Origin: Nitrososphaera sp.
Lineage (GTDB): Archaea; Thermoproteota; Nitrososphaeria; Nitrososphaerales; Nitrososphaeraceae
Direction: 5' to 3'
Length of the DNA: 64,000 nt
Assembly (NCBI RefSeq): GCF_013388945.1
Contig: NZ_JACAEH010000021.1
Span: forward strand, 1 to 64,000
The translations under genes and the position numbers were made by a program. This document shows positions 1 through 64,000 of the stretch, piece by piece; within the stretch, counting starts at the first letter, position 1; each line of letters opens with the position of its first letter. The notes under the pieces are model-generated. The model did no database searches. It was not told where the DNA came from and saw only the letters and a program-made list of their open reading frames with translations.

Positions 1-177
1 AGCGGCCAGAAGAGGTGCCAGATCTGCGAGATATTCATCAAGTGGGATGGCCTCTGGTGCCCGTGCTGCGGCTACAGGCTCAGGACGAAACCGAGGAACC
101 TGAAGTACAAGGCAAAGCTCCGTGCCAAGGCTGCCAAGGTGGCCCCTGCCCCGGTCCTCACGGTGCGAAAGAGATAA
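1..177 (+). CDS. Small zinc-ribbon protein, C-terminal part (5' truncated)
   Basis: The reading frame is open from base 1 and stops with TAA at 175-177, so the start lies outside the window. The 58 visible residues contain two CxxC-type pairs, CQIC and CPCCGYRLRTKPR, followed by a basic tail, which indicates a zinc ribbon. The core is nearly identical to the complete small protein at 50461-50718 (CQIC, CPCCGYRLRTKP, KYK), so the two are paralogs. No catalytic residues are visible. Nucleic-acid or protein binding is plausible for such a small basic zinc protein, but that is inference. It converges on the next gene with a 2-base gap. Confidence 0.8.
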   Translation, partial: SGQKRCQICEIFIKWDGLWCPCCGYRLRTKPRNLKYKAKLRAKAAKVAPAPVLTVRKR

Positions 178-179
178 GC

Positions 180-1010
180 CTACAAAAGGGCTTTTTTTGC
201 AGCCCGGAAAAGGCTTTTTTGCAGCTTTTCCAGCCCCTGCTGGTCCAAAGAAAGGTCGAGCGCAAGCTGGGCCAGCTTGGCGTATTTCTGGTGGAACGCG
301 CTTTTCTTTGCCGCAAGGCTTTCGCACGCCGCCCTGCCAAGGAAATAGTAGCAGTCTGCAAGCATGCTTTTTTGAAGAAGCCAGTCGGCCTTGGACCGCA
401 CCAGGGCCGAGTCGTAGTCGCCTGTCTTCAGCTCTTCCACCGCGCCGACAGACCTTGATATTGCAGGCCGGGTAGCACGCTCTATGCCTATGCACTCAAG
501 CGCCGTCTGTATGCCCTCTGACATTTTCTCAAGGTCTGCCTGCCTGACCTGCTCAAGCTCGTGGGCCGGCATAGGTCGTATTCCAGAGACGGCAAGCGCT
601 CCCCTGACAAACTGGTAGGCCCCTGCCTTGAGCCACATCGATGCAAGTAATGGCTGTTTTGCGTCCTTCATCCTCTGCTGGTACATGAGCGACGTGACCA
701 GAGCCTTTCTGCCAGAGGAGCGGAGCGCACTCGCACGTTTTTCATCAGTCGCCTCTTTCAGTATTGAAGAGAGGGAAAACGACTTGGTGTCCTTGACCAT
801 CTCGATGTCGCCAAATTCAAGTACGCCGCCGTTTACGTATATCAGCTCCACCGCATGGTCGCCTACCTGCACCACGCAGTTTTTGCCCTGCCCGAACACG
901 GCAATGTCATACTCGCAGCATGAAAACGCATACCCTCCGGCCCTACATCCTACCAGGGCCGAGGGGCCCGGCAGGCTTGCGACAAAGTCCCTCACGGGGG
1001 CAGGGATCAT
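180..1010 (-). CDS. Conserved hypothetical protein, possible nucleotidyltransferase-like N-terminus
   Basis: This is a 276-residue soluble protein with ATG start. The N-terminal segment (residues about 20-75) has GCRAGGYAFSCCEYDIAVFG followed by alternating hydrophobic strands, loosely like the acidic D-x-D strand of minimal nucleotidyltransferases. The rest is mostly alpha-helical and Lys/Arg-rich, without recognised motifs. It stands alone, divergent from the nucleotide-sugar dehydrogenase at 1095. Function is unknown; the nucleotidyltransferase idea rests only on that one motif and is weak. It is probably a lineage-specific family. Confidence 0.75.
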   Translation of the reverse strand: MIPAPVRDFVASLPGPSALVGCRAGGYAFSCCEYDIAVFGQGKNCVVQVGDHAVELIYVNGGVLEFGDIEMVKDTKSFSLSSILKEATDEKRASALRSSGRKALVTSLMYQQRMKDAKQPLLASMWLKAGAYQFVRGALAVSGIRPMPAHELEQVRQADLEKMSEGIQTALECIGIERATRPAISRSVGAVEELKTGDYDSALVRSKADWLLQKSMLADCYYFLGRAACESLAAKKSAFHQKYAKLAQLALDLSLDQQGLEKLQKSLFRAAKKALL

Positions 1011-1094
1011 GGTACAGTTGGCAGGGGCTCTGGGGCATTAAACCTGTCTGCGACAGACAAGGGTTTATAGCACAAATCACATCCTTGCACCGTC

Positions 1095-2447
1095 ATGAAA
1101 AAGGCCGGCCGGAGAAAGGGCGCAGTCGCCGAACTTGCATCCAGGATAAGGTCGGGCAAAACTAGGATAGCCGTCTACGGGCTCGGGCACGTAGGCTCGC
1201 CAATAGCCGCCGTGTGGCTCAGGTTCGGGGCCCACGTCATAGGCGTCGACAAGTCGCCCTCGGTGCTTGAAAGCGCAAGAAAGGGCAGGACGCACATCCC
1301 GGAGCCCGGCGTGGCAGAGGCTTTCTCAAAGGGCCTCAAGGAAAAGCGCTTTTTCGTTTACGACGACCCGGTAAAGGCGTCCCAAGATTCTTCGATAAAG
1401 ATGATCTGCGTTCCTGTGCTCACGACCGGCCAGTCGCTTTCTGCAGACCTTGGCGCGGTAAAGCAGGTTGCATCATCGATAGCCAAGGGGCTGAAAAAGG
1501 GCGACATCGTGGTCCTGAACCCTAGCGTCCCGCCCGGAACTTCAGAGGACGCCGTGGTCCCGGTGCTCGAAAAGGAAAGCGGGCTCAAGGCAGAGCGGGA
1601 CTTTCTCATGGTCTACAGCCCTGAGCGCATCTACGAGGGCAGGGCAATAAAGGACATCGAGGACAACTACCCTGCAATCGTGTCGGGCGCCGGCCCGGCA
1701 AGCCTGGCGGCAGGCGCCGCGCTCTTTTCGCTCGTGTTCAAAAAAGGCGTGATGACCATGAGCAGCATGAGGACCGCCGAGGCCGAGAAGCTCCTCGAGG
1801 GCGTATACAGGGACGTCAACATCGCCCTTGCAAACGAGCTTGCGCTGTTCTGCGAAAAGGCAGGCGTGGACTTTTGGGAAGCAAGGGAAGGAGCAAACTC
1901 GCAGCCGTTCTGCCACATCCACAAACCCGGCGTCGGCGTGGGGGGCGCGTGCATACCCGTCTACCCGCAGTTCATACTCCATACGGCTGACATGGTCAAG
2001 GCCGACTGCAACATCACCCGGCTTGGCAGGAACGTCAACGACTCGATGCCGGCACATTGCGTGAGGCAGGCGCTTTCGCTGTGCGCCTTGGAGCCGGCGC
2101 AGTGCAGCGTTGCAATCCTGGGGCTTGCGTTCCGGGGAGGGGTATCAGACACCCGGCTCTCGCCCACCTATGCAGTTGTTTCAGAATTGAAAAGGCTCGG
2201 CGCTAAAGAGATCCGTGTGCACGACCCGATGGTCAAAAGCGATAGCGCGCTGCCCGCAGACGTCATGCTGACGCAAGACCTTGCGAGGGCCGTGAAAGGT
2301 GCCGACCTTGTCATACTTGCAACCGACCATGCCGAGTACCGCAACCTGTCAAAGAAAGAGCTTGGCGACGCGCCGGTGTACGACGGCAGAGGAATGCTCG
2401 ATGGTTCAAAGTTCACCAGGTTTGCCTCGATAGGGCGCCGGACATAG
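1095..2447 (+). CDS. Nucleotide-sugar dehydrogenase (UDP-ManNAc/UDP-glucose dehydrogenase family)
   Basis: This 450-residue NAD-dependent enzyme is expected to oxidise a UDP-linked sugar twice to the uronic acid, feeding surface polysaccharide or glycoprotein synthesis. The N-terminal Rossmann motif is GLGHVGSP (residues 29-36). The active-site loop GVGGACIPVYP holds the catalytic-type Cys286; the usual Asp after IPV is Tyr here. The C-terminal third has the UDP-binding pattern with LGLAFRGGVSDTR near residue 345. Length is normal for the family. The substrate cannot be told from sequence; WecC-like UDP-N-acetylmannosamine dehydrogenase is the best guess. No other sugar genes lie beside it. 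Confidence 0.85.
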   Translation: MKKAGRRKGAVAELASRIRSGKTRIAVYGLGHVGSPIAAVWLRFGAHVIGVDKSPSVLESARKGRTHIPEPGVAEAFSKGLKEKRFFVYDDPVKASQDSSIKMICVPVLTTGQSLSADLGAVKQVASSIAKGLKKGDIVVLNPSVPPGTSEDAVVPVLEKESGLKAERDFLMVYSPERIYEGRAIKDIEDNYPAIVSGAGPASLAAGAALFSLVFKKGVMTMSSMRTAEAEKLLEGVYRDVNIALANELALFCEKAGVDFWEAREGANSQPFCHIHKPGVGVGGACIPVYPQFILHTADMVKADCNITRLGRNVNDSMPAHCVRQALSLCALEPAQCSVAILGLAFRGGVSDTRLSPTYAVVSELKRLGAKEIRVHDPMVKSDSALPADVMLTQDLARAVKGADLVILATDHAEYRNLSKKELGDAPVYDGRGMLDGSKFTRFASIGRRT

Positions 2448-2480
2448 GTTTAATACCGCCACGATTGCGAATTTTCCTGC

Positions 2481-3527
2481 TTGGCCCGCAAGAACCTCGA
2501 CCTCTTGCTTACAGTCGAATGGAAGGACGATTCCGTTGTAATGATAGACCAGACAAAGCTTCCAAACAAGCTTGTCTACGTAAAATGCACGGACTACAAG
2601 CAGGTCGCTGACGCGATAAAAAAGCTGGTGGTCAGGGGCGCTCCTGCAATAGGTGTGACCGCAGCATTGGGGCTTGCCCTTGCCGCGCAGCAGAGCAAGG
2701 CCAGCACCATTTCAGAGCTTCGGACCGACCTTGACGCGGCCTTCAAGGTGCTCCGTGCTACAAGGCCCACCGCGGTCAACCTCTTCTGGGCGCTGGAGCG
2801 GGTCATGGCAAAGGCAAAGAGGGCAAAGACGGTGGAAGACGCCAGAAACGCGGTCCTCTCGGAAGCAAAAAAGATGTGGGAAGAAGACATACAGGCCAAC
2901 CGGCAGATGGGCTCGTTTGGCGCAAGCCTGTTCCGGGACGGCGACGTTGTGCTCACCCACTGCAACGCCGGCTCGCTTGCTACTGTCGCATACGGCACCG
3001 CGCTTGGTGTAATCCGCGCTGCAAGGGAGCAGGGCAAGCGCCTGAGCGTCATTGCGACAGAGACAAGGCCTGTCATGCAAGGTTCAAGGCTCACTGCGTT
3101 TGAACTGCAGCACGACGGAGTAGACGTTTCGCTCATTCCAGACACTGCAGTCGGCCACATGATGGCAAGGGGCGCGATAAAGCGCATAGTCGTCGGCGCC
3201 GACAGGGTGCTGCGCACAGGCCACGTCTTTAACAAGATAGGGACTTACCAGGTGGCGACGCTTGCAAAGCGCCACAAGATCCCGTTTTATGTCGCCGCGC
3301 CGCTTTCGACGTTTGACTTTGAGAGCAGCCCCGACGAGGTCGTAATCGAGGAGCGCTCGATAGACGAGGTGGTAAAAGTGGGCAAGAAGAGGGTCGCGCC
3401 AAAGGGGGTCAGGATATTCAACCCTGCCTTTGACATGACGCCGCCGGAGCTGATAACCGGCATAATCACCGAAAAGGGCGTGCTAAAGCCGCCTTTTGAA
3501 AAGAGCCTCAAGGCAATGCTTGGCTAG
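2481..3527 (+). CDS. mtnA: S-methyl-5-thioribose-1-phosphate isomerase
   Basis: This 348-residue protein of the eIF2B-related sugar-phosphate isomerase family converts methylthioribose-1-phosphate to methylthioribulose-1-phosphate in methionine salvage. The N-terminus (LTVEWKDDSVVMIDQTKLP) and VVRGAPAIGVTAALGLALAA are typical of MtnA. Catalytic-type residues are Cys161 in THCNAGSLATVAYGTALG and Asp241 in GADRV. The start is TTG at 2481; a TATA-like GTTTAATACC lies about 27 bases upstream, consistent with a leaderless transcript. Ribose-1,5-bisphosphate isomerase is a homologous alternative, but the N-terminal domain favours MtnA. Confidence 0.88.
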   Translation: MARKNLDLLLTVEWKDDSVVMIDQTKLPNKLVYVKCTDYKQVADAIKKLVVRGAPAIGVTAALGLALAAQQSKASTISELRTDLDAAFKVLRATRPTAVNLFWALERVMAKAKRAKTVEDARNAVLSEAKKMWEEDIQANRQMGSFGASLFRDGDVVLTHCNAGSLATVAYGTALGVIRAAREQGKRLSVIATETRPVMQGSRLTAFELQHDGVDVSLIPDTAVGHMMARGAIKRIVVGADRVLRTGHVFNKIGTYQVATLAKRHKIPFYVAAPLSTFDFESSPDEVVIEERSIDEVVKVGKKRVAPKGVRIFNPAFDMTPPELITGIITEKGVLKPPFEKSLKAMLG

Positions 3528-3567
3528 ACAAAGTATTTATCGTGTTGTGGGCAACTTTACCACGCCG

Positions 3568-4170
3568 ATGCCAGCCGCACAGCAGGTCACAGAAGATCAG
3601 GTTTACACAGCGCTACGCAAGTGCATGGATCCCGAGATCCCGGTAAACGTCGTGGACCTTGGGCTCATCTACGGGGTCAAAGTCGCGCAGGGCAAGGACG
3701 TTGACATCAAGATGACCATGACCACCCGCGGCTGCCCGCTCCATGACACGCTTGTCAGTGACGTCAAGCGCTACGTGGGAAAAGTGCCCGGAATAGGCAG
3801 CATCAACGTCGAGATAGTGTGGGATCCGCCCTGGAGCCTCGAAAAGATGAACCCTGCTGTCCGCGAGCAGCTTGGATTTGGCAAGCCCAAGCTCCGCTTC
3901 CAGATAGACTATGAAAAGTCGATGCCGCTCAAGCAGGGTAGGTTCATCAAGCAGGAGGACGGCTCGATGATCCTGGCAAACGAGAAGGAGCAGGGGTTCA
4001 TGGTAAACGAGGCGATAGTGGATTTCTGGAAGAGCTGCGACGGCACGAAAACGATAACGCAGTTGACCGACCAGTTCTCCGCAAAGCTTGGGATGCCCAG
4101 GCAGCAGGTGGAGCAGGAAGTCGTCCAGCTTGTACAGCAGTTGCTAGAGTCAGAGCTTTTGAAGGCCTAA
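3568..4170 (+). CDS. MIP18/SufT-like (DUF59) protein fused to a PqqD-like domain
   Basis: This is a 200-residue protein. Residues 10-105 form a DUF59/MIP18 domain with DPEIPVN (21-27) and the conserved Cys56 in TTRGCPLHD; such proteins help assemble or deliver Fe-S clusters. Residues about 125-200 (DGSMILANEKEQGFMVNEAI, then WKSCDGTKTI and a terminal amphipathic helix) resemble PqqD-type peptide-chaperone domains. ATG 3568 is preceded at about -27 by AAGTATTTATCG, so a leaderless start is likely; an upstream in-frame ATG at 3496 overlaps the mtnA end. It is followed with 1-base overlap (TAATG) by a methyltransferase, suggesting one operon. Confidence 0.8.
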   Translation: MPAAQQVTEDQVYTALRKCMDPEIPVNVVDLGLIYGVKVAQGKDVDIKMTMTTRGCPLHDTLVSDVKRYVGKVPGIGSINVEIVWDPPWSLEKMNPAVREQLGFGKPKLRFQIDYEKSMPLKQGRFIKQEDGSMILANEKEQGFMVNEAIVDFWKSCDGTKTITQLTDQFSAKLGMPRQQVEQEVVQLVQQLLESELLKA

Positions 4171-4739
4171 TGTCAGAACCGTCCATAGTCCCGCCGCACA
4201 CAAGGACAATAGTCGAGCTTGGAATGGGCGACGGGCGCGTCCTTGAGGCGCTAGCGCAGGGCGATCCGCAGACAGTCTACATCGGAATAGAGCTTGACAG
4301 GGAACAGTGCGACCGCGCAAGGGAGCGTATACGCCTGCAGAACGCGTTTGTGATGCAGGGCTCGTTTGAAGAATTAGTCCCGCGCTTTCCAGACGAGTCT
4401 ATCGACGGCTTTATCGCAATCCTTCCAGACCCGTCGTTTATCGACCAGAAAAAGGAGGAGCAGTGGCGCCCATTTTACAAGACCATGCAAGCCAAATTGA
4501 AAAGGCCGGGGGCGTTTCGGATCGTCACTGAAATTACAGACGAGCTCTTGCAGCCTGTGGGCCAGGACGCGTTTGACCTCTGGAGCGTGTGGCTTGCAGA
4601 GACGTTCCGCTCGCTCGGGTTCAAGGTGGCGGACATGAGGGAAGGCTCGCCGGCAGAATACTCCTCGCGCTGCCTGGACCAATTCAGGGGCGACCCCGAG
4701 CGCATACGCATGGTGACAATCGACCTTGTCAAGTCCTGA
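4170..4739 (+). CDS. SAM-dependent methyltransferase
   Basis: This 189-residue class I methyltransferase has the SAM-binding loop ELGMGDGRVLEAL (residues 16-28) and the acidic second strand YIGIELD. The central part (DGFIAILPDPSFIDQKKEEQ) is reminiscent of TrmB-type tRNA guanine-N7 methyltransferases, but the family signature is incomplete, so the substrate is unknown. The start overlaps the stop of the DUF59-PqqD gene by one base, implying translational coupling and possibly a shared substrate. It converges with the zinc protein at 4729 with an 11-base overlap. Confidence 0.8.
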   Translation: MSEPSIVPPHTRTIVELGMGDGRVLEALAQGDPQTVYIGIELDREQCDRARERIRLQNAFVMQGSFEELVPRFPDESIDGFIAILPDPSFIDQKKEEQWRPFYKTMQAKLKRPGAFRIVTEITDELLQPVGQDAFDLWSVWLAETFRSLGFKVADMREGSPAEYSSRCLDQFRGDPERIRMVTIDLVKS

Positions 4740-5112
4740 CCCTGTGTTTGAGCATTGCATGGTCGTCCATGCACTGCCTTGAGCAGAACTCTGACTCGCA
4801 CTTGCCGTCCGCGCAGGGCACCGGCTCGTGGCCGAACCTTTTGTTGCAGTAGGTGCACCTTGCCTCCAGGCCGGGGTAGTTGCGGTTCATGTAGGGGCCG
4901 CAGTTGCGCTTTTCCCGAAACCAGAGCACCTCCAGGTTCATCCGCTCAGCGTGCGTGAGGACGGCGTCGTAGGCCTCGTAGTAGCCGGCCGCGTAAAACT
5001 CCCTGACAAAAGTCGAGCCCTCGGGGCTCTTTGACGACGACGGGTTCCGGAATGCGACGAGCCACTTTTCAGCAGGCAGGTCGTCCTCCTTTGCTTCCCT
5101 CTTGCGCGTCAT
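4729..5112 (-). CDS. Small zinc-binding hypothetical protein
   Basis: This 127-residue protein carries a C-terminal cysteine/histidine cluster: CTYCNKRFGH, then CADGKCESEFCSRQCMDDH. This could bind one or two zinc ions, somewhat like MYND or AN1-type fingers. The N-terminal half is a mixed domain without known motif. Its ATG overlaps the stop of glyS (ATGA), so the two are cotranscribed and probably translationally coupled. Function is unknown; the link to tRNA charging or translation is contextual inference only. Confidence 0.8.
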   Translation of the reverse strand: MTRKREAKEDDLPAEKWLVAFRNPSSSKSPEGSTFVREFYAAGYYEAYDAVLTHAERMNLEVLWFREKRNCGPYMNRNYPGLEARCTYCNKRFGHEPVPCADGKCESEFCSRQCMDDHAMLKHRVRT

Positions 5113-6587
5113 TTTATTAAAAGTGAGTCGCGCAGAAACTGCGCAAGGTCGGGCACCTTGACGCGCACCTGCTGCATCGAGTCGCGGTAGCGCACGGTCA
5201 CCGTGTCGTCCTGCATGGTGGTCTGGTCCACAGTAATTGCAAAGGGCGCGCCAGCTTCCTCGAGCCGCCTGTAGCGCCTGCCTATCGAGCCCGACTCGTC
5301 GTAGAACGTGTCAAAGTCGCGCTTCAGGTCAGAATGTATCCTGCGCGCCTTTTCACCAAGGCCGTCCTTTGTCATAAGTGGCAGTATTCCTACAAGCACC
5401 GGCGCAAGGTACGGCTTGAGCTTCAGCACCGCCCTTGTCTCGTCCTTTGCCTGCTCTTCGTAGTACGAGTGTTCAAGGATTGTGTAGAGGCTCCTGTCAA
5501 TCCCCATCGACAGCTCGAAAACATGCGGCAGGACCTTCTGCTGGTCTGCAGGGTCGACGACTTCGAGCTTTTCCTTGCTCGTTTCTGCGTGCCCCTTCAG
5601 GTCATAGTCAGAGCGGTAGTTGCATGCCACAAGCTCAAGCCAGCCGGTGCTAGTCTCGACTTCAAAGTCAAACGCAACTGAAGCGTAGAACGCCTTCTCC
5701 TCGTCGGAGAGCCTGCGGAACCTGCTCCTTGACACGTCGATGCCTGTCTTTTCGTAAAATTCCGTTAGCAGCGCAAGGTAGTATGCGACCAGCCTGTTTG
5801 GTATGAGCCCCTTTTCCACGGCCTCGCCGGCGCTCACTGCAATTACCGCGCCGTCGCCGTCTTTGAACAATCTAAGCGTCGTGTTTTTCACCTCGTCAAA
5901 CCTCGGCACGTCGTCCAGGCGCTTTGGGTTGCAGAACACCTCAATCTCTGCCTGGTAGAACTCGCGCAGCCTCAGAAGCGACTGCCTCGGTGCTATCTCG
6001 TTCCGGAACGACTTGCCTATCTGCGCTATGCCAAGGGGAAGCCTGCCGCGCATCGTCTTGAACACCCTTGAAAAATCGACAAATATGGACTGGCACGTCT
6101 CGGGGCGCAGGTACGCCTCCTCGCCTGCAGGACCGATTCCTACGCGGAACATCATGTTGAACCTGCTGACTGGCCCGAAATCTCCCTTGCAGTTTGGGCA
6201 CTTCAGGCCGTTGTTCTTCAACAGTGAATCGATTTCTTCGTTTGAGAGCCTCTCCGGCACACGCTGGCCTGTCTTTTCCTCTATGAACCTGTCTGCGCGA
6301 AAGATAGAGTTGCACTTGGTGCACTTGACTATCGGGTCGGTAAAGTTGCCGATGTGGCCCGACGCAACAAAGACGCTCTTGCTCATTATCTGGCACCCGT
6401 CCACTTCCATCATGCCGTCCCGGCGTACAAGCTCACGTCTCCAGAGGTCGATGAACTTGTTCTTTATCGAAACGCCCGTGGGCCCGTACTCCCAGAACCC
6501 TGCAGGCGCGTCGGCGTAAATCTCGCAACTTGGAAAGTAGAATCCCCGCTCAAGGGCCAGCTTCATCACCTTGTCATAGTTTGACAT
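5109..6587 (-). CDS. glyS: Glycyl-tRNA synthetase (class II, archaeal/eukaryal type)
   Basis: This 492-residue alpha2-type GlyRS charges tRNA-Gly. Residues 20-45 (SCEIYADAPAGFWEYGPTG) and the ERP-like RPETCQSIFVDF (161-172) are family signatures. Motif 2 is SFRNEIAPRQSLLRLREF (193-210), and motif 3 lies near the end of the catalytic domain (SMGIDRSLYTIL). An insertion carries two Cys pairs (C89/C92 and C130/C133) that likely bind zinc. The C-terminal anticodon-binding domain starts around residue 390. Start is ATG. The downstream zinc protein overlaps its stop codon. Confidence 0.97.
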   Translation of the reverse strand: MSNYDKVMKLALERGFYFPSCEIYADAPAGFWEYGPTGVSIKNKFIDLWRRELVRRDGMMEVDGCQIMSKSVFVASGHIGNFTDPIVKCTKCNSIFRADRFIEEKTGQRVPERLSNEEIDSLLKNNGLKCPNCKGDFGPVSRFNMMFRVGIGPAGEEAYLRPETCQSIFVDFSRVFKTMRGRLPLGIAQIGKSFRNEIAPRQSLLRLREFYQAEIEVFCNPKRLDDVPRFDEVKNTTLRLFKDGDGAVIAVSAGEAVEKGLIPNRLVAYYLALLTEFYEKTGIDVSRSRFRRLSDEEKAFYASVAFDFEVETSTGWLELVACNYRSDYDLKGHAETSKEKLEVVDPADQQKVLPHVFELSMGIDRSLYTILEHSYYEEQAKDETRAVLKLKPYLAPVLVGILPLMTKDGLGEKARRIHSDLKRDFDTFYDESGSIGRRYRRLEEAGAPFAITVDQTTMQDDTVTVRYRDSMQQVRVKVPDLAQFLRDSLLIK

Positions 6588-6624
6588 TTAACACAAGCAG
6601 GGTGCCCTGACGTGCTTTTTATTG

Positions 6625-7032
6625 TTACTTTGGGCCTATCTGCTGCATGAGAGACAGCATGTCTGCGACGTCCCAGCGCTCCACGCACCTGTCGCCTACA
6701 AAGCGCAGGATTGTCATGCCCGTTACCTCCACACGCCTCCCCGTCGCCGGCACGCCCATGAACTCGCCTCTGTGCGTCGCCCTGAATGTGTACATCGTCG
6801 CTACCCTGTCGCCCTGCGTCACCACATTGCTCAGCTCAAGCCTGCAGTCGGGAAACGCCTTCCACAGTCCTGCGTAGAACGCCTTCAATCCTTCAATCCC
6901 CGGCGGCAGGCCTGCAGGAAAGCCGTGCAAGACGACATTCTGGTCGTACAGCCCAAAGTACCCTGTCCTGTCTGCAGGGTTGTTGAACGCGTCTATTGCG
7001 CGCTTGACCGCCGGCCCGAATTGCGACGACAT
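6625..7032 (-). CDS. SnoaL-like ester cyclase / NTF2-fold protein
   Basis: This protein of about 135 residues has an alpha+beta-barrel NTF2-like fold. Landmarks are the N-terminal helix with AIDAFNNPADRTGYFGLYD, LHGFPAGLPPGIEGLKAFY, AFPDCRLELSNVVTQGDRVA and the closing strand RCVERWDVADMLSLMQQIG. These match the ester-cyclase (SnoaL/DUF1486) group, which binds small hydrophobic molecules. I chose the ATG at 7032 (MSSQFGP); an upstream ATG at 7062 would add ten residues. It is divergent from the aminotransferase at 7093. The substrate is unknown. Confidence 0.8.
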   Translation of the reverse strand: MSSQFGPAVKRAIDAFNNPADRTGYFGLYDQNVVLHGFPAGLPPGIEGLKAFYAGLWKAFPDCRLELSNVVTQGDRVATMYTFRATHRGEFMGVPATGRRVEVTGMTILRFVGDRCVERWDVADMLSLMQQIGPK

Positions 7033-7092
7033 GATGAGTTGGTAAAGAGTGGCGTGATACATAACAATTTATCTCGGTAGGGCTGCCAAGCT

Positions 7093-8277
7093 TTGCAGTT
7101 GAAAGTCTCTGACAGGACGCATGGCGTCGAGTACGCCATCCGCGATATCACCGCATACGCCAACAAGTACAGGGCGCAGGGCAAGGAGATAATCTACCTC
7201 AACATAGGCGACCCTGTCAAGTTCGACTTCAAGACGCCGGACCACATCAAAAAGGCGCTCATCGACGCGGTGAACCGCGACGAGAACTATTACGCCGACT
7301 CTGAGGGCCTGCCAGAGCTGCGCAAGGCGATAGTGGAAAAAGAATCTGCAAAGGGGCTTTCGATAACAGAGGACGACGTGCTGGTCACAAACGGCGTGTC
7401 GGAGGGCCTTGACATGACGCTTGCGTCCATAGTCGACCCGCACAGCGAGGTGCTGATGCCCGGGCCGTACTATCCTCCGTATGCGTCTTACGCCAAGTTT
7501 TACGGTGGAAAACCTGTCGAGTTCCGCCTGCACGAGGACGGCAGGCCGGACCTTGAAGACCTGCGCAAAAAGATAACGCCCCGCTCAAGGGCTCTTTGCA
7601 TCATCAGCCCGAACAATCCGACAGGCGAGGTGTTTGACAGAAAGAGCCTGCAGCAGCTGATAGACATCGCGACTGAGCACGACCTCTACGTCATCTGCGA
7701 CGAGATCTACGACAAGATAACGTTTGACTCGCAGTTCACCGGCATCGGCAAGGTTGCAAAAGACGCGCCCGTTGTCCTGCTAAACGGCTTTTCAAAGGCC
7801 TACCTGATGACAGGCTGGCGCTGCGGCTACATCTGCATGAACAGCCAGTCGCGCAAGCTGGACCAGTTCAGAGAGGACGTGCCCAAGCTTGCACGGGTCA
7901 GGATAGCCTCGAACCTGCCTGTGCAACACGCGGCAGTCCAGGCGCTCAGGGGCCCGCAGGACCACATTCCTGTCATGGTCGAAAAGCTGCGCAAGCGGCG
8001 CGATTACGTTCTAAAGCGCCTGGCGGGCATGGGCATACAGTGCAGGCTTCCCCGCGGCGCGTTCTATGCGTTTCCAAAGATAGACGTCAAGGGAAGGTGG
8101 AAGGACGACCAGCACTTTGTCATCGATCTTTTGAACAGCACCGGCGTTCTGACCGTGCACGGCTCGGGCTTTGGCTCGGCGTACGGCTCGGGCCACTTCC
8201 GCATAGTCTACCTTGCGCCCGAAGACATACTTGAAAAGGCGATGGATAAACTGGAAAGTTTCCTGCACAAATCCTAG
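7093..8277 (+). CDS. Pyridoxal-phosphate aminotransferase, class I (AspC/AlaT-like)
   Basis: This 394-residue fold-type I aminotransferase has SPNNPTGEVFD (substrate/PLP pocket), YVICDEIYD (PLP-pyridine Asp) and the Schiff-base lysine in LLNGFSKAYLMTGWRCGY. FRIVYLAPED near the C-terminus carries the carboxylate-binding Arg. It probably transfers an amino group among alanine, aspartate or glutamate; alanine is suggested by resemblance to archaeal AlaT but is not certain. The start is TTG at 7093 with CAATTTATC about 25 bases upstream. It faces the next gene with a 4-base convergent overlap. Confidence 0.88.
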   Translation: MQLKVSDRTHGVEYAIRDITAYANKYRAQGKEIIYLNIGDPVKFDFKTPDHIKKALIDAVNRDENYYADSEGLPELRKAIVEKESAKGLSITEDDVLVTNGVSEGLDMTLASIVDPHSEVLMPGPYYPPYASYAKFYGGKPVEFRLHEDGRPDLEDLRKKITPRSRALCIISPNNPTGEVFDRKSLQQLIDIATEHDLYVICDEIYDKITFDSQFTGIGKVAKDAPVVLLNGFSKAYLMTGWRCGYICMNSQSRKLDQFREDVPKLARVRIASNLPVQHAAVQALRGPQDHIPVMVEKLRKRRDYVLKRLAGMGIQCRLPRGAFYAFPKIDVKGRWKDDQHFVIDLLNSTGVLTVHGSGFGSAYGSGHFRIVYLAPEDILEKAMDKLESFLHKS

Positions 8278-8672
8278 TTGGGGATAACGCCCTCGCCCAT
8301 GAACAGCTTTTTCGCCTCGTCGACAGGCAGGTCGGCGCTTGGCAGGATGATGTCAGACCTCACTATCTCACCCCGCTCGACTGGCTTGCCGCGCTTTGCC
8401 GCAACGTGGATGAGCTCTGCAAGCATCTCCCTGAACTTGCCGTCATCTGCCTTTTCGCTTGCCACAAGCTCGACAAGCGAGTCGTCAATCGCGTTGAGCT
8501 TTTTGACAGTCGCCGCGTCGACGTAGAACTGGCCCTGGCCCATAATCCGGACCACTTTTTTCACGCCAGCCGAAGGCCTTGCCTTGTGGACCCGCAAGAC
8601 GCTGCGGGCTTTTTTTGCGGTTTTCGTCTTGCCTGCCGCCCTGGCCTTTGCCTTTGCGTGCTTTTTCTTCAT
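8274..8672 (-). CDS. PspA-associated (PspAA) domain protein
   Basis: After a Lys/Ala-rich basic N-terminal tail (about 35 residues), the protein has VVRIMGQGQFYVDAATVKKL, then a helical middle and SDIILPSADLPVDEAKKLF. This is the pattern of the PspAA domain found beside PspA/Vipp1 membrane-stress proteins. I chose ATG 8672 because GGAG lies about 14 bases before it; a TTG at 8711 is possible. No PspA gene lies in this window, so it is an orphan here. The basic tail may contact nucleic acid or membrane (inference). Confidence 0.75.
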   Translation of the reverse strand: MKKKHAKAKARAAGKTKTAKKARSVLRVHKARPSAGVKKVVRIMGQGQFYVDAATVKKLNAIDDSLVELVASEKADDGKFREMLAELIHVAAKRGKPVERGEIVRSDIILPSADLPVDEAKKLFMGEGVIPN

Positions 8673-8856
8673 TATCCGGATTTTTTCTCCAGCAAGTACT
8701 GCATCATGCAATCCCTGACTTTAACTTTGCTAATTCCTTCTCAAAACTGCCTGAAATTGCGAAATTCTTTTATTGAAGTGGGATTTCTCGATTTTTTGAG
8801 AGGAAACATGCAGAATATTGAGGTAATGCCTTTCGACAATCGACTTATTTCATGAA

Positions 8857-9165
8857 TTACCTGTTGAACCTACGCCATTCGTGCTCGTCCGGAGGCCCGT
8901 AATCTTCCTTCTTTTTGAAATAGCCCCAGTACAGCAAAAAGCCGCCTATCGCAAACATGACAAGGACGAACTTTTCGTTTGTCACCTGCCCATTTACAAA
9001 GTTGTCAAAGAACACCTGCGTGCCGCTTTCTATCGTGCCTGACGCGGCTTCGAGGCTGTACAGGACAAGGTTCCTGATCGCGATTATCCCGCCGGCCACG
9101 AAGAACAGGATGCCCATCGCGGACATCCAGTTGCGCCCGCGCCCCGGCCCGCGCTCCTGCCGCAT
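8857..9165 (-). CDS. Small two-helix membrane protein
   Basis: This 102-residue protein has transmembrane segments at about residues 13-35 (WMSAMGILFFVAGGIIAIRN) and 66-84 (FVLVMFAIGGFLLYWGYF), separated by an outside loop. The N-terminus is Arg-rich and the C-terminus polar, ending DEHEWRRFNR. No family is recognised. The 145 bases between it and the PspAA gene are AT-rich and hold no gene I can support. Confidence 0.75.
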   Translation of the reverse strand: MRQERGPGRGRNWMSAMGILFFVAGGIIAIRNLVLYSLEAASGTIESGTQVFFDNFVNGQVTNEKFVLVMFAIGGFLLYWGYFKKKEDYGPPDEHEWRRFNR

Positions 9166-9196
9166 GGTCTTTAGCCAGCACCAGTCCTGATAACGT

Positions 9197-9871
9197 TTAC
9201 GTCAGCTTGACTCCGGGGTTCTTCATCTTGTTGCGCTTGGCGGCGTTTAGAAGCATCGGGGTGAGGACCTCTGCCTGGTACGTGAGCGAGAGCGGACCGA
9301 GGTACACCGGCCTCAGACCCTGTATCTCAGACACGAGCTCGGCAAGTTTTGCAACCACGTTCGGGTCGTCGCCGCAGATGAAGGTGTCGGCGTCAAGGCT
9401 CGAGCCGACATTTTTCAGCTTTACTTCAGATATCGTGTGGAACGCAGACACCACCCTTGATCGCGGGGCCATTTTTTCTGCGACCATCACGGCTGCAGGC
9501 TTTTTGCCCTGCTCGATTGGTATGTAGACAAAGCCGGTGTCGGTGCGCGTCATGGGAACGATGGGCGACACGACGATGCAGTCGCTTCTTGCCTGTGTTG
9601 CAAGTTTTGAGCACGTGTCGTCTATGAACTCGTACGGTATTGAAAGGATGAGCACATCCGAGTTTTTCGCAAGGGAGATGTTGTCGTCGCCTGTTATGCT
9701 CCCTGCCATCGAGCTTCCGTAGGCCTGTCTTGCGGCGCTAGAGTAGTTTGCAGCAGCTTCTTGGGCCTTTTGCGCCTCTCTCGAGCCGACTATCACGTCG
9801 TGTTTTAGGCACCACCTCAGGGCAAAGCCCTCGCCCATGCCGCCGGTGCCGCCTACTATTCCAATCTTCAT
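9197..9871 (-). CDS. npdG: F420-dependent NADP oxidoreductase (NpdG-like)
   Basis: This 224-residue protein would transfer hydride between reduced coenzyme F420 and NADP+. The N-terminus MKIGIVGGTGGMGEGFALRW is the dinucleotide-binding turn, followed by a SREAQKAQ phosphate-binding segment for NADP. DVLILSIPYEF, IVVSPIVPM and AFHTISEVKL are typical of the family, and length is normal. Thaumarchaea make F420, so the role fits. It stands alone, divergent from the histidine phosphatase. Confidence 0.87.
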   Translation of the reverse strand: MKIGIVGGTGGMGEGFALRWCLKHDVIVGSREAQKAQEAAANYSSAARQAYGSSMAGSITGDDNISLAKNSDVLILSIPYEFIDDTCSKLATQARSDCIVVSPIVPMTRTDTGFVYIPIEQGKKPAAVMVAEKMAPRSRVVSAFHTISEVKLKNVGSSLDADTFICGDDPNVVAKLAELVSEIQGLRPVYLGPLSLTYQAEVLTPMLLNAAKRNKMKNPGVKLT

Positions 9872-9946
9872 GCTGCCAGTTGCAAGTGGTTTGGATATTA
9901 ACTTTACATTAGAAGGATTAAGTATCGGTCTGGCGACCTATTTTCC

Positions 9947-10570
9947 GTGCCACTTGTCATCTTTATGCGCCACGGGCAGGCTGACAACAACGTCAACAGG
10001 ATGCTCGTCGGGCGCCACCTGGAGTCGCACCTGACCGAGTTTGGCAGGCAGCAGGTGGCAGATGCCGCAAAGCAGCTGAAAAACGTCCCGATAGATAGGG
10101 TGGTGGTGTCGCCAGTCATCAGGGCGATGGAAACTGCAGACATTGTCTGCAACGCCATAGGGGCAGATTACAAAGTGGACGAGCGCCTGTACGAGATAGA
10201 GCTTGGCAAGCTTGTCGGCATGAACTACGAAGAAGTGGTGACAAAGTACGGCAACCTGTTTTTGAAATTCTACGACGAGCACGACCCTGTCCTCGAGAGC
10301 TTTGGGGTCGAGCCGTTTTTGCAGGTGAAAAAGAGGGTCAGAAGCCTGCTTGACGAAATAGCCGAAAACCACGCGGACAGGAACGTCCTGTGCGTCACGC
10401 ACCTTGACCCGATAAAAGCTGCAATTGCGACGCTTCTGGATCTAAAGCCGGAAGCGCTTTACAAATGGCACATACGCAACGCGTCGATGACTATACTGAA
10501 ACAGGAAAGCAAAGAGTACTCGCTCTCCGGCGTCAACGTCATGGCGATGCACAGGTACCCGCTTGAATAA
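9947..10570 (+). CDS. Histidine phosphatase family protein (phosphoglycerate-mutase-like)
   Basis: This 207-residue protein has the phosphohistidine motif FMRHGQADNN near the N-terminus and the second catalytic His in VLCVTHLDPIKAAI. The acid/base region YEIELGKLVGM is also present. It would act as a phosphatase or phosphomutase, with substrate unknown. The start is GTG at 9947; AAGGATTAAGTATC lies about 27 bases upstream. The close family includes cobalamin-pathway CobC and small-molecule phosphatases, so a specific name is not justified. Confidence 0.85.
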   Translation: MPLVIFMRHGQADNNVNRMLVGRHLESHLTEFGRQQVADAAKQLKNVPIDRVVVSPVIRAMETADIVCNAIGADYKVDERLYEIELGKLVGMNYEEVVTKYGNLFLKFYDEHDPVLESFGVEPFLQVKKRVRSLLDEIAENHADRNVLCVTHLDPIKAAIATLLDLKPEALYKWHIRNASMTILKQESKEYSLSGVNVMAMHRYPLE

Positions 10571-10574
10571 ATTC

Positions 10575-10614
10575 CCAAAACCTTAAATAAGATATCAAAA
10601 CCAAAACGACGCGT
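10575..10614 (+). promoter_or_regulatory. Putative promoter of the terminal oxidase cluster
   Basis: The AT-rich run CCTTAAATAAGATATC lies roughly 27 bases upstream of ATG 10615 and resembles an archaeal BRE/TATA element. The short distance suggests a leaderless or near-leaderless transcript for the first oxidase gene. This is inferred by eye only. Confidence 0.5.
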
Positions 10615-10872
10615 ATGGGAATCTCTCTACGGCACGCCGTAATTCTGATTGTTCCCGTCGTCGTGTTTTCTATAATACAGCCGGCGTTCGCGCAAGAATC
10701 GGACAGAGTGATCATAAACCGCGTCGAGGTGTGGGGCCTTTTCTACAAGGGCATGGTAATCGCATTCACCATAGGCGCAGTCATCATGGGTGTAATTGCG
10801 TACGTAGTTTTCCGTTTCCGCGAGTCAAACCCCAAGAACATTCCAAGGGGCCTTCCGGAGGGACACCAGTAG
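10615..10872 (+). CDS. Cytochrome c oxidase subunit II, N-terminal piece (signal/anchor and first membrane helix)
   Basis: This 85-residue protein has a Sec-type signal (residues 1-25, ending PAFAQ) and one membrane helix (about 44-66, KGMVIAFTIGAVIMGVIAYV), then FRFRESNPKNIP. This matches the first transmembrane region of subunit II of heme-copper oxidases. It ends TAG directly followed by the ATG of the CuA-domain gene, in the same reading frame, so subunit II appears split between its two membrane helices. Both pieces are probably needed in the oxidase. A separate small accessory subunit is the alternative reading. Confidence 0.8.
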   Translation: MGISLRHAVILIVPVVVFSIIQPAFAQESDRVIINRVEVWGLFYKGMVIAFTIGAVIMGVIAYVVFRFRESNPKNIPRGLPEGHQ

Positions 10873-11373
10873 ATGGGCCACGCGATGATAGAGTGGATCT
10901 ACGTGGGAGTCGTAGTCATGCTGCTTGTATACCTTGGCGCAGCTGCGTGGGACGTCGAGCGCTTTTTGGACCACCCACCAAAGGATTCCAAAGTCATCAA
11001 GGTCACAGGCCAGCAGTGGCTCTGGACGTTTGAGCACGAGGACGGGACCCGGGAGATAGGCGAGCTCCACCTGCAAGAGGGCGTCCCGTACAAGTTCGAG
11101 GTCACCTCGAGGGACGTCAATCATGCTTTCAATATACCTGACCTGACCGTGCTGATAGACGCGGTGCCTGGCAGGATAAACACTGTGTGGGTAATGCCTG
11201 ACGCAACAGGCGAGTACCTCATCCAGTGCAGGGAATACTGCGGATTTAGCCACTACCAGATGCGCGCCAAGCTTTTCGTTGAGGAGGGAGTGTCAAACGT
11301 GAGCGCACCAATCGAAACGCAGGACATACCGGTAGTGCTTCCGGCAACAAAAGCAGCGGTTGTGAGCAACTGA
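10873..11373 (+). CDS. coxB: Cytochrome c oxidase subunit II, CuA domain piece
   Basis: This 166-residue protein has an N-terminal membrane helix (about 6-27) and a cupredoxin domain facing outside. The binuclear CuA site is complete: His84, Cys119, Glu121, Cys123, His127 and Met130 in CREYCGFSHYQM. TGQQWLWTFEHEDG is the aromatic strand through which electrons enter. It accepts electrons from a soluble copper protein or cytochrome and passes them to subunit I. It abuts the preceding gene with no gap (TAGATG), in the same frame. The window's only oxidase subunit I gene follows at 11435. Confidence 0.93.
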   Translation: MGHAMIEWIYVGVVVMLLVYLGAAAWDVERFLDHPPKDSKVIKVTGQQWLWTFEHEDGTREIGELHLQEGVPYKFEVTSRDVNHAFNIPDLTVLIDAVPGRINTVWVMPDATGEYLIQCREYCGFSHYQMRAKLFVEEGVSNVSAPIETQDIPVVLPATKAAVVSN

Positions 11374-11379
11374 TGATGT

Positions 11380-11434
11380 CCAAAATACTTTTATTTGCAA
11401 ACCGTGCCGGTGAGCAGCAAGCGAGGGATTTTGA
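11380..11434 (+). promoter_or_regulatory. Putative internal promoter and ribosome-binding site of coxA
   Basis: ACTTTTATTTGC at 11388-11399 is TATA-like, and GCGAGGGATT about 8 bases before ATG 11435 could pair with the 16S rRNA 3' end. Subunit I may therefore also be transcribed separately, with a short leader. Confidence 0.4.
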
Positions 11435-12958
11435 ATGGTTTTAGAAGTTAAGAAACCTCGTCCGATGTGGGAGATACTCTTTTCCACCCACCACACAGAC
11501 GTCGGGCTGCTCTACATAATCCTCGGCCTCGTCGCCTTCATGATAGGTGGAGCGCTTGCGCTTGTCATCCGCACAGAGCTCTTCCTGCCGGGCGCGCAGA
11601 TAATCAGCGACCCCAACACGTTCCACAGGATCTTTACGACACATGGCACAAACATGCTGTTCCTCTGGCTGCTCCCGTTTGCATCCGGAATCGGCAACTA
11701 CCTGATACCCATCATGGTCAAGTACAAAGACATGGCCTGGCCGAAGCTGAACGCAGTCGCGTTCTGGATGATACCTGTAGGCATGGCACTTGTCTGGCTC
11801 GGCATGGCCGACTTTACCTGGTACGCGACGCCGCCCTACTCTATCCTGAGCGCTAAGGGTCCGGCTGCCGAGATGTGGATATTTGGAATCAAGATACTCG
11901 GTCTTTCGTCGATACTTGGCTCCATCAACTTTATCGTCACCATACTGAAGATGAAGCACCCCGACCTGCCGCTCATGAAGACATCGCTGTTTGTCTGGGC
12001 GACACTCGTGACGTCGATAATGATACTCGTGGCGCTTCCCACGTTTACGGCGGCCCTCATCATGCTGTTCACCGACAGGCTTGGAGTGAGCGGGTTCTTT
12101 AACCCCAACATGGGCGGGGACCCGATAGCGTACCAGCACCTGTTCTGGTTCACGTTCCACCCCGAGGTGTACATCTTTGCGATACCTGCAATCGGCATGG
12201 CGTACGAGCTGATACCCAAGTTCTCGCGCAAGCCGCTGTTCAGCTACCAGTCTGGAGTGACTGCGTTCGTGCTGCTATCCATAGTCGCGTTCGCATCGTG
12301 GGCTCACCACATGTACGCGACAGGCATGGACTTTACCATGAAGACAACCTTCATGATAGGCACACTTGCCGCGGTCCCTGCGTCTGCAATGCACGTGTTT
12401 AACTGGATAGCCACGATGTGGGGAGGCAGGATCAGGTTTGCGACCCCGATGTCGTTTGTGGTAGGCGGGCTGGTGCTGTTCTTCTACGCGGGAGCCGGAG
12501 GCGTCGTCAACTCTATGATGCCGCTTGACTTCCTCACGCACGACAGCTACTGGGTCGTGGGACACTTCCACCTGTTCGTCATGGGCCTCATCACGTTCGC
12601 GTTCTTGGGCATGCTGCACTACATGTTCCCGATGATAACGGGCAGGATGTACAACGAGAGGATAGGCATGGTTACATTCTGGCTGCTGTTCGTCGGCGTG
12701 TCGATGATCTTCCTGACGCAGCACGTGCTAGGACTTTATGGCCAGCCGAGGAGGACGTTTGACTACGTGCCAGTGGAGCCCCTGATAGTGATGAACCAGA
12801 TTTCAAGCGTCGGCGCGTGGATAACCGGCGCGGGAGCCGCGCTCCTGATGGGCAACCTCATCTACAGCGCCGGAAAGGGCAAGCCTGCAGACATGCGGGA
12901 CCCGTTCCAGCTTGGAGAGCAGTACTACGACTACACGCGGAAGGAGCCGCACCACTAG
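11435..12958 (+). CDS. coxA: Heme-copper terminal oxidase subunit I
   Basis: This 507-residue protein with about 12 membrane helices reduces O2 to water and pumps protons. Visible ligands are His70 (low-spin heme, THGTNMLFLW), CuB ligands His242 with the cross-link Tyr246 in HPEVY and His291/His292 (WAHHMYATG), and the heme ligands His377 and His379 in GHFHLFVMG. The HPEVY tyrosine places it in the A-type group. GNYLIP and the loop after helix II are as usual. It terminates the ammonia-oxidation electron chain. GGAGG overlapping its stop serves the next gene. Confidence 0.97.
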   Translation: MVLEVKKPRPMWEILFSTHHTDVGLLYIILGLVAFMIGGALALVIRTELFLPGAQIISDPNTFHRIFTTHGTNMLFLWLLPFASGIGNYLIPIMVKYKDMAWPKLNAVAFWMIPVGMALVWLGMADFTWYATPPYSILSAKGPAAEMWIFGIKILGLSSILGSINFIVTILKMKHPDLPLMKTSLFVWATLVTSIMILVALPTFTAALIMLFTDRLGVSGFFNPNMGGDPIAYQHLFWFTFHPEVYIFAIPAIGMAYELIPKFSRKPLFSYQSGVTAFVLLSIVAFASWAHHMYATGMDFTMKTTFMIGTLAAVPASAMHVFNWIATMWGGRIRFATPMSFVVGGLVLFFYAGAGGVVNSMMPLDFLTHDSYWVVGHFHLFVMGLITFAFLGMLHYMFPMITGRMYNERIGMVTFWLLFVGVSMIFLTQHVLGLYGQPRRTFDYVPVEPLIVMNQISSVGAWITGAGAALLMGNLIYSAGKGKPADMRDPFQLGEQYYDYTRKEPHH

Positions 12959-12970
12959 GAGGTTCCAGAC

Positions 12971-13801
12971 ATGGCAGAGCACGAGCACAAGGACGAGCCA
13001 GTGTTGTTGACCTCGCCGGGAAGGATGGCGAGGGGCATCATAATAGTGGCAGTAACGCTTGCAATAGGCGCGGCCGTGGTTGTCACGCAGTTTGACAACT
13101 TTTTCTCGCAGTCGGCGCCTGTGACGAGGATCCAGCCAGAGACACCGCCACCTCCACCTCCTGCAGCGGGAGTCACTAGAATAGCGATACTTGCGGGATC
13201 TTCGGTGCAAGGTGCCCCTGACTATGACCCAGACGACGCGCAGGTGCCGGTAGGCAACAAGGTCGTGTGGGAGAACCGCGACAACGTCTTCCACACCGCG
13301 ACTTCAGGCACAGGGCCGGAAGACGCAGAGATGAGCGTAGCCTTTGACACAGGGCTTGTCAACGGCGGCGAGTCCTCAGCCGAGATAACTATTGATGCAG
13401 ATGTGGGCACCACTATCCCGTACTTCTGCCAGGTCCACCCGTACATGACCTCGCAATTGACGATTGTGGAAGCCGAAGAAGGTGGCGCCACCGGCGGAAG
13501 CGCAGAAGGTCCGACGCTGACAATACTTGCAGGCGCATCGGCTCAAGGCGCTCCTGACTATGACCCAGACCCGCTGACTGTGAGCGCGGGCGACGTGATA
13601 ACAGTCCGCAACGCGGACAACGTCTTCCACACAGCCACTTCTGGCGCGCCTTCAGATGCAGACGCAGGACAGGCGTTTGACACAGACTTGATGGAGGCAG
13701 GGGCTACGGCCACAATCGATACCGCGGATCTTGAACCTGGAGAATACGACTACTTCTGTCTTGTCCATCCGTACATGGTAGGCAAGCTGCAAATCGAATG
13801 A
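12971..13801 (+). CDS. Membrane-anchored protein with two plastocyanin-like copper domains
   Basis: This 276-residue protein has a short cytoplasmic N-terminus, one membrane anchor (about 19-41), a Pro-rich linker (PPPPPP near 57-63) and two cupredoxin repeats. Each has a complete type 1 copper site: His108, Cys153, His156, Met159 and His220, Cys263, His266, Met269 (FCQVHPYM and FCLVHPYM). It is a likely electron carrier on the outer face, feeding the CuA site. A strong Shine-Dalgarno AGGAGG precedes the ATG. Its end overlaps the heme A synthase start (ATGA). Confidence 0.93.
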   Translation: MAEHEHKDEPVLLTSPGRMARGIIIVAVTLAIGAAVVVTQFDNFFSQSAPVTRIQPETPPPPPPAAGVTRIAILAGSSVQGAPDYDPDDAQVPVGNKVVWENRDNVFHTATSGTGPEDAEMSVAFDTGLVNGGESSAEITIDADVGTTIPYFCQVHPYMTSQLTIVEAEEGGATGGSAEGPTLTILAGASAQGAPDYDPDPLTVSAGDVITVRNADNVFHTATSGAPSDADAGQAFDTDLMEAGATATIDTADLEPGEYDYFCLVHPYMVGKLQIE

Positions 13802-14247
13802 TCCTGAGATCCCTGCCCTTTGCGACGCTTGCCGTCCTCTTTTCTTTGATCTTCATAGGCGGCTACGTCAGCGCGTCGGGGGTCGGGCTCTCGTGCCCCG
13901 AGTGGCCGCTGTGCCCGCAAGGGTTCCTGCCCCACCAGGACTTTATCATCGAGTATATACACAGGTCAGTCGCCGCAACGACGGGCCTGCTCGTCATAGC
14001 CACGATGGCCTTTGTGCTAAAGTCAAAAGAAACGCCTAGGGGCATGAAGATAGCGTCGATAATTGCCGCCGGCGCCGTGATAGGACAGATTGCGCTTGGC
14101 GCAGTAGTCATAGTCGAGCGCCTGCACTCTGTGCTTGTGACTGCGCACCTTGGCCTCGGGCTCGTGCTGTTCTCGATGGTGCTTATGACTGTAGTCTATT
14201 TGTTCAGGATGACTGCCAAGACGACAATCCCGGCAATCCGGGATTAG
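13798..14247 (+). CDS. ctaA: Heme A synthase, half-size archaeal form (CtaA/COX15)
   Basis: This 149-residue protein with four membrane helices corresponds to the N-terminal half of bacterial CtaA. Visible are GGYVSASGVGLSCPEWPLCP with the Cys pair of the extracellular loop, IIEYIHRSVAA with a heme-ligating His, and VERLHSVLVTAHLGLG with further His residues. It converts heme O to heme A for the oxidase. Bacterial enzymes have two such four-helix halves; a short archaeal version is known and would have to dimerise. It overlaps the cupredoxin gene by four bases. Confidence 0.88.
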   Translation: MILRSLPFATLAVLFSLIFIGGYVSASGVGLSCPEWPLCPQGFLPHQDFIIEYIHRSVAATTGLLVIATMAFVLKSKETPRGMKIASIIAAGAVIGQIALGAVVIVERLHSVLVTAHLGLGLVLFSMVLMTVVYLFRMTAKTTIPAIRD

Positions 14248-14278
14248 GTTTATACTCTCAATCGGCGGCTATTAGCGC

Positions 14279-15307
14279 GTGGCTCCCTGGCCGTACGCTC
14301 TGGCCGTTGCGGTCATTATTGCACTCTCTGTTCCTCCTGCTTTTGCCCACCTCGAGCACCTGCCGCACTACAACGGCATGCAGAGGGGCGTAGAAGACTA
14401 TGTCATACACCAGGCGCTCGAGCCCGAGTACGCAGGCCCGGGTCAGCTCACAGCCATCATGTTCAGCGTCCAGGACTATGATGGAAACGACGTGCGCGAC
14501 GTTGAAACGATGGTCGAGATCTATTCAAGCACTGGCGAGCGCGTAAAGGCGTTTCCCTGGACAAAGCACGACATCGGAGACTTTACGCTCTACTACACGT
14601 TTCCTAAAGCCGGAAACTACCAGCTGATATTCAGCATAGCAAACGGGCCCGTGAATTCAAACACCGTCGACCCGCCAAGGGGCACGCTCCTGAGCACTGC
14701 CGGCTGCAACTGCGAGCGCGTCGTCTCAAACCTCAACATCTCGGCGACCTTTGGCGACATATTCACCTACACCGTCCTTGGCGCGATATTCGCGCCGCTT
14801 GTAGGGATAGGCTCTGTGCTCTGGATAAGCTTCCGCAAGAAGAGGAGCGCCGGCCAGCTAAGCGACAGGAGCGAGATAATAAAATACGCGGTCATGCTGT
14901 CCGCGCTCGGGGGCGGGATGGTCCACTTTGCCGTGTTTTCAGAGCACGGCTCGCTAAGGCTGGAGTATCCAATATTCCTGATAACAGCCGGCGGCATGCA
15001 GGTGAGCTACGGCATCATGTACATCATGCTAACGCTGACGTCGGGCGCCGGCGCCGATCCTGCGCGGTACTACCGCAAGACAGTTGGGCTCAACCTGTTT
15101 GGCATGGCCGGAACAGCAATCCTTGTGGGGCTGTATACGTATTCTGTCATATTCCCGCCGCCCCTTTCACCTACCGACCAGCCCGAGCAGCTTGAGGTGG
15201 CAGGCGTGGTTGCCAAGTATGTCGAGGTATTCCTGATAGGTGGAATAACATACCTGATGCGGTACGAGAAAAAGAAGCTGCGCGAGCAGATCCCTAGTAA
15301 GACATAA
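14279..15307 (+). CDS. Membrane protein of the oxidase cluster, extracellular N-domain plus membrane helices
   Basis: This 342-residue protein has an N-terminal signal (about 1-23, ending AFA) and an outside beta-rich domain (about 24-155) starting HLEHLPHYN, a possible metal site. It also has a Cys pair (TAGCNCERV) and about five membrane helices between residues 165 and 335. The GTG start at 14279 has AGGTTTATACTC about 27 bases upstream. No family is recognised beyond this layout. Position after ctaA suggests a role in oxidase assembly or copper handling, but that is inference from context. Confidence 0.8.
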   Translation: MAPWPYALAVAVIIALSVPPAFAHLEHLPHYNGMQRGVEDYVIHQALEPEYAGPGQLTAIMFSVQDYDGNDVRDVETMVEIYSSTGERVKAFPWTKHDIGDFTLYYTFPKAGNYQLIFSIANGPVNSNTVDPPRGTLLSTAGCNCERVVSNLNISATFGDIFTYTVLGAIFAPLVGIGSVLWISFRKKRSAGQLSDRSEIIKYAVMLSALGGGMVHFAVFSEHGSLRLEYPIFLITAGGMQVSYGIMYIMLTLTSGAGADPARYYRKTVGLNLFGMAGTAILVGLYTYSVIFPPPLSPTDQPEQLEVAGVVAKYVEVFLIGGITYLMRYEKKKLREQIPSKT

Positions 15308-15333
15308 AACCCCTGCAGGGGCATGGCTTTTCC

Positions 15334-16284
15334 ATGTGGAAAGTACTGATGCCGAGGAAAATAGTCTTTGGCGAGAACGCGGCCAAGGAGTTCCAGTATC
15401 CAAAGAATTCTCTGGTGGTAACGACTACGACGCCGGACATATACAACAAGTGGCTCGACTACATGGGCATAAAGAACTATGAAGTCTACGACAAGGTCAC
15501 ACCCGACCCGTCCATCGAAACTATAGAGGCCCTGAAAAAGCAGTACGAGGGCAAGCAGATAGGCGCCTACATCGGCCTCGGGGGCGGGAGCTCTAGGGAC
15601 GTCTGCAAATACCTGAGCAAGCTGACCGGCATCCCCAAGATACTCATCCCGACCACCTTTGGCACCGGCGCCGAGATGACCACGTATGCTGTAATCAGCT
15701 TTGAGCACAAGAAAAAGCTCCTGCAGGACGAGGCGTTCCTTGCCGACGCCGCGATTGTCGACCCGTATTTCCTGCCCGGCACGCCTTTTAACATCATGCG
15801 CAACTCTGCGTGCGACGCAGCAGCGCAGGCTTCCGAAGGCTACGACAGCAAGGCCGGCAACCCGTTCACGCAGTTCTTCTGCAAGGAGGCGTTTGACATA
15901 CTCTACGACGCAATAATGAACGACAAGCCAAACCTGCTCCCGTACGGCGCCATGCTGTCAGGCATCGGCTTTGGCAACTCGTCGACGACTCTTGGACACG
16001 CGCTTTCATACGTCTTTTCCAATGAAGGCGTGCCCCACGGCTATGCGCTCTCGTCGTGCACGACTGTCGCCCACAAGTTCAACAAGTCCGTCTACTACAA
16101 GCGCTTCAAGGAGATTGCGCAAAAGCTAAAGTTCGAGCCGCTGAAATTGAAGCAACCGCTGGACGCGGCGGCAGACGTAATCATGCCGGACAGGGGCCAC
16201 CTTGACAACAACCCGATACCTGTCACAAAGCAGGATATCATCGGCTGCCTGGACGAAATCGTCAACAAGAACCCGCTGGCCTGA
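15334..16284 (+). CDS. Iron-containing alcohol dehydrogenase family protein
   Basis: This 316-residue protein has the nucleotide-binding signature IGLGGGSSRDVCKYL and PTTFGTGAEMTTYAVI. The metal-binding part contains GHALSYVFSNEGVPHGYAL, with the two His of the family at its ends, and an upstream Asp in SACDAAAQ. In thaumarchaea such enzymes reduce malonic or succinic semialdehyde in the 3-hydroxypropionate/4-hydroxybutyrate carbon-fixation cycle. That assignment is family-level inference. It is shorter than the usual 380 residues, mostly at the C-terminus. It stands alone between the oxidase cluster and a convergent small gene. Confidence 0.87.
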   Translation: MWKVLMPRKIVFGENAAKEFQYPKNSLVVTTTTPDIYNKWLDYMGIKNYEVYDKVTPDPSIETIEALKKQYEGKQIGAYIGLGGGSSRDVCKYLSKLTGIPKILIPTTFGTGAEMTTYAVISFEHKKKLLQDEAFLADAAIVDPYFLPGTPFNIMRNSACDAAAQASEGYDSKAGNPFTQFFCKEAFDILYDAIMNDKPNLLPYGAMLSGIGFGNSSTTLGHALSYVFSNEGVPHGYALSSCTTVAHKFNKSVYYKRFKEIAQKLKFEPLKLKQPLDAAADVIMPDRGHLDNNPIPVTKQDIIGCLDEIVNKNPLA

Positions 16285-16296
16285 AAGGCCGCGGCC

Positions 16297-16494
16297 CTAC
16301 TCTTTTGTTATTCCTATCACCATAAAGTCGCACAGTTCTATGTTCACGATGCTTCCCACAAGCGGCGTGTACTTTTCAGCGTCGAAATTCTTGTCGTAGC
16401 CAAAATCCTGCACACCCGTGTGCTTGTGCACCGTGACTGTCTTCGCCTCGGTGTCTATCTTTAGCAGCTTGCCCTTTGCACCACTCAGTATCAT
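16297..16494 (-). CDS. Small hypothetical protein
   Basis: This 65-residue soluble protein, MILSGAKGKLLKID onwards, is beta-rich (KTVTVHKHTG, PLVGSIVNIELCDF) and could be a small SH3- or OB-like barrel. I chose ATG 16494 because a TATA-like CATTTTATTTC lies about 27 bases upstream on the minus strand; the frame is open further to 16566. Function is unknown. Confidence 0.6.
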   Translation of the reverse strand: MILSGAKGKLLKIDTEAKTVTVHKHTGVQDFGYDKNFDAEKYTPLVGSIVNIELCDFMVIGITKE

Positions 16495-16676
16495 GGCATG
16501 ACGCACTGCATGTATGAGAAATAAAATGTTAGCGTCTGATAACATGAAATCTGCAATGCAATGCAATCATCATTCATCAAATCTTGTCATAGACACGACC
16601 TGCATGCGCGCATTTCTCTGAAATGTCACTCAGAACCCAAAACCTTTAAATTCAGAATGCCAGCCTGAAACTCACG

Positions 16677-17270
16677 ATGACTGTTATCAAGAAGAGCGTG
16701 GAGATCAATGCTCCAATAAATGAGACCTTCACATATTTTGCAAGGCCGGAGCACATGGCAGACCAGTTCCCGGAGAACGTGGGTCTCAACGTGGTACCAG
16801 TTGATGTCAAGGCTGGCATGGGCGTTGGTACGACATTTAGGATCAGCGGTGATTTTGACGGCAAGAGGCTCGAATGGGATTGCGAAACCGTAGAGTACGA
16901 CTTTCTCCACAGAATAAAAGCCAAGATGATCGAAGGCCCGTTCAAGAGATGGGAGATAACAGCCACTTTTGACGCGCTGGGCGAGAAAAAGAGCAGGGTC
17001 ACACTCGATGTCGACTATGATATGCCTATGGGACCTCTCGGCGGGTTCATCGACAGAGTAAAGCTCAAGGGCATTGCAGAGCGCGGCATGGAGACAGGCC
17101 TTTACAGGGTAAAGGCTCTTCTCGAAGGCACCGGCTCCATCCCTGTATACATCACCCTTGACGCCTACAGGCACGTCCTGAAGGAAAAACAGGAAATGGG
17201 CTGCTCTGTCTCTGAGGCAATAATCAAGATAATCAAGGACAGGCAGGAAGCTCTGGCCAAAACGGCCTAA
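16677..17270 (+). CDS. SRPBCC (START/Bet v 1-fold) protein
   Basis: This 197-residue protein has an SRPBCC fold in residues 1-145: SVEINAPINETFTYFARPEH at the start, a long beta-sheet with GVGTTFRISGDFDGKRLEWD, and the closing helix GIAERGMETGLYRVKALLE. The C-terminal about 50 residues (IYITLDAYRHVLKEKQEMG, CSVSEAIIKIIKDRQ) look like a short helical or RHH-like appendix. It likely binds a lipid or other hydrophobic ligand. It lies upstream of the tRNA-Lys gene on the same strand. Confidence 0.75.
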   Translation: MTVIKKSVEINAPINETFTYFARPEHMADQFPENVGLNVVPVDVKAGMGVGTTFRISGDFDGKRLEWDCETVEYDFLHRIKAKMIEGPFKRWEITATFDALGEKKSRVTLDVDYDMPMGPLGGFIDRVKLKGIAERGMETGLYRVKALLEGTGSIPVYITLDAYRHVLKEKQEMGCSVSEAIIKIIKDRQEALAKTA

Positions 17271-17289
17271 CCCTTTCCCTTTTTCCTCT

Positions 17290-17310
17290 TACGTTTAAAT
17301 AACGCATTTT
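17290..17310 (+). promoter_or_regulatory. Putative promoter of tRNA-Lys
   Basis: ACGTTTAAATAACG (about 17291-17304) lies about 27 bases before the predicted 5' end of the tRNA at 17327 and matches an archaeal TATA box. Confidence 0.5.
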
Positions 17311-17326
17311 ACACGAAAAGTTTTGC

Positions 17327-17418
17327 GGGTTCGTAGCTCAGCCAGGTAGAGCGTTTGGCTCTTAACCAATCAGTTCATCTGGGTTAAAATGTCGTGGGTC
17401 CGAATCCCACCGAACCCG
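17327..17418 (+). tRNA. tRNA-Lys (anticodon CTT) with an 18-nt non-canonical intron
   Basis: The acceptor stem is GGGTTCG/CGAACCC (17327-17333 with 17411-17417), followed by discriminator G. The D stem is GCTC/GAGC, and the T arm is GTGGG-TCCGAAT-CCCAC. The anticodon loop CTCTTAA holds CTT at 17361-17363. The 3' half of the anticodon stem is interrupted: AACC pairs with GGTT downstream, flanked by AAT and AAA three-base bulges, with an inner CAG/CTG hairpin. This is a bulge-helix-bulge. Removing 17370-17387 restores TTTGG/CCAAA and a five-base variable loop. The intron would lie near position 42/43 rather than the usual 37/38. Confidence 0.88.
17401..17417 (+). repeat. Left copy of a 17-bp direct repeat (inside tRNA-Lys 3' end)
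   Basis: CGAATCCCACCGAACCC at 17401-17417 recurs exactly at 17623-17639. A repeated tRNA 3' end is the usual footprint of site-specific integration (attL/attR), here enclosing about 222 bases. Confidence 0.7.
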
Positions 17419-17478
17419 CTTTATTGTTATTACATTTACATACACCTGATTAAGTTCTTGTAAGACCATCATCCGCTG

Positions 17479-17622
17479 TTGAAAATCTACCAGTGCCAAA
17501 AGTGCAACAGGGTTTTCCGCCACGAGGCAGACAGGGAAGAGCACTGTGCGAACAACAGCTCTCACCAAAGCTACCGCGAGTATGAGCTAGAGGCATTCCT
17601 GACAAGGTTTCTGGTAGCGTAG
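17479..17622 (+). CDS. Tiny C2H2-type zinc-finger protein inside the tRNA-repeat cassette
   Basis: This 47-residue frame starts TTG at 17479 and stops TAG at 17620-17622. Its N-terminus YQCQKCNRVFRHEADREEHC has the CxxC-F-H pattern of a C2H2/C2HC finger, followed by a short helical tail. It fills most of the DNA between tRNA-Lys and the copied tRNA 3' end, whose repeat begins directly after the stop. Small zinc-finger proteins are common cargo of archaeal viruses and plasmids, so this is possibly a remnant of an integrated element (inference). Confidence 0.6.
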   Translation: MKIYQCQKCNRVFRHEADREEHCANNSSHQSYREYELEAFLTRFLVA

Positions 17623-17639
17623 CGAATCCCACCGAACCC
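17623..17639 (+). repeat. Right copy of the tRNA-Lys 3' end repeat (putative att site)
   Basis: This is an exact 17-bp copy of 17401-17417, followed by CTTTTT, which could act as a transcription stop. The rest of the tRNA is absent, so this is a fragment and not a second gene. Confidence 0.65.
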
Positions 17640-17650
17640 CTTTTTCAAAT

Positions 17651-17782
17651 TTAAGCCTGTGCATCGACAGATTCCATGTCAAGTATGGAAAGGCTGTCGC
17701 AGATATCAACAAGTGCGTGGTTGGCTGATTGTTCCAGCATCTTTGCTCGGTGAAGCCCCCGCTCCGCCCCCATCTCTCTCAT
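17651..17782 (-). CDS. Possible small hypothetical protein
   Basis: This 43-residue frame starts ATG at 17782 (MREMGAERGLHRAKML) and ends TAA at 17651. It is soluble, helical and acidic toward the C-terminus. A 12-bp palindrome and a TATA-like stretch lie just upstream on the minus strand. No homologs are recognised; it may be a chance frame. Confidence 0.4.
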   Translation of the reverse strand: MREMGAERGLHRAKMLEQSANHALVDICDSLSILDMESVDAQA

Positions 17783-17785
17783 GCT

Positions 17786-17807
17786 AGCTAATTAGCTCAA
17801 GCTAATA
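17786..17807. promoter_or_regulatory. Palindrome AGCTAATTAGCT, candidate operator
   Basis: AGCTAATTAGCT at 17786-17797 is a perfect 12-bp palindrome, and a half copy AGCTAATA follows at 17800. It lies between the small minus-strand frame and the gene at 17890, where an operator could sit. Confidence 0.35.
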
Positions 17808-17889
17808 ACCTTTTAGTTGTCTGCAAGCCGGACTTGACGGAACCATCCGGATTGACTCTTTATATCCCCGGCGCGCTGCTCTTGGCTGG

Positions 17890-18753
17890 ATGGCAGTCAT
17901 CACCATCAACCTGCCGCTTGCAAAAAAGCTGATGCCGCCAAGGAAAGCCACGGCAAAGAAGGGCGACAGCGGCACCGTGCTCGTAGCAGGCGGGAGCCAC
18001 TTTTACCACGGCGCGCCCGTTTTCACCAGCATGGCAGCATTGCGTTCCGGCACGGATCTTGTTTACACAGCGGTGCCGCGCTCGATAAAGACGGAGGTGC
18101 GATCGTTCTCGCCGGCGCTAATAGTCCTGCCACTGCCGGACGACAAGCTGACGGTAGGCTCGGCAAACAGGCTTGTTGCCATGATGCCAAAAAAGCCAGA
18201 CTCGGCCGCAATAGGCATGGGAATGAGCATCGCAAAGCCTGAGGCGCTAACTGCGCTTGTCAGGAACCTCAAAGAGATGGGAGCAAGACTGTTGCTTGAC
18301 GCGTCGGCCCTCGTGCCCGACGTCTTGCCAGAGATAAAGGACACCAACACCATCGTAACGCCGCACGCCGGCGAGTACAAACGGCTGTTTGGCGAGGACG
18401 CGGGCAGGACAGAAAAGGAGCGCATAGTCAACGTGCAGAGGAATGCAAAAAAATACGGAATCACTATTTTGTTAAAGGGGCCTACTGACGTTGTGTCAGA
18501 CGGCAAGCGCGTCGGCATAAACAGGACGCACAACTGCGCCATGACAGTCGGCGGCACCGGCGACGTGCTTTCCGGAGTCGCGGCAGGGCTTCTGTGCAAG
18601 ATGGAGCCTTTTGAAGCGTCGCTCCTTGCCGTGTATTTCAACGGCCTTGCAGGCAACCTGTCCTTCAACCGCGTCGGCCTGCACATGACCTCTACCGACC
18701 TCCTCGAGGACCTGCCTCAAGCGATGAAGCGCTTTGACGAGATCGTGAAATGA
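17890..18753 (+). CDS. nnrD: ADP/ATP-dependent NAD(P)H-hydrate dehydratase
   Basis: This 287-residue ribokinase-like enzyme repairs hydrated NAD(P)H. Visible are the N-terminal GTVLVAGGSHFYHGAPVFTS, IVTPHAGEYKRLFG, ILLKGPTDVVSDGKR and the phosphate-binding/catalytic GGTGDVLSGVAAGLL with its Asp. The C-terminal LHMTSTDLLEDLP is typical. The epimerase half (NnrE) fused in many organisms is absent and would be elsewhere. CTTTATATCCCC lies about 27 bases before ATG 17890. Confidence 0.9.
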   Translation: MAVITINLPLAKKLMPPRKATAKKGDSGTVLVAGGSHFYHGAPVFTSMAALRSGTDLVYTAVPRSIKTEVRSFSPALIVLPLPDDKLTVGSANRLVAMMPKKPDSAAIGMGMSIAKPEALTALVRNLKEMGARLLLDASALVPDVLPEIKDTNTIVTPHAGEYKRLFGEDAGRTEKERIVNVQRNAKKYGITILLKGPTDVVSDGKRVGINRTHNCAMTVGGTGDVLSGVAAGLLCKMEPFEASLLAVYFNGLAGNLSFNRVGLHMTSTDLLEDLPQAMKRFDEIVK

Positions 18754-18783
18754 TATCCGAATTCGTTAGAGATGTCACTCTAA

Positions 18784-19602
18784 TTGGCTGATCATCGGAT
18801 ATTTTGTACAACACTTGATATCGAAATGCTTTACTGGTTGCATCAATCACATGGCGTTGTGAAGGAGAAAGATGTCAAAACCAAGCTCGCTAAGGAACTG
18901 AAGAGGAAGTTTCAACATGTTTACAAGGATATTCAGGTCGATGTAAACATAAAGCACTTATCTAAAAAGCTAGAACAAATACTAGATCCGCTTCCTGCCC
19001 CAAAACTTCAACCTGACATAGACTTGTTGTTCACTCATGTCAATAACATGGTTACAGTCACAGAGGTGAAGTATTTTAGGCCGAAGCGTCGATCGCTGAA
19101 TCTATCCTATTACGAGGGTCTTTCGCAAGCACTTGCCCTACTACAATACGGATTTGACGCTGTTTCACTAATGTATATTTTCGATTATAAGATTTTTCTT
19201 TCACGCACAAAGCATGAGAAGGAGCAGATACTTCAACAATACGGTGGTCATGCTTGGAGATTTATCAGAAAGATGGTCGATAGGAAAAGAAGAGCTTTCG
19301 GGCGCTTGGGCGTAGGACTGGATTTCACTTGCGTTATTTACGACCCAAGATTCAAAAAACCTAGAGGCAGCGAATTTCAAGTCGTACCTATGAATTGGAG
19401 AAGGCAAACGCTCAAAATACAAAACCTCAAGCCGGGCTATCTCTGCCCTCTAAAAGACTGGAAATATCGCAATCCTTTTGTAATAAACAATGATCGTACG
19501 GCAAAGAAAATCAGGGACTTGATTCTTGCCGATCTTTCCAAAAACAAAAAGAATCATAAGATGAAGAACAAACATCGACGTAGTAAACAAAACAGGTCGT
19601 AG
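18784..19602 (+). CDS. AT-rich accessory protein, possible PD-(D/E)xK nuclease
   Basis: This 272-residue protein begins with TTG at 18784 (or ATG a few codons later). Residues 75-100 read QPDIDLLF, then VTVTEVKYFRPKRRS, which fits the D-x(n)-E-x-K core of PD-(D/E)xK nucleases, with a following helix SYYEGLSQALALLQYG. The end is very Lys/Arg-rich (KKNHKMKNKHRRSKQNR). Base composition is clearly more AT-rich than the neighbours, with different codon use, suggesting transfer. It stands alone on its strand near the tRNA cassette. The nuclease role is inference. Confidence 0.7.
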   Translation: MADHRIFCTTLDIEMLYWLHQSHGVVKEKDVKTKLAKELKRKFQHVYKDIQVDVNIKHLSKKLEQILDPLPAPKLQPDIDLLFTHVNNMVTVTEVKYFRPKRRSLNLSYYEGLSQALALLQYGFDAVSLMYIFDYKIFLSRTKHEKEQILQQYGGHAWRFIRKMVDRKRRAFGRLGVGLDFTCVIYDPRFKKPRGSEFQVVPMNWRRQTLKIQNLKPGYLCPLKDWKYRNPFVINNDRTAKKIRDLILADLSKNKKNHKMKNKHRRSKQNRS

Positions 19603-19677
19603 GAAGCTGAAACGATCGCATTTGTAATAACGTTTGAGAACGCTCGAATAAATAACCCCGCCATGCTTTGAGAAAGC

Positions 19678-20019
19678 ATGAGCGAACCGGCGCAATACAT
19701 CACGTTTGACGAGTTCATGAAGGTAAAGCTGCAGATTGGCAAGGTGACAAGCGCCGAACCCATCCCCAAGATGAAAAAGGTGTTCAAGGCGGTGGTTGAC
19801 ATCGGCACTGAAAAGCGCGAAGTCGCAGTAGGCGCGGCGCTCTGGATAAAGCCGGAGGATTTTGTGGGCAAGACCGTGGTGATATGCACTAACTTGCAGC
19901 CGCGCAAGATAGGCGACATAGAATCAAACGGGATGCTGCTTGCGGCAGACGGGCCGGAGGGAAAGCCGGTCTTTTTGACGATAGCAGAAGACGCGCCGCT
20001 TGGCGCGCCGATACACTAG
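19678..20019 (+). CDS. tRNA-binding OB-fold protein (MetRS-beta/CsaA-like)
   Basis: This 113-residue stand-alone tRNA-binding domain has FDEFMKVKLQIGKVTSAEPI, then VGAALWIKPEDFVGKTVVIC, NLQPRKIGDIESNGMLLAA and the final loop. This is the Arc1p/EMAPII-type OB fold seen at the C-terminus of MetRS and in CsaA. In archaea a separate MetRS beta subunit of this size is known; CsaA-like chaperone is the alternative. Start is ATG. It is convergent with the PAC2 gene (about 4 bases overlap). Confidence 0.85.
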   Translation: MSEPAQYITFDEFMKVKLQIGKVTSAEPIPKMKKVFKAVVDIGTEKREVAVGAALWIKPEDFVGKTVVICTNLQPRKIGDIESNGMLLAADGPEGKPVFLTIAEDAPLGAPIH

Positions 20020-20732
20020 CCTATTCCGGGCCCGTACTTGGGCTCTTTCTTTTTCTGGGCCTCTTCAAGTATCGACTCGTACTGCCTGTCAAGCGTCTTT
20101 GTGTCAAGCGGTATGCTCTCGAGCTTTGAGAACGCGGCCAGGATGCTCTTTGCTGCAAGCGGCTGGGGGACGGTAGTTTCAGAAATCTCGCCAAACAGCC
20201 CGATGGCGTCTATCCCGCGCTCTGCGGCCATGCCAAGTATCACGCCGTTGAACCAGGTGATGTTCGATATCTCCTAGCCCACGAGATCTATGCCTGCCTT
20301 TGCAAGCACCTTCTTCAATTCCGGCCTGTTCACCACGCCGCACACCCGCGGAGCGCCCGTCAGCTGGTCGCGCAGGTACCCGCCTGCGCCGTACAGCCTT
20401 GCCACCTTTCCGGCATTCTGCGCAAAGTCAAGCAGCGCGCCACACAGCGCGTACAGCTCGCCCGGGTCCTGCGGCTGCGACTCGCCGGTGAATATCATGA
20501 GCTTGCGCTCGTCGTCGTAATGGATCCTGTAAGTGTCGCTTGCGCTTTTCACGACGCCGTCGGCATACGACACCCAGGGCTTGTCGCTTGAGACAATCTC
20601 GGCCACCTGCTCGCATTTCAGGTTCTGGGCAAGAAACGACGAGACGAGGCCGCCCACCCTGCCCATGTCAGGCAACGACGCAAAGAGCGAGAAGCCGTCG
20701 CTTTTGACCTGCTTTGTGACGCTCAGCTTCAT
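20016..20732 (-). pseudogene. PAC2-family (proteasome assembly chaperone) gene with an in-frame TAG
   Basis: A normal-length PAC2 gene (about 239 codons) is interrupted by TAG at 20274-20276. Upstream, LPDMGRVGGLVSSFLAQNL, the strand core and YGAGGYLRDQL end in KAGIDLVG. Downstream, in the same frame, EISNITWFNGVILGMAAERG continues the same domain into LEEAQKKKEPKYGPGIG. ATG 20732 overlaps the dehydrogenase stop (ATGA). Both halves keep good coding character, so the stop is recent, a sequencing error, read through, or bypassed by restart at GTG 20243. Confidence 0.75.
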
Positions 20733-21604
20733 TTTGCCATCCCGTTTATTTTTGCTAAAAAGGCGCATATCGCAGTATAGTCCTGGTCTGAAAACCCGCT
20801 GTTGCTTGCCGCCCGGAACATCTGCTGGACAGTCGACGTCGCCGGGATTGCGACGCCGGTTGCCTGCGCAGTCGCGGTGGCAAGCTCCAGGTCCTTGAGC
20901 ATGTTCTTCAGGTGAAACGACGGCGCAAATTCGCCTTCGACCATCTTGGGGCCCTTTTTCTCCGACAGGCCCGTTTTGAAATACGTGGAGTTTAATATCT
21001 TGACAAAAACTGCGGGGTCGATGCCGCTGCCTCTTGCAAGCGTTATGCCTTCAGAGACCGCAGTTGCGATGAGCGCGATGTTGAGGTTTAATGCAAGTTT
21101 TACAGCGTTTGCAGAGCCGGCCTTCTCGCCTATGTAAAACACGTTCTTGCCAAGCGACTCTATCACGGCCCTTGCCTTCTCAAACGCGCCCTTGCCGCCG
21201 GCAACCATCGGCGTCAGCTCGCCTGCTTCCGCGGCTGAAGGCCCGCCCATCACAGGCATCCCGAGCATTTCTATGCCGCGCTTTTTCAGCTCCTGCGCCA
21301 GATATTCTGACTGCGCAGGCGCAATCGTGCTTGCGTCGGCGACTATTGGCCGGTTCTTCGATTCTGCAACTCCATCCGGCCCCAGCAGCACTTGCTTGGC
21401 TGCTTCAAAGTCTGTGACGACTGTTATCACGACATCGCACCAGCCGGCAAGCTCCTTGGGGCTTGCCGCAATGCGTGCAATCGTGGAAAAGGGCTCCGCC
21501 CTTTGCCTGCTCCTGTTGTAGACTGCAAGCTCGTGGCCGGCGCTTGCAAGCCTCCTTGCCATCCCCGAGCCCATCAGCCCGAGGCCAACGACGCCGACCT
21601 TCAT
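20729..21604 (-). CDS. 3-hydroxyisobutyrate/beta-hydroxyacid dehydrogenase family protein
   Basis: This 291-residue NAD(P)-dependent dehydrogenase has the Rossmann start MKVGVVGLGLMGSGMARRL, the substrate-binding ADASTIAPAQSEYLAQ, the GMPVMGGPSAAEAG catalytic segment, and the helix GSANAVKLALNLNIAL with the catalytic Lys. DLELATATAQATGVAIP is the usual C-terminal pattern. It may reduce succinic semialdehyde or glyoxylate-type substrates (GarR/GlxR-like); this is unresolved. I chose ATG 21604 over 21628 because it starts directly at the Rossmann strand. The PAC2 gene overlaps its stop. Confidence 0.88.
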   Translation of the reverse strand: MKVGVVGLGLMGSGMARRLASAGHELAVYNRSRQRAEPFSTIARIAASPKELAGWCDVVITVVTDFEAAKQVLLGPDGVAESKNRPIVADASTIAPAQSEYLAQELKKRGIEMLGMPVMGGPSAAEAGELTPMVAGGKGAFEKARAVIESLGKNVFYIGEKAGSANAVKLALNLNIALIATAVSEGITLARGSGIDPAVFVKILNSTYFKTGLSEKKGPKMVEGEFAPSFHLKNMLKDLELATATAQATGVAIPATSTVQQMFRAASNSGFSDQDYTAICAFLAKINGMAK

Positions 21605-21780
21605 GCACCTGATGCCTCCTTGCGCCAATAAAAAACTATACTCGGATCTTCAAGCGTGCCAGAATAAAGGTTAAATCGTGGAGATCATCTCTATAAGATA
21701 GTAACATATAATGATACTTACCAGAATGCGATGCAATTTTATGATATTACCATATTTGGATATAGGGAAAAGAGGCGGGC

Positions 21781-22581
21781 ATGACTAGGCTGGACATCCC
21801 CAAGCTGCTGCGTGAAAGGGGCTATGAGCCGCTCAGGCTGCAGGACAGGATAGTGTCCTCTGCCGCCCGCAGGGCCCTTGCGGTCCTGGGCGAGCAGTCA
21901 GTGGCCGCGCTACTCTACCACATGTCGACCATGACAGGCAAAAATGAAAAAGAGCTCCTGTCAAACTACGTCGAATTTGAAAAGGCGCTCTGGTCCTCTC
22001 TGGGTTATGGCGCGGACATACTGCTCAAGAGGTTCAGCGACGAGCTTGACAGGATTGTGCACAGGTCCGGCGTCGGGCTTGGCGAGGTGCTCGACGAGAT
22101 AAGGCAGAACGAGCCGGCTGTTTTTGCGCGAAGCATCGCGCAGGGCGAAAACGCGGCCCTGCTTTACACCAGCACAGCCTTTAGGGACAACACAGTGTCT
22201 GCGTTCTTTGAGCCCCTTGAAGGCAGGGTTGCCATGGCCGCGCTGGTCGAAAGGCCTACCAAGCTGCCGCCGGCAGTCGCAAGGACCACGTACAGAGACC
22301 TCCAGTCAGGGCGCGGCAGGGCAGGCATCGGTAGCAGGGTGGCAGAGTGGACGTCGAACCTGCGCCCGGAAGGATCGGCTCTCAGGCTCGCCAAGGACAA
22401 CACGTGGCTCGTGGAAAACGGCATGTCAGAGCCCTCTCACGACTCTATCGGCCTCAGAAAGGCAGCGCTCCTGTGCGCCTACGACCTCACAAGGATCGAC
22501 AGCGCAAGCGCGGCAAAGGCTATCGAGCTTCACGACTTTGTGGTAGCAGAAGGGTTGCAGGGCATATACGCAAGGGGGTGA
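21781..22581 (+). CDS. Hypothetical protein with NitrOD5-like N-terminal domain
   Basis: This 266-residue soluble protein contains, at residues 35-95, LAVLGEQSVAALLYHMSTM, a spacer and FEKALWSSLGYGADILLKRF. The same pattern occurs in the 80-residue protein at 60251 and resembles the thaumarchaeal output domain called NitrOD5 (recollection, not searched). The C-terminal half is a separate domain with several Arg-rich stretches and no recognised motif. The upstream 176 bases are AT-rich promoter-like sequence. A signalling role is possible. Confidence 0.7.
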   Translation: MTRLDIPKLLRERGYEPLRLQDRIVSSAARRALAVLGEQSVAALLYHMSTMTGKNEKELLSNYVEFEKALWSSLGYGADILLKRFSDELDRIVHRSGVGLGEVLDEIRQNEPAVFARSIAQGENAALLYTSTAFRDNTVSAFFEPLEGRVAMAALVERPTKLPPAVARTTYRDLQSGRGRAGIGSRVAEWTSNLRPEGSALRLAKDNTWLVENGMSEPSHDSIGLRKAALLCAYDLTRIDSASAAKAIELHDFVVAEGLQGIYARG

Positions 22582-22637
22582 CCCCCTCCCCCACCAGTGC
22601 TCCCCTGCTTAATAGCACTGCACACACATGTTGCAAC

Positions 22638-23585
22638 ATGCCAGGACTATGGTACAACGCGCACGCTCCGGAATACGAGCAGAAGGCAAGCAGGTCCATA
22701 ATCCACCCTTTCAACGTCAGGGGCTACAGCGGCCTGACGATAAACCCGTACCAGGGGTGCCAGCACAGGTGCGCCTACTGCTACGCGACGTACGAGTGGT
22801 CGCCCGAGTTTTACGACAGGATCTACGCCAAGAGCAACGCGCCAGAGATCCTAGAGCGCGAGCTTGCCTCGTGGAAAGGAACTAAAGTCGATCCTGTCAT
22901 GGTCTCGTCTGCTACTGACGCCTACCAGCCTGCGGAGCTGCGCTACGGCCTCACAAGAAAGTGCGTGCAGGTGCTGCAAAAGTACAAGGTTCCGTACTAT
23001 GTCTTTACAAAGTCGGCCATAATAGAGCGCGACTTGGAACTGCACACAAAATACCGCGACAACTGCTTTATCGTCTGGTCCGTCACGACCTGCAACGAGC
23101 AGATAAGGAGGATTGTCGAGCCCGGGACGCCGCCAGCAGCAAGGATATTTGAAGCAATTGAAAAGTTTACCCTGGCTGGCGTCCCCTGCGGCGTGAACGT
23201 GGATCCGATAATGCCCCTTGTGACTGACAGCGAGAGGGAGATTGGAGCTGTTGTTGAGGCGTGCAGGCGCGCAGGCGTAAAGCACATCTTTGGCGCGATG
23301 CTCAGACTCAGGACTGACATCTGGGACAGGATGAAGGCGGCCCTTGCGCTGCTTGGCGTTGAAGACGGAATCGAGCGGTACAAAAAACTCTACGGGTTTG
23401 AAGAGCCGCTTGCCGCAAGCTACGTCGCATGCGACAAAGACTACAGCAAACAAATTACAGGCATGCTCGAAGAGATGGTGCGCGCAGGCGGGATGAAAAG
23501 CGACTTTCCCGACCACCTCGGCACAAGGGAGATAGACAGGTCGTGCACAGGGCAGAAAACGATTCTAAGCTACGTCGCAACATAG
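22638..23585 (+). CDS. Radical SAM protein, spore-photolyase-like family
   Basis: This protein of about 315 residues begins MPGLWYNAHAPEYEQK and binds a 4Fe-4S cluster through the CxxxCxxC motif in YQGCQHRCAYCYATYEW. The TIM-barrel core includes VMVSSATDAYQPAEL, VFTKSAIIERD and GVNVDPIMPLVTDSE. It fits the SplB/Rv2578c-like group whose substrates are mostly unknown. ATG 22638 follows TATA-like GCTTAATAGC by about 27 bases; a longer in-frame extension into the previous gene is not credible. Confidence 0.88.
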   Translation: MPGLWYNAHAPEYEQKASRSIIHPFNVRGYSGLTINPYQGCQHRCAYCYATYEWSPEFYDRIYAKSNAPEILERELASWKGTKVDPVMVSSATDAYQPAELRYGLTRKCVQVLQKYKVPYYVFTKSAIIERDLELHTKYRDNCFIVWSVTTCNEQIRRIVEPGTPPAARIFEAIEKFTLAGVPCGVNVDPIMPLVTDSEREIGAVVEACRRAGVKHIFGAMLRLRTDIWDRMKAALALLGVEDGIERYKKLYGFEEPLAASYVACDKDYSKQITGMLEEMVRAGGMKSDFPDHLGTREIDRSCTGQKTILSYVAT

Positions 23586-23620
23586 GCTAGCCGGCGGCAC
23601 CGCGCAGGGTTTGCATGCGT

Positions 23621-23764
23621 CTACTTGCGTGGCTTTTCATAGTCCTGCACAAGGAACACGGCCTCGCACTCGCAGTGGCCGTCTATCCTTACCTGCCTCC
23701 CGCACCTCGGGCAGATGCTCAGAGGCGCCGGAGCTTCGGTCTCCATCTCAAACGCGACGGACAT
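23621..23764 (-). CDS. Small zinc-ribbon protein
   Basis: This 47-residue frame has ATG at 23764 and TAG at 23621. The centre reads ICPRCGRQVRIDGHCECEA, with CxxC and CxC plus a His, fit for one zinc ion. Short acidic N- and C-terminal tails flank it. It stands alone, converging on the radical SAM gene. Function unknown. Confidence 0.65.
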   Translation of the reverse strand: MSVAFEMETEAPAPLSICPRCGRQVRIDGHCECEAVFLVQDYEKPRK

Positions 23765-23946
23765 TGTCTACAATATCGTAGGGCCAAATTATTAAGATTT
23801 TGGCACTAATTTGAAATAATCCACTGTATTTGCAGTATCCGTACCCGAACATCATAGATCTATGCGAAATAATGTCTTTATAGATAATTTTTGTCGATGG
23901 AATCGAGGCTGGAAGGTTAATACTTGTGCCGGCATGCAGACACTTT

Positions 23947-24399
23947 GTGAGCCACAGAAACCCGGTGCCCACTGTGGACGTGATTTTGCAAAAGGGCTCA
24001 AAGGTCCTGATGATACGCCGGAAGAAGGAGCCATTTGCCGGCCGGCTTGCGCTTCCCGGAGGCTTTGTGAACGAGGGCGAGACCGTCGAGGACGCGGCAA
24101 GGCGCGAGGCTTTGGAAGAGACGTCGCTTGAGATAGAGCCGATAGAGATACTCGGCGTCTATTCAGACCCTGCACGGGACCCGAGGCGCCACGTGCTCAC
24201 TGTCGCGTTTGTTTCGATAATAACCGGCGGGGTCGAACAGGCAAGCGACGACGCGGCAGGCCTGCAATGGGTGGAACTTGCAGACGTGGAAAAAATGAAG
24301 GACAGGATAGCGTTTGACCACGCCAAGATACTTGCGGATTATCGCAAGTGGAAAACTGAAAACGGCACGTTCTGGTCAACAAAGGGCCAAAATGGTTAA
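23947..24399 (+). CDS. NUDIX hydrolase
   Basis: This protein of about 150 residues has a complete Nudix box in GGFVNEGETVEDAARREALEETSLEI (G-x5-E-x7-REx-x-EE). It hydrolyses nucleoside diphosphates linked to another group; the sugar-nucleotide or ADP-ribose type is likely from PAGRLALPGG-like context. GTG 23947 (MSHRNPV) is favoured because AAGGTTAATAC lies about 27 bases before it; a GTG at 23926 would add seven residues. Promoter-like AT-rich DNA precedes it. Confidence 0.87.
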   Translation: MSHRNPVPTVDVILQKGSKVLMIRRKKEPFAGRLALPGGFVNEGETVEDAARREALEETSLEIEPIEILGVYSDPARDPRRHVLTVAFVSIITGGVEQASDDAAGLQWVELADVEKMKDRIAFDHAKILADYRKWKTENGTFWSTKGQNG

Positions 24400-24425
24400 A
24401 GCCCTTTGAAGGCTAGCAAGCCTGG

Positions 24426-24788
24426 TTGCGCTCTGAAAAAGACATCAGGCTCCGCATAGACCTGCTTGAAGGCCAGTCAAACGCGATAGCAAAAATGCTC
24501 GCAAAGGCGATGCAGGAGCACAACGAGGAAGCGGTGAAGCAGTATTCAGATAAGCTGGCACAGGGCAAGGGAAGGGTCGAAGAGTTGCTCTGGGTGCTCG
24601 GCGTAAAGACCGGCCAGGGAGTCTTGGAAAGCAGGGTGGCTGTCAAGGGCAGGGACATGACCGTCGGCGACGTGCTTGAAAAGCTGAAAAGCGGCGAGCT
24701 AAAGATGGACGACCTTGCGCTTGATGTGCAGGCGCTGGTGCGAAAAGGCGCGCTTGAAATGAAAAACGCGCTAAGGCATACCACGTAG
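24426..24788 (+). CDS. Conserved hypothetical helical protein
   Basis: This 120-residue protein starts TTG at 24426. Residues 1-55 form a charged long helix (LRIDLLEGQSNAIAKMLAKA, QYSDKLAQGKGRVEELLWVL) likely to be coiled coil. The remainder is GRDMTVGDVLEKLKSGELKM and a final helix. GGTTAAAGCCC lies about 27 bases upstream. Function unknown. Its end overlaps the minus-strand membrane protein by 18 bases. Confidence 0.65.
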   Translation: MRSEKDIRLRIDLLEGQSNAIAKMLAKAMQEHNEEAVKQYSDKLAQGKGRVEELLWVLGVKTGQGVLESRVAVKGRDMTVGDVLEKLKSGELKMDDLALDVQALVRKGALEMKNALRHTT

Positions 24789-24950
24789 GGCAGGGCGGCT
24801 GAATGTCCCAGACAGCCCGGCGTCGCTCTTTTTCCTTATCTGCGGATAGTATTCGACGTTGAGCGCCGGCGCTTCCAGGTCTTTAAAGTTGAACACTTCT
24901 GCAAACACAACAAACAGGCCGATGTAGGCTGCAACAAGCTGGCGGAGCAT
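24771..24950 (-). CDS. Small membrane protein
   Basis: This 59-residue frame has ATG at 24950 and TAG at 24771. Residues 4-21 ([19 protein letters not shown]) form one hydrophobic helix, then [19 protein letters not shown] as a polar tail. On its strand CCTTAAATCG lies about 27 bases upstream, supporting a real gene. It is divergent from sufB, with TGTACA motifs between them. Function unknown. Confidence 0.55.
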
Positions 24951-24956
24951 GAGTCA

Positions 24957-25080
24957 TGTACAGACTTCAATCGATTTAAGGCTGGCGCCGCACGGTTAGC
25001 TTGTACAAATTATAGAAAATTAGGCTGTACAAATTCACAAAACACCCGCCGCGGGGTGGAAAATATATATAAAATAACAC
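24957..25080. promoter_or_regulatory. sufB promoter region with repeated TGTACA motifs
   Basis: TGTACAAATT occurs at 25002-25011 and again at 25026-25035, 24 bases apart; a third TGTACA is at 24957-24962. AAAATATATATAAAATAAC at about 25061-25078 is a strong TATA box roughly 27 bases before sufB ATG 25098. The palindromic TGTACA cores may bind an iron- or redox-sensing regulator (inference). Confidence 0.55.
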
Positions 25081-25097
25081 CGTTATACAGGCTGCAG

Positions 25098-26498
25098 ATG
25101 ACCACAGAAGACCTGAACATGGATTATAGCAAGTATGACTTTAAGGATTCAACCGAGCTTTACGTTTACCTGAGCAAGAAGGGGCTCTCCCGTGGCACCG
25201 TCGAGGAGATAAGCAAGATGAAGGGCGAGCCTGACTGGATGCGAGATTTCAGGCTCAGGTCGTATGACGTCTTCATGAGCAAGCCGATGCCGGAATGGGG
25301 TGGCGACTTGAAGAAGATCGATTTCCAGAACATCTACTACTATGCCAAGGCTTCAGAGAAGCAGGGCAAGAGCTGGGACGAAGTGCCCGAGTCTGTCAGG
25401 AACACTTTTGAAAAACTGGGCATCCCGGAGGCGGAGCGCAAGTTCCTCGCCGGCGTGGGCGCGCAGTACGAGTCTGAAGTCGTCTACCACAACCTGAGAG
25501 AGGACCTGCAGAAGCAGGGCGTGATTTTCGTCGACACAGACACCGCAGTAAAGGAGTACCCGGAGATAGTAAAGAAGCACTTTGGCAAGGTCATCCCTCC
25601 GGAGGACAACAAGTTTGCCGCGCTCAACAGCGCCGTCTGGTCCGGCGGCTCGTTCATCTACGTCCCGCCAAACGTCAAGGTAGACCTGCCGCTGCAGGCG
25701 TACTTCAGGATAAACGCGGAGAACATCGGCCAGTTTGAGCGCACGCTTATCATTGCAGACGAGGGCGCAGAGGTCCACTACATTGAAGGCTGCACCGCGC
25801 CTGTCTATTCCACTGAATCATTGCACTCTGCAGTCGTTGAACTGATCGCGAAAAAGGGCGCCAAGATACGCTACACCACAATCCAGAACTGGAGCAAGGA
25901 CGTCTACAACCTCGTGACAAAGAGGGCGTATGCCTACGAGGGCGCCAAGGTCGAGTGGATTGACGGCAACATCGGAAGCAAATTGACGATGAAGTACCCG
26001 GGCGTCTACATGCTCGGCAAGAACGCTCACGCAGAAGTTGTTTCAATCGCGTTTGCAGGCAAGGACCAGCACCAGGACGCAGGCGCAAAGGCAGTCCACC
26101 TTGCACCAAACACCACTTCAAGGATAACAAGCAAGTCAGTCAGCAAGGACTCTGGCAGGACCACCTACCGCGGCCTGCTGCATGTAGCCAAGGGCGCGAC
26201 TGGAGTCAAGTCAAACGTCAGGTGCGACGCGCTGCTTCTTGACGAAAAATCAAGGACCGATACATACCCATACATTGAGGTGAACGAGGACGACGCGACC
26301 ATCACCCACGAGGCGACGGTGGGCAAGATAGGCGAGGATCAGATATTCTACCTGATGTCGAGGGGATACTCTGAATCTGACGCGCTGTCGATGATAGTAG
26401 GCGGCTTCATCGAGCCGTTCACAAAGGAGCTCCCGATGGAGTACGCCGTCGAGCTGAACAGGCTGGTAAAGCTCGAGATGGAAGGCTCCGTCGGTTAA
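25098..26498 (+). CDS. sufB: Fe-S cluster assembly protein SufB
   Basis: This 466-residue scaffold subunit works with SufC and SufD to build Fe-S clusters. Landmarks are the N-terminal [79 protein letters not shown] and the C-terminal GFIEPF. It is nearer to bacterial SufB than to SufD. ATG 25098 is chosen because of the TATA box at -27; an ATG at 25056 falls before it. It heads the operon sufB-sufD-Rieske-sufS-sufU-wHTH protein; sufC is absent here. Confidence 0.96.
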
Positions 26499-26525
26499 TC
26501 CCGCGCTTTTCTGGTGAAACGGGAC

Positions 26526-27932
26526 ATGACCACACTATCAGGCGTCAACCAAAGCCATGTAGATGCAGTGTCAAAGGGCGAGCCGGCGTGGCTCCTTCAG
26601 GCCAGAAAGGATGCACTGGCAAAGTACCTAGAGCTCCCGGCAGAAGTCTCGCCGCTTTATTCAAAGTACTCTGACGCAAACAGGATAAAACCAGAGAGCG
26701 TCCACCTTGCGACGGCCCCGGCAAAACACACGATAGCAGGCGACCTCGCAAAGAGACTCGAAGAGCTTGAAAAAGAGACAGGCATACTGCAGGTCGGCTC
26801 AGAGGCCGGCCGCGTGTTTGTAAAAGACGACGTGGCAAAAAAGGGCGTCATAGTCGCCGACATCAGGCAGGCACTTTCAAAGTACGCTGACCTTGTCAAG
26901 GCGCATGTTGATGAAAACCCGCTTGACTTTGGCGAGGACAGGTACCTTGCGCTTGAGACGGCGGCCTTCCAGTCGGGCGTCTTTGTGTACGTCCCAAGGA
27001 ACGTGGTGCTCGATGATCCGATAAGGCTGATAACCTCGCTTGCAGACGACGGCACGTCGCTTGTGTCAAGGAACATCCTCGTCGCAGAGGAAGGCACAAA
27101 AGCGACTGTGGTGCAAGAGCTGTACGCACCAGGCGCCGGCAGCGGGACGCAGCAAGGGTACTTTGAGCTCATCGAAACCTCTGTCAAGCCCAACGCACAC
27201 CTTGAAGCAGTCACCCTGCAGGCGATGGGCGCAGACACGGTGTGCGTCTCCAACAGGAAGGCGTTTGTAGAGCGGGACGGCAAGATGTCGTGGTACTCGG
27301 GGTTGTTTGGGAGCCTGCTTTCGCGCTACAGGACCGACAGCGTCATGAAGGGCGCCGGCTCGTCGGCAGAAGACATCGAGATAGTGTTTGGCGCAGGCAA
27401 CCAGTCATTTGACGTCACGTCAAACCTCATACACAACGGCCAGCACTCCAGGGGCAGGGTGCAGGTAAAGTCGGTGCTCAAGGACACCTCAAAGTCGCTG
27501 TTCAAGGGCATGATAAAGATAGGCAAGGACGGCAAGGGCACAGAGTCGTATCTGTCGGGCCACGCGATACTGCTTGACAAGGGTGCCAAGTCCGATTCCA
27601 TACCGGGCCTTGAGATCCTGACAAACGAGGTCAGGGCGACGCACTCGGCCTCTGTCGCGCAGATGGACGAGGGCCAGATATTCTATCTTATGACACGCGG
27701 GCTTTCAAGAGAAGGCGCCAAGCGCGAGATAGTGTCCGGGTTCCTCGAGCCACTTTCAAGGAAGATGGGGCCGACCATCAGGGCGTGGGTCAACTATTTG
27801 ATTGAAAACAAGTGGCAGGGCAACGCGCTGATGCTCAGGACCGACGAGGCAATGGAGCAGATACTTGAAGTGGAAAAGTCCCGCTACCGCGAGACGCAGG
27901 ACATCTTTGAGAAGCACTACAAGTACCGGTGA
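26526..27932 (+). CDS. sufD: Fe-S cluster assembly protein SufD
   Basis: This protein of about 468 residues belongs to the SufB/SufD family and forms the other half of the SufBCD scaffold. Visible are FQSGVFVYVPRNVVLDDPIR, LVSRNILVAEEGTKATVVQE, the long beta-helix and GFLEPLSRKMG. The family Cys of SufB (GCTAPVY) is not conserved here, as expected for SufD. I chose ATG 26526 since GGTGA sits eight bases upstream; a GTG at 26514 is in frame. It is 27 bases after sufB. Confidence 0.95.
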   Translation: MTTLSGVNQSHVDAVSKGEPAWLLQARKDALAKYLELPAEVSPLYSKYSDANRIKPESVHLATAPAKHTIAGDLAKRLEELEKETGILQVGSEAGRVFVKDDVAKKGVIVADIRQALSKYADLVKAHVDENPLDFGEDRYLALETAAFQSGVFVYVPRNVVLDDPIRLITSLADDGTSLVSRNILVAEEGTKATVVQELYAPGAGSGTQQGYFELIETSVKPNAHLEAVTLQAMGADTVCVSNRKAFVERDGKMSWYSGLFGSLLSRYRTDSVMKGAGSSAEDIEIVFGAGNQSFDVTSNLIHNGQHSRGRVQVKSVLKDTSKSLFKGMIKIGKDGKGTESYLSGHAILLDKGAKSDSIPGLEILTNEVRATHSASVAQMDEGQIFYLMTRGLSREGAKREIVSGFLEPLSRKMGPTIRAWVNYLIENKWQGNALMLRTDEAMEQILEVEKSRYRETQDIFEKHYKYR

Positions 27933-27936
27933 TCTA

Positions 27937-28254
27937 TTGGAGCGCTGGGTAAGGGTCTGCGACGACAAGTCGCTTGGAAACGGCGAGATGGCAGAGTTTA
28001 ACCACGGGGAAAAGAAGATCCTGGTTGCAAAAGCAAAAGGCAGGGTGTATGCCACCGACAGGATATGCACGCATGCCTACGCAGACCTTTCTACTGGTTT
28101 TATGAACGAGGACCAGTGCACAGTCACATGCCCTCTGCATCTCTCTGTTTTCAAACTCGAGAACGGCGTGCCGCAGAACCCTCCGGCAGAAGCCCCGCTT
28201 AAAACTTACAAGGTTAAAATACAGGACGCGGGAATTTACATCGATATCGGTTAA
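27937..28254 (+). CDS. Rieske-type [2Fe-2S] ferredoxin of the SUF operon
   Basis: This protein of about 105 residues has the Rieske signature Cys44-x-His46 (ICTHAYADL) and Cys65-xx-His68 (CPLHLSVF), with the NirD-like beta fold. It is a small soluble electron carrier, possibly supplying electrons for cluster assembly. The TTG start at 27937 lies only four bases after the sufD stop. It ends four bases before sufS. A Rieske protein inside SUF operons is also known from other prokaryotes. Confidence 0.9.
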   Translation: MERWVRVCDDKSLGNGEMAEFNHGEKKILVAKAKGRVYATDRICTHAYADLSTGFMNEDQCTVTCPLHLSVFKLENGVPQNPPAEAPLKTYKVKIQDAGIYIDIG

Positions 28255-28258
28255 GCCT

Positions 28259-29506
28259 ATGTTGCAAAAAGGCGTTTTTGACGTTGAGAAGATAAGGCAG
28301 GATTTCCCCATACTCCAGCGCAAGGTGATGGGAGGCAAGCCGCTTGTGTACCTTGACAACGCGGCGACCACGCAAAAGCCACTTTCAGTCATAAACGCCA
28401 TTTCTGACTATTACACAAACTACAATTCAAACATCCACCGCGCGGTCCACCAGATGGCAGAGGAAGCCACGATAGCGTACGAGGAGACGCGCAAGAAAAT
28501 AGCAAAGTTCATCAACGCCAAGTCGACTGACGAGATAATATTCACGCGCAACACGACTGAAGCCATAAACCTGGTCGCGTATTCGTGGGGCAGGGCAAAC
28601 GTGAAAAAGGACGACAGGGTCGTCATAACTGAAATCGAGCACCACTCCAACATCGTGCCCTGGCAGATACTGACGCAGGAAAAGGGCGCCAAACTGGAAT
28701 ACGTCGGGGTGGGCGACGACGGCTACCTGAAGATGCACGAGTACAGGAACTACCTTGATTCTAACAAGGTGAAATTGGTTTCAGTGTCGCAGATGTCAAA
28801 CGTGCTTGGCACGATAACCCCGGTAAACGAGATAATCAGGTCGTCGCACGAAAAGGGCATACCGGTCCTTATCGACGGCGCGCAGTCTGTCCCGCACATG
28901 CCAGTCGATGTTCAGAAGCTGGACTGCGACTTTATGGCGTTTTCTGCCCACAAGATGCTCGGCCCGACCGGCGTGGGCGTGCTTTACGTAAAGCGCGACA
29001 TTCTTGAAAAGATGCCGCCGTTCATGGGCGGTGGCGACATGATAAAGGAGGTCCACAAATATGAAACAAGATACAACGACCTGCCGTACAAGTTTGAGGG
29101 AGGCACTCCCAACATTGCAGACGTAATAGGCTTTTCTGCGGCGATCGATTATCTCGACAACCTCGGCATGGACAGGGTGCGCGAGCACGAGATAGACATA
29201 ACAAAGTACGCGCTTGACAGGATTTCCGGCGTCAAGGGCGTGACGGTCTACGGCCCGGCAAACGCAAAGGACAGGGGCGGCGTCGTTTCGTTTAACATAG
29301 GCGACATACACCCGCACGACCTTGCGACCATAATGAACGATCATGGCATCGCAATCAGGTCGGGCCACCACTGCGCGCAGGTGCTGATGGAGAGGCTCGA
29401 CGTCGCTGCAACTTCGAGGGCAAGCTTTTATATCTACAACACAAAACAAGAGGTCGACAAGTTCATTGAAGCGCTCGACGAGGCAAGGAGGCTGTTCAAG
29501 ATTTGA
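28259..29506 (+). CDS. sufS: Cysteine desulfurase SufS
   Basis: This 415-residue group II PLP enzyme takes sulfur from cysteine. The cofactor lysine is Lys232 in FSAHKMLGPTGVGVLY, with HHSNIVPWQ upstream and the persulfide-forming Cys372 in SGHHCAQ. YLDNAATTQKP is the N-terminal signature. It would pass sulfur to SufU encoded next. The start is ATG, four bases after the Rieske gene; its stop overlaps the sufU TTG start. Confidence 0.96.
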   Translation: MLQKGVFDVEKIRQDFPILQRKVMGGKPLVYLDNAATTQKPLSVINAISDYYTNYNSNIHRAVHQMAEEATIAYEETRKKIAKFINAKSTDEIIFTRNTTEAINLVAYSWGRANVKKDDRVVITEIEHHSNIVPWQILTQEKGAKLEYVGVGDDGYLKMHEYRNYLDSNKVKLVSVSQMSNVLGTITPVNEIIRSSHEKGIPVLIDGAQSVPHMPVDVQKLDCDFMAFSAHKMLGPTGVGVLYVKRDILEKMPPFMGGGDMIKEVHKYETRYNDLPYKFEGGTPNIADVIGFSAAIDYLDNLGMDRVREHEIDITKYALDRISGVKGVTVYGPANAKDRGGVVSFNIGDIHPHDLATIMNDHGIAIRSGHHCAQVLMERLDVAATSRASFYIYNTKQEVDKFIEALDEARRLFKI

Positions 29507-29931
29507 GTGACGACATTTACCGCGAGATAATACTCGATCATTACAGGAACCCGCGCAACAAGGGCAAGATGGCCGAGGCGGATGTCAGCATCCACGACTC
29601 CAACCCGCTCTGCGGCGACGAGATAGACATCCACCTAAAGGTAGATGGTGACAAGATAAAGGACATCAAGTTTGAAGGGCGCGGCTGCGCAATCAGCCAG
29701 GCAAGCGCGTCCATGCTGACTGAAATGGTGATGAACAAGCCGCTCACGTCGGTCAAGGACCTGACAAAGGACGACATACTTGAAAACATCGGCCTCATGA
29801 ACCTCGGCCCGGCTAGGATCAAGTGCGCGCTCTTGTCGCTCAAGGTTCTGAAACTTGGCATGGTCAAATACTACGCCGATCGCGACCCTGATTCGGCAAA
29901 GAAGCTCCAGGAAGACAGCCGGACGCTTTAG
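29503..29931 (+). CDS. sufU: SufU/IscU-type Fe-S scaffold or sulfur-transfer protein
   Basis: This 142-residue protein has three ligand cysteines: Cys37 (NPLCGDE), Cys62 (GRGCAISQAS) and Cys108 (RIKCALLSL), in the SufU arrangement. The start is TTG overlapping the sufS stop (TTGA). SufU normally takes sulfur from SufS; in archaea it may act as scaffold. Length is normal. Confidence 0.93.
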   Translation: MSDDIYREIILDHYRNPRNKGKMAEADVSIHDSNPLCGDEIDIHLKVDGDKIKDIKFEGRGCAISQASASMLTEMVMNKPLTSVKDLTKDDILENIGLMNLGPARIKCALLSLKVLKLGMVKYYADRDPDSAKKLQEDSRTL

Positions 29932-29933
29932 GC

Positions 29934-30278
29934 ATGTCGTCGCCAAAGGTGAGCAGGCAGGACATTCGCAGGATAATCTCTGACAACTTCAACGCGACTG
30001 ACATCAGGTTCTCAAACGACGAGATACTGGAGCACCTCAACGAGACCGAGCGCTACAAGGGAATGAACCTGGACGTGCTCGACTTTGAAGACGTGCTCTT
30101 GGAGATGGAGCAGACGGGGTTTTTGCGCCCCATTGCGCAGAATTTCAACACGCGCTACTACAAGATAATGACGGACCTTGAAGAAAAGACCTGCAAGGAT
30201 TGTAACATCAAGTCGTGGTTTGCAGAGGCCGAGGAGCCGAAAAAGTGCCCTGCTTGCGGCTCTTCAAACCTGTCCTAG
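29934..30278 (+). CDS. Winged-helix plus zinc-ribbon protein at the end of the SUF operon
   Basis: This 114-residue protein has an N-terminal helical wHTH-like segment (RRIISDNFNATDIRFSNDEI to EMEQTGFLRPIAQN). It ends with a zinc ribbon, CKDCNIKSWFAEAEEPKKCP-ACGS, with two CxxC pairs. It lies two bases after sufU and is cotranscribed. A regulator of the operon or a cluster-binding helper is possible; neither is proved. It converges with the minus-strand wHTH gene and overlaps by four bases. Confidence 0.75.
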   Translation: MSSPKVSRQDIRRIISDNFNATDIRFSNDEILEHLNETERYKGMNLDVLDFEDVLLEMEQTGFLRPIAQNFNTRYYKIMTDLEEKTCKDCNIKSWFAEAEEPKKCPACGSSNLS

Positions 30279-30550
30279 AGGCCCACGCTTTCTATCAGGG
30301 TTATCAACTCGTCGTACTGCTGGACGAACTTTCTTCCTTTTTCAGTTATGGTGAGCAGGCCGTCTTGTGTGCGCTGTATCATACCCTTGCCTTCCATCTC
30401 CTCAAAGTGGTTGACCATCTTGTCGTACGAGAGCCTCGAGTAGTGCTGTATGCGGGTCGGCCGCGCGTCGCCGTTTCTGAACGTGTCCTCCTCTATTGCG
30501 CACAGTATGTCGTAATACAATTGCAGGCGGTGGCGCTTCTCATGCCTCAA
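30275..30550 (-). CDS. Winged-helix regulator (HTH_45-like)
   Basis: This protein of about 91 residues carries HRLQLYYDILCAIEED, YSRLSYDKMVNHFEEMEGKG and LLTITEKGRKFVQQY. This is the archaeal HTH_45-type winged helix that binds DNA as a dimer. The TTG start at 30550 overlaps the end of the membrane-protein gene by 11 bases, so the two are probably cotranscribed. A longer frame to 30619 lies inside that gene and is unlikely. Its target is unknown. Confidence 0.7.
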   Translation of the reverse strand: MRHEKRHRLQLYYDILCAIEEDTFRNGDARPTRIQHYSRLSYDKMVNHFEEMEGKGMIQRTQDGLLTITEKGRKFVQQYDELITLIESVGL

Positions 30551-31343
30551 TTTCCAGGTCCCTCCTCCTTGCCTGCGCCATCCTGATTGCGTGGCGCATC
30601 GCGTATACGAGCAGAGCAAGCCCTGCGACCCTGACTACAAGCGAGCCGGCAAACGCGACGCTGCTGTTGTCAAAGTAGGTGAGCACAAGCGAGTACTGCT
30701 CAAGCGACAAAAGTGCAAACGCTGCAGGCGCGTACAGTAATTTCGCATTAGCAGACTTGACAAGCGAGATTATCGCGCTCTTGAATATGTAGCCAAGCAC
30801 CGCAATGTTGAACACCGTCATGACAAAGCTCAGGTCTGCAAGCCGGGGGTAGTTAAAGTAGGGCGACGAGACAAAGGCCGACGACGGGATTATGAACGAG
30901 ACTGCCACCATGAGCATCGGGAGCACCGCAACCAGCATGTGCCGGGGCCTGTAGCGCGTAACTGCAGCATCTTCCCTGGCAATGCTGTTCTTGAAGTGGT
31001 ACGACAGCGCTATCAGCGTGATGCCTTCTGCCTGCAGAATTATCTGCATCCAGAAAAACGCGGGGTGCAATAGCGCATCGCCTGCGTACGCCCAGCCGGC
31101 GAACTGGAAAAAGTACGACAGCCCAAGGAACGCAAACCCTGTGGGAAACCCGAGCAGGTATCCAAAGCCTGAAAAAGAGTAGGACTTGAAGAAATACCTG
31201 GCAATAAGAAACGACGCCGACACGGACACTGCCATGACGACGAGCGCGACTGCAGGGGCCACACTCGGGTCCATGAGAACGAACGGGTTGAGGATGTTCG
31301 GGTTCTGCAGCTCCGGCATCTCTGCTACAGGGTATATTGGCAA
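30540..31343 (-). CDS. Polytopic membrane protein (about seven helices)
   Basis: This 267-residue protein has seven hydrophobic segments, near residues 30-48, 57-77, 88-108, 136-155, 171-192, 203-222 and 230-250. Charged loops such as KNSIAREDAAVTRYRPRH lie between them. No motif identifies a function. TTG 31343 is the assumed start; ATG a few codons downstream (MPELQNP) is an alternative. The following wHTH gene overlaps its end. Confidence 0.75.
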   Translation of the reverse strand: MPIYPVAEMPELQNPNILNPFVLMDPSVAPAVALVVMAVSVSASFLIARYFFKSYSFSGFGYLLGFPTGFAFLGLSYFFQFAGWAYAGDALLHPAFFWMQIILQAEGITLIALSYHFKNSIAREDAAVTRYRPRHMLVAVLPMLMVAVSFIIPSSAFVSSPYFNYPRLADLSFVMTVFNIAVLGYIFKSAIISLVKSANAKLLYAPAAFALLSLEQYSLVLTYFDNSSVAFAGSLVVRVAGLALLVYAMRHAIRMAQARRRDLEIEA

Positions 31344-31438
31344 AACTGTCCAAATAACGTTGCTCCCCTTAAGGGAGTCCCTTGTGTGAATCCATCAGGT
31401 GAGCAAGCAATAAAATCGATAATCTGGAAAAAACATCG

Positions 31439-32488
31439 ATGGCAAGAACTAGCATAGCCGCAGTAGCTATAGGCGCAATATTCGTATCAGGCCTGCTTGG
31501 CGCAAACGCGGCGCAGGCCGCGCAGATAAACGCGTTTTTGATACCAGAGCACGACGAGGGCTATGCCAAGTTCATGGGACTGAAGTTCATCCAGATAAAA
31601 TACCCGCAAGGTAGCGACGTTGCAAACGTGTTTGACGGTGTGAACCAAAAGATCGAGTTCACAGTGCCGCTAACAGCAGAACAGTTGCAGCAGGTAAACA
31701 AGGCGCTTATTGAGAGCAACAGCCCTATGCAGCTTGCAAACGCAAACGTAACATACTCTGGCACCATCAGGGGCTCGCACGACACGCTCACCCTTGCGTA
31801 CAGGACCGAGCTTGACGCGCTTGTGTCCGGATACGTCCTTAACCGGTCTGACAACAGCACGGAAACAATCCTTGTCGACTCGAACTGGCGCGGGTTTGTC
31901 ATCGAAGGGCCGGTGATAGTGGATGCTGAACAGCATGGGCAGGTGAACGTGAACGAGCCCATTGGTTTGCTGCAGGCGGCGTTCCCCGAGTTTGCGCAGA
32001 AATTGATGGACGCAAACTCTGAAACAAAAGCGATAATGACAGAGCCTATACTTGACTTTGGCGACATCGGCAGGATGCCACTTGAAAGGTGGCACATACT
32101 CTTTGACCCGACTATAAGCCAGGCAAGCGTCAAGGGCGTGATAAACACCGACATCGGCAGGGCAAAGGTGCTCTCGGTCTACTCGCTTGGCGAGTGCAGC
32201 ATAAGGGAAGGCTGCCCCGAGCCGAGGGAGGCAGACTCGACTGCGAGCATCGACGGCAGCGACCTGAGGGTGCACATCTCGACTCCCCAGCCAAACGCGC
32301 AGATAGAGATAGCAGGCTACACCACGCTTGAGACAAAGCCTGAAAACGGCGACCTGGAGGTGATAGGCGTCAACCTCGACCAGCAGGGCACAGTTGGTCC
32401 ACCACTGTTCACGATGCAGGTGCTCCTCATACTGGGAGGGATGATGGGCGCAGTGGCGGTAATAGTGCTGTACAAGGCAAGGAAATAG
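31439..32488 (+). CDS. Exported protein with C-terminal membrane anchor
   Basis: This 349-residue protein has a Sec signal (residues 1-27, ending QAAQA) and a large outside beta-rich domain with EHDEGYAKFMGLKFIQIKYP and a Cys pair (GECSIREGCPE). A single C-terminal helix (MQVLLILGGMMGAVAVIVLY) precedes KARK. It is anchored to the outer membrane face. AAGCAATAAAATCG lies about 27 bases before ATG. A family common in thaumarchaea is likely, but function is unknown. Confidence 0.78.
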   Translation: MARTSIAAVAIGAIFVSGLLGANAAQAAQINAFLIPEHDEGYAKFMGLKFIQIKYPQGSDVANVFDGVNQKIEFTVPLTAEQLQQVNKALIESNSPMQLANANVTYSGTIRGSHDTLTLAYRTELDALVSGYVLNRSDNSTETILVDSNWRGFVIEGPVIVDAEQHGQVNVNEPIGLLQAAFPEFAQKLMDANSETKAIMTEPILDFGDIGRMPLERWHILFDPTISQASVKGVINTDIGRAKVLSVYSLGECSIREGCPEPREADSTASIDGSDLRVHISTPQPNAQIEIAGYTTLETKPENGDLEVIGVNLDQQGTVGPPLFTMQVLLILGGMMGAVAVIVLYKARK

Positions 32489-32525
32489 GAAACAGTTAAA
32501 CGCCAACTTTCCGTGGCTCTGGCTG

Positions 32526-33233
32526 TTGCAAGAGCCAAGCCCTCCGTGGCTGTTCCGCCTGCGCACAGGCAAGTTTGCGGCGTTTGTCGCCGTGTTCGTG
32601 GCGTTCAGCGTCATAGTCGCGTCCGGAGCGACAGCCGGCATAGACGACCCTGTGAACAGGTACGCGCAGTCGATACAGGGCAACCCAGCGCTTGACGTGC
32701 TCATGATAGCGATAACCACCACGGGCGACGTGAGCACGCTCTTTGTGTTTGCGATAATAATCACGATAATCAGGCGCACGCGCAAGGCAGGCATGATCTT
32801 TCTGATAGCAATAGTGGTGCTTGCAATAGTGACGATGTACATGAAGCCGTTTTTCGGGAGGGCCGTCCCGCCGTACGCCTTTGTCCCGGGCGTAGAACTT
32901 CCAGAGAATTTCAACATCGAGACTGACAGCCTTGCGCCTTTTGCGGCAGGCTTTTCGTACCCATCGGGGCACGCGTCCCGCGCAACCGCGCTTGCGTTCC
33001 TGGTCGGCTACTTGCTGTACAGAAAGGCGCGGTGGGCCGGCTATGCTGTCTGGGCTTTTCCGGTGATTATAGGGATTTCCCGCGTGTATGTGCAGCAGCA
33101 CTACCCGATGGACGTCATTGGAGGATTCTTGATAGGAGTCGTCGTTTCGGCTGTTCTTGCAAACACGATGAAGATACAAGTGCCCTTCCAGATGTCGCGG
33201 TTCAAGGGAAAAGAGGACGAGCAGAAAGCGTAG
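32526..33233 (+). CDS. PAP2-type membrane phosphatase
   Basis: This 235-residue membrane protein has the three-part PAP2 signature: KPFFGRAVPP, YPSGHASRATA and SRVYVQQHYPMDVIGG. Its five to six helices include FAAFVAVFVAFSVIVA and GFLIGVVVSAVLAN. It probably dephosphorylates an isoprenoid or lipid phosphate. The TTG start at 32526 is assumed. It follows the exported protein with a 37-base gap and could be cotranscribed. Confidence 0.9.
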   Translation: MQEPSPPWLFRLRTGKFAAFVAVFVAFSVIVASGATAGIDDPVNRYAQSIQGNPALDVLMIAITTTGDVSTLFVFAIIITIIRRTRKAGMIFLIAIVVLAIVTMYMKPFFGRAVPPYAFVPGVELPENFNIETDSLAPFAAGFSYPSGHASRATALAFLVGYLLYRKARWAGYAVWAFPVIIGISRVYVQQHYPMDVIGGFLIGVVVSAVLANTMKIQVPFQMSRFKGKEDEQKA

Positions 33234-33446
33234 AGGGAGGGAGGGGGGTCGTTTCCAGTGGAAAAGCCCCCGGAATTATTAGTTCTTTAATACTTGATAA
33301 ATACAGGTTACTGAAGCGCGGCAGGAAATGGTCTAAGATACATTTCTTAAATAAATACCTGGCGTACTATCCTGTAGAAAAAGAAGGTGCCAGCTTTTTC
33401 GCTGGACTTTCACGGGATTCTGTAGTCTTTCTGCCTATGACCCGAC
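33234..33446. other. Gene-free stretch
   Basis: The region starts with a G-rich run, then AT-rich sequence with TATA-like CTTAAATAAATACC (33347-33359), and a short hairpin CCAGC/GCTGG around 33390-33405 that may terminate one of the converging genes. I see no convincing gene in it. Confidence 0.4.
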
Positions 33447-34136
33447 CTACGGAGTGGTGCTGTACGACCAGTTGACCGTGAGGCTCTTTATCCCGTATGT
33501 CAGATCCTTGAAGTTCGACTGCGTGTTGGGCGACGCAGGCGCACCTGAGCTGGCTCCGCCCACAGCCTTGACTACCACGCATGCGTTTCCGCCCGTCACA
33601 TTTATTCCGCCTCCCATGCCCGTGTTGACGGAGTGGTTTGACCATGTCACAGGGTTTGGAGAGGTCATTGAATTCTTTGACTGGGAGAACAGCAGGACCT
33701 GGGTGCTGGCATTCGTGCTCGGCAGAGTGTTGGGGGACGGACACGCCGCGCCGTTTATCCATGCGGTAACAACAATGTTCGATCCTTTGCTAGTATCGCT
33801 ACTGCCATCCTGCAGCAGGCCAGTGATTTGCGCGCTGGCTGACGTGATTCTTACATTGTAGGCATTTGACGGCAGGGTGATCGGTGTGTAGACAGCCGCG
33901 GTGGCATAGATATCGGATCCGGTGCCTCCACGGTTCGCATACACTTTCACGTAATTGGAACCATAGCTTGCAGAGGTGTCTGTTTGTGTTGCGCTGTTGT
34001 AGCCGTACGTGAAGGAGGTGACCGTCCCTCCGGGCGCGTATGCGGGCTTTATTCCAAGGCTGATTGTTGCAAATACCAGCACTGCGACTGCAGGTATCAG
34101 CAAAATCATCTTTCGTCCGTTTACTTGAGTAGACAT
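33447..34136 (-). CDS. Exported beta-rich protein
   Basis: This protein of about 229 residues has an N-terminal signal/anchor (residues 9-33, MILLIPAVAVLVFATISLGI, then KPAYA). Its Ser/Thr/Asn-rich body carries many N-x-S/T sequons and a Cys pair (NGAACPS, NACVVV). The composition suggests a secreted or S-layer-associated protein with beta-sandwich fold. ATG 34136 has ATTATATAG about 27 bases upstream, so upstream in-frame codons were rejected. Function unknown. Confidence 0.75.
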   Translation of the reverse strand: MSTQVNGRKMILLIPAVAVLVFATISLGIKPAYAPGGTVTSFTYGYNSATQTDTSASYGSNYVKVYANRGGTGSDIYATAAVYTPITLPSNAYNVRITSASAQITGLLQDGSSDTSKGSNIVVTAWINGAACPSPNTLPSTNASTQVLLFSQSKNSMTSPNPVTWSNHSVNTGMGGGINVTGGNACVVVKAVGGASSGAPASPNTQSNFKDLTYGIKSLTVNWSYSTTP

Positions 34137-34353
34137 AAAGTCCCTTATTATGGAGACATTATATAGTTTATGATAATAGTTGGGATCTTCTATGACATTA
34201 GCATACTTTGGTATATTTATGAGCTTTATGCCCTTTTTATGATCCCGCATGCGTGAGTCATGCTGTGATAGCGAATGGATGCAGACAGCAGGGAGTTTCC
34301 GGCTTACCCTTTGACCAGTCACCGGTTTATCGAAAAGGCGCTCGGCGTGAACT
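34137..34353. other. Gene-free stretch
   Basis: This stretch holds the AT-rich promoter of the exported-protein gene (34143-34240) and about 80 bases beyond it without a recognisable gene or RNA. A plus-strand frame from 34275 runs into the opposite-strand gene and is probably chance. Confidence 0.4.
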
Positions 34354-34683
34354 CTAGGCCTTTTGTTCAAACCTGTCAAACATTTTGGAACTTGCCAATA
34401 TCCAGCCGTAGTGCGACTCGTCGTGGACGTATCGCACCTCTCTCACTATGGGCACGATGTCGCGCTTGCGCAGCGTGAGAACAAACTCTCCCTGCATGGT
34501 CATGCCAAGTTTCTTTGCCCTGCTGTTTGACTTCTCGCTCCGGGGCAAGAGTATGCGAAAGCTGAACTCGTCCGCGCTTTTCTGGTAGGCGTCTGCCATC
34601 CTGTCTGCTGCAAGCCGGATTTCAGCAATCTCTTTCAGGTCGAATGTTTCCTGCACTGGAAAGCTCGCGTATTGCGACGTCAT
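34354..34683 (-). CDS. Hypothetical protein coupled to geranylgeranyl reductase
   Basis: This 109-residue soluble protein, rich in charged residues, contains FSFRILLPRSEKSNSRAKKL and GEFVLTLRKRDIVPIVREVR, consistent with a small alpha/beta domain. Its ATG overlaps the stop of the reductase gene (TAATG), so it is cotranslated. No family is recognised. A helper role in lipid reduction is possible by context. Confidence 0.7.
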   Translation of the reverse strand: MTSQYASFPVQETFDLKEIAEIRLAADRMADAYQKSADEFSFRILLPRSEKSNSRAKKLGMTMQGEFVLTLRKRDIVPIVREVRYVHDESHYGWILASSKMFDRFEQKA

Positions 34684-36137
34684 TACTTGTACTTGGCAAA
34701 CGCTTCCTGCAGCATGCCGTGCAGTCGCTTGCTCCAGTCGGGGAACCCGCCCGGAGTTTCAGGGTAATCGTAATAGTGTTCCGTCAGTTTCTTGTTGATG
34801 TCTGCGCAGTAGCGCAGGTCGTCTGCAAGTTTCTTGTTCATTGCACCACGTATCATCATGCCCAGCTTGTCGACGGTGCTGAACTCGGGGTGCTCGCCTT
34901 TCGTTATCTTGTCGATGTCCATCTTTGAGAGGAAGTGCTTCATGCCGTAGTTTATCTGGTCGTTGGTCAAACCTTGCAGCATGCGCCTGAACACTTCGAG
35001 GCCTGCAGTCTTGTAGCCATAGTCGTTGATGAAGTGCTTGTTGTACTTCCAAAGCGACTTTTCAGAAGTGTCGTTTGCCTGTATCGCTTCGACTGCGTCT
35101 TTCCCTGCGATTGTCGCAGCGATGATCGCGGGCCCTATGCCTCCTGCGTCCAGCGGCTTTGGCATCCACGCCGAGTCGCCTACCAGCATGTAGCCGTTTG
35201 CGACCATGCAGTCGTTCTGGCGCCTGACAGAGACCTGCCACGTGCCCCAGGCGTTGCCGTCGTCCATCGCGCCGTCTGCAAGCGTCGGGTTCTTGATGAC
35301 GGGGTTGAACTTGACGTACTCGTCTATGAGGGTGTGCAGGTTGGGGTGGACGCCCATTTCCTTGTTGCGGGCGTCAAAGGCTTTCTGCTGCACGCCAAGG
35401 CCGATGTTGACCTTGTTCTTGCCCTTGGGGAAGACCCAGCCGTAGCCTCCCGGCGCAAGCTTTTGATCTAAATGGATGATGCAGTAGTCTGGGTCAAAGA
35501 ACGTCAAATCCTCATGGTCCTGCTCGAAATTGTAGATGTAGCGTCCGGTGGCTTCAAGGTCATCGCGGTCTATTCTGCGCTCGATGTGCGACTTTATCGG
35601 CAGGTTGGTGCGCAGGACTGAAGTCACGCCGGCGCAGTCAATGACGAGTTTTGCAGTTTTCTTGAACACTGTCTTGTTGTCCAAGTCGTCGCCCTCTACT
35701 CCTATCACCGTGTTATCCTCGACTATCAGCGACCTGAGTGCGACGCGCTCTTTGAACTCGACCCCCATCTTGCGGCAGTCCGCAAGCTGGCGCTGCGGGA
35801 GCATCTTGCGGTTCAGGATATACCCTTCCCCGTCAAATGAGACCTTTGTCTCGTGGTCAGGCGAAAACGCCACCACGCCCTTGACAGGGTGCTCTATCTC
35901 GGGCTTGCCCCAGCTGATGTGTATGCGCTCTGTCATGTAGTCGACGGTGTTCTTGCCCACTGCGTCGCCGCAGACCCAGCCCGATATGGTCTTCATGCCC
36001 TGCTGGGGAAACGCGTTCCTGTCGATTACGAGGATCTTCAGACTCTGCCGAGAGTAATACGCTGCCGATGTTGCAACTATCATGCCCGCAAGCCCGCCGC
36101 CTGCGATGATAATGTCATAATCACGCTGTCCGGACAT
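34683..36137 (-). CDS. Geranylgeranyl reductase family flavoprotein
   Basis: This 484-residue FAD enzyme reduces the isoprenoid chains of archaeal membrane lipids. The N-terminal DYDIIIAGGGLAGMIVATSA binds FAD. Other landmarks are LVIDCAGVTSVLR, GGYGWVFPKGKNKVNIGLGV and the PKPLDAGGIGPAIIAA loop near the flavin; the C-terminal part is alpha-helical. It is at the long end of the family. The gene is divergent from the HAD hydrolase, with the small partner gene behind it. Confidence 0.93.
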   Translation of the reverse strand: MSGQRDYDIIIAGGGLAGMIVATSAAYYSRQSLKILVIDRNAFPQQGMKTISGWVCGDAVGKNTVDYMTERIHISWGKPEIEHPVKGVVAFSPDHETKVSFDGEGYILNRKMLPQRQLADCRKMGVEFKERVALRSLIVEDNTVIGVEGDDLDNKTVFKKTAKLVIDCAGVTSVLRTNLPIKSHIERRIDRDDLEATGRYIYNFEQDHEDLTFFDPDYCIIHLDQKLAPGGYGWVFPKGKNKVNIGLGVQQKAFDARNKEMGVHPNLHTLIDEYVKFNPVIKNPTLADGAMDDGNAWGTWQVSVRRQNDCMVANGYMLVGDSAWMPKPLDAGGIGPAIIAATIAGKDAVEAIQANDTSEKSLWKYNKHFINDYGYKTAGLEVFRRMLQGLTNDQINYGMKHFLSKMDIDKITKGEHPEFSTVDKLGMMIRGAMNKKLADDLRYCADINKKLTEHYYDYPETPGGFPDWSKRLHGMLQEAFAKYK

Positions 36138-36197
36138 GTACTGTTAGAGCGAACAGAGCCAAAACGCTATTTAAAGTGTTGGAGAAAAACTGACAGC

Positions 36198-36902
36198 ATG
36201 AAGCCGTTCGTGTTCTTTGACCTCGGCCAGACGCTCGTATCCGAGTGGGACTTTATCGACCACTTTGATCGCAGGTTCCTCGAGGTGCTCAACGGCTTTG
36301 GGGCGCGGATAGACATGAGGAATTACCGCGCAGTCAGGGACAGCATAATCCGAGACCGCAAGATAGGCCACGGAAGCGTCAGGGACCTGGCAATAGAGAT
36401 CTGCAAGGCGGTGCTCCCTGCAGGCTACGGCGAATCGGTGGTGCGCAGGATGGACCCTGCAGTCAAGGAGGGCAGGAAGACCCTTTTCCGCTTTGCAGAA
36501 GGCGCGGACCTTGTCATAAAGCGGCTGTTTGACAAGTATGATCTCGGGATAATCGCAAACCAGTCAGAAGACATCGTCGCGCTCTTGGAGTCCTCAGGGC
36601 TTGACAAATACTTTCAGGTAAAGACGATATCCGGGGCAGTCGGCCTGAGAAAGCCCGACCCCAAGATATTTGCGCTTGCCCTTAATGAGGCAGGGCGCGA
36701 CGCCAGAGACTGCATAATGGTGGGCGACAGGCTTGACACTGACATCTGCCCCGCAAACAAATTAGGAATGAAGACTGTCAGGGTCACCGACTCGCTTTTT
36801 GCGCTGCAGGAGCCAAGGGAAGAATGCGAGCGCGCCATGATGACAGTTGCAAAGCTGACCGACGTGCCAGCTGCAATTGAAAAGCTGCTAGGCCATCTTT
36901 GA
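36198..36902 (+). CDS. HAD-superfamily hydrolase with altered motif I
   Basis: This 234-residue HAD protein has motif I FFDLGQTLV (nucleophile Asp8; the second Asp is Gly10). Motif II/III is IIANQSED and KPDPKIFALAL, and motif IV is MVGDRLDTDICPANKLGMKT. The variant motif I may mean lost acid/base catalysis or a different chemistry. ATG 36198 has GCTATTTAAAGTG about 27 bases before it. The 3' end overlaps the HIT gene by 15 bases. Confidence 0.87.
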   Translation: MKPFVFFDLGQTLVSEWDFIDHFDRRFLEVLNGFGARIDMRNYRAVRDSIIRDRKIGHGSVRDLAIEICKAVLPAGYGESVVRRMDPAVKEGRKTLFRFAEGADLVIKRLFDKYDLGIIANQSEDIVALLESSGLDKYFQVKTISGAVGLRKPDPKIFALALNEAGRDARDCIMVGDRLDTDICPANKLGMKTVRVTDSLFALQEPREECERAMMTVAKLTDVPAAIEKLLGHL

Positions 36903-37298
36903 AAGGATGGCGTCCATTTCCTCTGCCGTCACCTTGGGTTTTCGAAACATCGAGTGCACAGGTCCTGCGCCGTCGCCGGCCTTCCGGGGTATGATGTGCA
37001 CGTGGACGTGCGGCACCTCCTGCCCTGCGCCCCGCCCGTTGTGGACTGCTATGAGCGAAGCGGTTGTACCTGCCGCCGATTCGACTTTCTGCACAATCTC
37101 GTGTACAAGCGCAAAGACTGCCTCCGAGTCCTCCTTGCCCATGTCCTGCACCTTGACATGGTGCGCCTTTGGAACTACGAGTGTGTGGCCTGCGGCAAGC
37201 GGGAACGCGTCAAGAAACGCCATCGCCCGCTCGCTTTGCGCAATTATCCGGGCAGGCACCTTGCCCTGCACTATTTTGCAAAAGATGCAGTCCTGCAT
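36888..37298 (-). CDS. HIT-family nucleotide hydrolase/transferase
   Basis: This 136-residue protein has the N-terminal zinc-like CIFCKIVQGKVPA and the catalytic triad HVHVHIIPR (His-phi-His-phi-His). FLDAFPLAAGHTLVVPKAH is typical of HINT/HIT hydrolases that act on adenosine phosphoramidates or dinucleotides. Start ATG 37298. It lies convergent with the HAD gene. Confidence 0.94.
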   Translation of the reverse strand: MQDCIFCKIVQGKVPARIIAQSERAMAFLDAFPLAAGHTLVVPKAHHVKVQDMGKEDSEAVFALVHEIVQKVESAAGTTASLIAVHNGRGAGQEVPHVHVHIIPRKAGDGAGPVHSMFRKPKVTAEEMDAILSKMA

Positions 37299-37324
37299 GG
37301 CCGGTCTAGCATCGCGGGAAGATA

Positions 37325-38731
37325 TTAACCCGCCGGCGCAGGCTGCGGCGCAAGCCTTGCCAGCTTGGCCTTTGAAGCCACAAACTGCTCGGCGCCTTTT
37401 GCGTCCACCGACGGCGCGCCCTTCTTGCCAACCGTGCCTATGAACTCGGGTGCAAAGTGGTGCTGGGAAAGGTCCTGCGCGACGAGGTTCAGCACGTCGT
37501 TTGTCCCGACTATGACATGGCAGCCGTTCTGCGACGCTGTCGAGTTTTCAACCGCAAATTCCTTTGTGGCAAGCCTTGCTATCTCCTTGTCCCTTACAGG
37601 GATGCTGCTTACAGTTATCTGTGAATTTGCAAGCCCGGCCAGGTCTCCAAGCGCAAACAGGCCCCTTGCGCCCACTGGGTAGACAGCAGTAATGTGCGAC
37701 TGCTTGTCAAATGGCGATCCGAACTCGGGGCAGTATTTTGCGATTATCTTGCCAAGCGCAAAGTGGGGCTCGCTCAGGCTCTTGAGCGCCTCGTCTCTTG
37801 CTGCTGTTATGCTTGACATGCTAACGCCTGCCTTCTCGAACTTGTCTGCGTTTTTCGGCTCCATGAGGGCCATCGCGTGCATGCTGATCGAAGCCAGGCC
37901 GCCGAACTTGTTTGTTATCATAACGCCCATGCCTTCTTCTATTTGGTCGTACCATGTTGGCATCTCCTTGTTTGTTATCGCAACCGCGCTCGTGCCGTAG
38001 AACAGCCGGCCCTTCTTGAGCGAGCTGTAATCTTCCATCGGCAGGTTGTGGCGCGCAGTTGCCGCGTCCAGGTTTTTCCGTATCATGTCAAGCATCTCTT
38101 CAGACGGCGCGTCGTATATCGGAAAGAACTTGTACTGCGACGGGTTGCCGCAGCCAAGCAGGTTGAGCCTCTCGACGGCGCCTGCAACCGCGATTTTCAC
38201 GTGGACCTCGGCGTCAGGGCCTGCAGTCACGTCTGTCACCTGCGCAAAGGAGGTGAGTGCCGGCATGTGGCCGTCCTTGTTGCCCCGGTGCAGTGCGATG
38301 TAGTCAAAGAGCGCAAACTGCGCGTCCTGGTGCTCGGTGAGCGCTATTTGCGCGTTTGACACCGCCACCTTGGCGCTGAACGCTGACAGGAAATTGTGCA
38401 AAGTCTCGCCAAGCGCCTTTGGCGACTCGCCCGTGGTCGCATGGACGCGAAATAGCGCAAGGGCGCGCTTTACTTCCACTTCCTTGTCGACTGCAGGGCT
38501 TGCAAGCTCGTAGACGCGACGGGTCAGCTCGGGCTCCTTGCCCTCTATGTGCGGGTACGCGTCAAACCATGAAGGGGTTATCTTGACCGTGCTGCGCTTG
38601 ACCTCTGCCAGCGCTTCCTTGAGCACCTGCGGGTCTACCTCTGCGGTGCATGAAGAGACCCACTTGAGCGGGTCAAAGCCCAGTTTCCTGTATTCCTTTA
38701 TCATTTCCCAAAAATTATCTGCCAATCTCAA
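37325..38731 (-). CDS. Large conserved hypothetical protein beside sulfate assimilation
   Basis: This 468-residue soluble protein has no signal or membrane segment. Parts such as MGVMITNKFGGLASISMHAM and AVYPVGARGLFALGDLAGLA have the glycine-rich, aspartate-ended turns of ATP-binding AIR-synthase/SelD-like folds, but I cannot confirm it. It begins ATG 38731 and diverges from the APS reductase gene; the shared AT-rich intergenic region may coordinate them. A role in sulfur or selenium metabolism is a contextual guess. Confidence 0.7.
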   Translation of the reverse strand: MRLADNFWEMIKEYRKLGFDPLKWVSSCTAEVDPQVLKEALAEVKRSTVKITPSWFDAYPHIEGKEPELTRRVYELASPAVDKEVEVKRALALFRVHATTGESPKALGETLHNFLSAFSAKVAVSNAQIALTEHQDAQFALFDYIALHRGNKDGHMPALTSFAQVTDVTAGPDAEVHVKIAVAGAVERLNLLGCGNPSQYKFFPIYDAPSEEMLDMIRKNLDAATARHNLPMEDYSSLKKGRLFYGTSAVAITNKEMPTWYDQIEEGMGVMITNKFGGLASISMHAMALMEPKNADKFEKAGVSMSSITAARDEALKSLSEPHFALGKIIAKYCPEFGSPFDKQSHITAVYPVGARGLFALGDLAGLANSQITVSSIPVRDKEIARLATKEFAVENSTASQNGCHVIVGTNDVLNLVAQDLSQHHFAPEFIGTVGKKGAPSVDAKGAEQFVASKAKLARLAPQPAPAG

Positions 38732-38864
38732 TCTCCTCTAGCGAACACTATTCCAAAGCGAAGTAATACACAATATATAGAAAATAACTTGTTAATAAAC
38801 AAATTTCTTGCACGCCTCGTGCTGAGAACAATCATTATAAGGCGATCGGAATCCACCTTTGTAC
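38732..38864. promoter_or_regulatory. Divergent promoter region for cysH and the 468-residue protein
   Basis: The stretch is AT-rich. CATTATAAGG (38833-38842) lies about 27 bases before ATG 38865 of cysH, and CACAATATATAG (38768-38779) may serve the minus-strand gene. No further operator was recognised. Confidence 0.5.
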
Positions 38865-39593
38865 ATGAGGCTGACTGCGGCCCAAGTCGACCAGCTTGCC
38901 ATGGAGTTTGAGAGCAAGTCCGCGCATGAGGTTTTAAAGTGGGCCCTTGACACTTTTGGCCCGAGGATAGGCCTTGCATCCAGTTTCGGCGCAGAGGACG
39001 TCGCTGTTATAGACATGATGGCAAAGATAGACAAGAACTCCAACGTGTTTACGCTTGACACCGGCCGGCTCAACCAGGAAACGTACGACGTGATGGACGA
39101 CGTGCGCACCAGGTACGGCATAAAGATAAACGTGTTCTTCCCGGACCAGAAAGAGGTCGAGGAGATGGTCAAGAGCCTCGGCATGAACCTGATGTACGCT
39201 TCCGTGGAAAACCGCAAGCTGTGCTGCGAGATCCGCAAGGTACATCCGCTCAACAGGGCGCTTGCAAACCTCGACGGCTGGATAACCGGCCTCAGGCGCG
39301 ACCAGGCGGCGACCAGGGCCGACACGAAAAAGATAGAGATTGACAATTCTCACGGCGGCATCATCAAGCTGAACCCGATAGCAGACTGGACTTCAGACCA
39401 GGTGTGGGACTATATCCGCAAGAACAACGTTCCGTACAACAAGCTGCACGACATGGGCTACCCGAGCATCGGGTGCGAGCCGTGCACCCGGCCGATAAAG
39501 ATAGGAGAAGACCCGCGCGCCGGCAGGTGGTGGTGGGAGAGCGCCGCCAACAAGGAATGCGGCCTGCACTTTGACCCGACAAAGAAAAAGTGA
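38865..39593 (+). CDS. cysH: Adenylyl-sulfate (APS) reductase, Fe-S type (CysH family)
   Basis: This 242-residue enzyme reduces activated sulfate to sulfite. The adenylate-binding core is ASSFGAEDVAVIDMMAK and TLDTGRLNQETYDVMD. The 4Fe-4S ligands Cys120, Cys121, Cys204 and Cys207 (LCCEIRK and GCEPCTRPI) indicate APS rather than PAPS as substrate. The catalytic Cys232 is in KECGLHF near the end. ATG 38865 is favoured by the TATA position over TTG 38859. It overlaps the Sat start by four bases. Confidence 0.93.
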   Translation: MRLTAAQVDQLAMEFESKSAHEVLKWALDTFGPRIGLASSFGAEDVAVIDMMAKIDKNSNVFTLDTGRLNQETYDVMDDVRTRYGIKINVFFPDQKEVEEMVKSLGMNLMYASVENRKLCCEIRKVHPLNRALANLDGWITGLRRDQAATRADTKKIEIDNSHGGIIKLNPIADWTSDQVWDYIRKNNVPYNKLHDMGYPSIGCEPCTRPIKIGEDPRAGRWWWESAANKECGLHFDPTKKK

Positions 39594-40723
39594 AAGAGAT
39601 GATAGCACCACACGGCGGCAGGCTCGTAAGCAGGTTTTCGACAGGCAGCCTCGACGGCATGGAGGCGATAGAGGTATCAAACGACCTGAGAAACGACATA
39701 GAGAACATCGCAGACGGCATCTTCAGCCCGCTTGAAGGCTTTGTCGGCCGCGATGACTTTGAGAGCATCGTGAAAAGAGGCAGGCTGAAAAGCGGGCTTG
39801 CCTGGACGGTGCCCATTGTGCTTGACGTCGACGAAAAGACCGCTTCGATGGCAAAGAATGCCGGACAAGTAGCGCTTGCAGTCGCAGGCGAAAAGTTTGC
39901 GTCGCTCAAAATAGATGAAGTGTACAGCTTTGACAAACTTGAATCTGCCAAGGCAATCTACGGCACGGGCGACACCAAGCACCCGGGCGTCAGCAAGATG
40001 GTGAACATGAAAGACCGCCTGCTTGCAGGGAAGATACAGGTGTCAAAGAAGATTGCAGACGGCCCGCTCCGAAAATACAGGATGACGCCGGCCCAGACAA
40101 GGGCAGAAATCGAAAAGCGCGGCTGGAAGACGGTAGTTGGATTTCAGACACGAAACGTCCCGCACGTGGCGCACGAGATGCTGCAAAAGGCGGCGCTCAA
40201 CCTCTACGACGGGCTGTTTGTAAACCCGCTCATAGGCAAGAAAAAGCAGGGCGACTTCAAGGACGAGGTGATACTTGCTGCGTACGAGACGCTCATCGAG
40301 AACTATTACCCCAAGAACAGGGCCATGTTTGTCACGCTGCACACGGAAATGAGGTACGCCGGCCCCAAGGAGGCGATACACCACGCGATAATGAGGAAGA
40401 ACTTTGGCTGCACGCATTTTATCGTAGGCCGCGACCACGCCGGCGTGGGCGACTATTACCACCCGTTTGCCGCGCACGAGATATTTGCCCACTACCCTGA
40501 GCTAGAGATACAGCCGGTGTTCTTTCCTGCTTTCTACTACTGCAAAAAGTGCCTTTCGTTTGCAAACGAGCGCAACTGCCCCCACGGTCCGGAATCGCGG
40601 GAAGAATTGAGCGGTACAAAGATGCGCAAGATGGTGAGCTCCGGCGAGATCCCGGCGCCACACCTGATGCGGCCCGAGATAGCAAAACTCATAGTCTCCT
40701 TCAAGGAGCCGTTTGTTCCCTGA
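39590..40723 (+). CDS. sat: Sulfate adenylyltransferase (ATP sulfurylase)
   Basis: This 377-residue enzyme forms APS from sulfate and ATP. Signatures are the N-terminal PUA-like domain (DGIFSPLEGFVGRDDF), VVGFQTRNVPHVAHEMLQKA and GRDHAGVGDYYHPFAAHEIF. FYCKKCLSF-type Cys pairs (YCKKCLSFANERNCP) form a likely zinc site. The GTG start overlaps the cysH stop; ATG 39599 is a nearby alternative. No kinase domain is attached. With cysH it forms a sulfate-assimilation operon. Confidence 0.95.
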   Translation: MKEMIAPHGGRLVSRFSTGSLDGMEAIEVSNDLRNDIENIADGIFSPLEGFVGRDDFESIVKRGRLKSGLAWTVPIVLDVDEKTASMAKNAGQVALAVAGEKFASLKIDEVYSFDKLESAKAIYGTGDTKHPGVSKMVNMKDRLLAGKIQVSKKIADGPLRKYRMTPAQTRAEIEKRGWKTVVGFQTRNVPHVAHEMLQKAALNLYDGLFVNPLIGKKKQGDFKDEVILAAYETLIENYYPKNRAMFVTLHTEMRYAGPKEAIHHAIMRKNFGCTHFIVGRDHAGVGDYYHPFAAHEIFAHYPELEIQPVFFPAFYYCKKCLSFANERNCPHGPESREELSGTKMRKMVSSGEIPAPHLMRPEIAKLIVSFKEPFVP

Positions 40724-41093
40724 CAAGCGGGATTATTTTTTCAAGGATGAGCCGCTCGTGGTCTGACCTGTTGTCAAACGACACCATCAGGATGTGGCTC
40801 TCCGGGTCGCGCATGGGTATCGTGGCCCTCTTTACCTTCTCGTACATTGCAAAGGCGTAGACTGTCTTGCCGAGTTTCTGCTCAAGGGTCTGCCTGGTGC
40901 CCATGCGGATTATCGACTGCGTGACTGAAAGTTCCGATTCTTGCCTTGTCAAAAGCGGATCGAGCCCCTCACGGTATATCGAAGCCACGACCTTGCCAAA
41001 CTTCGTGGCGATGCCTGCAAAGCGGATGCCCTCGTCGAGATCAAGGATCTCGCCGCAAAGCCTGGCAGCGTTCACGGGTATCTTGGTAGACAT
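40701..41093 (-). CDS. Thaumarchaeal signalling-type hypothetical (possibly DUF6659 family)
   Basis: This 130-residue alpha/beta protein begins ARLCGEILDLDEGIRFAGIA and continues with a pattern of Gly-Arg-Glu-Gly and SELSVTQSIIRMGTRQTLEQ, then KTVYAFAMYEKVKRATIPM. The same layout is seen in the genes at 60963 and 61686, so they are a family, perhaps DUF6659 (recollection). Profilin/roadblock-like folds are of this size. It converges with sat and overlaps by 23 bases. Confidence 0.7.
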   Translation of the reverse strand: MSTKIPVNAARLCGEILDLDEGIRFAGIATKFGKVVASIYREGLDPLLTRQESELSVTQSIIRMGTRQTLEQKLGKTVYAFAMYEKVKRATIPMRDPESHILMVSFDNRSDHERLILEKIIPLVREQTAP

Positions 41094-41135
41094 GACTAGA
41101 TAATCAAGTTGTCGGTGAAAAAGAAGGGAAGGGGC

Positions 41136-42167
41136 TTAGAGCCCCGGTACGTCGTTTGTCGCGGAATTGTACGCCTTGGCCTCTGTGAAGAGCAGGAAGG
41201 TGAAGAACACCGGCTGCGTCGGGTTGTCCACCGACCACGGCGTCGACTGCGGCAGAGGCTCTGGCGCGTCCACTCCAAGCTTTTCAAGGAGCGCATAGTC
41301 TACCGGCGGGGGCGTTGTGAGCGACGGGTCGTCTGACATCGGCGTGAACGACTGCGCCTGCTCTGACGTCAGCGGGCCTATGCCGCCTGGAAGCTCCACA
41401 CCACTTGGGATGTTGACGAGGAACAGGAGCACAACAAGTGGCGTGCCGTCGTTGTTCTGCATGTCAGAGAAGAACGCCTTCTCGTCGACTGCCTTTCCGA
41501 CCATCAGGTGCATGAATATGTTCTCTGCAACCATCCTGCCTCCATCTGTCTCGTCGTAGACGTTTGCGTGTCCGTACAGCGCGACCTTGTTCCAGAACAG
41601 CGGCACGTCGGCCCTGTCGACCATCGAGTGGCCGTGCTGGTACTGGTCAAACGCCACGCCGTCTCCGGGTACGAGGAAGTCAGGCGTCCTTGTCGGCAGC
41701 GGTGTCTGCTCCGGGTCGTCGTTGTTCCACTTTGTGTCGACCATCTCGACGCGGTACTTGTGGCCCGCTACCTGGTGGTCGCCATAGGTGATGGGCGCGA
41801 CGTAGGTGGCTACAAACCTGTTGTCTTCAGCGTCGCCGGCCTCCTTGAACACGCCCCTGAACGAGGCGTCCACCGGTGTCCCGCACGTGATGTCATTTCC
41901 ACAGGCAAACGTGTCGTTAAAGAACGGGAATATGCCTCCCGGCCCGAACACGTTGGTCCTGCCGGCGTTCGGCTCGTACAGCGCTTTTCCGCCTGCAAAC
42001 GCCTTGACGTAGGGCCTGTCGTTGGCGCCCTGCGCCTCGGCGTCGATTGTTGCTCTCTGTATGCCAATCGCCATGACGGCGGGCACCATCGCAACCAGCA
42101 TGGCTGCAAAGACCGCGCCTATCAGGACGTTTGGCTTTATCTTGCCGTTTCCGTCTCGTAGGTTCAT
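41136..42167 (-). CDS. Exported protein with N-terminal membrane anchor
   Basis: This 343-residue protein has a signal/anchor at residues 12-32 (NVLIGAVFAAMLVAMVPAVM). Its outside domain is rich in His pairs (YGDHQVAGHKYRVE, YQHGHSM) and has one Cys pair (ACGNDITCG), consistent with metal binding. The tail carries LLEKLGVDAPEPLPQ and VFFTFLLF. CCTTTATAGC lies upstream on its strand. It may be a periplasm-like extracellular metalloprotein; no family is recognised. Confidence 0.75.
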   Translation of the reverse strand: MNLRDGNGKIKPNVLIGAVFAAMLVAMVPAVMAIGIQRATIDAEAQGANDRPYVKAFAGGKALYEPNAGRTNVFGPGGIFPFFNDTFACGNDITCGTPVDASFRGVFKEAGDAEDNRFVATYVAPITYGDHQVAGHKYRVEMVDTKWNNDDPEQTPLPTRTPDFLVPGDGVAFDQYQHGHSMVDRADVPLFWNKVALYGHANVYDETDGGRMVAENIFMHLMVGKAVDEKAFFSDMQNNDGTPLVVLLFLVNIPSGVELPGGIGPLTSEQAQSFTPMSDDPSLTTPPPVDYALLEKLGVDAPEPLPQSTPWSVDNPTQPVFFTFLLFTEAKAYNSATNDVPGL

Positions 42168-42274
42168 TGCGCGTGCATCGGCGGCAGCTATAAAGGATTT
42201 TTCCCCAATTCAGACCCAGTTTCTTCCCCAATCCCGGACAACTTTATATCTGCCGGCCGGAACAATCGACGCGG
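42168..42274. promoter_or_regulatory. Divergent promoter with repeated TTCCCCAAT motif
   Basis: Two copies, TTTTTCCCCAATT (42198-42210) and CTTCCCCAATCC (42223-42234), sit between the exported-protein gene and the winged-helix gene. TATA-like CCTTTATAG (minus) and ACTTTATATC (plus) flank them. A related inverted form lies at 42676-42690. Confidence 0.5.
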
Positions 42275-42664
42275 ATGTTTCTTGCCGCCGGGCTTGCGGG
42301 ACTCGCCGGACTGATAGCGTGGCCTTTCCTGCGCGCCGCCGGGCAGGCTGGCGGCGCAGGTGGCTACCTGGACCCGCGCTTTAAACGCGTGCTCTGGTAC
42401 CTGATAGCAAGCTCGCGGGGCGGCGCAAACCGCGCCAAGATAATTGATCTTGTAAACAGCCGGCCGGCAAACGCAAACCAGATAGCGTCAGAATTGAAAC
42501 TTGACTACAAGACGGTGCTCCACCACCTGAAGGTGCTCACCGAAAACGGCCTTATCATAACTGAAGACCGCGAAGCGTACGGCGCCACGTACTTTTTGAC
42601 GCCGCTCATGGAAAAGAACTACCAGTCGTTCCAGGAGATACTTGCTAGGGTGAGAAGAGAATGA
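42275..42664 (+). CDS. Membrane-anchored ArsR-type winged-helix regulator
   Basis: This 129-residue protein has an N-terminal membrane helix (FLAAGLAGLAGLIAWPFL, residues 2-20) and then a winged helix: RVLWYLIASSRGGANRAKI, NQIASELKLDYKTVLHHLKV and LTENGLIITEDREAYGATYF. A membrane-bound DNA-binding regulator is implied. ACTTTATATCTG precedes ATG by about 27 bases. Repeat motifs in its promoter may be its own operators. Confidence 0.82.
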   Translation: MFLAAGLAGLAGLIAWPFLRAAGQAGGAGGYLDPRFKRVLWYLIASSRGGANRAKIIDLVNSRPANANQIASELKLDYKTVLHHLKVLTENGLIITEDREAYGATYFLTPLMEKNYQSFQEILARVRRE

Positions 42665-42675
42665 CACTTGGGGCC

Positions 42676-42690
42676 AAATTGGGAAAAAGT
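42676..42690. promoter_or_regulatory. Inverted copy of the TTCCC(C)AATT motif
   Basis: AAATTGGGAAAAAGT reads ACTTTTTCCCAATTT on the other strand, matching the two motifs at 42198 and 42223. It lies directly before the small membrane protein at 42721. Confidence 0.4.
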
Positions 42691-42720
42691 AAATTAGGCA
42701 ACGGGGAGGGCGGAAGCTAG

Positions 42721-43020
42721 ATGGACTTTATGCTCGGCGCCGCTGCAGCCGCGCTGGCAAACATCGGGCTCCTTGGAGGCATAATAGCGATGTACATCCA
42801 GAGCCTCCGGCTCATCAAGTCGTATTTCACATGGGGGCTTGTGATAGTGGCCTCGCTTTTCATAGTCCAGAACGTGGTAATAGTCATCTTCTGGTCCAAC
42901 CTCTACGCTGCCGGACCTGCGATCAAAAACATAGTGGACGCGGCCGCGCCGTACCTCTTTGCGATAAACATCGCCCAGTCCGGCGCGCTCGCGGTCCTCT
43001 TCTGGATCACAAGAAAATAG
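42721..43020 (+). CDS. Small three-helix membrane protein
   Basis: This 99-residue protein has hydrophobic helices at about 6-26 (GAAAAALANIGLLGGIIAMY), 37-59 (FTWGLVIVASLFIVQNVVIV) and 76-96. No charged active-site residues are visible. It comes 56 bases after the membrane-bound regulator on the same strand and may be its target. It converges directly with the wHTH gene behind it. Confidence 0.75.
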   Translation: MDFMLGAAAAALANIGLLGGIIAMYIQSLRLIKSYFTWGLVIVASLFIVQNVVIVIFWSNLYAAGPAIKNIVDAAAPYLFAINIAQSGALAVLFWITRK

Positions 43021-43317
43021 CTAGTGAGCCAGAAGCGGTGCCTCTGCTTCAGGGTACTGCACCATCAGCTCCGACATGTGCGTAAAGTGGCCGAGAAACT
43101 CCCTGCCCTTTTCAGTCGTGCCGTACACAGTGGTGCCGTCCTCGATGCGCTGCTCTAAGAGCCCCTTGTCCTGGAGCTCGCCCAGATAGTAGAGTATCTG
43201 TTCGTAGCTCAGGTTTGCCCTGTACATGATGTGTGTCTTCTTGATCCCAACCGTTGACAGGTTAAGGATGTCGGCCATTATCTCGATTTTTCCCCTGTTG
43301 TTTTTTCGTGCAGACAT
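43021..43317 (-). CDS. Winged-helix regulator (HTH_45 type)
   Basis: This 98-residue protein reads RGKIEIMADILNLSTVGIKK, THIMYRANLSYEQILYYLGE, LQDKGLLEQRIEDGTTVYGT and TEKGREFLGHF, a clear match to the archaeal HTH_45 winged helix. It is the same family as the 30275 gene. It begins ATG 43317; an AT-rich stretch follows upstream. Target unknown. Confidence 0.85.
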   Translation of the reverse strand: MSARKNNRGKIEIMADILNLSTVGIKKTHIMYRANLSYEQILYYLGELQDKGLLEQRIEDGTTVYGTTEKGREFLGHFTHMSELMVQYPEAEAPLLAH

Positions 43318-43369
43318 TACCCTAATAGATTGTTACAGATTATTTTAGGGGGAGGGTGGAATTCGCTTA

Positions 43370-43385
43370 GGAACGCCCGTTTCAG
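43370..43385. repeat. 16-bp inverted repeat, left arm
   Basis: GGAACGCCCGTTTCAG at 43370-43385 is the exact reverse complement of CTGAAACGGGCGTTCC at 44665-44680. The two arms flank the exported-protein gene 43483-44625. Confidence 0.6.
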
Positions 43386-43482
43386 CGCCATTTCTTGGCG
43401 CAGCAGGTGCGTTCGGGGCTATTTCAAGTCGATTTGCGCTTCCGGGCCCTGTTATGCCTGTTTCAAAGAATCCCGAGGAGCT

Positions 43483-44625
43483 TCAGTCCCGGTCTTCAAG
43501 TATCTTTTTGGCGTCTTCCAGAATCCTGAGCGCCGAGTCAAGCGAAGCCTTGGCCGCGTCATAGTCTCCTTCCTCTATGGAAGCCCTGGCGCCGTTAATG
43601 AGCACAAACGAGGCGTTCACCTTTGCAAGCGCCCTTGGGACGCCGTCGGCCTGGCCGCGCAGCTCCTGCGCAGTGCTCTGCAGCCTGTCGGCCGCCGAAG
43701 TCAGGGACTGCGCCTGCGAGTCGCCGCCTTCAGCCTGCTGGATCAGTTTCTTGCGGGCCTCTTCGAGGAGCTGGTCTGCCGACTTTAACGACTCCTCGGC
43801 GCTGTCAGTCCTGTTTTCGCCGATGAGCTGCCGGGCGTCGCTCAAAAATCCGTCAATCCTGCTGAACTCCTCGTCCACCACGAGGTTGTTCTTGTCAGCA
43901 AGGTTTACGAGCTTGCCAAACAGATCTTGCAACCGGCCGAGCCATTCGTTTGCAGCAGAGACGCGGGTTTGCTCTTCCCTGACGTCGTCGGTCACAGCGC
44001 CCAGCCTGTCCGGCGAGAGCAGGTCGAGTGCTTCCCTGAAATACGCAAGGGCCTGCTCCCTGTGCTCGCCTGCGAACTCGACGTCCCCGCGCTCGACTCC
44101 CTGGAGGGTGAGCGAAGCCTCCGCCGCGCCCTTGCTGTAGGCCTCTGCGGCGCGCTCGGGTATCGCCAGGTTTGCGTCAAGCATTTCGCGCACCCGGGCG
44201 TTCACGACATCCTGCGCCTCAGTCACCGTCGACTTGATTGCGCGCAGCTCAAAGCTGTCTTCCACTTCCTGCTTGCCCCGCACTGCAAAAGAGGCGGACG
44301 TGGTCTCGTCGGCGTGAGCGGCAGTCACCTTGAAATCGCCCGCGCCGCAGTCCGTGATGTTCATGGGTCTCGAGACAAACGAGCCGTCTCGGAGTGGCCT
44401 GACGTTCTGCCTTGCGCATTCGTCCCCGCCGCTTGTTACTTTTACCAGCACGGGCCGCGGGTCGTCGGCGTCTGACACCGTGCCTGCCACCACCACGCGC
44501 TCGCCCTCTTCATAGACTCCCTTGCTCGTTGTAATGTAAAACGACTGGGCCTGCGCGGTGACTGCTGGCAGCGATGCAGCAATCGCTAGAGCAAGTACAA
44601 TGCCGGCCGTCCTCGCCCACCCCAT
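43483..44625 (-). CDS. Secreted protein: Ig-like domain plus long helical region
   Basis: This 380-residue protein has a Sec signal (1-27, ending AQA) and a beta-sandwich domain (about 28-120; SFYITTSKGVYEEGERVVVA, Cys pair GGDECARQN and DCGAGD). A long coiled-coil-like helical region follows to the end (FGKLVNLADKNNLVVDEEFS, ADQLLEEARKKLIQQAE). No membrane anchor is present. It could be a surface adhesin or stalk. It is flanked on both sides by a perfect 16-bp inverted repeat. Confidence 0.77.
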   Translation of the reverse strand: MGWARTAGIVLALAIAASLPAVTAQAQSFYITTSKGVYEEGERVVVAGTVSDADDPRPVLVKVTSGGDECARQNVRPLRDGSFVSRPMNITDCGAGDFKVTAAHADETTSASFAVRGKQEVEDSFELRAIKSTVTEAQDVVNARVREMLDANLAIPERAAEAYSKGAAEASLTLQGVERGDVEFAGEHREQALAYFREALDLLSPDRLGAVTDDVREEQTRVSAANEWLGRLQDLFGKLVNLADKNNLVVDEEFSRIDGFLSDARQLIGENRTDSAEESLKSADQLLEEARKKLIQQAEGGDSQAQSLTSAADRLQSTAQELRGQADGVPRALAKVNASFVLINGARASIEEGDYDAAKASLDSALRILEDAKKILEDRD

Positions 44626-44664
44626 TTCCGCCGTTTATTACGGCCAGAGCTTATATCAGGAACT

Positions 44665-44680
44665 CTGAAACGGGCGTTCC
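44665..44680. repeat. 16-bp inverted repeat, right arm
   Basis: CTGAAACGGGCGTTCC, reverse complement of the arm at 43370-43385, 1.28 kb away. Confidence 0.6.
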
Positions 44681-44748
44681 GCATGGCCCGAAATGGAGCC
44701 GGGCTCTACGCGTGTCGTATATATTACTAGTCTGCGAAAATACACCTC

Positions 44749-45447
44749 GTGCCCGTTCCACGCACGCTTGTGGCCGTCTTTCTGACGCTTGTCGTGCTTG
44801 TACCGCTTGCAGCATACGCACAGGGCGACCAGGCCTACGACATTGTCAAGGGCGAGCGCAACGAAAGCTTTGTCCTGCCGTACGGGGCCGCAAACCACGA
44901 TCGCAGGGACCCCGTGGTATACACCTTTGACCAGCCCATCGGCCAGAACTGGATAATGGGCGTGCAAAACACGCTGTCCTATACTACAAAGCAGGACGCC
45001 AAGGTGGTGATGGTGCTGCGCGAGCAGGCCCCGAGCGAAAAGTTCATCGAGATTTACATGTACGGCGGAGATGTCAGGAAATATGTCGTGAACGTGAACA
45101 GCCCGGAGATAGGCTACACCACCATCTACAGCAATGACGAGAGAGGATGGTCCACCGAGGGTCCTGTCGGAGTTACCCACGTGGAAAACCAGGGGCTTCT
45201 CATCTCTGACGGCCAGCGCGTCGTGGTCGACAAGCTGGACGTGAACGGCTTTAACCTTGCGTCTGTAGAGGTGTACGGAAACGACGAATCAGGACTGCCC
45301 GCAAACGCCTACGCAGGCGCGGTCTCTTTCAGCCTGGTGTTTGGAAGCATAGTCGGCACGCCCGTCTACTATTTGCCCGGCGCGATAATGGCCGGAGTCG
45401 GGGCGGTGATAGGCATACTGCTGATTGTCAAGAAGAGGAAGAAGTAG
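44749..45447 (+). CDS. Exported protein with C-terminal membrane anchor
   Basis: This 232-residue protein has a signal (residues 1-24, LVAVFLTLVVLVPLAAYAQG) and an outside beta-rich domain (about 25-195) with FTY- and QNW-type aromatic strands. A C-terminal helix (GAIMAGVGAVIGILLIV) is followed by KKRKK. GTATATATTACTAG lies about 27 bases before the GTG start. No family is recognised; general layout is like the protein at 31439. Confidence 0.75.
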   Translation: MPVPRTLVAVFLTLVVLVPLAAYAQGDQAYDIVKGERNESFVLPYGAANHDRRDPVVYTFDQPIGQNWIMGVQNTLSYTTKQDAKVVMVLREQAPSEKFIEIYMYGGDVRKYVVNVNSPEIGYTTIYSNDERGWSTEGPVGVTHVENQGLLISDGQRVVVDKLDVNGFNLASVEVYGNDESGLPANAYAGAVSFSLVFGSIVGTPVYYLPGAIMAGVGAVIGILLIVKKRKK

Positions 45448-46093
45448 CGTAGTATCTGCAGGTTCTTTTCAGGTCGCAGGCCCTGCAGTTAGGCCTGACA
45501 GGCAGGCAGATGTTCTGGCCGTACATCACAAACGTGTCGTTCACCTTTGTCCACAGCTTTCTGTCGACTATTTTCAAAAGCTCCTGCTCGGTCTGCTCCG
45601 GCGTCTTTGTGCTAACGAGCCCCAGCCTGTTTGAGATGCGGTGCACGTGGACGTCTACTGGTATCGCAGGCTTGTCAAAGGCGTAGACAAGAACGCAGTT
45701 TGCGGTCTTGCGGCCGACTCCGGGCAGCTCTAGCAGCTTGTCGATGTCTGACGGGACCTTGCCTGCAAACTTGTCCACTATTTCCCGGGCGACCTGCTTT
45801 ATCCTTGCGGCCTTGACATTGTAAAAGCCGATGCTGTGGATTATCTTTTTTATTTCGCGGATGTCTGCCTTTGCAAGGGCCTCCGGCGTATTGTAAACTG
45901 CAAACAGCCTGTTCACGACCTTGGTGGTGTTTTCGTCCCGGGACCTTGCGGACAGTATGGTGCCTACAAGTATCTTGAAGGGGTCGCCGTGCTCTTCCAT
46001 CTGAAGCCCGCGCAGCGCGGTGAGCCGGGGCGGCTTTTCGCGGTGCAGAGTCTCCTCCATCTTTTTCAGTATAGCGCCCACGTCTGATGCCAA
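45428..46093 (-). CDS. nth: Endonuclease III (DNA glycosylase/AP lyase)
   Basis: This protein of about 221 residues removes oxidised pyrimidines. The helix-hairpin-helix is LPGVGRKTANCVLVYAF with catalytic Lys129, and Asp147 is in IPVDVHVHRISNRLGL. Four cysteines (196, 203, 206, 212: C-x6-C-x2-C-x5-C) hold a 4Fe-4S cluster. I chose TTG 46093 because GATTATATCG lies about 27 bases upstream on its strand; the frame stays open to 46162. It overlaps the exported-protein end by 20 bases. Confidence 0.92.
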   Translation of the reverse strand: MASDVGAILKKMEETLHREKPPRLTALRGLQMEEHGDPFKILVGTILSARSRDENTTKVVNRLFAVYNTPEALAKADIREIKKIIHSIGFYNVKAARIKQVAREIVDKFAGKVPSDIDKLLELPGVGRKTANCVLVYAFDKPAIPVDVHVHRISNRLGLVSTKTPEQTEQELLKIVDRKLWTKVNDTFVMYGQNICLPVRPNCRACDLKRTCRYYATSSSS

Positions 46094-46172
46094 GAGCAGG
46101 AAAACTATCTCTGCCCTCGATATAATCTCACTCCTCCAATGGTTATTATAGTCATTTGCCAAAGGTGAGATC

Positions 46173-47327
46173 GTGGAACTTGACCGGGAGGAAGAGAGGG
46201 CGCTCCGTGGCGAAAAGGGCGAGGCGCTTGCCTCCGCTTACCGCATCCTTGCCGCAATAGGCGAGGCGACGGGCGCAAAAAAACTCGTTCCCGTAAAATG
46301 GGCGCATGTCTCCGGCGTCAACTACAACACGATTGGCGACGCAGGCGTCCAGTTCCTTGACAGCTTTAGCAGGGAGGCAAGGGTCGCAATAAGGACGACT
46401 GTCAACCCGATGGGCTACGACATGAACCATCCTGAAGGCATCTCTGAAAAATTTGCAGAAAAGCAGGCGAGCATAGTCAGGTCGTACGAGCGCATGGGCG
46501 TCGAGCCCTCCTTTACCTGCACTCCCTACGACGTGTTTGACATGCCCCGCAAGGGGACGCAGGTGAGCTTTGCAGAGAGCAATGCAGCTGTATTCTCAAA
46601 CTCGCTCCTTGGTATAAAGACGAACAAAGAGTCAGCGCTCTCGGCGCTTGCAAGCTCTGTGACGGGCAAGGCGCCGCTCTCAGACCTCAGGCTCGACGAG
46701 GGCAGGAACCCAAATGTAAAGATCCAGGCAGACTTTGATTTCAAAAGCGAGCTTGACTTTGGCCTGCTCGGGTACTTTGCCGGCAAAAACGTCAAGGGCT
46801 CAAGCGTCGCGCTTGCAGGAGTTGATTCATTGTCGCGGCCGCAGGCAAAGGCGCTTTCAGCCGGCATAGGCACGTCCGGGTCGTGCGGCATGTTTACGCT
46901 TGGGAACCCCAAGGCAAAAGAAAAAATCTCTTTTGGAAAAGAAGAAGCAAGGAAGATAAAAGACGAACTGTCGACTGCCGACGACGGCGACGTCATCACT
47001 TTTGGCAGCCCGCAGCTCAACATCGAAGAGCTGAACACGCTCGCGAACCTGACTGAAGGCAAAAAGTTCAAGAAAAGGTGCATGATTTTCTGCTCGAGGG
47101 CGATTCACAACCAGGCAGTCAAGATAGGGCTTGCCGGCAGGCTCGAAAAAGCGGGCGGCGAGTTCATGTGCGACTCGTGCACCTGCCTCACGCCTTATGT
47201 CAGCAAGGAAAACTATGACTCGGTTATAACAAGCAGCGTCAAGGCGGCCTACTACATGAACAGCTCAAACAAGGTCGGCGTCGCGCTCAAGGACATGAAG
47301 ACCATAGTGAAGGAGTACACGCAATGA
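46173..47327 (+). CDS. Aconitase X, large subunit (phosphomevalonate dehydratase large subunit)
   Basis: This 384-residue protein of the aconitase X family reads KLVPVKWAHVSGVNYNTIGD, TTVNPMGYDMNHPEGISEKF, then CTPYDVFDMPRKGTQVSFAE and near the end CDSCTCLTP. Aconitase-type Cys residues hold an Fe-S cluster. With the small subunit it dehydrates (R)-5-phosphomevalonate in the archaeal mevalonate pathway (established for archaea). The GTG start has GTTATTATAG at about -27. Overlaps the small-subunit gene by four bases. Confidence 0.9.
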   Translation: MELDREEERALRGEKGEALASAYRILAAIGEATGAKKLVPVKWAHVSGVNYNTIGDAGVQFLDSFSREARVAIRTTVNPMGYDMNHPEGISEKFAEKQASIVRSYERMGVEPSFTCTPYDVFDMPRKGTQVSFAESNAAVFSNSLLGIKTNKESALSALASSVTGKAPLSDLRLDEGRNPNVKIQADFDFKSELDFGLLGYFAGKNVKGSSVALAGVDSLSRPQAKALSAGIGTSGSCGMFTLGNPKAKEKISFGKEEARKIKDELSTADDGDVITFGSPQLNIEELNTLANLTEGKKFKKRCMIFCSRAIHNQAVKIGLAGRLEKAGGEFMCDSCTCLTPYVSKENYDSVITSSVKAAYYMNSSNKVGVALKDMKTIVKEYTQ

Positions 47328-47734
47328 AGATCTCAGGCTGCAGGAAAATAGTCGGGGGCTCAGGCGAAGGCGCGGCGCTTGTCAGCTCGCAGCCGATAAA
47401 CTTTCTTGCGATGGTCGACGCAAAGACGGGCAGGATAACTGACGAAAAGCATGAGCTGTTCGGCAGGTCCCTGAAAGACACGGTCTTGGTGTTCCCAAAC
47501 GCGATTGGGAGCAGCGTCGGCGCGTACGTCTTTTACTCGCTGAGAGAATCAGGAACTGCTCCGGCGGCAATTGTCTGCACAAAGGCCGACATCACAACAG
47601 CGTCTGGCTGCGCAATAGCAAGGATACCTGTAGTGGACCTGCCTGCGAAAAAGCCCATCTCTTCAATCAAGGGCGGGACGCGCGTCAGGGTGGACGCAGA
47701 CAGCGGCACGATAGACTCCAATCGACAGATTTAA
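47324..47734 (+). CDS. Aconitase X, small (swivel) subunit
   Basis: This 136-residue DUF126-type swivel domain has SGCRKIVGGSGEGAALVSSQ, INFLAMVDAKTGRI, LVFPNAIGSSVGAYVFYSL and GCAIARIPVVDLPA. It starts ATG with a four-base overlap to the large subunit, so both form one unit. The pair links mevalonate-5-phosphate to isopentenyl phosphate production, feeding lipid chains. Confidence 0.92.
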   Translation: MKISGCRKIVGGSGEGAALVSSQPINFLAMVDAKTGRITDEKHELFGRSLKDTVLVFPNAIGSSVGAYVFYSLRESGTAPAAIVCTKADITTASGCAIARIPVVDLPAKKPISSIKGGTRVRVDADSGTIDSNRQI

Positions 47735-47760
47735 ACAGAAGAAGCAGAGAAAAGCTTGCA

Positions 47761-48294
47761 GTGAACAAGTTTGTATACGCGGCCGCAGGTGGCATCGCTG
47801 TCGCGGCCGTTGCGGTGTTTTTCCTTCTCGGGCCGGGGCTTGCGCTTCCAGGCCCGCAGGAGCGGCCGCAGGTGCAGGTGCTCCCGCCTGTAGTGTCGGT
47901 TACCGACGTGACCGTGACGGGAGTCGAGGGCGACGAGGCGCAGCTGCAGGTCAAGTTTGCAGTGAGCAACCCCAACCCTAGGTCGATGTACATAGAGGCC
48001 ATCCAGTACGACTTGTTCATCGATAACAGGCAGGTGACGCAGGGCCAGTGGGGAGACATAGCCGAGGGGTTCGTGGTGGGCTCGCAGGGGCTGCTGATAG
48101 TCTCGCAGGGGTCGTCGCCCATACCGGCAGTCACGACGACTGTTGAAAGAAACGACCAGATAGCGCAAGAGTGGGACAGCATGGTCGACGGCTCTGCCAC
48201 TTACACGATAACCGGCACGTCGGCGTACAGGCTGACCCAGGCAAACCTGGAGACCTCCGCGCTGGAAGAGACGTTCAGCGTGACATTTCCATAA
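47761..48294 (+). CDS. Membrane-anchored LEA14/WHy-like protein
   Basis: This 177-residue protein has an N-terminal anchor (residues 4-28, FVYAAAGGIAVAAVAVFFLL). Its outside domain has DVTVTGVEGDEAQLQVKFAV, SNPNPRSMYIEAIQYDLFID and RQVTQGQWGDIA, resembling LEA14/WHy domains of stress proteins. GTG start. It lies 26 bases after the small aconitase subunit. Role unknown; desiccation or stress protection is the family association. Confidence 0.78.
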   Translation: MNKFVYAAAGGIAVAAVAVFFLLGPGLALPGPQERPQVQVLPPVVSVTDVTVTGVEGDEAQLQVKFAVSNPNPRSMYIEAIQYDLFIDNRQVTQGQWGDIAEGFVVGSQGLLIVSQGSSPIPAVTTTVERNDQIAQEWDSMVDGSATYTITGTSAYRLTQANLETSALEETFSVTFP

Positions 48295-48369
48295 GATTTT
48301 ATGATAATATCACTTTGTGGAATATGCCATACCAATAAGGATAATAAGTTTGGAAAAAAACGCATCGGC

Positions 48370-48507
48370 ATGGCGGAAACAGCAGCTGCAATGATATTCG
48401 GTACGACGATCGGCGTGTTCATCTTCCTCGCTGCGATCCTCTTCGGGTCAAGGGCGAGGCGGTACAGCGGCGGATACACGTCAGCCGTGGAAAGCCACGG
48501 CGGCTGA
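48370..48507 (+). CDS. Small single-helix membrane protein
   Basis: This 45-residue protein begins MAETAAAMIFGTTIGVFIFL (one helix) and continues with FGSRARRYSGGYTSAVESHG. ATG 48370 has AATAAGGATAATAAG about 27 bases upstream; the frame upstream to 48301 is low in coding character. It is divergent in position from, and convergent with, the Cas4-like gene. Function unknown. Confidence 0.6.
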   Translation: MAETAAAMIFGTTIGVFIFLAAILFGSRARRYSGGYTSAVESHGG

Positions 48508-48513
48508 TCTTTT

Positions 48514-49170
48514 TTACTTGGCCTTCAGCTTGCCGAAAAGGTCGGCCAGGAGGTCCCCGCTTCCTTCTTTTACCTTTTCCCTTGCATAGCAGCGTGAATA
48601 ATACTTGCAGCTGGTGCAAAGGTCAGAGGGCTCGACTATGGGCACCTTGTTCTCTTTTAAAAGCGTGCTGAGCACCCTTGCGCGCCTGACTATCTCTTCA
48701 AACATCTTGTTGTTCCTGGTTATCGAAAACTCGGTGGTCTTGCCGTCGCCGGTCATGTATATGAGCATCCCGTCCTGCTTGCCAAGCGCAAACAGGCACG
48801 CGTTGAGGTAGAGCATGTGCCTCGGGTGCGGGACCTCGGGAAGCTCCGGAACCACCTCGAAGCGGACGACAAACTCGTCTGCTATTACCATGTCTGCGTC
48901 CACCTGCAGTGCCAGGCTGTCTGCCTTGTACTCGCCACGTACGTTGCTCAGGGCCTTGCGCATGCCGTGCGAAAGAAGGATCGACATCTTTGTCGCGTTG
49001 TCGACCGGCAGCGGGTCACGGCGCTCATAGTAGGCAAGCCGGGTGCAGAGCGCGGCCTCTATCGCGTGGATGCGGTCAGGGTTTGCCCTGTCTACCTTGA
49101 CGTTCAGGTCCTGGTACAACCTGTCAAAAGTCTTTTCGATTATCTCGCGCAGGTTGCGGTCTCCAAGCAT
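48514..49170 (-). CDS. Cas4/RecB-like protein with altered nuclease core
   Basis: This 218-residue protein has the Cas4-type cysteine layout: Cys42 (AALCTRLAYYERRDP) and Cys185, Cys188, Cys194 (DLCTSCKYYSRC), likely a 4Fe-4S cluster. The core LQVDADMVIADEFVVRFEVV keeps an Asp pair (91, 93) and Glu105, but the Lys of the E-x-K motif is Val107. The nuclease may be inactive. No CRISPR array or other cas gene was seen. It could act in DNA repair, as archaeal stand-alone Cas4 homologs may. Confidence 0.75.
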   Translation of the reverse strand: MLGDRNLREIIEKTFDRLYQDLNVKVDRANPDRIHAIEAALCTRLAYYERRDPLPVDNATKMSILLSHGMRKALSNVRGEYKADSLALQVDADMVIADEFVVRFEVVPELPEVPHPRHMLYLNACLFALGKQDGMLIYMTGDGKTTEFSITRNNKMFEEIVRRARVLSTLLKENKVPIVEPSDLCTSCKYYSRCYAREKVKEGSGDLLADLFGKLKAK

Positions 49171-49214
49171 CCTGCGCGCTGTACCACCCGGCGGTATATA
49201 TTGTTGTGCGGGAG

Positions 49215-50393
49215 CTAGTTCAGCCCGGGTCTTGCTTCCAGGACCGCTTTAATTGTAATTTCATGACCTGCCCTGTCGACTGAGAGCGTCACGCTGTCTC
49301 CGACTGCCTTTTGCTCTTCCAGGTACGTTATCAGATTCTCCATCCTCTTTGCGGAATGGCCGTCAATTGCAGTAATGATGTCGCCCTTCTCTGAAATGTT
49401 GCCTGCCCTGTCCACCGTCGTTCCCCTGATGCCCGCCTTGTCCGCAGGTCCGCCCTGCATAACGGTGTTCACTAGGATGCCCTTGTAGTTCTTTTCAAGC
49501 CCGAGCTCCCGGGCAAGGTCGGGGTTGATGCTGGCGCCTGATATCCCAAGCCACGGGTGGTCGTACGAGCCTTCCTTTGCTAGCACCGGCACTATGCGGT
49601 TCACGGTGTTGGACGGGATTGCAAAGCCCACGCCTGCAAAGTCGCCGGTGCTTGAGCGGATTGCAGTGTTGACGCCCACCACCTCGCCTTTTGTGTTAAG
49701 GAGCGGCCCGCCCGAGTTGCCAGGGTTTATCGCCGCGTCTGTCTGGATGACGTTTGGTATCGAAAAGCCCGAGCTCTCGTTTGGAAGCAGCCTGCCAAGC
49801 TGGCTTATGATGCCGGCAGTCATCGTGTTGCTAAGGCCAAAAGGGTTGCCTATTGCTATCACCGGCTCGCCTATTGCGACCTTTGACGAATCGGCCATCT
49901 TTAGCGGCTCAAGCGTCTCGGCCATTCTGTCGGTTATTTCGAGCACCGCAAGGTCGCTGTACGCGTCCCTGCCGAGCACCTCTGCAGAGTATGTGTTGCC
50001 GTCGGTGAACGTCACCTCTACTTCGCTTGCCCCGTCGACGACGTGGTTGTTGGTCACTATGTGGCCTTCTGTATCGTAGACAAAGCCCGAGCCAAGGACA
50101 GTCGACTGACTTTCAAGCGGCATGCCGTTTATGATGATGTTGCTGTTGACAGAAGATACCCTGGCTGTTATCTGGACCACCGAGTTTTCAACCTGGTTAT
50201 AGATTGCAGTCAGGTCGTTTGCCTGGACTGCAGTCTGCTGTTCAGCCTGCGCCGTTGCCTGCATGTTTGCCTGCGGCAGGTCAGGCTGCGAGACGGCAGG
50301 TTGCGAGAGATATGATGTGATGCCAGAACCAAGAAGAGCTCCAAGTGCCATGGCTGCTGCAACAAGTATTGCGCTTGAACGCGGTACGGCCAT
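49215..50393 (-). CDS. HtrA-type serine protease with PDZ domain
   Basis: This protein of about 392 residues has an N-terminal anchor (residues 8-28) and a Gln/Ala-rich linker. Its trypsin-like domain has triad His117 (TNNHVVDG), Asp147 (YSDLAVL) and Ser227 (GNSGGPLLN), followed by one PDZ domain (LGISGASINPDLARELGLEK to the end). It degrades or refolds damaged exported proteins. ATG 50393 has CATTATTTGCA about 27 bases upstream on its strand; the earlier ATG at 50483 lies beyond it. It is divergent from the zinc-ribbon gene. Confidence 0.94.
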   Translation of the reverse strand: MAVPRSSAILVAAAMALGALLGSGITSYLSQPAVSQPDLPQANMQATAQAEQQTAVQANDLTAIYNQVENSVVQITARVSSVNSNIIINGMPLESQSTVLGSGFVYDTEGHIVTNNHVVDGASEVEVTFTDGNTYSAEVLGRDAYSDLAVLEITDRMAETLEPLKMADSSKVAIGEPVIAIGNPFGLSNTMTAGIISQLGRLLPNESSGFSIPNVIQTDAAINPGNSGGPLLNTKGEVVGVNTAIRSSTGDFAGVGFAIPSNTVNRIVPVLAKEGSYDHPWLGISGASINPDLARELGLEKNYKGILVNTVMQGGPADKAGIRGTTVDRAGNISEKGDIITAIDGHSAKRMENLITYLEEQKAVGDSVTLSVDRAGHEITIKAVLEARPGLN

Positions 50394-50460
50394 GACTGTC
50401 GTATCGACGGTTGCAAATAATGCCTTACGTAACATAGTTAAGCAAGACATTATCAGCGTC

Positions 50461-50718
50461 ATGCCCAAAGCGCCTGCATGCAAGAGGACAGATGGCGTAA
50501 TGGGATGTAGGGGGATTTGTCCAAGCTACAGGGCGTACAGGTCCGAGGGGCCGAGCAGGTACGCGTGCGGACAAAAGCGCTGCCAGATATGCGACCTTTT
50601 CCTGAAATGCGACGGCAACCTCTGCCCGTGCTGCGGCTACAGGCTCAGGACCAAGCCGCGGGGCACAAAGTACAAGGAAAAGATGAGGGCGATGAAGGTC
50701 GCGCCGAGCGTCCGTTAA
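50461..50718 (+). CDS. Small zinc-ribbon protein, complete paralog of the gene at position 1
   Basis: This 85-residue basic protein has Cys-rich MGCRGICPSYRAYRSEG, YACGQKRCQICDLFLKCDGN and LCPCCGYRLRTKPRGTKYKE. It carries about eight cysteines, enough for two zinc sites. ATG 50461 has AACATAGTTAAG about 27 bases upstream. The C-terminal half is almost the same as residues encoded at 1-177. The basic tail suggests RNA or DNA contact, but that is inference. Confidence 0.8.
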   Translation: MPKAPACKRTDGVMGCRGICPSYRAYRSEGPSRYACGQKRCQICDLFLKCDGNLCPCCGYRLRTKPRGTKYKEKMRAMKVAPSVR

Positions 50719-50833
50719 CCATGTTAAGCCATTTTTTTAATACCGTGGCTGCCAGCTTCATGCTGCTAACCCAAAAGCTCGGGCCCTGTTCCGGGCGCCG
50801 CCTCTTCCTCTCGTCCACGGGCAGGGCCCGATT

Positions 50834-52081
50834 TCAAAATCCAGCAGCTATCGGGTCTTCCGGCTTTATCAGCTCGCGCAAAAGAGTCGTGGCGTACGAG
50901 CCTTTCGGAAGCTTGAACGACACGCGCAATGGATTTTGTGAAAAGGCAAGGTCCCTGCACCATAGCGGCGCCTGGCGGAAGCCTCCCTGCTGGCTGAGCT
51001 CCTGCATCTCCTTTATGTAAAAGTCCCTTGCAGCCACACCCTCCTGCTCTAAAAGCCCCTTGGTAATAGTTTCAAACCTGCCCTTGCCAGGCTGGAAGGT
51101 GTAGCCGGCCATCCGCACCGCCGGGACCATCTGCTTGCCCGAAGCGCTGAATTTCATCACCCTGCCAAACGTGAAGGGCCCTTCCATCTCAAAGCAGAGG
51201 TCTCCTTCCTCCGGGCTTGTCACGTCGTGCCCCTGCGCGATTGCAAGGCTCAGGCACCGGTTGAAGAGAAACGACTGGTAGGCCTGCACAAAGAGCCGGC
51301 GGATTGTTATCGGTATCGCCCTGAGCGCCGCGACCGGTTCTTTGCCGTCTGCCAGCGCGGCAAGCAGCTGCCGCTCGATGTCCATGCCGCGGGGCATCTC
51401 CTTCAGTGCGCGGCGATAGTTTGCAGGATCCTCGCATTTTTTCCTGATCTCCCTGCTTGACTCCGAGTCGTATTCTGTGGTGTAACACAGCAACAGCCTA
51501 ACGGCGCCGGCAAAGTTCCGCTTCACAATCTCTCTGCCTGCCAGGTGCGTGACCATCCGCTCGCTCCCGAACCTCTGGAGGCCGTAAAAGTTGGCTATTT
51601 TGCCCGCCTCCCGCGCAAAGCCGCCGATGCTGCTTCCGGCGCCGTGGATTGTTATCTCAAACTCGTTGCCTGCAAGCGACTCCCTGCCGATGGGCTTTTT
51701 CGTAAAGCCTTTGAGCGAGAGCAGGGTGTGCTGGGTTTCGAGCCTCTTGGGAGGGTCCTTCCACGCGTGGCTTGCGCCGGCGTACTGCGTGGTCGCCGCC
51801 TTGGCGTCCTTTATCCCCATAACGCGCAGCCGGAGCCTGTGGACGCGCTCTATTTCCATCAGCGCGTGGTTCGAGTCCACGCCTTCCTTTTCAAGGACGT
51901 AGAGAGGGTAGCGGTGCGCGCCACCGAACGCGGGCGATATGCCTGCAAGGAGCGAGTCGTCCACAAGCTCTGACACCCTGAACCCCTCGCTTTTCTGCTT
52001 TATCGAGCCTCCGGTCCCGGCAAAGTCCGTGCAGTAGCACTCCATCCCTGCCATGCGGTCTATCTCGGGCACGGGCTTCAA
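50834..52081 (-). CDS. truD: tRNA pseudouridine(13) synthase TruD
   Basis: This 415-residue enzyme modifies U13 of tRNA. The catalytic Asp92 lies in GIKDAKAATTQYAG, and NFYGLQRFGSERMVTH with LLLCYTTEYDSESSREIRKK are family signatures. The insertion region (TRUD domain, about 190-330) is present. Start ATG 52081; a later ATG near 52045 is possible. Upstream lies the EVE gene on the opposite strand. Confidence 0.93.
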   Translation of the reverse strand: MKPVPEIDRMAGMECYCTDFAGTGGSIKQKSEGFRVSELVDDSLLAGISPAFGGAHRYPLYVLEKEGVDSNHALMEIERVHRLRLRVMGIKDAKAATTQYAGASHAWKDPPKRLETQHTLLSLKGFTKKPIGRESLAGNEFEITIHGAGSSIGGFAREAGKIANFYGLQRFGSERMVTHLAGREIVKRNFAGAVRLLLCYTTEYDSESSREIRKKCEDPANYRRALKEMPRGMDIERQLLAALADGKEPVAALRAIPITIRRLFVQAYQSFLFNRCLSLAIAQGHDVTSPEEGDLCFEMEGPFTFGRVMKFSASGKQMVPAVRMAGYTFQPGKGRFETITKGLLEQEGVAARDFYIKEMQELSQQGGFRQAPLWCRDLAFSQNPLRVSFKLPKGSYATTLLRELIKPEDPIAAGF

Positions 52082-52148
52082 CAGCTCTGCATGGGCCGGC
52101 CCTGCTTATCTTTGTAACTTAATATCTGGAAGCCTGGTGAACGCAGGC

Positions 52149-52553
52149 ATGGCTTACTGGCTTTTCAAGCAAGAGCCTTCGACGTACAGCTACTCGCAGC
52201 TTGAGAAAGATGGAAAAACTGTGTGGGACGGCGTCGCAAACAACCTGGCGCTGAAGCACCTGCGCGCCGCAAGAAAGGGCGACAGGGCCATATTCTACCA
52301 CACAGGCGACGAAAAGCGGGCGGTAGGGATAATGGACATAGTGTCTGATCCGTACCCGGACCCCAAGGACAAGTCGCTTGTGATAGTCGACGTCAAGCCT
52401 GCCGGCAGGCTGGAAAAGCCGGTGACGCTTGAGCAGGTAAAGGCGGACCCCGCGTTTGCAGGCTGGGAGCTCGTGCGGATATCAAGGCTGTCGGTGATGC
52501 CCGTCCCGGAAAAGCTCTGGGACAGGATAATGAAGATGTCCAAGTATAAATAA
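52149..52553 (+). CDS. EVE-domain protein
   Basis: This 134-residue protein reads MAYWLFKQEPSTYSYSQLEK, VWDGVANNLALKHLRAARKG, DRAIFYHTGDEKRAVGIMDI and ends KLWDRIMKMSKYK. This PUA-related EVE fold binds modified bases in RNA or DNA. ATG 52149 has AACTTAATATCTGG about 27 bases upstream. Stand-alone EVE proteins may read methylated or thiouridine bases; the exact ligand is unknown. Confidence 0.93.
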   Translation: MAYWLFKQEPSTYSYSQLEKDGKTVWDGVANNLALKHLRAARKGDRAIFYHTGDEKRAVGIMDIVSDPYPDPKDKSLVIVDVKPAGRLEKPVTLEQVKADPAFAGWELVRISRLSVMPVPEKLWDRIMKMSKYK

Positions 52554-52574
52554 GGTCTGGGGCTCTGTAAGTAC

Positions 52575-53267
52575 GTGACTCCAAAGAGGCAGGTTGCAAT
52601 AATGGTGGGGGTCTTTTCCGCGCTCGGGGTCGGCGTGAGCGTCGGGATAATCGCCTTTGGAGGAGGCTTTTCTGGGGGAGGCAACCTGTTCAACCCGCCG
52701 ACAGCGGCCGACATCTATGTAGTCGGCGCCCAGGTGACAGACGGCATGGAGCTTGGCTACACACTCACCGGCATGGGGCCTGCCACGTCGCTTGAGGACG
52801 CGGACGTCTCTATAGCGTTTGACAGGCAGGGCGACTCGTGGCTGACTACCTTTAACATAGTAAACGGTACAGGAGCGCGCTCTGACTTTGACCTCCTGCT
52901 TTCTTCCCAGCTTACAAAGGAAGGGCAGCCGGACGAGGAAGCAAAGCCGTTCCTTGAGCCGGTCGAGTCGTCGATACTTGCCATCCGTGACATGGACTAC
53001 GGCGGGCGCGACAAGTACCTCGTGGTCGGCGCCCCGTGGAACACGATATTCTACTCTTCTTCTTCGATTGTGGTGCGCGTGACTGCGCAGGAGACGGTCC
53101 AGACGCAAGCCGGCACGTTTGACGCGTTCTTGCTGAGCTACAAGCTTGGTGAAAAGACAAGCAGCATCTGGGTCGTAAAGGACCTGCCGCTTCCAGTCAA
53201 GGCAGAGGTCTACGACCCGTCAGACCAGCTGCTGTACCAGTACGAGCTTGTCAGCCTGAGCCGGTAA
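52575..53267 (+). CDS. Exported hypothetical protein with N-terminal anchor
   Basis: This 230-residue protein has one N-terminal helix (residues 7-29, VAIMVGVFSALGVGVSVGII) and an outside beta-rich domain (YVVGAQVTDGMELGYTLTGM, VVRVTAQETVQTQAGTFDAF, SSIWVVKDLPLPVKAEVYD). GTG start 52575, shortly after the EVE gene. It resembles other anchored proteins in this window in layout only. Function unknown. It converges with the next gene (17 bases). Confidence 0.75.
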   Translation: MTPKRQVAIMVGVFSALGVGVSVGIIAFGGGFSGGGNLFNPPTAADIYVVGAQVTDGMELGYTLTGMGPATSLEDADVSIAFDRQGDSWLTTFNIVNGTGARSDFDLLLSSQLTKEGQPDEEAKPFLEPVESSILAIRDMDYGGRDKYLVVGAPWNTIFYSSSSIVVRVTAQETVQTQAGTFDAFLLSYKLGEKTSSIWVVKDLPLPVKAEVYDPSDQLLYQYELVSLSR

Positions 53268-53751
53268 AGTACACGTTTTCCATAAGCCAGTCGGCGTATT
53301 TGCGGACGCTCTCGTCTGCCCTGCACCAGAGGTGTATCGAGCCCGGCAGTATCTCGAGCCTGCCATCTGGCATGACGACCTTGACGCCCTCCTTTCCCTC
53401 GTACATGTAGGCGTCCTGCGCCTTTGCGCCTGCCAGCATCTCCTCCGCCTTTTTCTTTATCTGCTCGCGGGGGACTGGAAACTGCTTGCGCCACTTGTCG
53501 ACGACGATGCCGATGTTTTCCATGCCGTACGAGTCCACGTCAGATATCTTGGAAGGCACAGGAAAGTGCAATTGCAGGTTGACGCCGTGCCTTGAGCCCA
53601 CAAACAGCGCCAGCTCGTTCACCTTCTGGTACGCGGCGTGCGGGTTCTTTTTTGCTATCGCAAAAAACGCGTCGCGGTTTTGCGCCACGTTTGAGCGGAA
53701 GTCGTCCATGAGGGCGGAGAACGTCGTCGCCAACGCATGAGTAGCGCGCAC
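53251..53751 (-). CDS. Hypothetical soluble protein
   Basis: This 166-residue protein has DDFRSNVAQNRDAFFAIAKK as an N-terminal helix, then LALFVGSRHGVNLQLHFPVP, VVDKWRKQFPVPREQIKKKA and GSIHLWCRADESVRKYADWL. It is mixed alpha/beta with no known motif. ATG 53751 overlaps no other gene start; it diverges from hemL. Function unknown. Confidence 0.65.
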   Translation of the reverse strand: MRATHALATTFSALMDDFRSNVAQNRDAFFAIAKKNPHAAYQKVNELALFVGSRHGVNLQLHFPVPSKISDVDSYGMENIGIVVDKWRKQFPVPREQIKKKAEEMLAGAKAQDAYMYEGKEGVKVVMPDGRLEILPGSIHLWCRADESVRKYADWLMENVYFTGSG

Positions 53752-53802
53752 GGGGGCCTAATTAGGGTGACTTTATTATACCGCCCACGCGGAGTCTTGC
53801 CT

Positions 53803-55080
53803 GTGACAAGGTCGGAGCAGCTTTTCGGCCGGGCAGGCAGGGTCATCCCCGGAGGCGTCAACAGCCCTGTGCGCTTTTACGAGCCGTACCCGTTCTTTGC
53901 GGCGTCGGCAAGGGGCAGCAAGCTGGTAACAGCCGACCACAGGACGCTTGTCGACTATTGCATGGGCTACGGCGCGCTCCTGCTCGGGCACGCCTACTCT
54001 GCGGTGGCAGACGCCGCAAAAACACAGATAGACAAGGGGACGCTGTACTGCGTGCCCACAGAGCGCGAGGTCAAGCTGGCAGAGATGATAACAAAGATGG
54101 TGCCCTGCGCCGAGATGGTCCGGCTTGTGAACACGGGCTCGGAAGCGACGATGCACGCCATCAGGCTTGCAAGGGCGTTTACAAAGAGAAAAGATGTGAT
54201 AAAGTTCGACGGCGGTTACCACGGCGCGCACGACTATGTGCTTGCAAAGGCCGGCTCGGGCGCGGCAAGCGTGCCTGCGTCAGAGGGCGTCTTGGAAGAG
54301 GCGTCGGCGCACACTTCGGTGGTCCCGTACAACGACGCGCCGGCGCTAGAGCGCGCAATTGAAAAAACAAGGCCGGCGTGCGTCATAATAGAGCCGGTTC
54401 TTGCAAACATCGGGCTCGTCCTGCCTGACAAGGGCTACCTGTCAGACGTGCGCAAGATAACGCAGCAAAACGACGTGGTTCTTATATTCGATGAAGTTGT
54501 TACAGGGTTCCGCCTTGCCCCCGGCGGCGCAGGCGAGTTCTTTGGGATAAAGCCGGACCTGGCTACGTTTGCAAAGGCGCTTGGCAGCGGCTTTCCCATC
54601 GCAGCAATCGCGGGAAGAAAAGAGATAATGAAGCAGCTTGCGCCTGCCGGCGCAGTCTACCAGGCAAGCACGTTTGCGGGCAACCCGGTTTCAGTATCGG
54701 CTGCTATAGCAGCACTCGATGTCTTGGCATCGGGCAAGGATGCGATTTACCCGCAGGTCGCCCGGACCTGCGACAGCATAGTGGAGGGCATCGAGGAGGA
54801 GATCGAGGACACAGGCGGGCTTGACTGCACGATAAACTCGATAGGCTCGATGTTCCAGATATTTTTCACAAAGGACAAGGTGCGCGACGAGGCAAGCGCC
54901 AAGAAGGCTGACTCTGCAAAATTCAGAAAATTGTTTGACGAGCTTTTGAAACGCAACGTGTTCATACCGCCGTCGCAGTTTGAGACGTGCTTTGTCTCGT
55001 ACGCCCATGAGGAGGACGACGTGGACAAGACAGTCGAGGCGTACGGCGAGGCGTTCAAGAAGATAAAGGAACAGAAATGA
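53803..55080 (+). CDS. hemL: Glutamate-1-semialdehyde 2,1-aminomutase
   Basis: This protein of about 425 residues makes 5-aminolevulinate in the C5 tetrapyrrole route. Landmarks are VIPGGVNSPVR, VNTGSEATMHAIRLARAFTK, FDGGYHGAHDYVL, IFDEVVTGFR and the PLP lysine in DLATFAKALGSGFP. GTG 53803 is chosen; TTG 53797 is six bases earlier and both follow TATA-like ACTTTATTATACC by about 25 bases. It is the first gene of hemL-hemC-cobA-hemD. Confidence 0.95.
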   Translation: MTRSEQLFGRAGRVIPGGVNSPVRFYEPYPFFAASARGSKLVTADHRTLVDYCMGYGALLLGHAYSAVADAAKTQIDKGTLYCVPTEREVKLAEMITKMVPCAEMVRLVNTGSEATMHAIRLARAFTKRKDVIKFDGGYHGAHDYVLAKAGSGAASVPASEGVLEEASAHTSVVPYNDAPALERAIEKTRPACVIIEPVLANIGLVLPDKGYLSDVRKITQQNDVVLIFDEVVTGFRLAPGGAGEFFGIKPDLATFAKALGSGFPIAAIAGRKEIMKQLAPAGAVYQASTFAGNPVSVSAAIAALDVLASGKDAIYPQVARTCDSIVEGIEEEIEDTGGLDCTINSIGSMFQIFFTKDKVRDEASAKKADSAKFRKLFDELLKRNVFIPPSQFETCFVSYAHEEDDVDKTVEAYGEAFKKIKEQK

Positions 55081-56021
55081 AGAAAATCAGGGTAGGCACG
55101 AGGGGCAGCAGGCTGGCGGTAGCCCAGACAGAGCTTGCGCTTGGCGCGCTCAGGAAGGCCCGGCCGGGAACAGAGTTTGAGATAGTGACGATAAGCACCA
55201 AGGGCGACGTGGACAAGAGGCCGCTTTTCACGATGGACGAAAAGGGCATCTTTGAAAAGGAGGTCAACGAGGCCGTGAGAAACGGCGACGTCGACTTTGC
55301 GGTGCACAGCCTCAAGGACGTCCCGTCGGACCTGTCGCAGGAGCTGGTTGTCGCCTGCATACCCAAGAGGGCGAGCCCCAACGACGTGCTGGTAAACGAC
55401 AAGGGCCAGAAGCTGAGCGAGCTTGCAGCAGGCTCTGTTGTCGGCACGAGCAGCCTGCGAAGGGCGGTACAGCTGATGAAAACAAGGCCCGACCTGAAGG
55501 TCAAGCCCATCCGCGGCAATGTTGAAACCCGGGTGAAAAAGGTGATCTCAGGCGAGTACGACGCAGTCGTGCTTGCAGAGGCGGGCCTGACAAGGATAGG
55601 CATGAAGGACGTGATAGTGGAGCGGTTCAGGGTGGACGAGTTCGTGCCGGCGCCCGGCCAGGGCGCGATAGCCATCGTCTGCAGGCGCGACGACACCAAG
55701 ACTGCAGAGATGCTCAGAAGCATCGAAGACCCTGTATCACGGGCCGAGATAACCGCCGAGAGAGCCCTCATCGAAAAGGTCGAGGGTGGGTGCAGGTTCC
55801 CGCTTGGCGCGGTCGCTGTAGCAAGAGACGACAGGATAACGCTCTATGCAAGCGTCTTTTCAGCCGACGGCGCAAAGAACATCAGGACAAAGACCACAGG
55901 GAGCGCGAAAAATCCTGACAAGCTCGGCACCAAAGTTGCCGACGACCTGCTGGCGCAGGGAGCAGCAGAGCTTGCCGAAGGGTGGCGAAAGGCTGTGGAG
56001 GAGTGGAACAAAAAGGCGTGA
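55077..56021 (+). CDS. hemC: Porphobilinogen deaminase (hydroxymethylbilane synthase)
   Basis: This 314-residue enzyme polymerises porphobilinogen. Signatures are RVGTRGSRLAVAQTELAL, KGIFEKEVNEAVRNGDVDFA, VHSLKDVPSDL, GTSSLRRAVQLM and the cofactor Cys in EGGCRFPLGAV. The ATG start overlaps the hemL stop (ATGA), and its end overlaps the next GTG start. Confidence 0.97.
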   Translation: MKKIRVGTRGSRLAVAQTELALGALRKARPGTEFEIVTISTKGDVDKRPLFTMDEKGIFEKEVNEAVRNGDVDFAVHSLKDVPSDLSQELVVACIPKRASPNDVLVNDKGQKLSELAAGSVVGTSSLRRAVQLMKTRPDLKVKPIRGNVETRVKKVISGEYDAVVLAEAGLTRIGMKDVIVERFRVDEFVPAPGQGAIAIVCRRDDTKTAEMLRSIEDPVSRAEITAERALIEKVEGGCRFPLGAVAVARDDRITLYASVFSADGAKNIRTKTTGSAKNPDKLGTKVADDLLAQGAAELAEGWRKAVEEWNKKA

Positions 56022-56791
56022 AAGGTATAGTATACATCTGCGGCGCAGGCCCCGGCGACCCCAAGCTGATGACTGTCAGGGCGACGGAGCTCTTGAAAAC
56101 CTGCAACGTGATTCTTTATGACAGGCTTGTCGGGCAGGAGATAATCGACCAGATACCCGGGACTGCCGAGAAAGTATATGTGGGCAGGGCAGTCGGCGAC
56201 CCGACCACGCACCAGAAACGCACCAACGAGCTGATGGCAAAATACGCCCTCAAGGGCAAGAGCGTCCTCAGGCTCAAAGGCGGCGACCCGTTCATCTTTG
56301 GCAGGGGCGCCGAGGAGGCAGAATACCTGCTAAAGCGCGGAATAAAATTCGAGATAGTGCCGGGCATAACGTCTGCTATAGCAGGTCCGGCGTACGCGGG
56401 GATACCGCTCACTCACAGGCGCTACTCGCCGTCTGTCGCCATAGTCACGGGCCACGAGGGCGTTGACAACAAAGGAGAGGCATCTGTAAACTGGAAAAAG
56501 CTGCCGGGTGCTGTCGACACCATAGTCGTCATGATGGGAATCGGCCAGCTTGAGCAGATATCACGCGACCTGAAAAAGGGCGGCATGAAGCCGCGGACAA
56601 GGGTGGCGATAATCGAAAACGGCACGACTGACAGGCAGCGCGTTTTTACCGCGACGCTTGCGACTGCCGCAAAGGTGGCGAAGGAAAACGATGTCAGGCC
56701 GCCGGCCATAGTCGTTATCGGCAACGTCGCCTCGCTTCATGACAAGATAGCGTGGTTCAGGGGTGGCACTGGTGCCAGGCCTGCGAAATAG
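56018..56791 (+). CDS. cobA: Uroporphyrinogen-III C-methyltransferase
   Basis: This protein of about 257 residues methylates uroporphyrinogen III to precorrin-2, leading to siroheme or cobalamin. Landmarks are the N-terminal YICGAGPGDPKLMTVRATEL, YDRLVGQEI, LRLKGGDPFIFGRGAEEAEY and VPGITSAIAGPAYAGIPLTH. The GTG start overlaps the hemC stop (GTGA). Siroheme would be needed for assimilatory sulfite reduction. Confidence 0.95.
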   Translation: MKGIVYICGAGPGDPKLMTVRATELLKTCNVILYDRLVGQEIIDQIPGTAEKVYVGRAVGDPTTHQKRTNELMAKYALKGKSVLRLKGGDPFIFGRGAEEAEYLLKRGIKFEIVPGITSAIAGPAYAGIPLTHRRYSPSVAIVTGHEGVDNKGEASVNWKKLPGAVDTIVVMMGIGQLEQISRDLKKGGMKPRTRVAIIENGTTDRQRVFTATLATAAKVAKENDVRPPAIVVIGNVASLHDKIAWFRGGTGARPAK

Positions 56792-57551
56792 GACCATAGC
56801 GATAACGAGGAGCAGGCAAGACGCACGCGAGTTTTTCGAGCTTGTGGAGGCACAAGCAGGCAAGGCTGTCGCCATACCTGCAATCGAGATAGTCCCGGCA
56901 GACAGAAAGGTCGCGGTGCGGTTTCTGGAATTGCTGCAAAAGAAAAAGCACGACTATTGCGCGTTCATGAGCGCGCAGGCAGTCAGGATACTGTTCGACC
57001 TTGCCGGTACAAAAGCCGCGGACATCCTGAAGCAGACTTTAATCATAGCTGTCGGCCCAAAGACAAGGGAGGAACTTGAAAAGCACGACGTCAGGGCAGA
57101 CATGATGCCTGCCAGATTCTCGTCAATAGGCCTGGTGGAAATGATGTCAAAAAGCAAGCCTGCAGGCAAAAAGATAATCATACCGCGCTCAGGCGAGGCA
57201 AACGACTTTGCCGCAAAGGCGCTGTCGGAGCTTGGCATGAAGGTAGACGAGGTCTTTCTCTACAAAACACGCACGGCAGGGGTGACAGAAGAGTGGAAGG
57301 AATTTGGCGGCATGCTGGAGCAGAAAAAGATTGACGCCGTAGTGTTTACGAGCGCCTCAAACGTAAGGGGGTTCTTTCAGATAATGAAAAAGATGCGCAA
57401 AAAGCTTCCAGAAAGCGTCAGCGCGATCTCGATAGGTCCCTTCACGACTGCCGAGCTTGCAAAGAAAGGAGTCAGGTGCCACGAAGCAAAAGACCATACG
57501 ATAAAGGGAACCGTCGATGCGGCAAAGAGGCTGTTTACGAGCCGAGCGTAA
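56763..57551 (+). CDS. hemD: Uroporphyrinogen-III synthase
   Basis: This 262-residue protein closes the tetrapyrrole ring. The two-lobed fold is visible in RTIAITRSRQDAREFFELVE, AVGPKTREELEKH, IIIPRSGEANDFAAKALSEL and VFTSASNVRGFFQIM, with the final SIGPFTTAELAKKGVRCH. Sequence conservation is low in this family. The GTG start lies within the end of cobA (about 29 bases overlap). Confidence 0.92.
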   Translation: MALVPGLRNRTIAITRSRQDAREFFELVEAQAGKAVAIPAIEIVPADRKVAVRFLELLQKKKHDYCAFMSAQAVRILFDLAGTKAADILKQTLIIAVGPKTREELEKHDVRADMMPARFSSIGLVEMMSKSKPAGKKIIIPRSGEANDFAAKALSELGMKVDEVFLYKTRTAGVTEEWKEFGGMLEQKKIDAVVFTSASNVRGFFQIMKKMRKKLPESVSAISIGPFTTAELAKKGVRCHEAKDHTIKGTVDAAKRLFTSRA

Positions 57552-57657
57552 GGACCAGCTTCACGACTGCAAAGACTATGATGGCCGCACCGCCTGCAGC
57601 GGCGAGCAGGAACTTTTTCTTTGCCGGTGCCATGCGCTTTCTCTTGCGCCGGTTCAT
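57535..57657 (-). CDS. Small basic single-helix membrane protein
   Basis: This 40-residue frame has ATG at 57657 and TAA at 57535. It has a strongly basic N-terminus MNRRKRKRMAPAKKKF and then one helix (LLAAAGGAAIIVFAVVKLVL). On its strand GATAAAGC lies about 25 bases upstream. It overlaps the end of hemD on the other strand. Probably real, but unproven. Confidence 0.5.
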   Translation of the reverse strand: MNRRKRKRMAPAKKKFLLAAAGGAAIIVFAVVKLVLTLGS

Positions 57658-57704
57658 TAAAAGCTACCGCCAGCTTTATCTTTGCTTTTGCGCGATAAGC
57701 CCCG

Positions 57705-59060
57705 TTGGAAAAGTTCGACCTTATCGTGATTGGAAGCGGCTCTGGCCTTGACGTGGCAAACGCGGCGGCGCAAGGGGGCATGAAGGTAGCCATAATAGAA
57801 AAGGACAGGATGGGAGGCACGTGCCTCAACAGGGGCTGCATACCCTCAAAGCTTCTCCTGCACAGCGCGGACGTGATGGAGGCGATAAAGGGCGCCGGCA
57901 CGTTTGGCATAGAGGTCGCAGGCGTGAAGGTGGACTTTGAAAAGATAGTCAGGCGCACAAACGGCATCATCGACCCCGACTCTGAAGGGATACGCAGGGC
58001 GTTTGAAAGCATAGACAACCCGATGCTGTTTCACGCAGAATGCAAGTTCGTGGGCAAAAAAGAGATTGCAGTCGCAGGCAGGACGATAACCGCCGATAAA
58101 ATATTGATAGCAAGCGGGACGAGGCCGGGCGTCCCGAAAGTTGAGGGGCTTGAAGGCTCGGGCTTTATAACAACCGACGAGGCGCTGAGGCTGGAAAAGC
58201 AGCCCAGGGTGCTGACCATAATAGGCGGCGGCTACATCGCCTGCGAGCTGGGGCACTTTTTCGGCGCGCTTGGCACCAAGGTCAACATAGTACAGCGCAG
58301 AGACGTGATCCTGGTGGACGAGGACGAGGAGGTCGCCAAGAGGTTCACAGAAGTGTTTTCAAAAAAGCACAGCGTCTACACCGGTTTCACCCCAATGTCG
58401 GTTGCCAAAAAGGACGGCAGCTTTGTGGTGAGCGCAAAGAACAGGCAGGGCGAGGAGGTAAAGATAGAGTCCGACCAGCTCCTGGTAGCGGCAGGCAGGG
58501 TGCCAAACTCTGACATGCTTGACCTTGAAAAGACCGGCGTCAGGACCGACAAGGCAGGGTTCATACAAGTAGACGAGTACCTTGAAACAAGCGTCAAGGG
58601 GATATTTGCCCTTGGTGACGCGATTGGCAGGTACCTGTTCAAGCATTCTGCAAACCACGAGGCGCAGTACGCGTACAACAACATCGCCCGGCAGAAAAAA
58701 ATAGCAGTCGACTACACTGCAATGCCGCACGCTGTGTTTGCGTCGCCGCAGGTGGCCGGCGTCGGGCAGACAGAGCAGGAGCTGAGGGAAAAGGGCGTGC
58801 ACTATGCAAAAGCCGTGTACCCTTACATCAACACGGCAATGGGCGAGGCGCTTGAGGACAGGGACGGCTTTGTCAAGCTTCTGGTCGGGCACGACAGGAA
58901 GATACTTGGCTGCCACATAATCGGGACCGACGCGTCTGTGCTCATACACGAAGTGCTGGTGGTCATGAAGATGGGCGGCACGGTAGACCATATCGCAAAC
59001 ACGGTGCACATACACCCCGCGCTTTCAGAAGTGGTGGCAAGGGCGTCGTACTCTGTCTGA
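57705..59060 (+). CDS. Dihydrolipoamide dehydrogenase-like flavoprotein disulfide reductase
   Basis: This 451-residue FAD/NAD enzyme has SGSGLDVANAAAQGG for FAD, the redox pair Cys40/Cys45 in GGTCLNRGCIPSKLL, TIIGGGYIACELGHFFGALG for NAD, and FALGDAIGRYLFKHSANHEA. HIHPALSEVV holds the catalytic His-Glu pair. The TTG start has GCTTTATCTTTGC about 27 bases upstream. Lipoamide, mercuric or other disulfide substrates cannot be separated by eye, and no lipoyl-domain gene lies nearby. Confidence 0.93.
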   Translation: MEKFDLIVIGSGSGLDVANAAAQGGMKVAIIEKDRMGGTCLNRGCIPSKLLLHSADVMEAIKGAGTFGIEVAGVKVDFEKIVRRTNGIIDPDSEGIRRAFESIDNPMLFHAECKFVGKKEIAVAGRTITADKILIASGTRPGVPKVEGLEGSGFITTDEALRLEKQPRVLTIIGGGYIACELGHFFGALGTKVNIVQRRDVILVDEDEEVAKRFTEVFSKKHSVYTGFTPMSVAKKDGSFVVSAKNRQGEEVKIESDQLLVAAGRVPNSDMLDLEKTGVRTDKAGFIQVDEYLETSVKGIFALGDAIGRYLFKHSANHEAQYAYNNIARQKKIAVDYTAMPHAVFASPQVAGVGQTEQELREKGVHYAKAVYPYINTAMGEALEDRDGFVKLLVGHDRKILGCHIIGTDASVLIHEVLVVMKMGGTVDHIANTVHIHPALSEVVARASYSV

Positions 59061-59145
59061 CAGGCAAGCCCTCATCGGCAATTCAGTGTGTAACTGCCTC
59101 TTCCATACAAAGACTATTGTCGCAACCAGGCCCACCTACGCCTAG

Positions 59146-59892
59146 TTGAGCAGGCAGTCTTCGCGCAGGGGAGTAACCACGATGGTCACGGTGCTTGCCG
59201 GTGTCATTGCGGTGCTTGGCACAAGCGTGCTCTTTCTGTCAGGCGAGTCGCTGAGCTCGTTCTTTGGCGACGTTGGCAGGACGTTTGGAAATTCGCAAGA
59301 AAGCCAGACTCAAAGCGAGCCCCTGCCTGCGGCGCAGGAGCAGTCCGGCCCGCCAGTCGAAACAGAGACAGAGGAGCAGCCCGCCGAAGTTGCAGAGCAG
59401 CCAACGATAGGGTGCGAGGCCCTCAACATTGCAGGCGAGCATCCAGCCGTGCACACCGGCAGCGACTGCTTTGCGATATCAAACGAGCACATCTGGGTCA
59501 ACAAAGTCATTGGCAGGCTGAACGAAAGGACGGCCACCGCATTTGTCGTGGAAAACACGGGGACGACAGAGATAACTATCAGCTCCATCCGGGTCAAAGA
59601 TGTCGCCGTGCTTTCGTCGCACTGGTTCTTTACTTCGGATCCTTCTGTCGTCAAGCCTGCCAACCTGGAAAAGGATCTGCCTGCAGACTATACTGAAGGC
59701 CTAGTTGCCATAGGAGGCGGCCTGGTGTCCATGAAGTCCGGACAGATAACCCTGCAGCAGGGTCAGGCTGCCATCGTATATCTGGATGAGGCGGGCGGGC
59801 TTACAGAGAGGGACGCAGGCAGCATTATAACGCTCAGCGTGCATGCAGGCCAGATACAGGTGGAAAAAGCCGTCACGGTAGTCAGGGCATAG
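59146..59892 (+). CDS. Exported protein with possible type IV pilin/archaellin-like signal
   Basis: This 248-residue protein has SRRG directly before the hydrophobic VTTMVTVLAGVIAVLGTSVL, reminiscent of class III (prepilin-type) signal peptides. It is followed by an acidic Gln/Glu/Pro-rich linker (TETEEQPAEVAEQP) and a beta-sandwich (CEALNIAG to the end) with two cysteines. TTG start 59146. It may be a surface filament or an anchored extracellular protein. No pilus assembly genes are nearby. Confidence 0.7.
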   Translation: MSRQSSRRGVTTMVTVLAGVIAVLGTSVLFLSGESLSSFFGDVGRTFGNSQESQTQSEPLPAAQEQSGPPVETETEEQPAEVAEQPTIGCEALNIAGEHPAVHTGSDCFAISNEHIWVNKVIGRLNERTATAFVVENTGTTEITISSIRVKDVAVLSSHWFFTSDPSVVKPANLEKDLPADYTEGLVAIGGGLVSMKSGQITLQQGQAAIVYLDEAGGLTERDAGSIITLSVHAGQIQVEKAVTVVRA

Positions 59893-60001
59893 GAGAGGCC
59901 GCCGTGGCAGACGAAAACAGGCCGCCCTGAGCAGAAAGCTAGAATCTCTTTCAAGAAGAACCTTTGACAGATCTTTAAAGCAACGGGCGCGAACAATCCC
60001 T

Positions 60002-60148
60002 ATGAGCCTCCGGTGCTTGGAATGTGCAAGCGACCTGCGCGACAGGGTGCTTGTGACAAGGCTAGCGGACATCAGCGTGTGGTTCTGCGACTCGTGCGGG
60101 ATCTACTATGACAAGGAGGAGATGAAGGACCTGGTGCTCTGCCCGTAG
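60002..60148 (+). CDS. Small zinc-ribbon protein
   Basis: This 48-residue frame has ATG at 60002 and TAG at 60146. Two CxxC pairs, CLECASDL and FCDSCGIYYD, are spaced like a zinc ribbon. ATCTTTAAAGCAAC lies about 27 bases before ATG, supporting expression. Function unknown; possibly a tiny regulator. Confidence 0.7.
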   Translation: MSLRCLECASDLRDRVLVTRLADISVWFCDSCGIYYDKEEMKDLVLCP

Positions 60149-60250
60149 TCCTTGAGAGGCCCGCCGTATGTCTGCCAGTACCCCATACAACCCGTCTTAT
60201 ACTGTTGTTGTCATTTCAGATATTACATTTCGGCAAAGGGTGAACAGTGC

Positions 60251-60493
60251 ATGGCTATATCGCAAGTCGGCAAGTATGGCCCGTCCAAGGCCCTGAACAG
60301 GACGCTCAGCGCCCTTGATGAATCGTGCAAGCAGGCCATAGCGTACCACCTGAAAGAAAGGTACGACATAGACCCACTTTCAGAGCCGACGCTTGCGCAG
60401 ATAGAGGACGCGATTTACGACATGTTCGGCGAGGGTGCGGAGATACTGCTTGCAAGGCTCCACACGGAGCTGCGCCACGGCACAGCCGAGTGA
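60251..60493 (+). CDS. Stand-alone NitrOD5-like domain protein
   Basis: This 80-residue helical protein reads ALDESCKQAIAYHLKERYDI, LAQIEDAIYDMFGEGAEILL and ARLHTELRHG. It matches the pattern of residues 35-95 of the protein at 21781 and the thaumarchaeal output domain NitrOD5 (from memory). ATG 60251 chosen. Likely a signalling or adaptor domain. Confidence 0.7.
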   Translation: MAISQVGKYGPSKALNRTLSALDESCKQAIAYHLKERYDIDPLSEPTLAQIEDAIYDMFGEGAEILLARLHTELRHGTAE

Positions 60494-60640
60494 AACGGCT
60501 TTACAGGCTGGTCAACTGCCGCTATGTCTCCACTATTTGTGCGAGCCTGAGCACCCACAACTAGGACGAATCATTTCGATTCGCCTTGTTCATTCTGGCC
60601 CAAAAGCCCGCGGGGCAAGTAGGGCCGGCCAATCTCTCAG

Positions 60641-60868
60641 CTATGGTACCGAGGCTTGCGGCGATCCGCCCGGCGCAGGTGCACCTTCAGGGCCATAGGC
60701 ACCTGAGCTGCTAAATTCGCCTCCCGAGCTGTCAGGGTCCAGGCTGGTGCCATTTAGCATCATGTCGGGGAACAAAACAAAGAGCGACACGGCCACGGCG
60801 GCCCCTGCAACAATCACCCCTATTATCACCAGCGTCTGGGTTCTTACCGGCGATTGCATCTTTGCCAT
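60641..60868 (-). CDS. Small membrane-anchored protein
   Basis: This 75-residue protein has a helix at about 11-34 (TLVIIGVIVAGAAVAVSLFV), followed by a Ser/Gly/Pro-rich outside tail (SSGGEFSSSGAYGPEGAPAP). ATG 60868. It looks like a short surface-exposed anchored peptide. Function unknown. Confidence 0.65.
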   Translation of the reverse strand: MAKMQSPVRTQTLVIIGVIVAGAAVAVSLFVLFPDMMLNGTSLDPDSSGGEFSSSGAYGPEGAPAPGGSPQASVP

Positions 60869-60962
60869 TTTTCTTCGGCCGTACTACGGCTTTATGATTA
60901 AAAAGGGCACACGACAAAATTTCCGGAGATGTGTTGCGGAAAAAGGCGGGCCGCGGGTTCCA

Positions 60963-61316
60963 TCATGCTATGCGCTTTGACTGTTCCAGCACCTTTTCCG
61001 TAAGGCCTTCGATGTCGCGAAAAGCTGTAAAGACGACCACAAGCGACTTGCCTTTCATGACAGGAACGATGACTACAGAGAGATCTGCGTGCGAGATGAT
61101 GATGAATCTGGTATCGCCGACGACGCGCTCGTTTGTGGTTATCATGCCAACGAGCAGTTCGGTCTGCAGGATCATTCTCTTCATGTCGCTTTCCGGCGGC
61201 ATGGGCACGCCGGGCCTGCCGTAAATCTCTGCCATCTTGCCCCTGGAAATTATGCCCGCGCTTGTGATGTCGGGCCTTGACTCGACTATGCTTTTCAGCA
61301 AGGTCTCGTTGCCCAC
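60963..61316 (-). CDS. Signalling-type hypothetical, paralog of 40701 and 61686 genes
   Basis: This protein of about 117 residues has LLKSIVESRPDITSAGIISR, GRPGVPMPPESDMKRMILQT, ELLVGMITTNERVVGDTRFI and KGKSLVVVFTAFRDIE, an alpha/beta layout shared with the two paralogs. The GTG start at 61316 has TTTTTATAGTTTGG about 27 bases upstream on its strand. It may belong to DUF6659 (recollection). Function unknown. Confidence 0.68.
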   Translation of the reverse strand: MGNETLLKSIVESRPDITSAGIISRGKMAEIYGRPGVPMPPESDMKRMILQTELLVGMITTNERVVGDTRFIIISHADLSVVIVPVMKGKSLVVVFTAFRDIEGLTEKVLEQSKRIA

Positions 61317-61397
61317 AATCCCATATCGGAGCCAAACTATAAAAAATCTGCCATTTTCTTGCCTAACTCTTTTATCAGATGGCTGCCTCATCTTACT

Positions 61398-61532
61398 ATG
61401 GCCGCCAGATGCAAGACCTGCGGCATGGAATTTGAAGACAAGGAGAAGCTTGAAAGGCACAGGAAGGTGCACGGAAGAAAACCGAAAATCACCTACGCCG
61501 GCAGCAGGGACATGAGCCAGATGGGCGTGTAG
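61398..61532 (+). CDS. Tiny C2H2 zinc-finger protein
   Basis: This 44-residue frame has ATG at 61398 and TAG at 61530. RCKTCGMEFEDKEKLERHRK plus VH forms a canonical C2H2 finger (CxxC, then HxxxH). A basic tail follows. CTTTTATCAG lies about 27 bases before ATG. A small DNA- or protein-binding factor is likely; target unknown. Confidence 0.75.
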   Translation: MAARCKTCGMEFEDKEKLERHRKVHGRKPKITYAGSRDMSQMGV

Positions 61533-61571
61533 GCTCGGACGAAACGGTCACGTCCACAGGATAAAACAATT

Positions 61572-61655
61572 TGCACCGTGACAGCAGCCCTCCTTGCCTG
61601 AAACGAAAGTCCGGGAACTGAGGACCCCGTGTACGGCCGGAGGAATCACGGTGCA
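61572..61655. ncRNA. Candidate structured RNA
   Basis: A perfect 10-bp stem TGCACCGTGA (61572-61581) / TCACGGTGCA (61646-61655) encloses CCTCC/GGAGG (61589-61593 with 61639-61643), a GTCC/GGAC hairpin (61609-61625) and CCG-TGTA-CGG (61627-61636). On the minus strand a TATA-like GGATTATATCACC lies about 25 bases before 61655 and a T-run follows 61572; on the plus strand CAGGATAAAAC precedes it. Strand and identity are uncertain; no known RNA family was recognised. Confidence 0.4.
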
Positions 61656-61685
61656 GTGTTGCATAGTCATGCGGTGATATAATCC

Positions 61686-62066
61686 CTAGGTCCACTTTGT
61701 CTGGTGCCAGCCCTTTACCGTGCGCAGCACCTTTGCGACTAGGAGCTCGTGGTCGTAGGGCTTTTTCACAGTCACGAGCAAGAGCGGGTAGTTGTCCCTC
61801 GGCTCTTCCAGGCTGAAATGGAATATGTCCACCTGGTCGTAGCTTGTCAGGTTGTACTGCATCCTGCCCACGTATTCCTCGCGCTCTTTCAGGAGGGTGT
61901 GCACGAGTGTCCGCTGGAACATCATCGTGCTGACTTTTTCCGGCTCGGGGAGCTTTAGGCCCTTGCGCATCTTCCACTGGTCAAGCGTCCCGTTGCGCAG
62001 CAAAAAGGCGCCCATGATGTTCCTGTCAAGCGACATGACCCTAGCGCAAAGGTCCGGTTTGGCCAA
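61686..62066 (-). CDS. Signalling-type hypothetical, paralog of 40701 and 60963 genes
   Basis: This 126-residue protein has LCARVMSLDRNIMGAFLLRN, GTLDQWKMRKGLKLP, EREEYVGRMQYNLTSYDQVD and FHFSLEEPRDNYPLLLVTVK. The Cys-x-x-hydrophobic-LD start and the later strand pattern match the gene at 40701. ATG 62066. It is followed directly by the candidate structured RNA region. Function unknown. Confidence 0.7.
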   Translation of the reverse strand: MAKPDLCARVMSLDRNIMGAFLLRNGTLDQWKMRKGLKLPEPEKVSTMMFQRTLVHTLLKEREEYVGRMQYNLTSYDQVDIFHFSLEEPRDNYPLLLVTVKKPYDHELLVAKVLRTVKGWHQTKWT

Positions 62067-62173
62067 CTCACAGAGGTATTATGGGCTCTGTTTAAATCGA
62101 TTCTGTGAAACAGATTCTATATTTAGAGATTTTATTTCCAGTTTCCCATTTTTAGGTTAAATAACCAACCAAG

Positions 62174-63277
62174 CTAGCGGTACTCGTCGCCACAGTCGCC
62201 TATCAGCTCGTACAGATTTCGCGACCGGGAAGTGACTGCTTCAATCTTTTCATTATCTTCGCTGTCGAGCGAAAACCCAAACACGCGGGCGTTGTCCTGC
62301 CTGTGCTCCGACAGTCCTAGGCGTGCGCCTATTATCACGCCTGCGACTGCCGGCCTGTCAAGCACGTAGCGCGCCGCGACGTTTGCAATGCTCGCCCTGT
62401 GCTTGTCGGCAGCGGCCTTGAGCGCAACAAGCAGTTCTTGGAACAGCTGCCAGCCGCCCCATGCGTCGACCATCTTCTTGTACTTGCGCAGGCTCAGCGT
62501 GTCAAGCTCTGCGTTGCCCGGCTCGGGCTTTTTGAGGTATCTCTCTGAGAGCAGCCCGCCGCAGACTGTGCCATAAGCGAAAATGACCGCACCGTTTTTC
62601 TTGCAAAACTCGGCCATCCTGACGGCCGGCCTCTGGTCGATTATGGAATACTGCACCTGGTTTGACGCTATCTTGATCCCGGCGTCCTTCATGTCCTGCA
62701 TGTGCACGGTGTCAAAGTTGGTGAGCCCGACGTTGCGGATCATCCCTTTGTCGCGCAGCTCAGACAGATGGACCAGCGCGTCGAGCCACGCAGGATTGTA
62801 ATAGTCCCACCAGTGGAACTGTATCAGGTCAATTGTGTCGACGCCCATGCGCCTGCGCGACTGCTCGACGCTGCGCTCCACAAACTGCCTGCTCATGCTG
62901 CGTGGCTCGGGAACGAACTTTGTGAACGCCTGCACATTTGCAAGCTCTGCTTCGCCACGTTGAGATGCAAGCAGTTTCCTGAACTCGCCGATGAAATCCT
63001 CTGCCGGCCCGTAAATGTCTGCAAGGTCCCAGCTTGTAAAACCGGCATCGTGGTACTTGACCATCTCCTCCACTGCCTTTCTGCTATCTATCCTGCCGTG
63101 GCCGCCTGCAACCTGCCACATGCCGTTCAGGACCCTGCATACTGACAGGCCGCCAAACTCTGTCCTCTCCACGCCGGCAGTAGCGGCAAGGCGGTTTATT
63201 TCCGTAGTTTTCGACAATAGGCGATTTGCGACGATAAACGAATTACCGGTTTCTTTGTAGCGTTCCTTAAAAAGCAT
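62174..63277 (-). CDS. Aldo/keto reductase family protein
   Basis: This protein of about 367 residues has an NADPH-dependent TIM barrel. Landmarks are TSWDLADIYGPAEDFIGEFR (with the catalytic Asp and Tyr), IDLIQFHWWDYYNPAWLDAL (active-site His), IRNVGLTNFDT and AGVIIGARLG near the cofactor. I chose ATG 63277 (MLFKERYKET); the N-terminal about 30 residues could be non-native, and the frame extends to 63349. It diverges from the small gene at 63297. Confidence 0.88.
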   Translation of the reverse strand: MLFKERYKETGNSFIVANRLLSKTTEINRLAATAGVERTEFGGLSVCRVLNGMWQVAGGHGRIDSRKAVEEMVKYHDAGFTSWDLADIYGPAEDFIGEFRKLLASQRGEAELANVQAFTKFVPEPRSMSRQFVERSVEQSRRRMGVDTIDLIQFHWWDYYNPAWLDALVHLSELRDKGMIRNVGLTNFDTVHMQDMKDAGIKIASNQVQYSIIDQRPAVRMAEFCKKNGAVIFAYGTVCGGLLSERYLKKPEPGNAELDTLSLRKYKKMVDAWGGWQLFQELLVALKAAADKHRASIANVAARYVLDRPAVAGVIIGARLGLSEHRQDNARVFGFSLDSEDNEKIEAVTSRSRNLYELIGDCGDEYR

Positions 63278-63296
63278 GGATTCTGATGCTAGCTGA

Positions 63297-63470
63297 GTGA
63301 ACACGAGCACACTGGAGGAGTTTGAGGGACGCAGGACAAAGTACCGCAACCCGGACTACGACGACGACGAGGTCGAGGGGCTGATGAGGTACTTTTCCAT
63401 GACAGACTACGTCGAGTTTGTGGACTTTATAAGAAGGTCGACAGGGGCTAGCGCCGGAAAAGCCTTGTAG
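63297..63470 (+). CDS. Small acidic hypothetical protein
   Basis: This 57-residue frame has GTG at 63297 and TAG at 63468. NPDYDDDEVEGLMRYFSMTD is acidic; the end VDFIRRSTGASAGKAL is basic. CCTTAAAAAGC lies about 27 bases upstream. It overlaps the next minus-strand gene by 23 bases. Function unknown; helical and soluble. Confidence 0.6.
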   Translation: MNTSTLEEFEGRRTKYRNPDYDDDEVEGLMRYFSMTDYVEFVDFIRRSTGASAGKAL

Positions 63471-63915
63471 CCTTTGCCATCAGGTTTATCGCGACAAAAA
63501 ACACGGCCCAGGCCACGACGGAACTCGCCATCGAAGCGACGTAGGGCTCGGCGCCTGACTGCAGGAACTGGTAGTGCAGGCCAAACCGGGTGACTGCAAA
63601 TATCACTTCAGACACGGAGAAGCTTGCAAGGAGCTTTTTGATGTCACCGGCAATCTTTTTCGAGTCCCGCTTTCCTGTTGCAGGGTCGACGTACTTGCTC
63701 CTGTTGTCGATGTAGAACAGGAGCGCAAACACCGGTATGTAGACGCCGTACTCTGTCGCCAATGCTGCAGCAGAGTTGCCAAGGTCTCCCGTGCTCTCGT
63801 ACGAGACCTGCGCGATGTAGGTGCTTGTGAGAAACGCTGCAAAGCCGGCTATCACTATGTTCCTGTTGAACTTGACAGCTTCGCTGTATTTTCTGAAAAA
63901 GCCGGGGTTGCTCAA
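63448..63915 (-). CDS. Polytopic membrane protein (about four helices)
   Basis: This 155-residue protein has helices near 19-36 (IVIAGFAAFLTSTYIAQVSY), 52-68, 98-115 and 125-147 (SVVAWAVFFVAINLMA). The loop NRSKYVDPATGKRDSKK is basic. The TTG start at 63915 overlaps the stop of the upstream gene. No family is recognised. Confidence 0.75.
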   Translation of the reverse strand: MSNPGFFRKYSEAVKFNRNIVIAGFAAFLTSTYIAQVSYESTGDLGNSAAALATEYGVYIPVFALLFYIDNRSKYVDPATGKRDSKKIAGDIKKLLASFSVSEVIFAVTRFGLHYQFLQSGAEPYVASMASSVVAWAVFFVAINLMAKATRLFRR

Positions 63916-64000
63916 GACAGCCGGGGCTCTCTGCCCTTGAAGTGCCTGTAGACGGGCTCGATTATTTTGTTGACATAAGTCGCGGTTGCGTTTTTCAGGT
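63912..64000 (-). CDS. C-terminal end of an unknown protein (truncated by the window)
   Basis: The minus-strand frame from the window edge encodes LKNATATYVNKIIEPVYRHF and ends KGREPRLS before TGA at 63912-63914. Its stop overlaps the TTG start of the membrane protein. Too short to identify. Confidence 0.65.
   Translation of the reverse strand, partial: LKNATATYVNKIIEPVYRHFKGREPRLS

What the first reader, a model, noticed from the sequence alone, without database searches (positions are those of the whole stretch)
20016..20732. Normal PAC2 gene interrupted by one in-frame TAG
The two parts are in the same frame and keep the fold: KAGIDLVG, TAG, EISNITWFNGVILGMA. Together they give the normal PAC2 length, and the ATGA overlap with the upstream dehydrogenase is intact. 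Possibilities are a fresh nonsense mutation, a sequencing error, UAG read-through, or restart at GTG 20243. No frameshift is visible. TAG is used as an ordinary stop throughout the window, which argues against general recoding.
Basis: partly seen in the sequence, partly recalled or inferred. Interest (0 to 1): 0.62.

Follow-up and report, generated by a model that had tools for sequence, protein, structure and literature searches.

The report
Nonsense codon from error-prone genome assembly
A conserved archaeal proteasome-related gene looks cut by a stop codon, but at least eight other conserved genes in the same draft genome, some of them very probably essential, are cut in the same way with one substitution signature, so this is most likely a wrong base in the assembly and not special biology.

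Summary
On the minus strand, a full-length PAC2-family gene (ATG 20732, terminal TAG 20018-20016) carries one in-frame TAG at 20276-20274. Both halves match the PAC2 profile consecutively, the ATGA overlap with the upstream dehydrogenase gene is intact, and there is no frameshift. Closest relatives are uninterrupted and have Ser or Asn there.

The explanation lies outside the window. I scanned 1.08 Mb of this 1.99 Mb Nitrososphaera draft genome, and at least nine conserved genes are cut by a single in-frame stop (6 TAG, 3 TAA): PAC2, Rad50, single-copy cysteinyl-tRNA synthetase, aCPSF1, PurL, a HAD phosphatase, a pantothenate-pathway ligase, a MEDS protein and DUF6775. Two relatives examined the same way show no comparable case (p about 0.001). 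Eight of nine are best explained by G:C to T:A changes (about 3.8 expected, p about 0.005). The replaced residues are Ser, Glu and Gln, so no single-amino-acid recoding fits. No CUA tRNA or PylS was found.

Most likely the TAG is a substitution error, or a damaged base fixed in a low-coverage consensus. A genuine fresh mutation in the sequenced strain is second. UAG read-through and internal restart are unlikely.

The parts
20277..20732 (-). N-terminal part of the PAC2-family gene (152 codons, ATG at 20732)
   Evidence: Translation; PF09754 E=2.6e-15 over profile 1-136; 60-80% identical orthologues in the genus
20274..20276 (-). In-frame TAG (codon 153); Ser in the three closest relatives, mostly Asn in others
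20016..20273 (-). C-terminal part of the same gene (85 codons plus terminal TAG); ends in the genus-conserved F/Y-GPGIG tail
   Evidence: PF09754 E=1.3e-10 over profile 144-213; alignment; pN
20729..21604 (-). Upstream 3-hydroxyisobutyrate-dehydrogenase-like gene, overlapping PAC2 by ATGA; intact
   Evidence: PF03446 + PF14833; ORF ends at 20729
19678..20019 (+). Convergent gene with tRNA_bind domain; its stop overlaps the PAC2 terminal stop; intact
   Evidence: PF01588

Best explanation
The TAG is most likely a base-substitution error in this draft genome, probably a C-to-A change turning a serine codon TCG into TAG. It is one of at least nine such stops found in 1.08 Mb (rough extrapolation about 17 in the whole assembly). 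The nearly uniform G:C-to-T:A class is what oxidised guanine (8-oxoguanine) in library DNA gives when few reads or few template molecules support the consensus. The organism itself most likely makes ordinary full-length PAC2. Shown: the stop, the other eight stops, the spectrum, intact relatives. Inferred: that the wrong bases are not in the living cells, and the oxidation/low-depth cause (no reads available).
For: Nine interrupted conserved genes with flanking sequence intact on both sides: PAC2, Rad50, MEDS, HAD, CysRS, aCPSF1, DUF6775, PurL, PPS. The CysRS cut hits the Glu of the HENEIAQ motif, which is Glu in all 19 aligned relatives, in the only copy of that enzyme found in the genome. 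Relatives' codons: Rad50 TCG (31), HAD TCA (36), CysRS GAG and aCPSF1 GAG (43), PurL GAG (50), PPS GAA (56), MEDS GAG or GCA (31), PAC2 Ser (11), DUF6775 CAG (45). 8 of 9 fit G:C>T:A versus 0.42 expected from codon use (p=0.005; 6 of 7 for the less ambiguous ones, p=0.02). Control by the same method: 7 distinct cases in 109k aligned residues here, none in 176k of two relatives (p=0.001). No excess of frameshifts. The C half is not decaying. Oxidative G>T artefacts are a known class (PMC12390751).
Against: No reads were available, so error was not shown directly. The TCG precursor in PAC2 is inferred: the nearest relatives have AGC, AGT, TCC. Original codons of MEDS and PPS are uncertain because the positions vary. 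Accepting or dismissing the raw hits (antisense or upstream extensions) was by inspection. A contiguous 99%-complete assembly would usually have fewer substitution errors than about 3e-4 per base, the rate implied here.
Confidence: 0.74

Rival explanations
1. A genuine, recent nonsense mutation in the sequenced strain or in part of its population: PAC2 truncated to 152 aa and inactive, compensated by the other four PAC2-family genes or simply dispensable.
For: One base change suffices; the rest of the gene is undecayed, as expected if recent; four other PAC2 genes exist in the genome; some relatives in the family lack a close copy.
Against: It would have to hold for nine conserved genes at once, including the only CysRS and the aCPSF1 gene, which is hard for a living cell. 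The orthologue is kept in every near-complete genome of the genus searched.
Confidence: 0.19
2. Functional UAG/UAA read-through or a suppressor tRNA: the organism makes full-length proteins from all these genes.
For: All nine genes keep coding constraint downstream of the stop; three clear cases replace Ser; TAG (6) and TAA (3) only.
Against: 39 tRNA genes found, no CTA anticodon, and the targeted pattern search hit only D-loops, one intron and a non-tRNA; no PylS above cut-off; replaced residues are Ser, Glu, Gln; TAG and TAA end 86 of 140 long ORFs; the TAG share is what codon use predicts (p=0.36) and absence of TGA is not significant (p=0.19). Tolerance by read-through would not favour one mutation class.
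Confidence: 0.03
3. A real G:C-to-T:A mutator lineage (for example impaired 8-oxoguanine repair) that has accumulated nonsense mutations.
For: The spectrum of the nine stops.
Against: G+C of the sample (54.7%) is not lower than in two relatives (53.6% and 50.0%); very probably essential genes are hit. Repair genes were not surveyed.
Confidence: 0.03
4. Split gene: the C-terminal part is translated separately from GTG 20243.
For: A GTG is in frame 10 codons after the stop.
Against: That codon is ordinary coding sequence in relatives (GVILG or GLILG); the only GGAG lies about 25 nt upstream; no relative is split; no unusual RNA structure (z=-0.86).
Confidence: 0.01

Closest known systems
Ordinary PAC2-family protein (Pfam PF09754; PbaA of Pyrococcus furiosus, PDB 3vr0, is the best solved relative)
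   Same: Read through, the frame covers the PAC2 profile 1-213 at 106.6 bits; the N half matches 3vr0 at 9e-9 (that 3vr0 is PbaA is from my own knowledge).
   Different: One TAG inside; the C-terminus is the genus-conserved GPGIG tail, without the HbYX motif described for PbaA/PbaB (PMC3605417).
Oxidative-damage G>T / C>A sequencing artefacts (PMC12390751)
   Same: Same substitution class in 8 of 9 stops.
   Different: Seen here only in a consensus; strand asymmetry in reads, the diagnostic sign, could not be tested.
Pyrrolysine / UAG recoding in archaea (from my own knowledge)
   Same: In-frame UAG in conserved genes.
   Different: No PylS, no CUA tRNA found, TAA also affected, TAG is a common terminator.

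Membership tests
PAC2 family (PF09754) | Profile match above the gathering score over the domain | tested here: met
   106.6 bits vs cut-off 25.8, positions 1-213 of 215, reading the TAG as a residue
PbaA/PbaB proteasome chaperone or activator type of PAC2 | C-terminal HbYX motif | tested here: not met
   The protein ends ...KYGPGIG; motif described in PMC3605417
UAG recoding (Pyl or suppressor) | tRNA with CUA anticodon | tested here: not met
   None in 39 tRNA genes or in a pattern search; several expected tRNAs (e.g. Tyr) were not recovered, so the list is incomplete
UAG recoding (Pyl) | Pyrrolysyl-tRNA synthetase | tested here: not met
   Only a 23-bit partial hit, cut-off 178
UAG recoding | Consistent inserted residue and UAG rare as a stop | tested here: not met
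   Residues Ser, Glu, Gln; TAG ends 53 of 140 long ORFs
Oxidation-type sequence error | Excess of G:C>T:A changes | tested here: met
   8 of 9 vs 0.42 expected, p=0.005
Oxidation-type sequence error | Read-level strand asymmetry or minority support | not testable with these tools
   No reads available

The most novel reading that the evidence does not exclude
This Nitrososphaera strain really carries stop codons in many conserved, probably essential genes and translates them by general, low-specificity read-through of UAG and UAA in a lineage with a G:C-to-T:A mutation bias.
Probability: 0.02. Interest if true: 0.85.

Novelty: not a real feature. Interest (0 to 1): 0.14.

Why it matters
It shows that a single-gene recoding candidate in a draft genome should first be tested against the whole assembly: one genome-wide scan turned an apparent oddity into a base-quality signature. 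It also warns users of this genome that roughly 17 conserved genes may look broken, and that silent missense errors are likely too, at an implied rate of a few per 10,000 bases.

Tried and rejected
UAG-specific recoding: looked possible when the first three cases were all TAG; dropped after TAA cases appeared. Ser-inserting suppressor: looked possible when three of four cases were Ser; dropped after Glu in CysRS and aCPSF1 and Gln in DUF6775. PylS and CUA tRNA searches: negative. RNA structure downstream of the TAG: ordinary. Most other same-frame stops in the coding scan were tandem genes, by Pfam boundaries or start codons. Comparing missense changes was not attempted genome-wide: relatives are too distant for about 1 error in 3,000 bases to show.

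Full report
OBSERVATION. The gene lies on the minus strand, which the finding did not say. Translation of 20732 to 20016 gives a 238-position protein with a single internal TAG at codon 153 (20276-20274) and a terminal TAG. The two halves match PAC2 (PF09754) profile positions 1-136 and 144-213 on their own, and 1-213 when read through (106.6 bits). The PAC2 start overlaps the stop of the upstream 3-hydroxyisobutyrate-dehydrogenase-like gene as ATGA, and a convergent tRNA_bind gene overlaps its end. The coordinates and description given are right.

RELATIVES. The window lies in contig C15 of a 1.99 Mb, 31-contig, 99%-complete draft genome. Its nearest named relative loci are Nitrososphaera and Nitrososphaeraceae MAGs. 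Close orthologues occur in every near-complete genome of the genus searched, at up to 80% identity, without a stop. At the position of the TAG the three nearest have Ser (AGC, AGT, TCC), most others Asn, and the flanking residues (VG-E-I) are conserved. Among Ser codons only TCG is one base from TAG, so a C-to-A change is the simplest path; TCG itself was not seen there. The C-terminal part is as constrained as in relatives (pN 0.07-0.12 against pS near 0.6), and the window protein has no private replacement at genus-invariant sites. So there is no decay; the only defect is one base.

RECODING TESTS. The genome has 39 tRNA matches. Their anticodons, including intron-containing ones read by ARAGORN, Rfam alignment or by hand, are all sense. 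A pattern search for T33-CTA-R37 followed by a T arm hit only D-loops of ordinary tRNAs, an intron of tRNA-Ser(CGA) and a non-tRNA. Several expected tRNAs, such as Tyr, were not recovered, so absence is not proved. PylS is absent. TAG ends 53 of 140 long ORFs in a 279 kb sample.

GENOME-WIDE PATTERN. I scanned stretches of the genome for stops with coding potential in the same frame on both sides (279 kb, 679 kb,079 kb). Pfam then separated tandem genes from domains that span the stop. As a second, independent method I aligned ORFs of two relatives, 400 kb each of a 2.53 Mb single-contig genome (G014) and a contiguous draft (G012), against the sample. In contig coordinates the interrupted genes are:

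PAC2 (C15:20274, TAG); PPS, phosphopantothenate synthetase family (C15:129233, TAA); Rad50 (C31:25734, TAG); MEDS domain protein (C31:99502, TAG); cysteinyl-tRNA synthetase (C31:309665, TAG); DUF6775 (C17:2367, TAG); HAD phosphatase (C17:8351, TAA); aCPSF1-like beta-CASP nuclease (C28:67683, TAG); PurL-like (C28:76856, TAA). The names aCPSF1, PurL and Rad50 rest partly on my recognition of motifs, with Pfam support for the first and last.

Relatives' codons at the stops: Rad50 TCG/TCT/TCC Ser; HAD TCN Ser in all 19; CysRS GAG or GAA Glu in all 19; aCPSF1 GAG Glu or Asp; PurL GAG Glu; DUF6775 CAG or CAA Gln in all 13; PPS GAA Glu in the nearest, variable elsewhere; MEDS GAG Glu or GCA Ala. Each can be reached by one base change: C>A for TCG/TCA, G>T for GAG/GAA, C>T for CAG. 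Eight of nine are G:C>T:A, against 42% expected from codon use (p=0.005; 6 of 7 for the less ambiguous ones, p=0.02). The TAG:TAA:TGA split of 6:3:0 is not unusual.

CONTROL. With the same relative-guided comparison, seven distinct interruptions were found in this genome in about 109,000 aligned residues. None of the simple nonsense kind was found in the two relatives in about 176,000 (p=0.001). Raw hits in antisense frames or upstream of starts were removed by eye in all genomes. The only control oddity is a stop inside a short insertion in a carbamoyl-phosphate-synthase-like gene of G012. Frameshift candidates are not in excess here (2, against 3 and 1).

INTERPRETATION. A living cell is unlikely to have lost its only CysRS, aCPSF1, PurL and Rad50 together while keeping every other codon of these genes intact. 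Read-through would rescue them but would not explain why nearly all changes are of one chemical class or why three different residues were replaced. A base-error process with G:C>T:A bias explains all of it; 8-oxoguanine in library DNA is the known source of such changes (PMC12390751). The implied rate is about 1e-4 per specific change, roughly 3e-4 per base if spread over all changes, or about 17 nonsense errors in the assembly. That is high for deep short-read data but possible where few templates support the consensus. I could not see reads, so a population variant or a true mutation in this one gene remains open (about 0.19).

FUNCTION OF THE INTACT GENE. A PAC2-fold protein, probably related in role to archaeal proteasome assembly or activator proteins. 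It lacks the HbYX tail that PbaB uses to bind the 20S proteasome and instead ends in a genus-conserved GPGIG, so that role is only a lead.

Noticed in passing
L083:5734 (G000:C31:25734, -): Rad50-like gene with an in-frame TAG where most relatives have Ser; otherwise intact.
   Followed up: yes
L174:9665 (G000:C31:309665, +): Single-copy cysteinyl-tRNA synthetase with TAG in the HENEIAQ motif; all 19 aligned relatives have Glu.
   Followed up: yes
L183:7683 (G000:C28:67683, -): aCPSF1-like beta-CASP nuclease with an in-frame TAG.
   Followed up: yes
L113:8351 and L113:2367 (G000:C17): HAD phosphatase cut by TAA at a Ser invariant in 19 relatives, and DUF6775 cut by TAG at a conserved Gln.
   Followed up: yes
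L183:16856 (G000:C28:76856, +) and L081:5233 (G000:C15:129233, -): PurL-like and PPS-like genes with a late in-frame TAA; homologous tail continues after it.
   Followed up: partly
L086:19502 (G000:C31:99502, +): MEDS domain gene with an in-frame TAG; intact in three genus relatives.
   Followed up: yes
L037 (G009:C79:3064-3336): In another draft genome of the genus the PAC2 orthologue lacks about 60 residues (50-111), apparently by an internal deletion or misassembly.
   Followed up: no
L287 (G012:C3, near 159669): A roughly 30-nt insertion with an in-frame TAG in a carbamoyl-phosphate-synthase-like gene of a relative.
   Followed up: no
L072 and L077: Introns of a Trp-like tRNA and tRNA-Ser(CGA) begin with the same GATCTAACGCA stretch after the anticodon; the Ser tRNA seems to carry a second intron.
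   Followed up: no
window 20016-20040, minus strand: The C-terminal tail F/Y-GPGIG of this PAC2 group is nearly invariant in the genus although it lies outside the Pfam domain.
   Followed up: no
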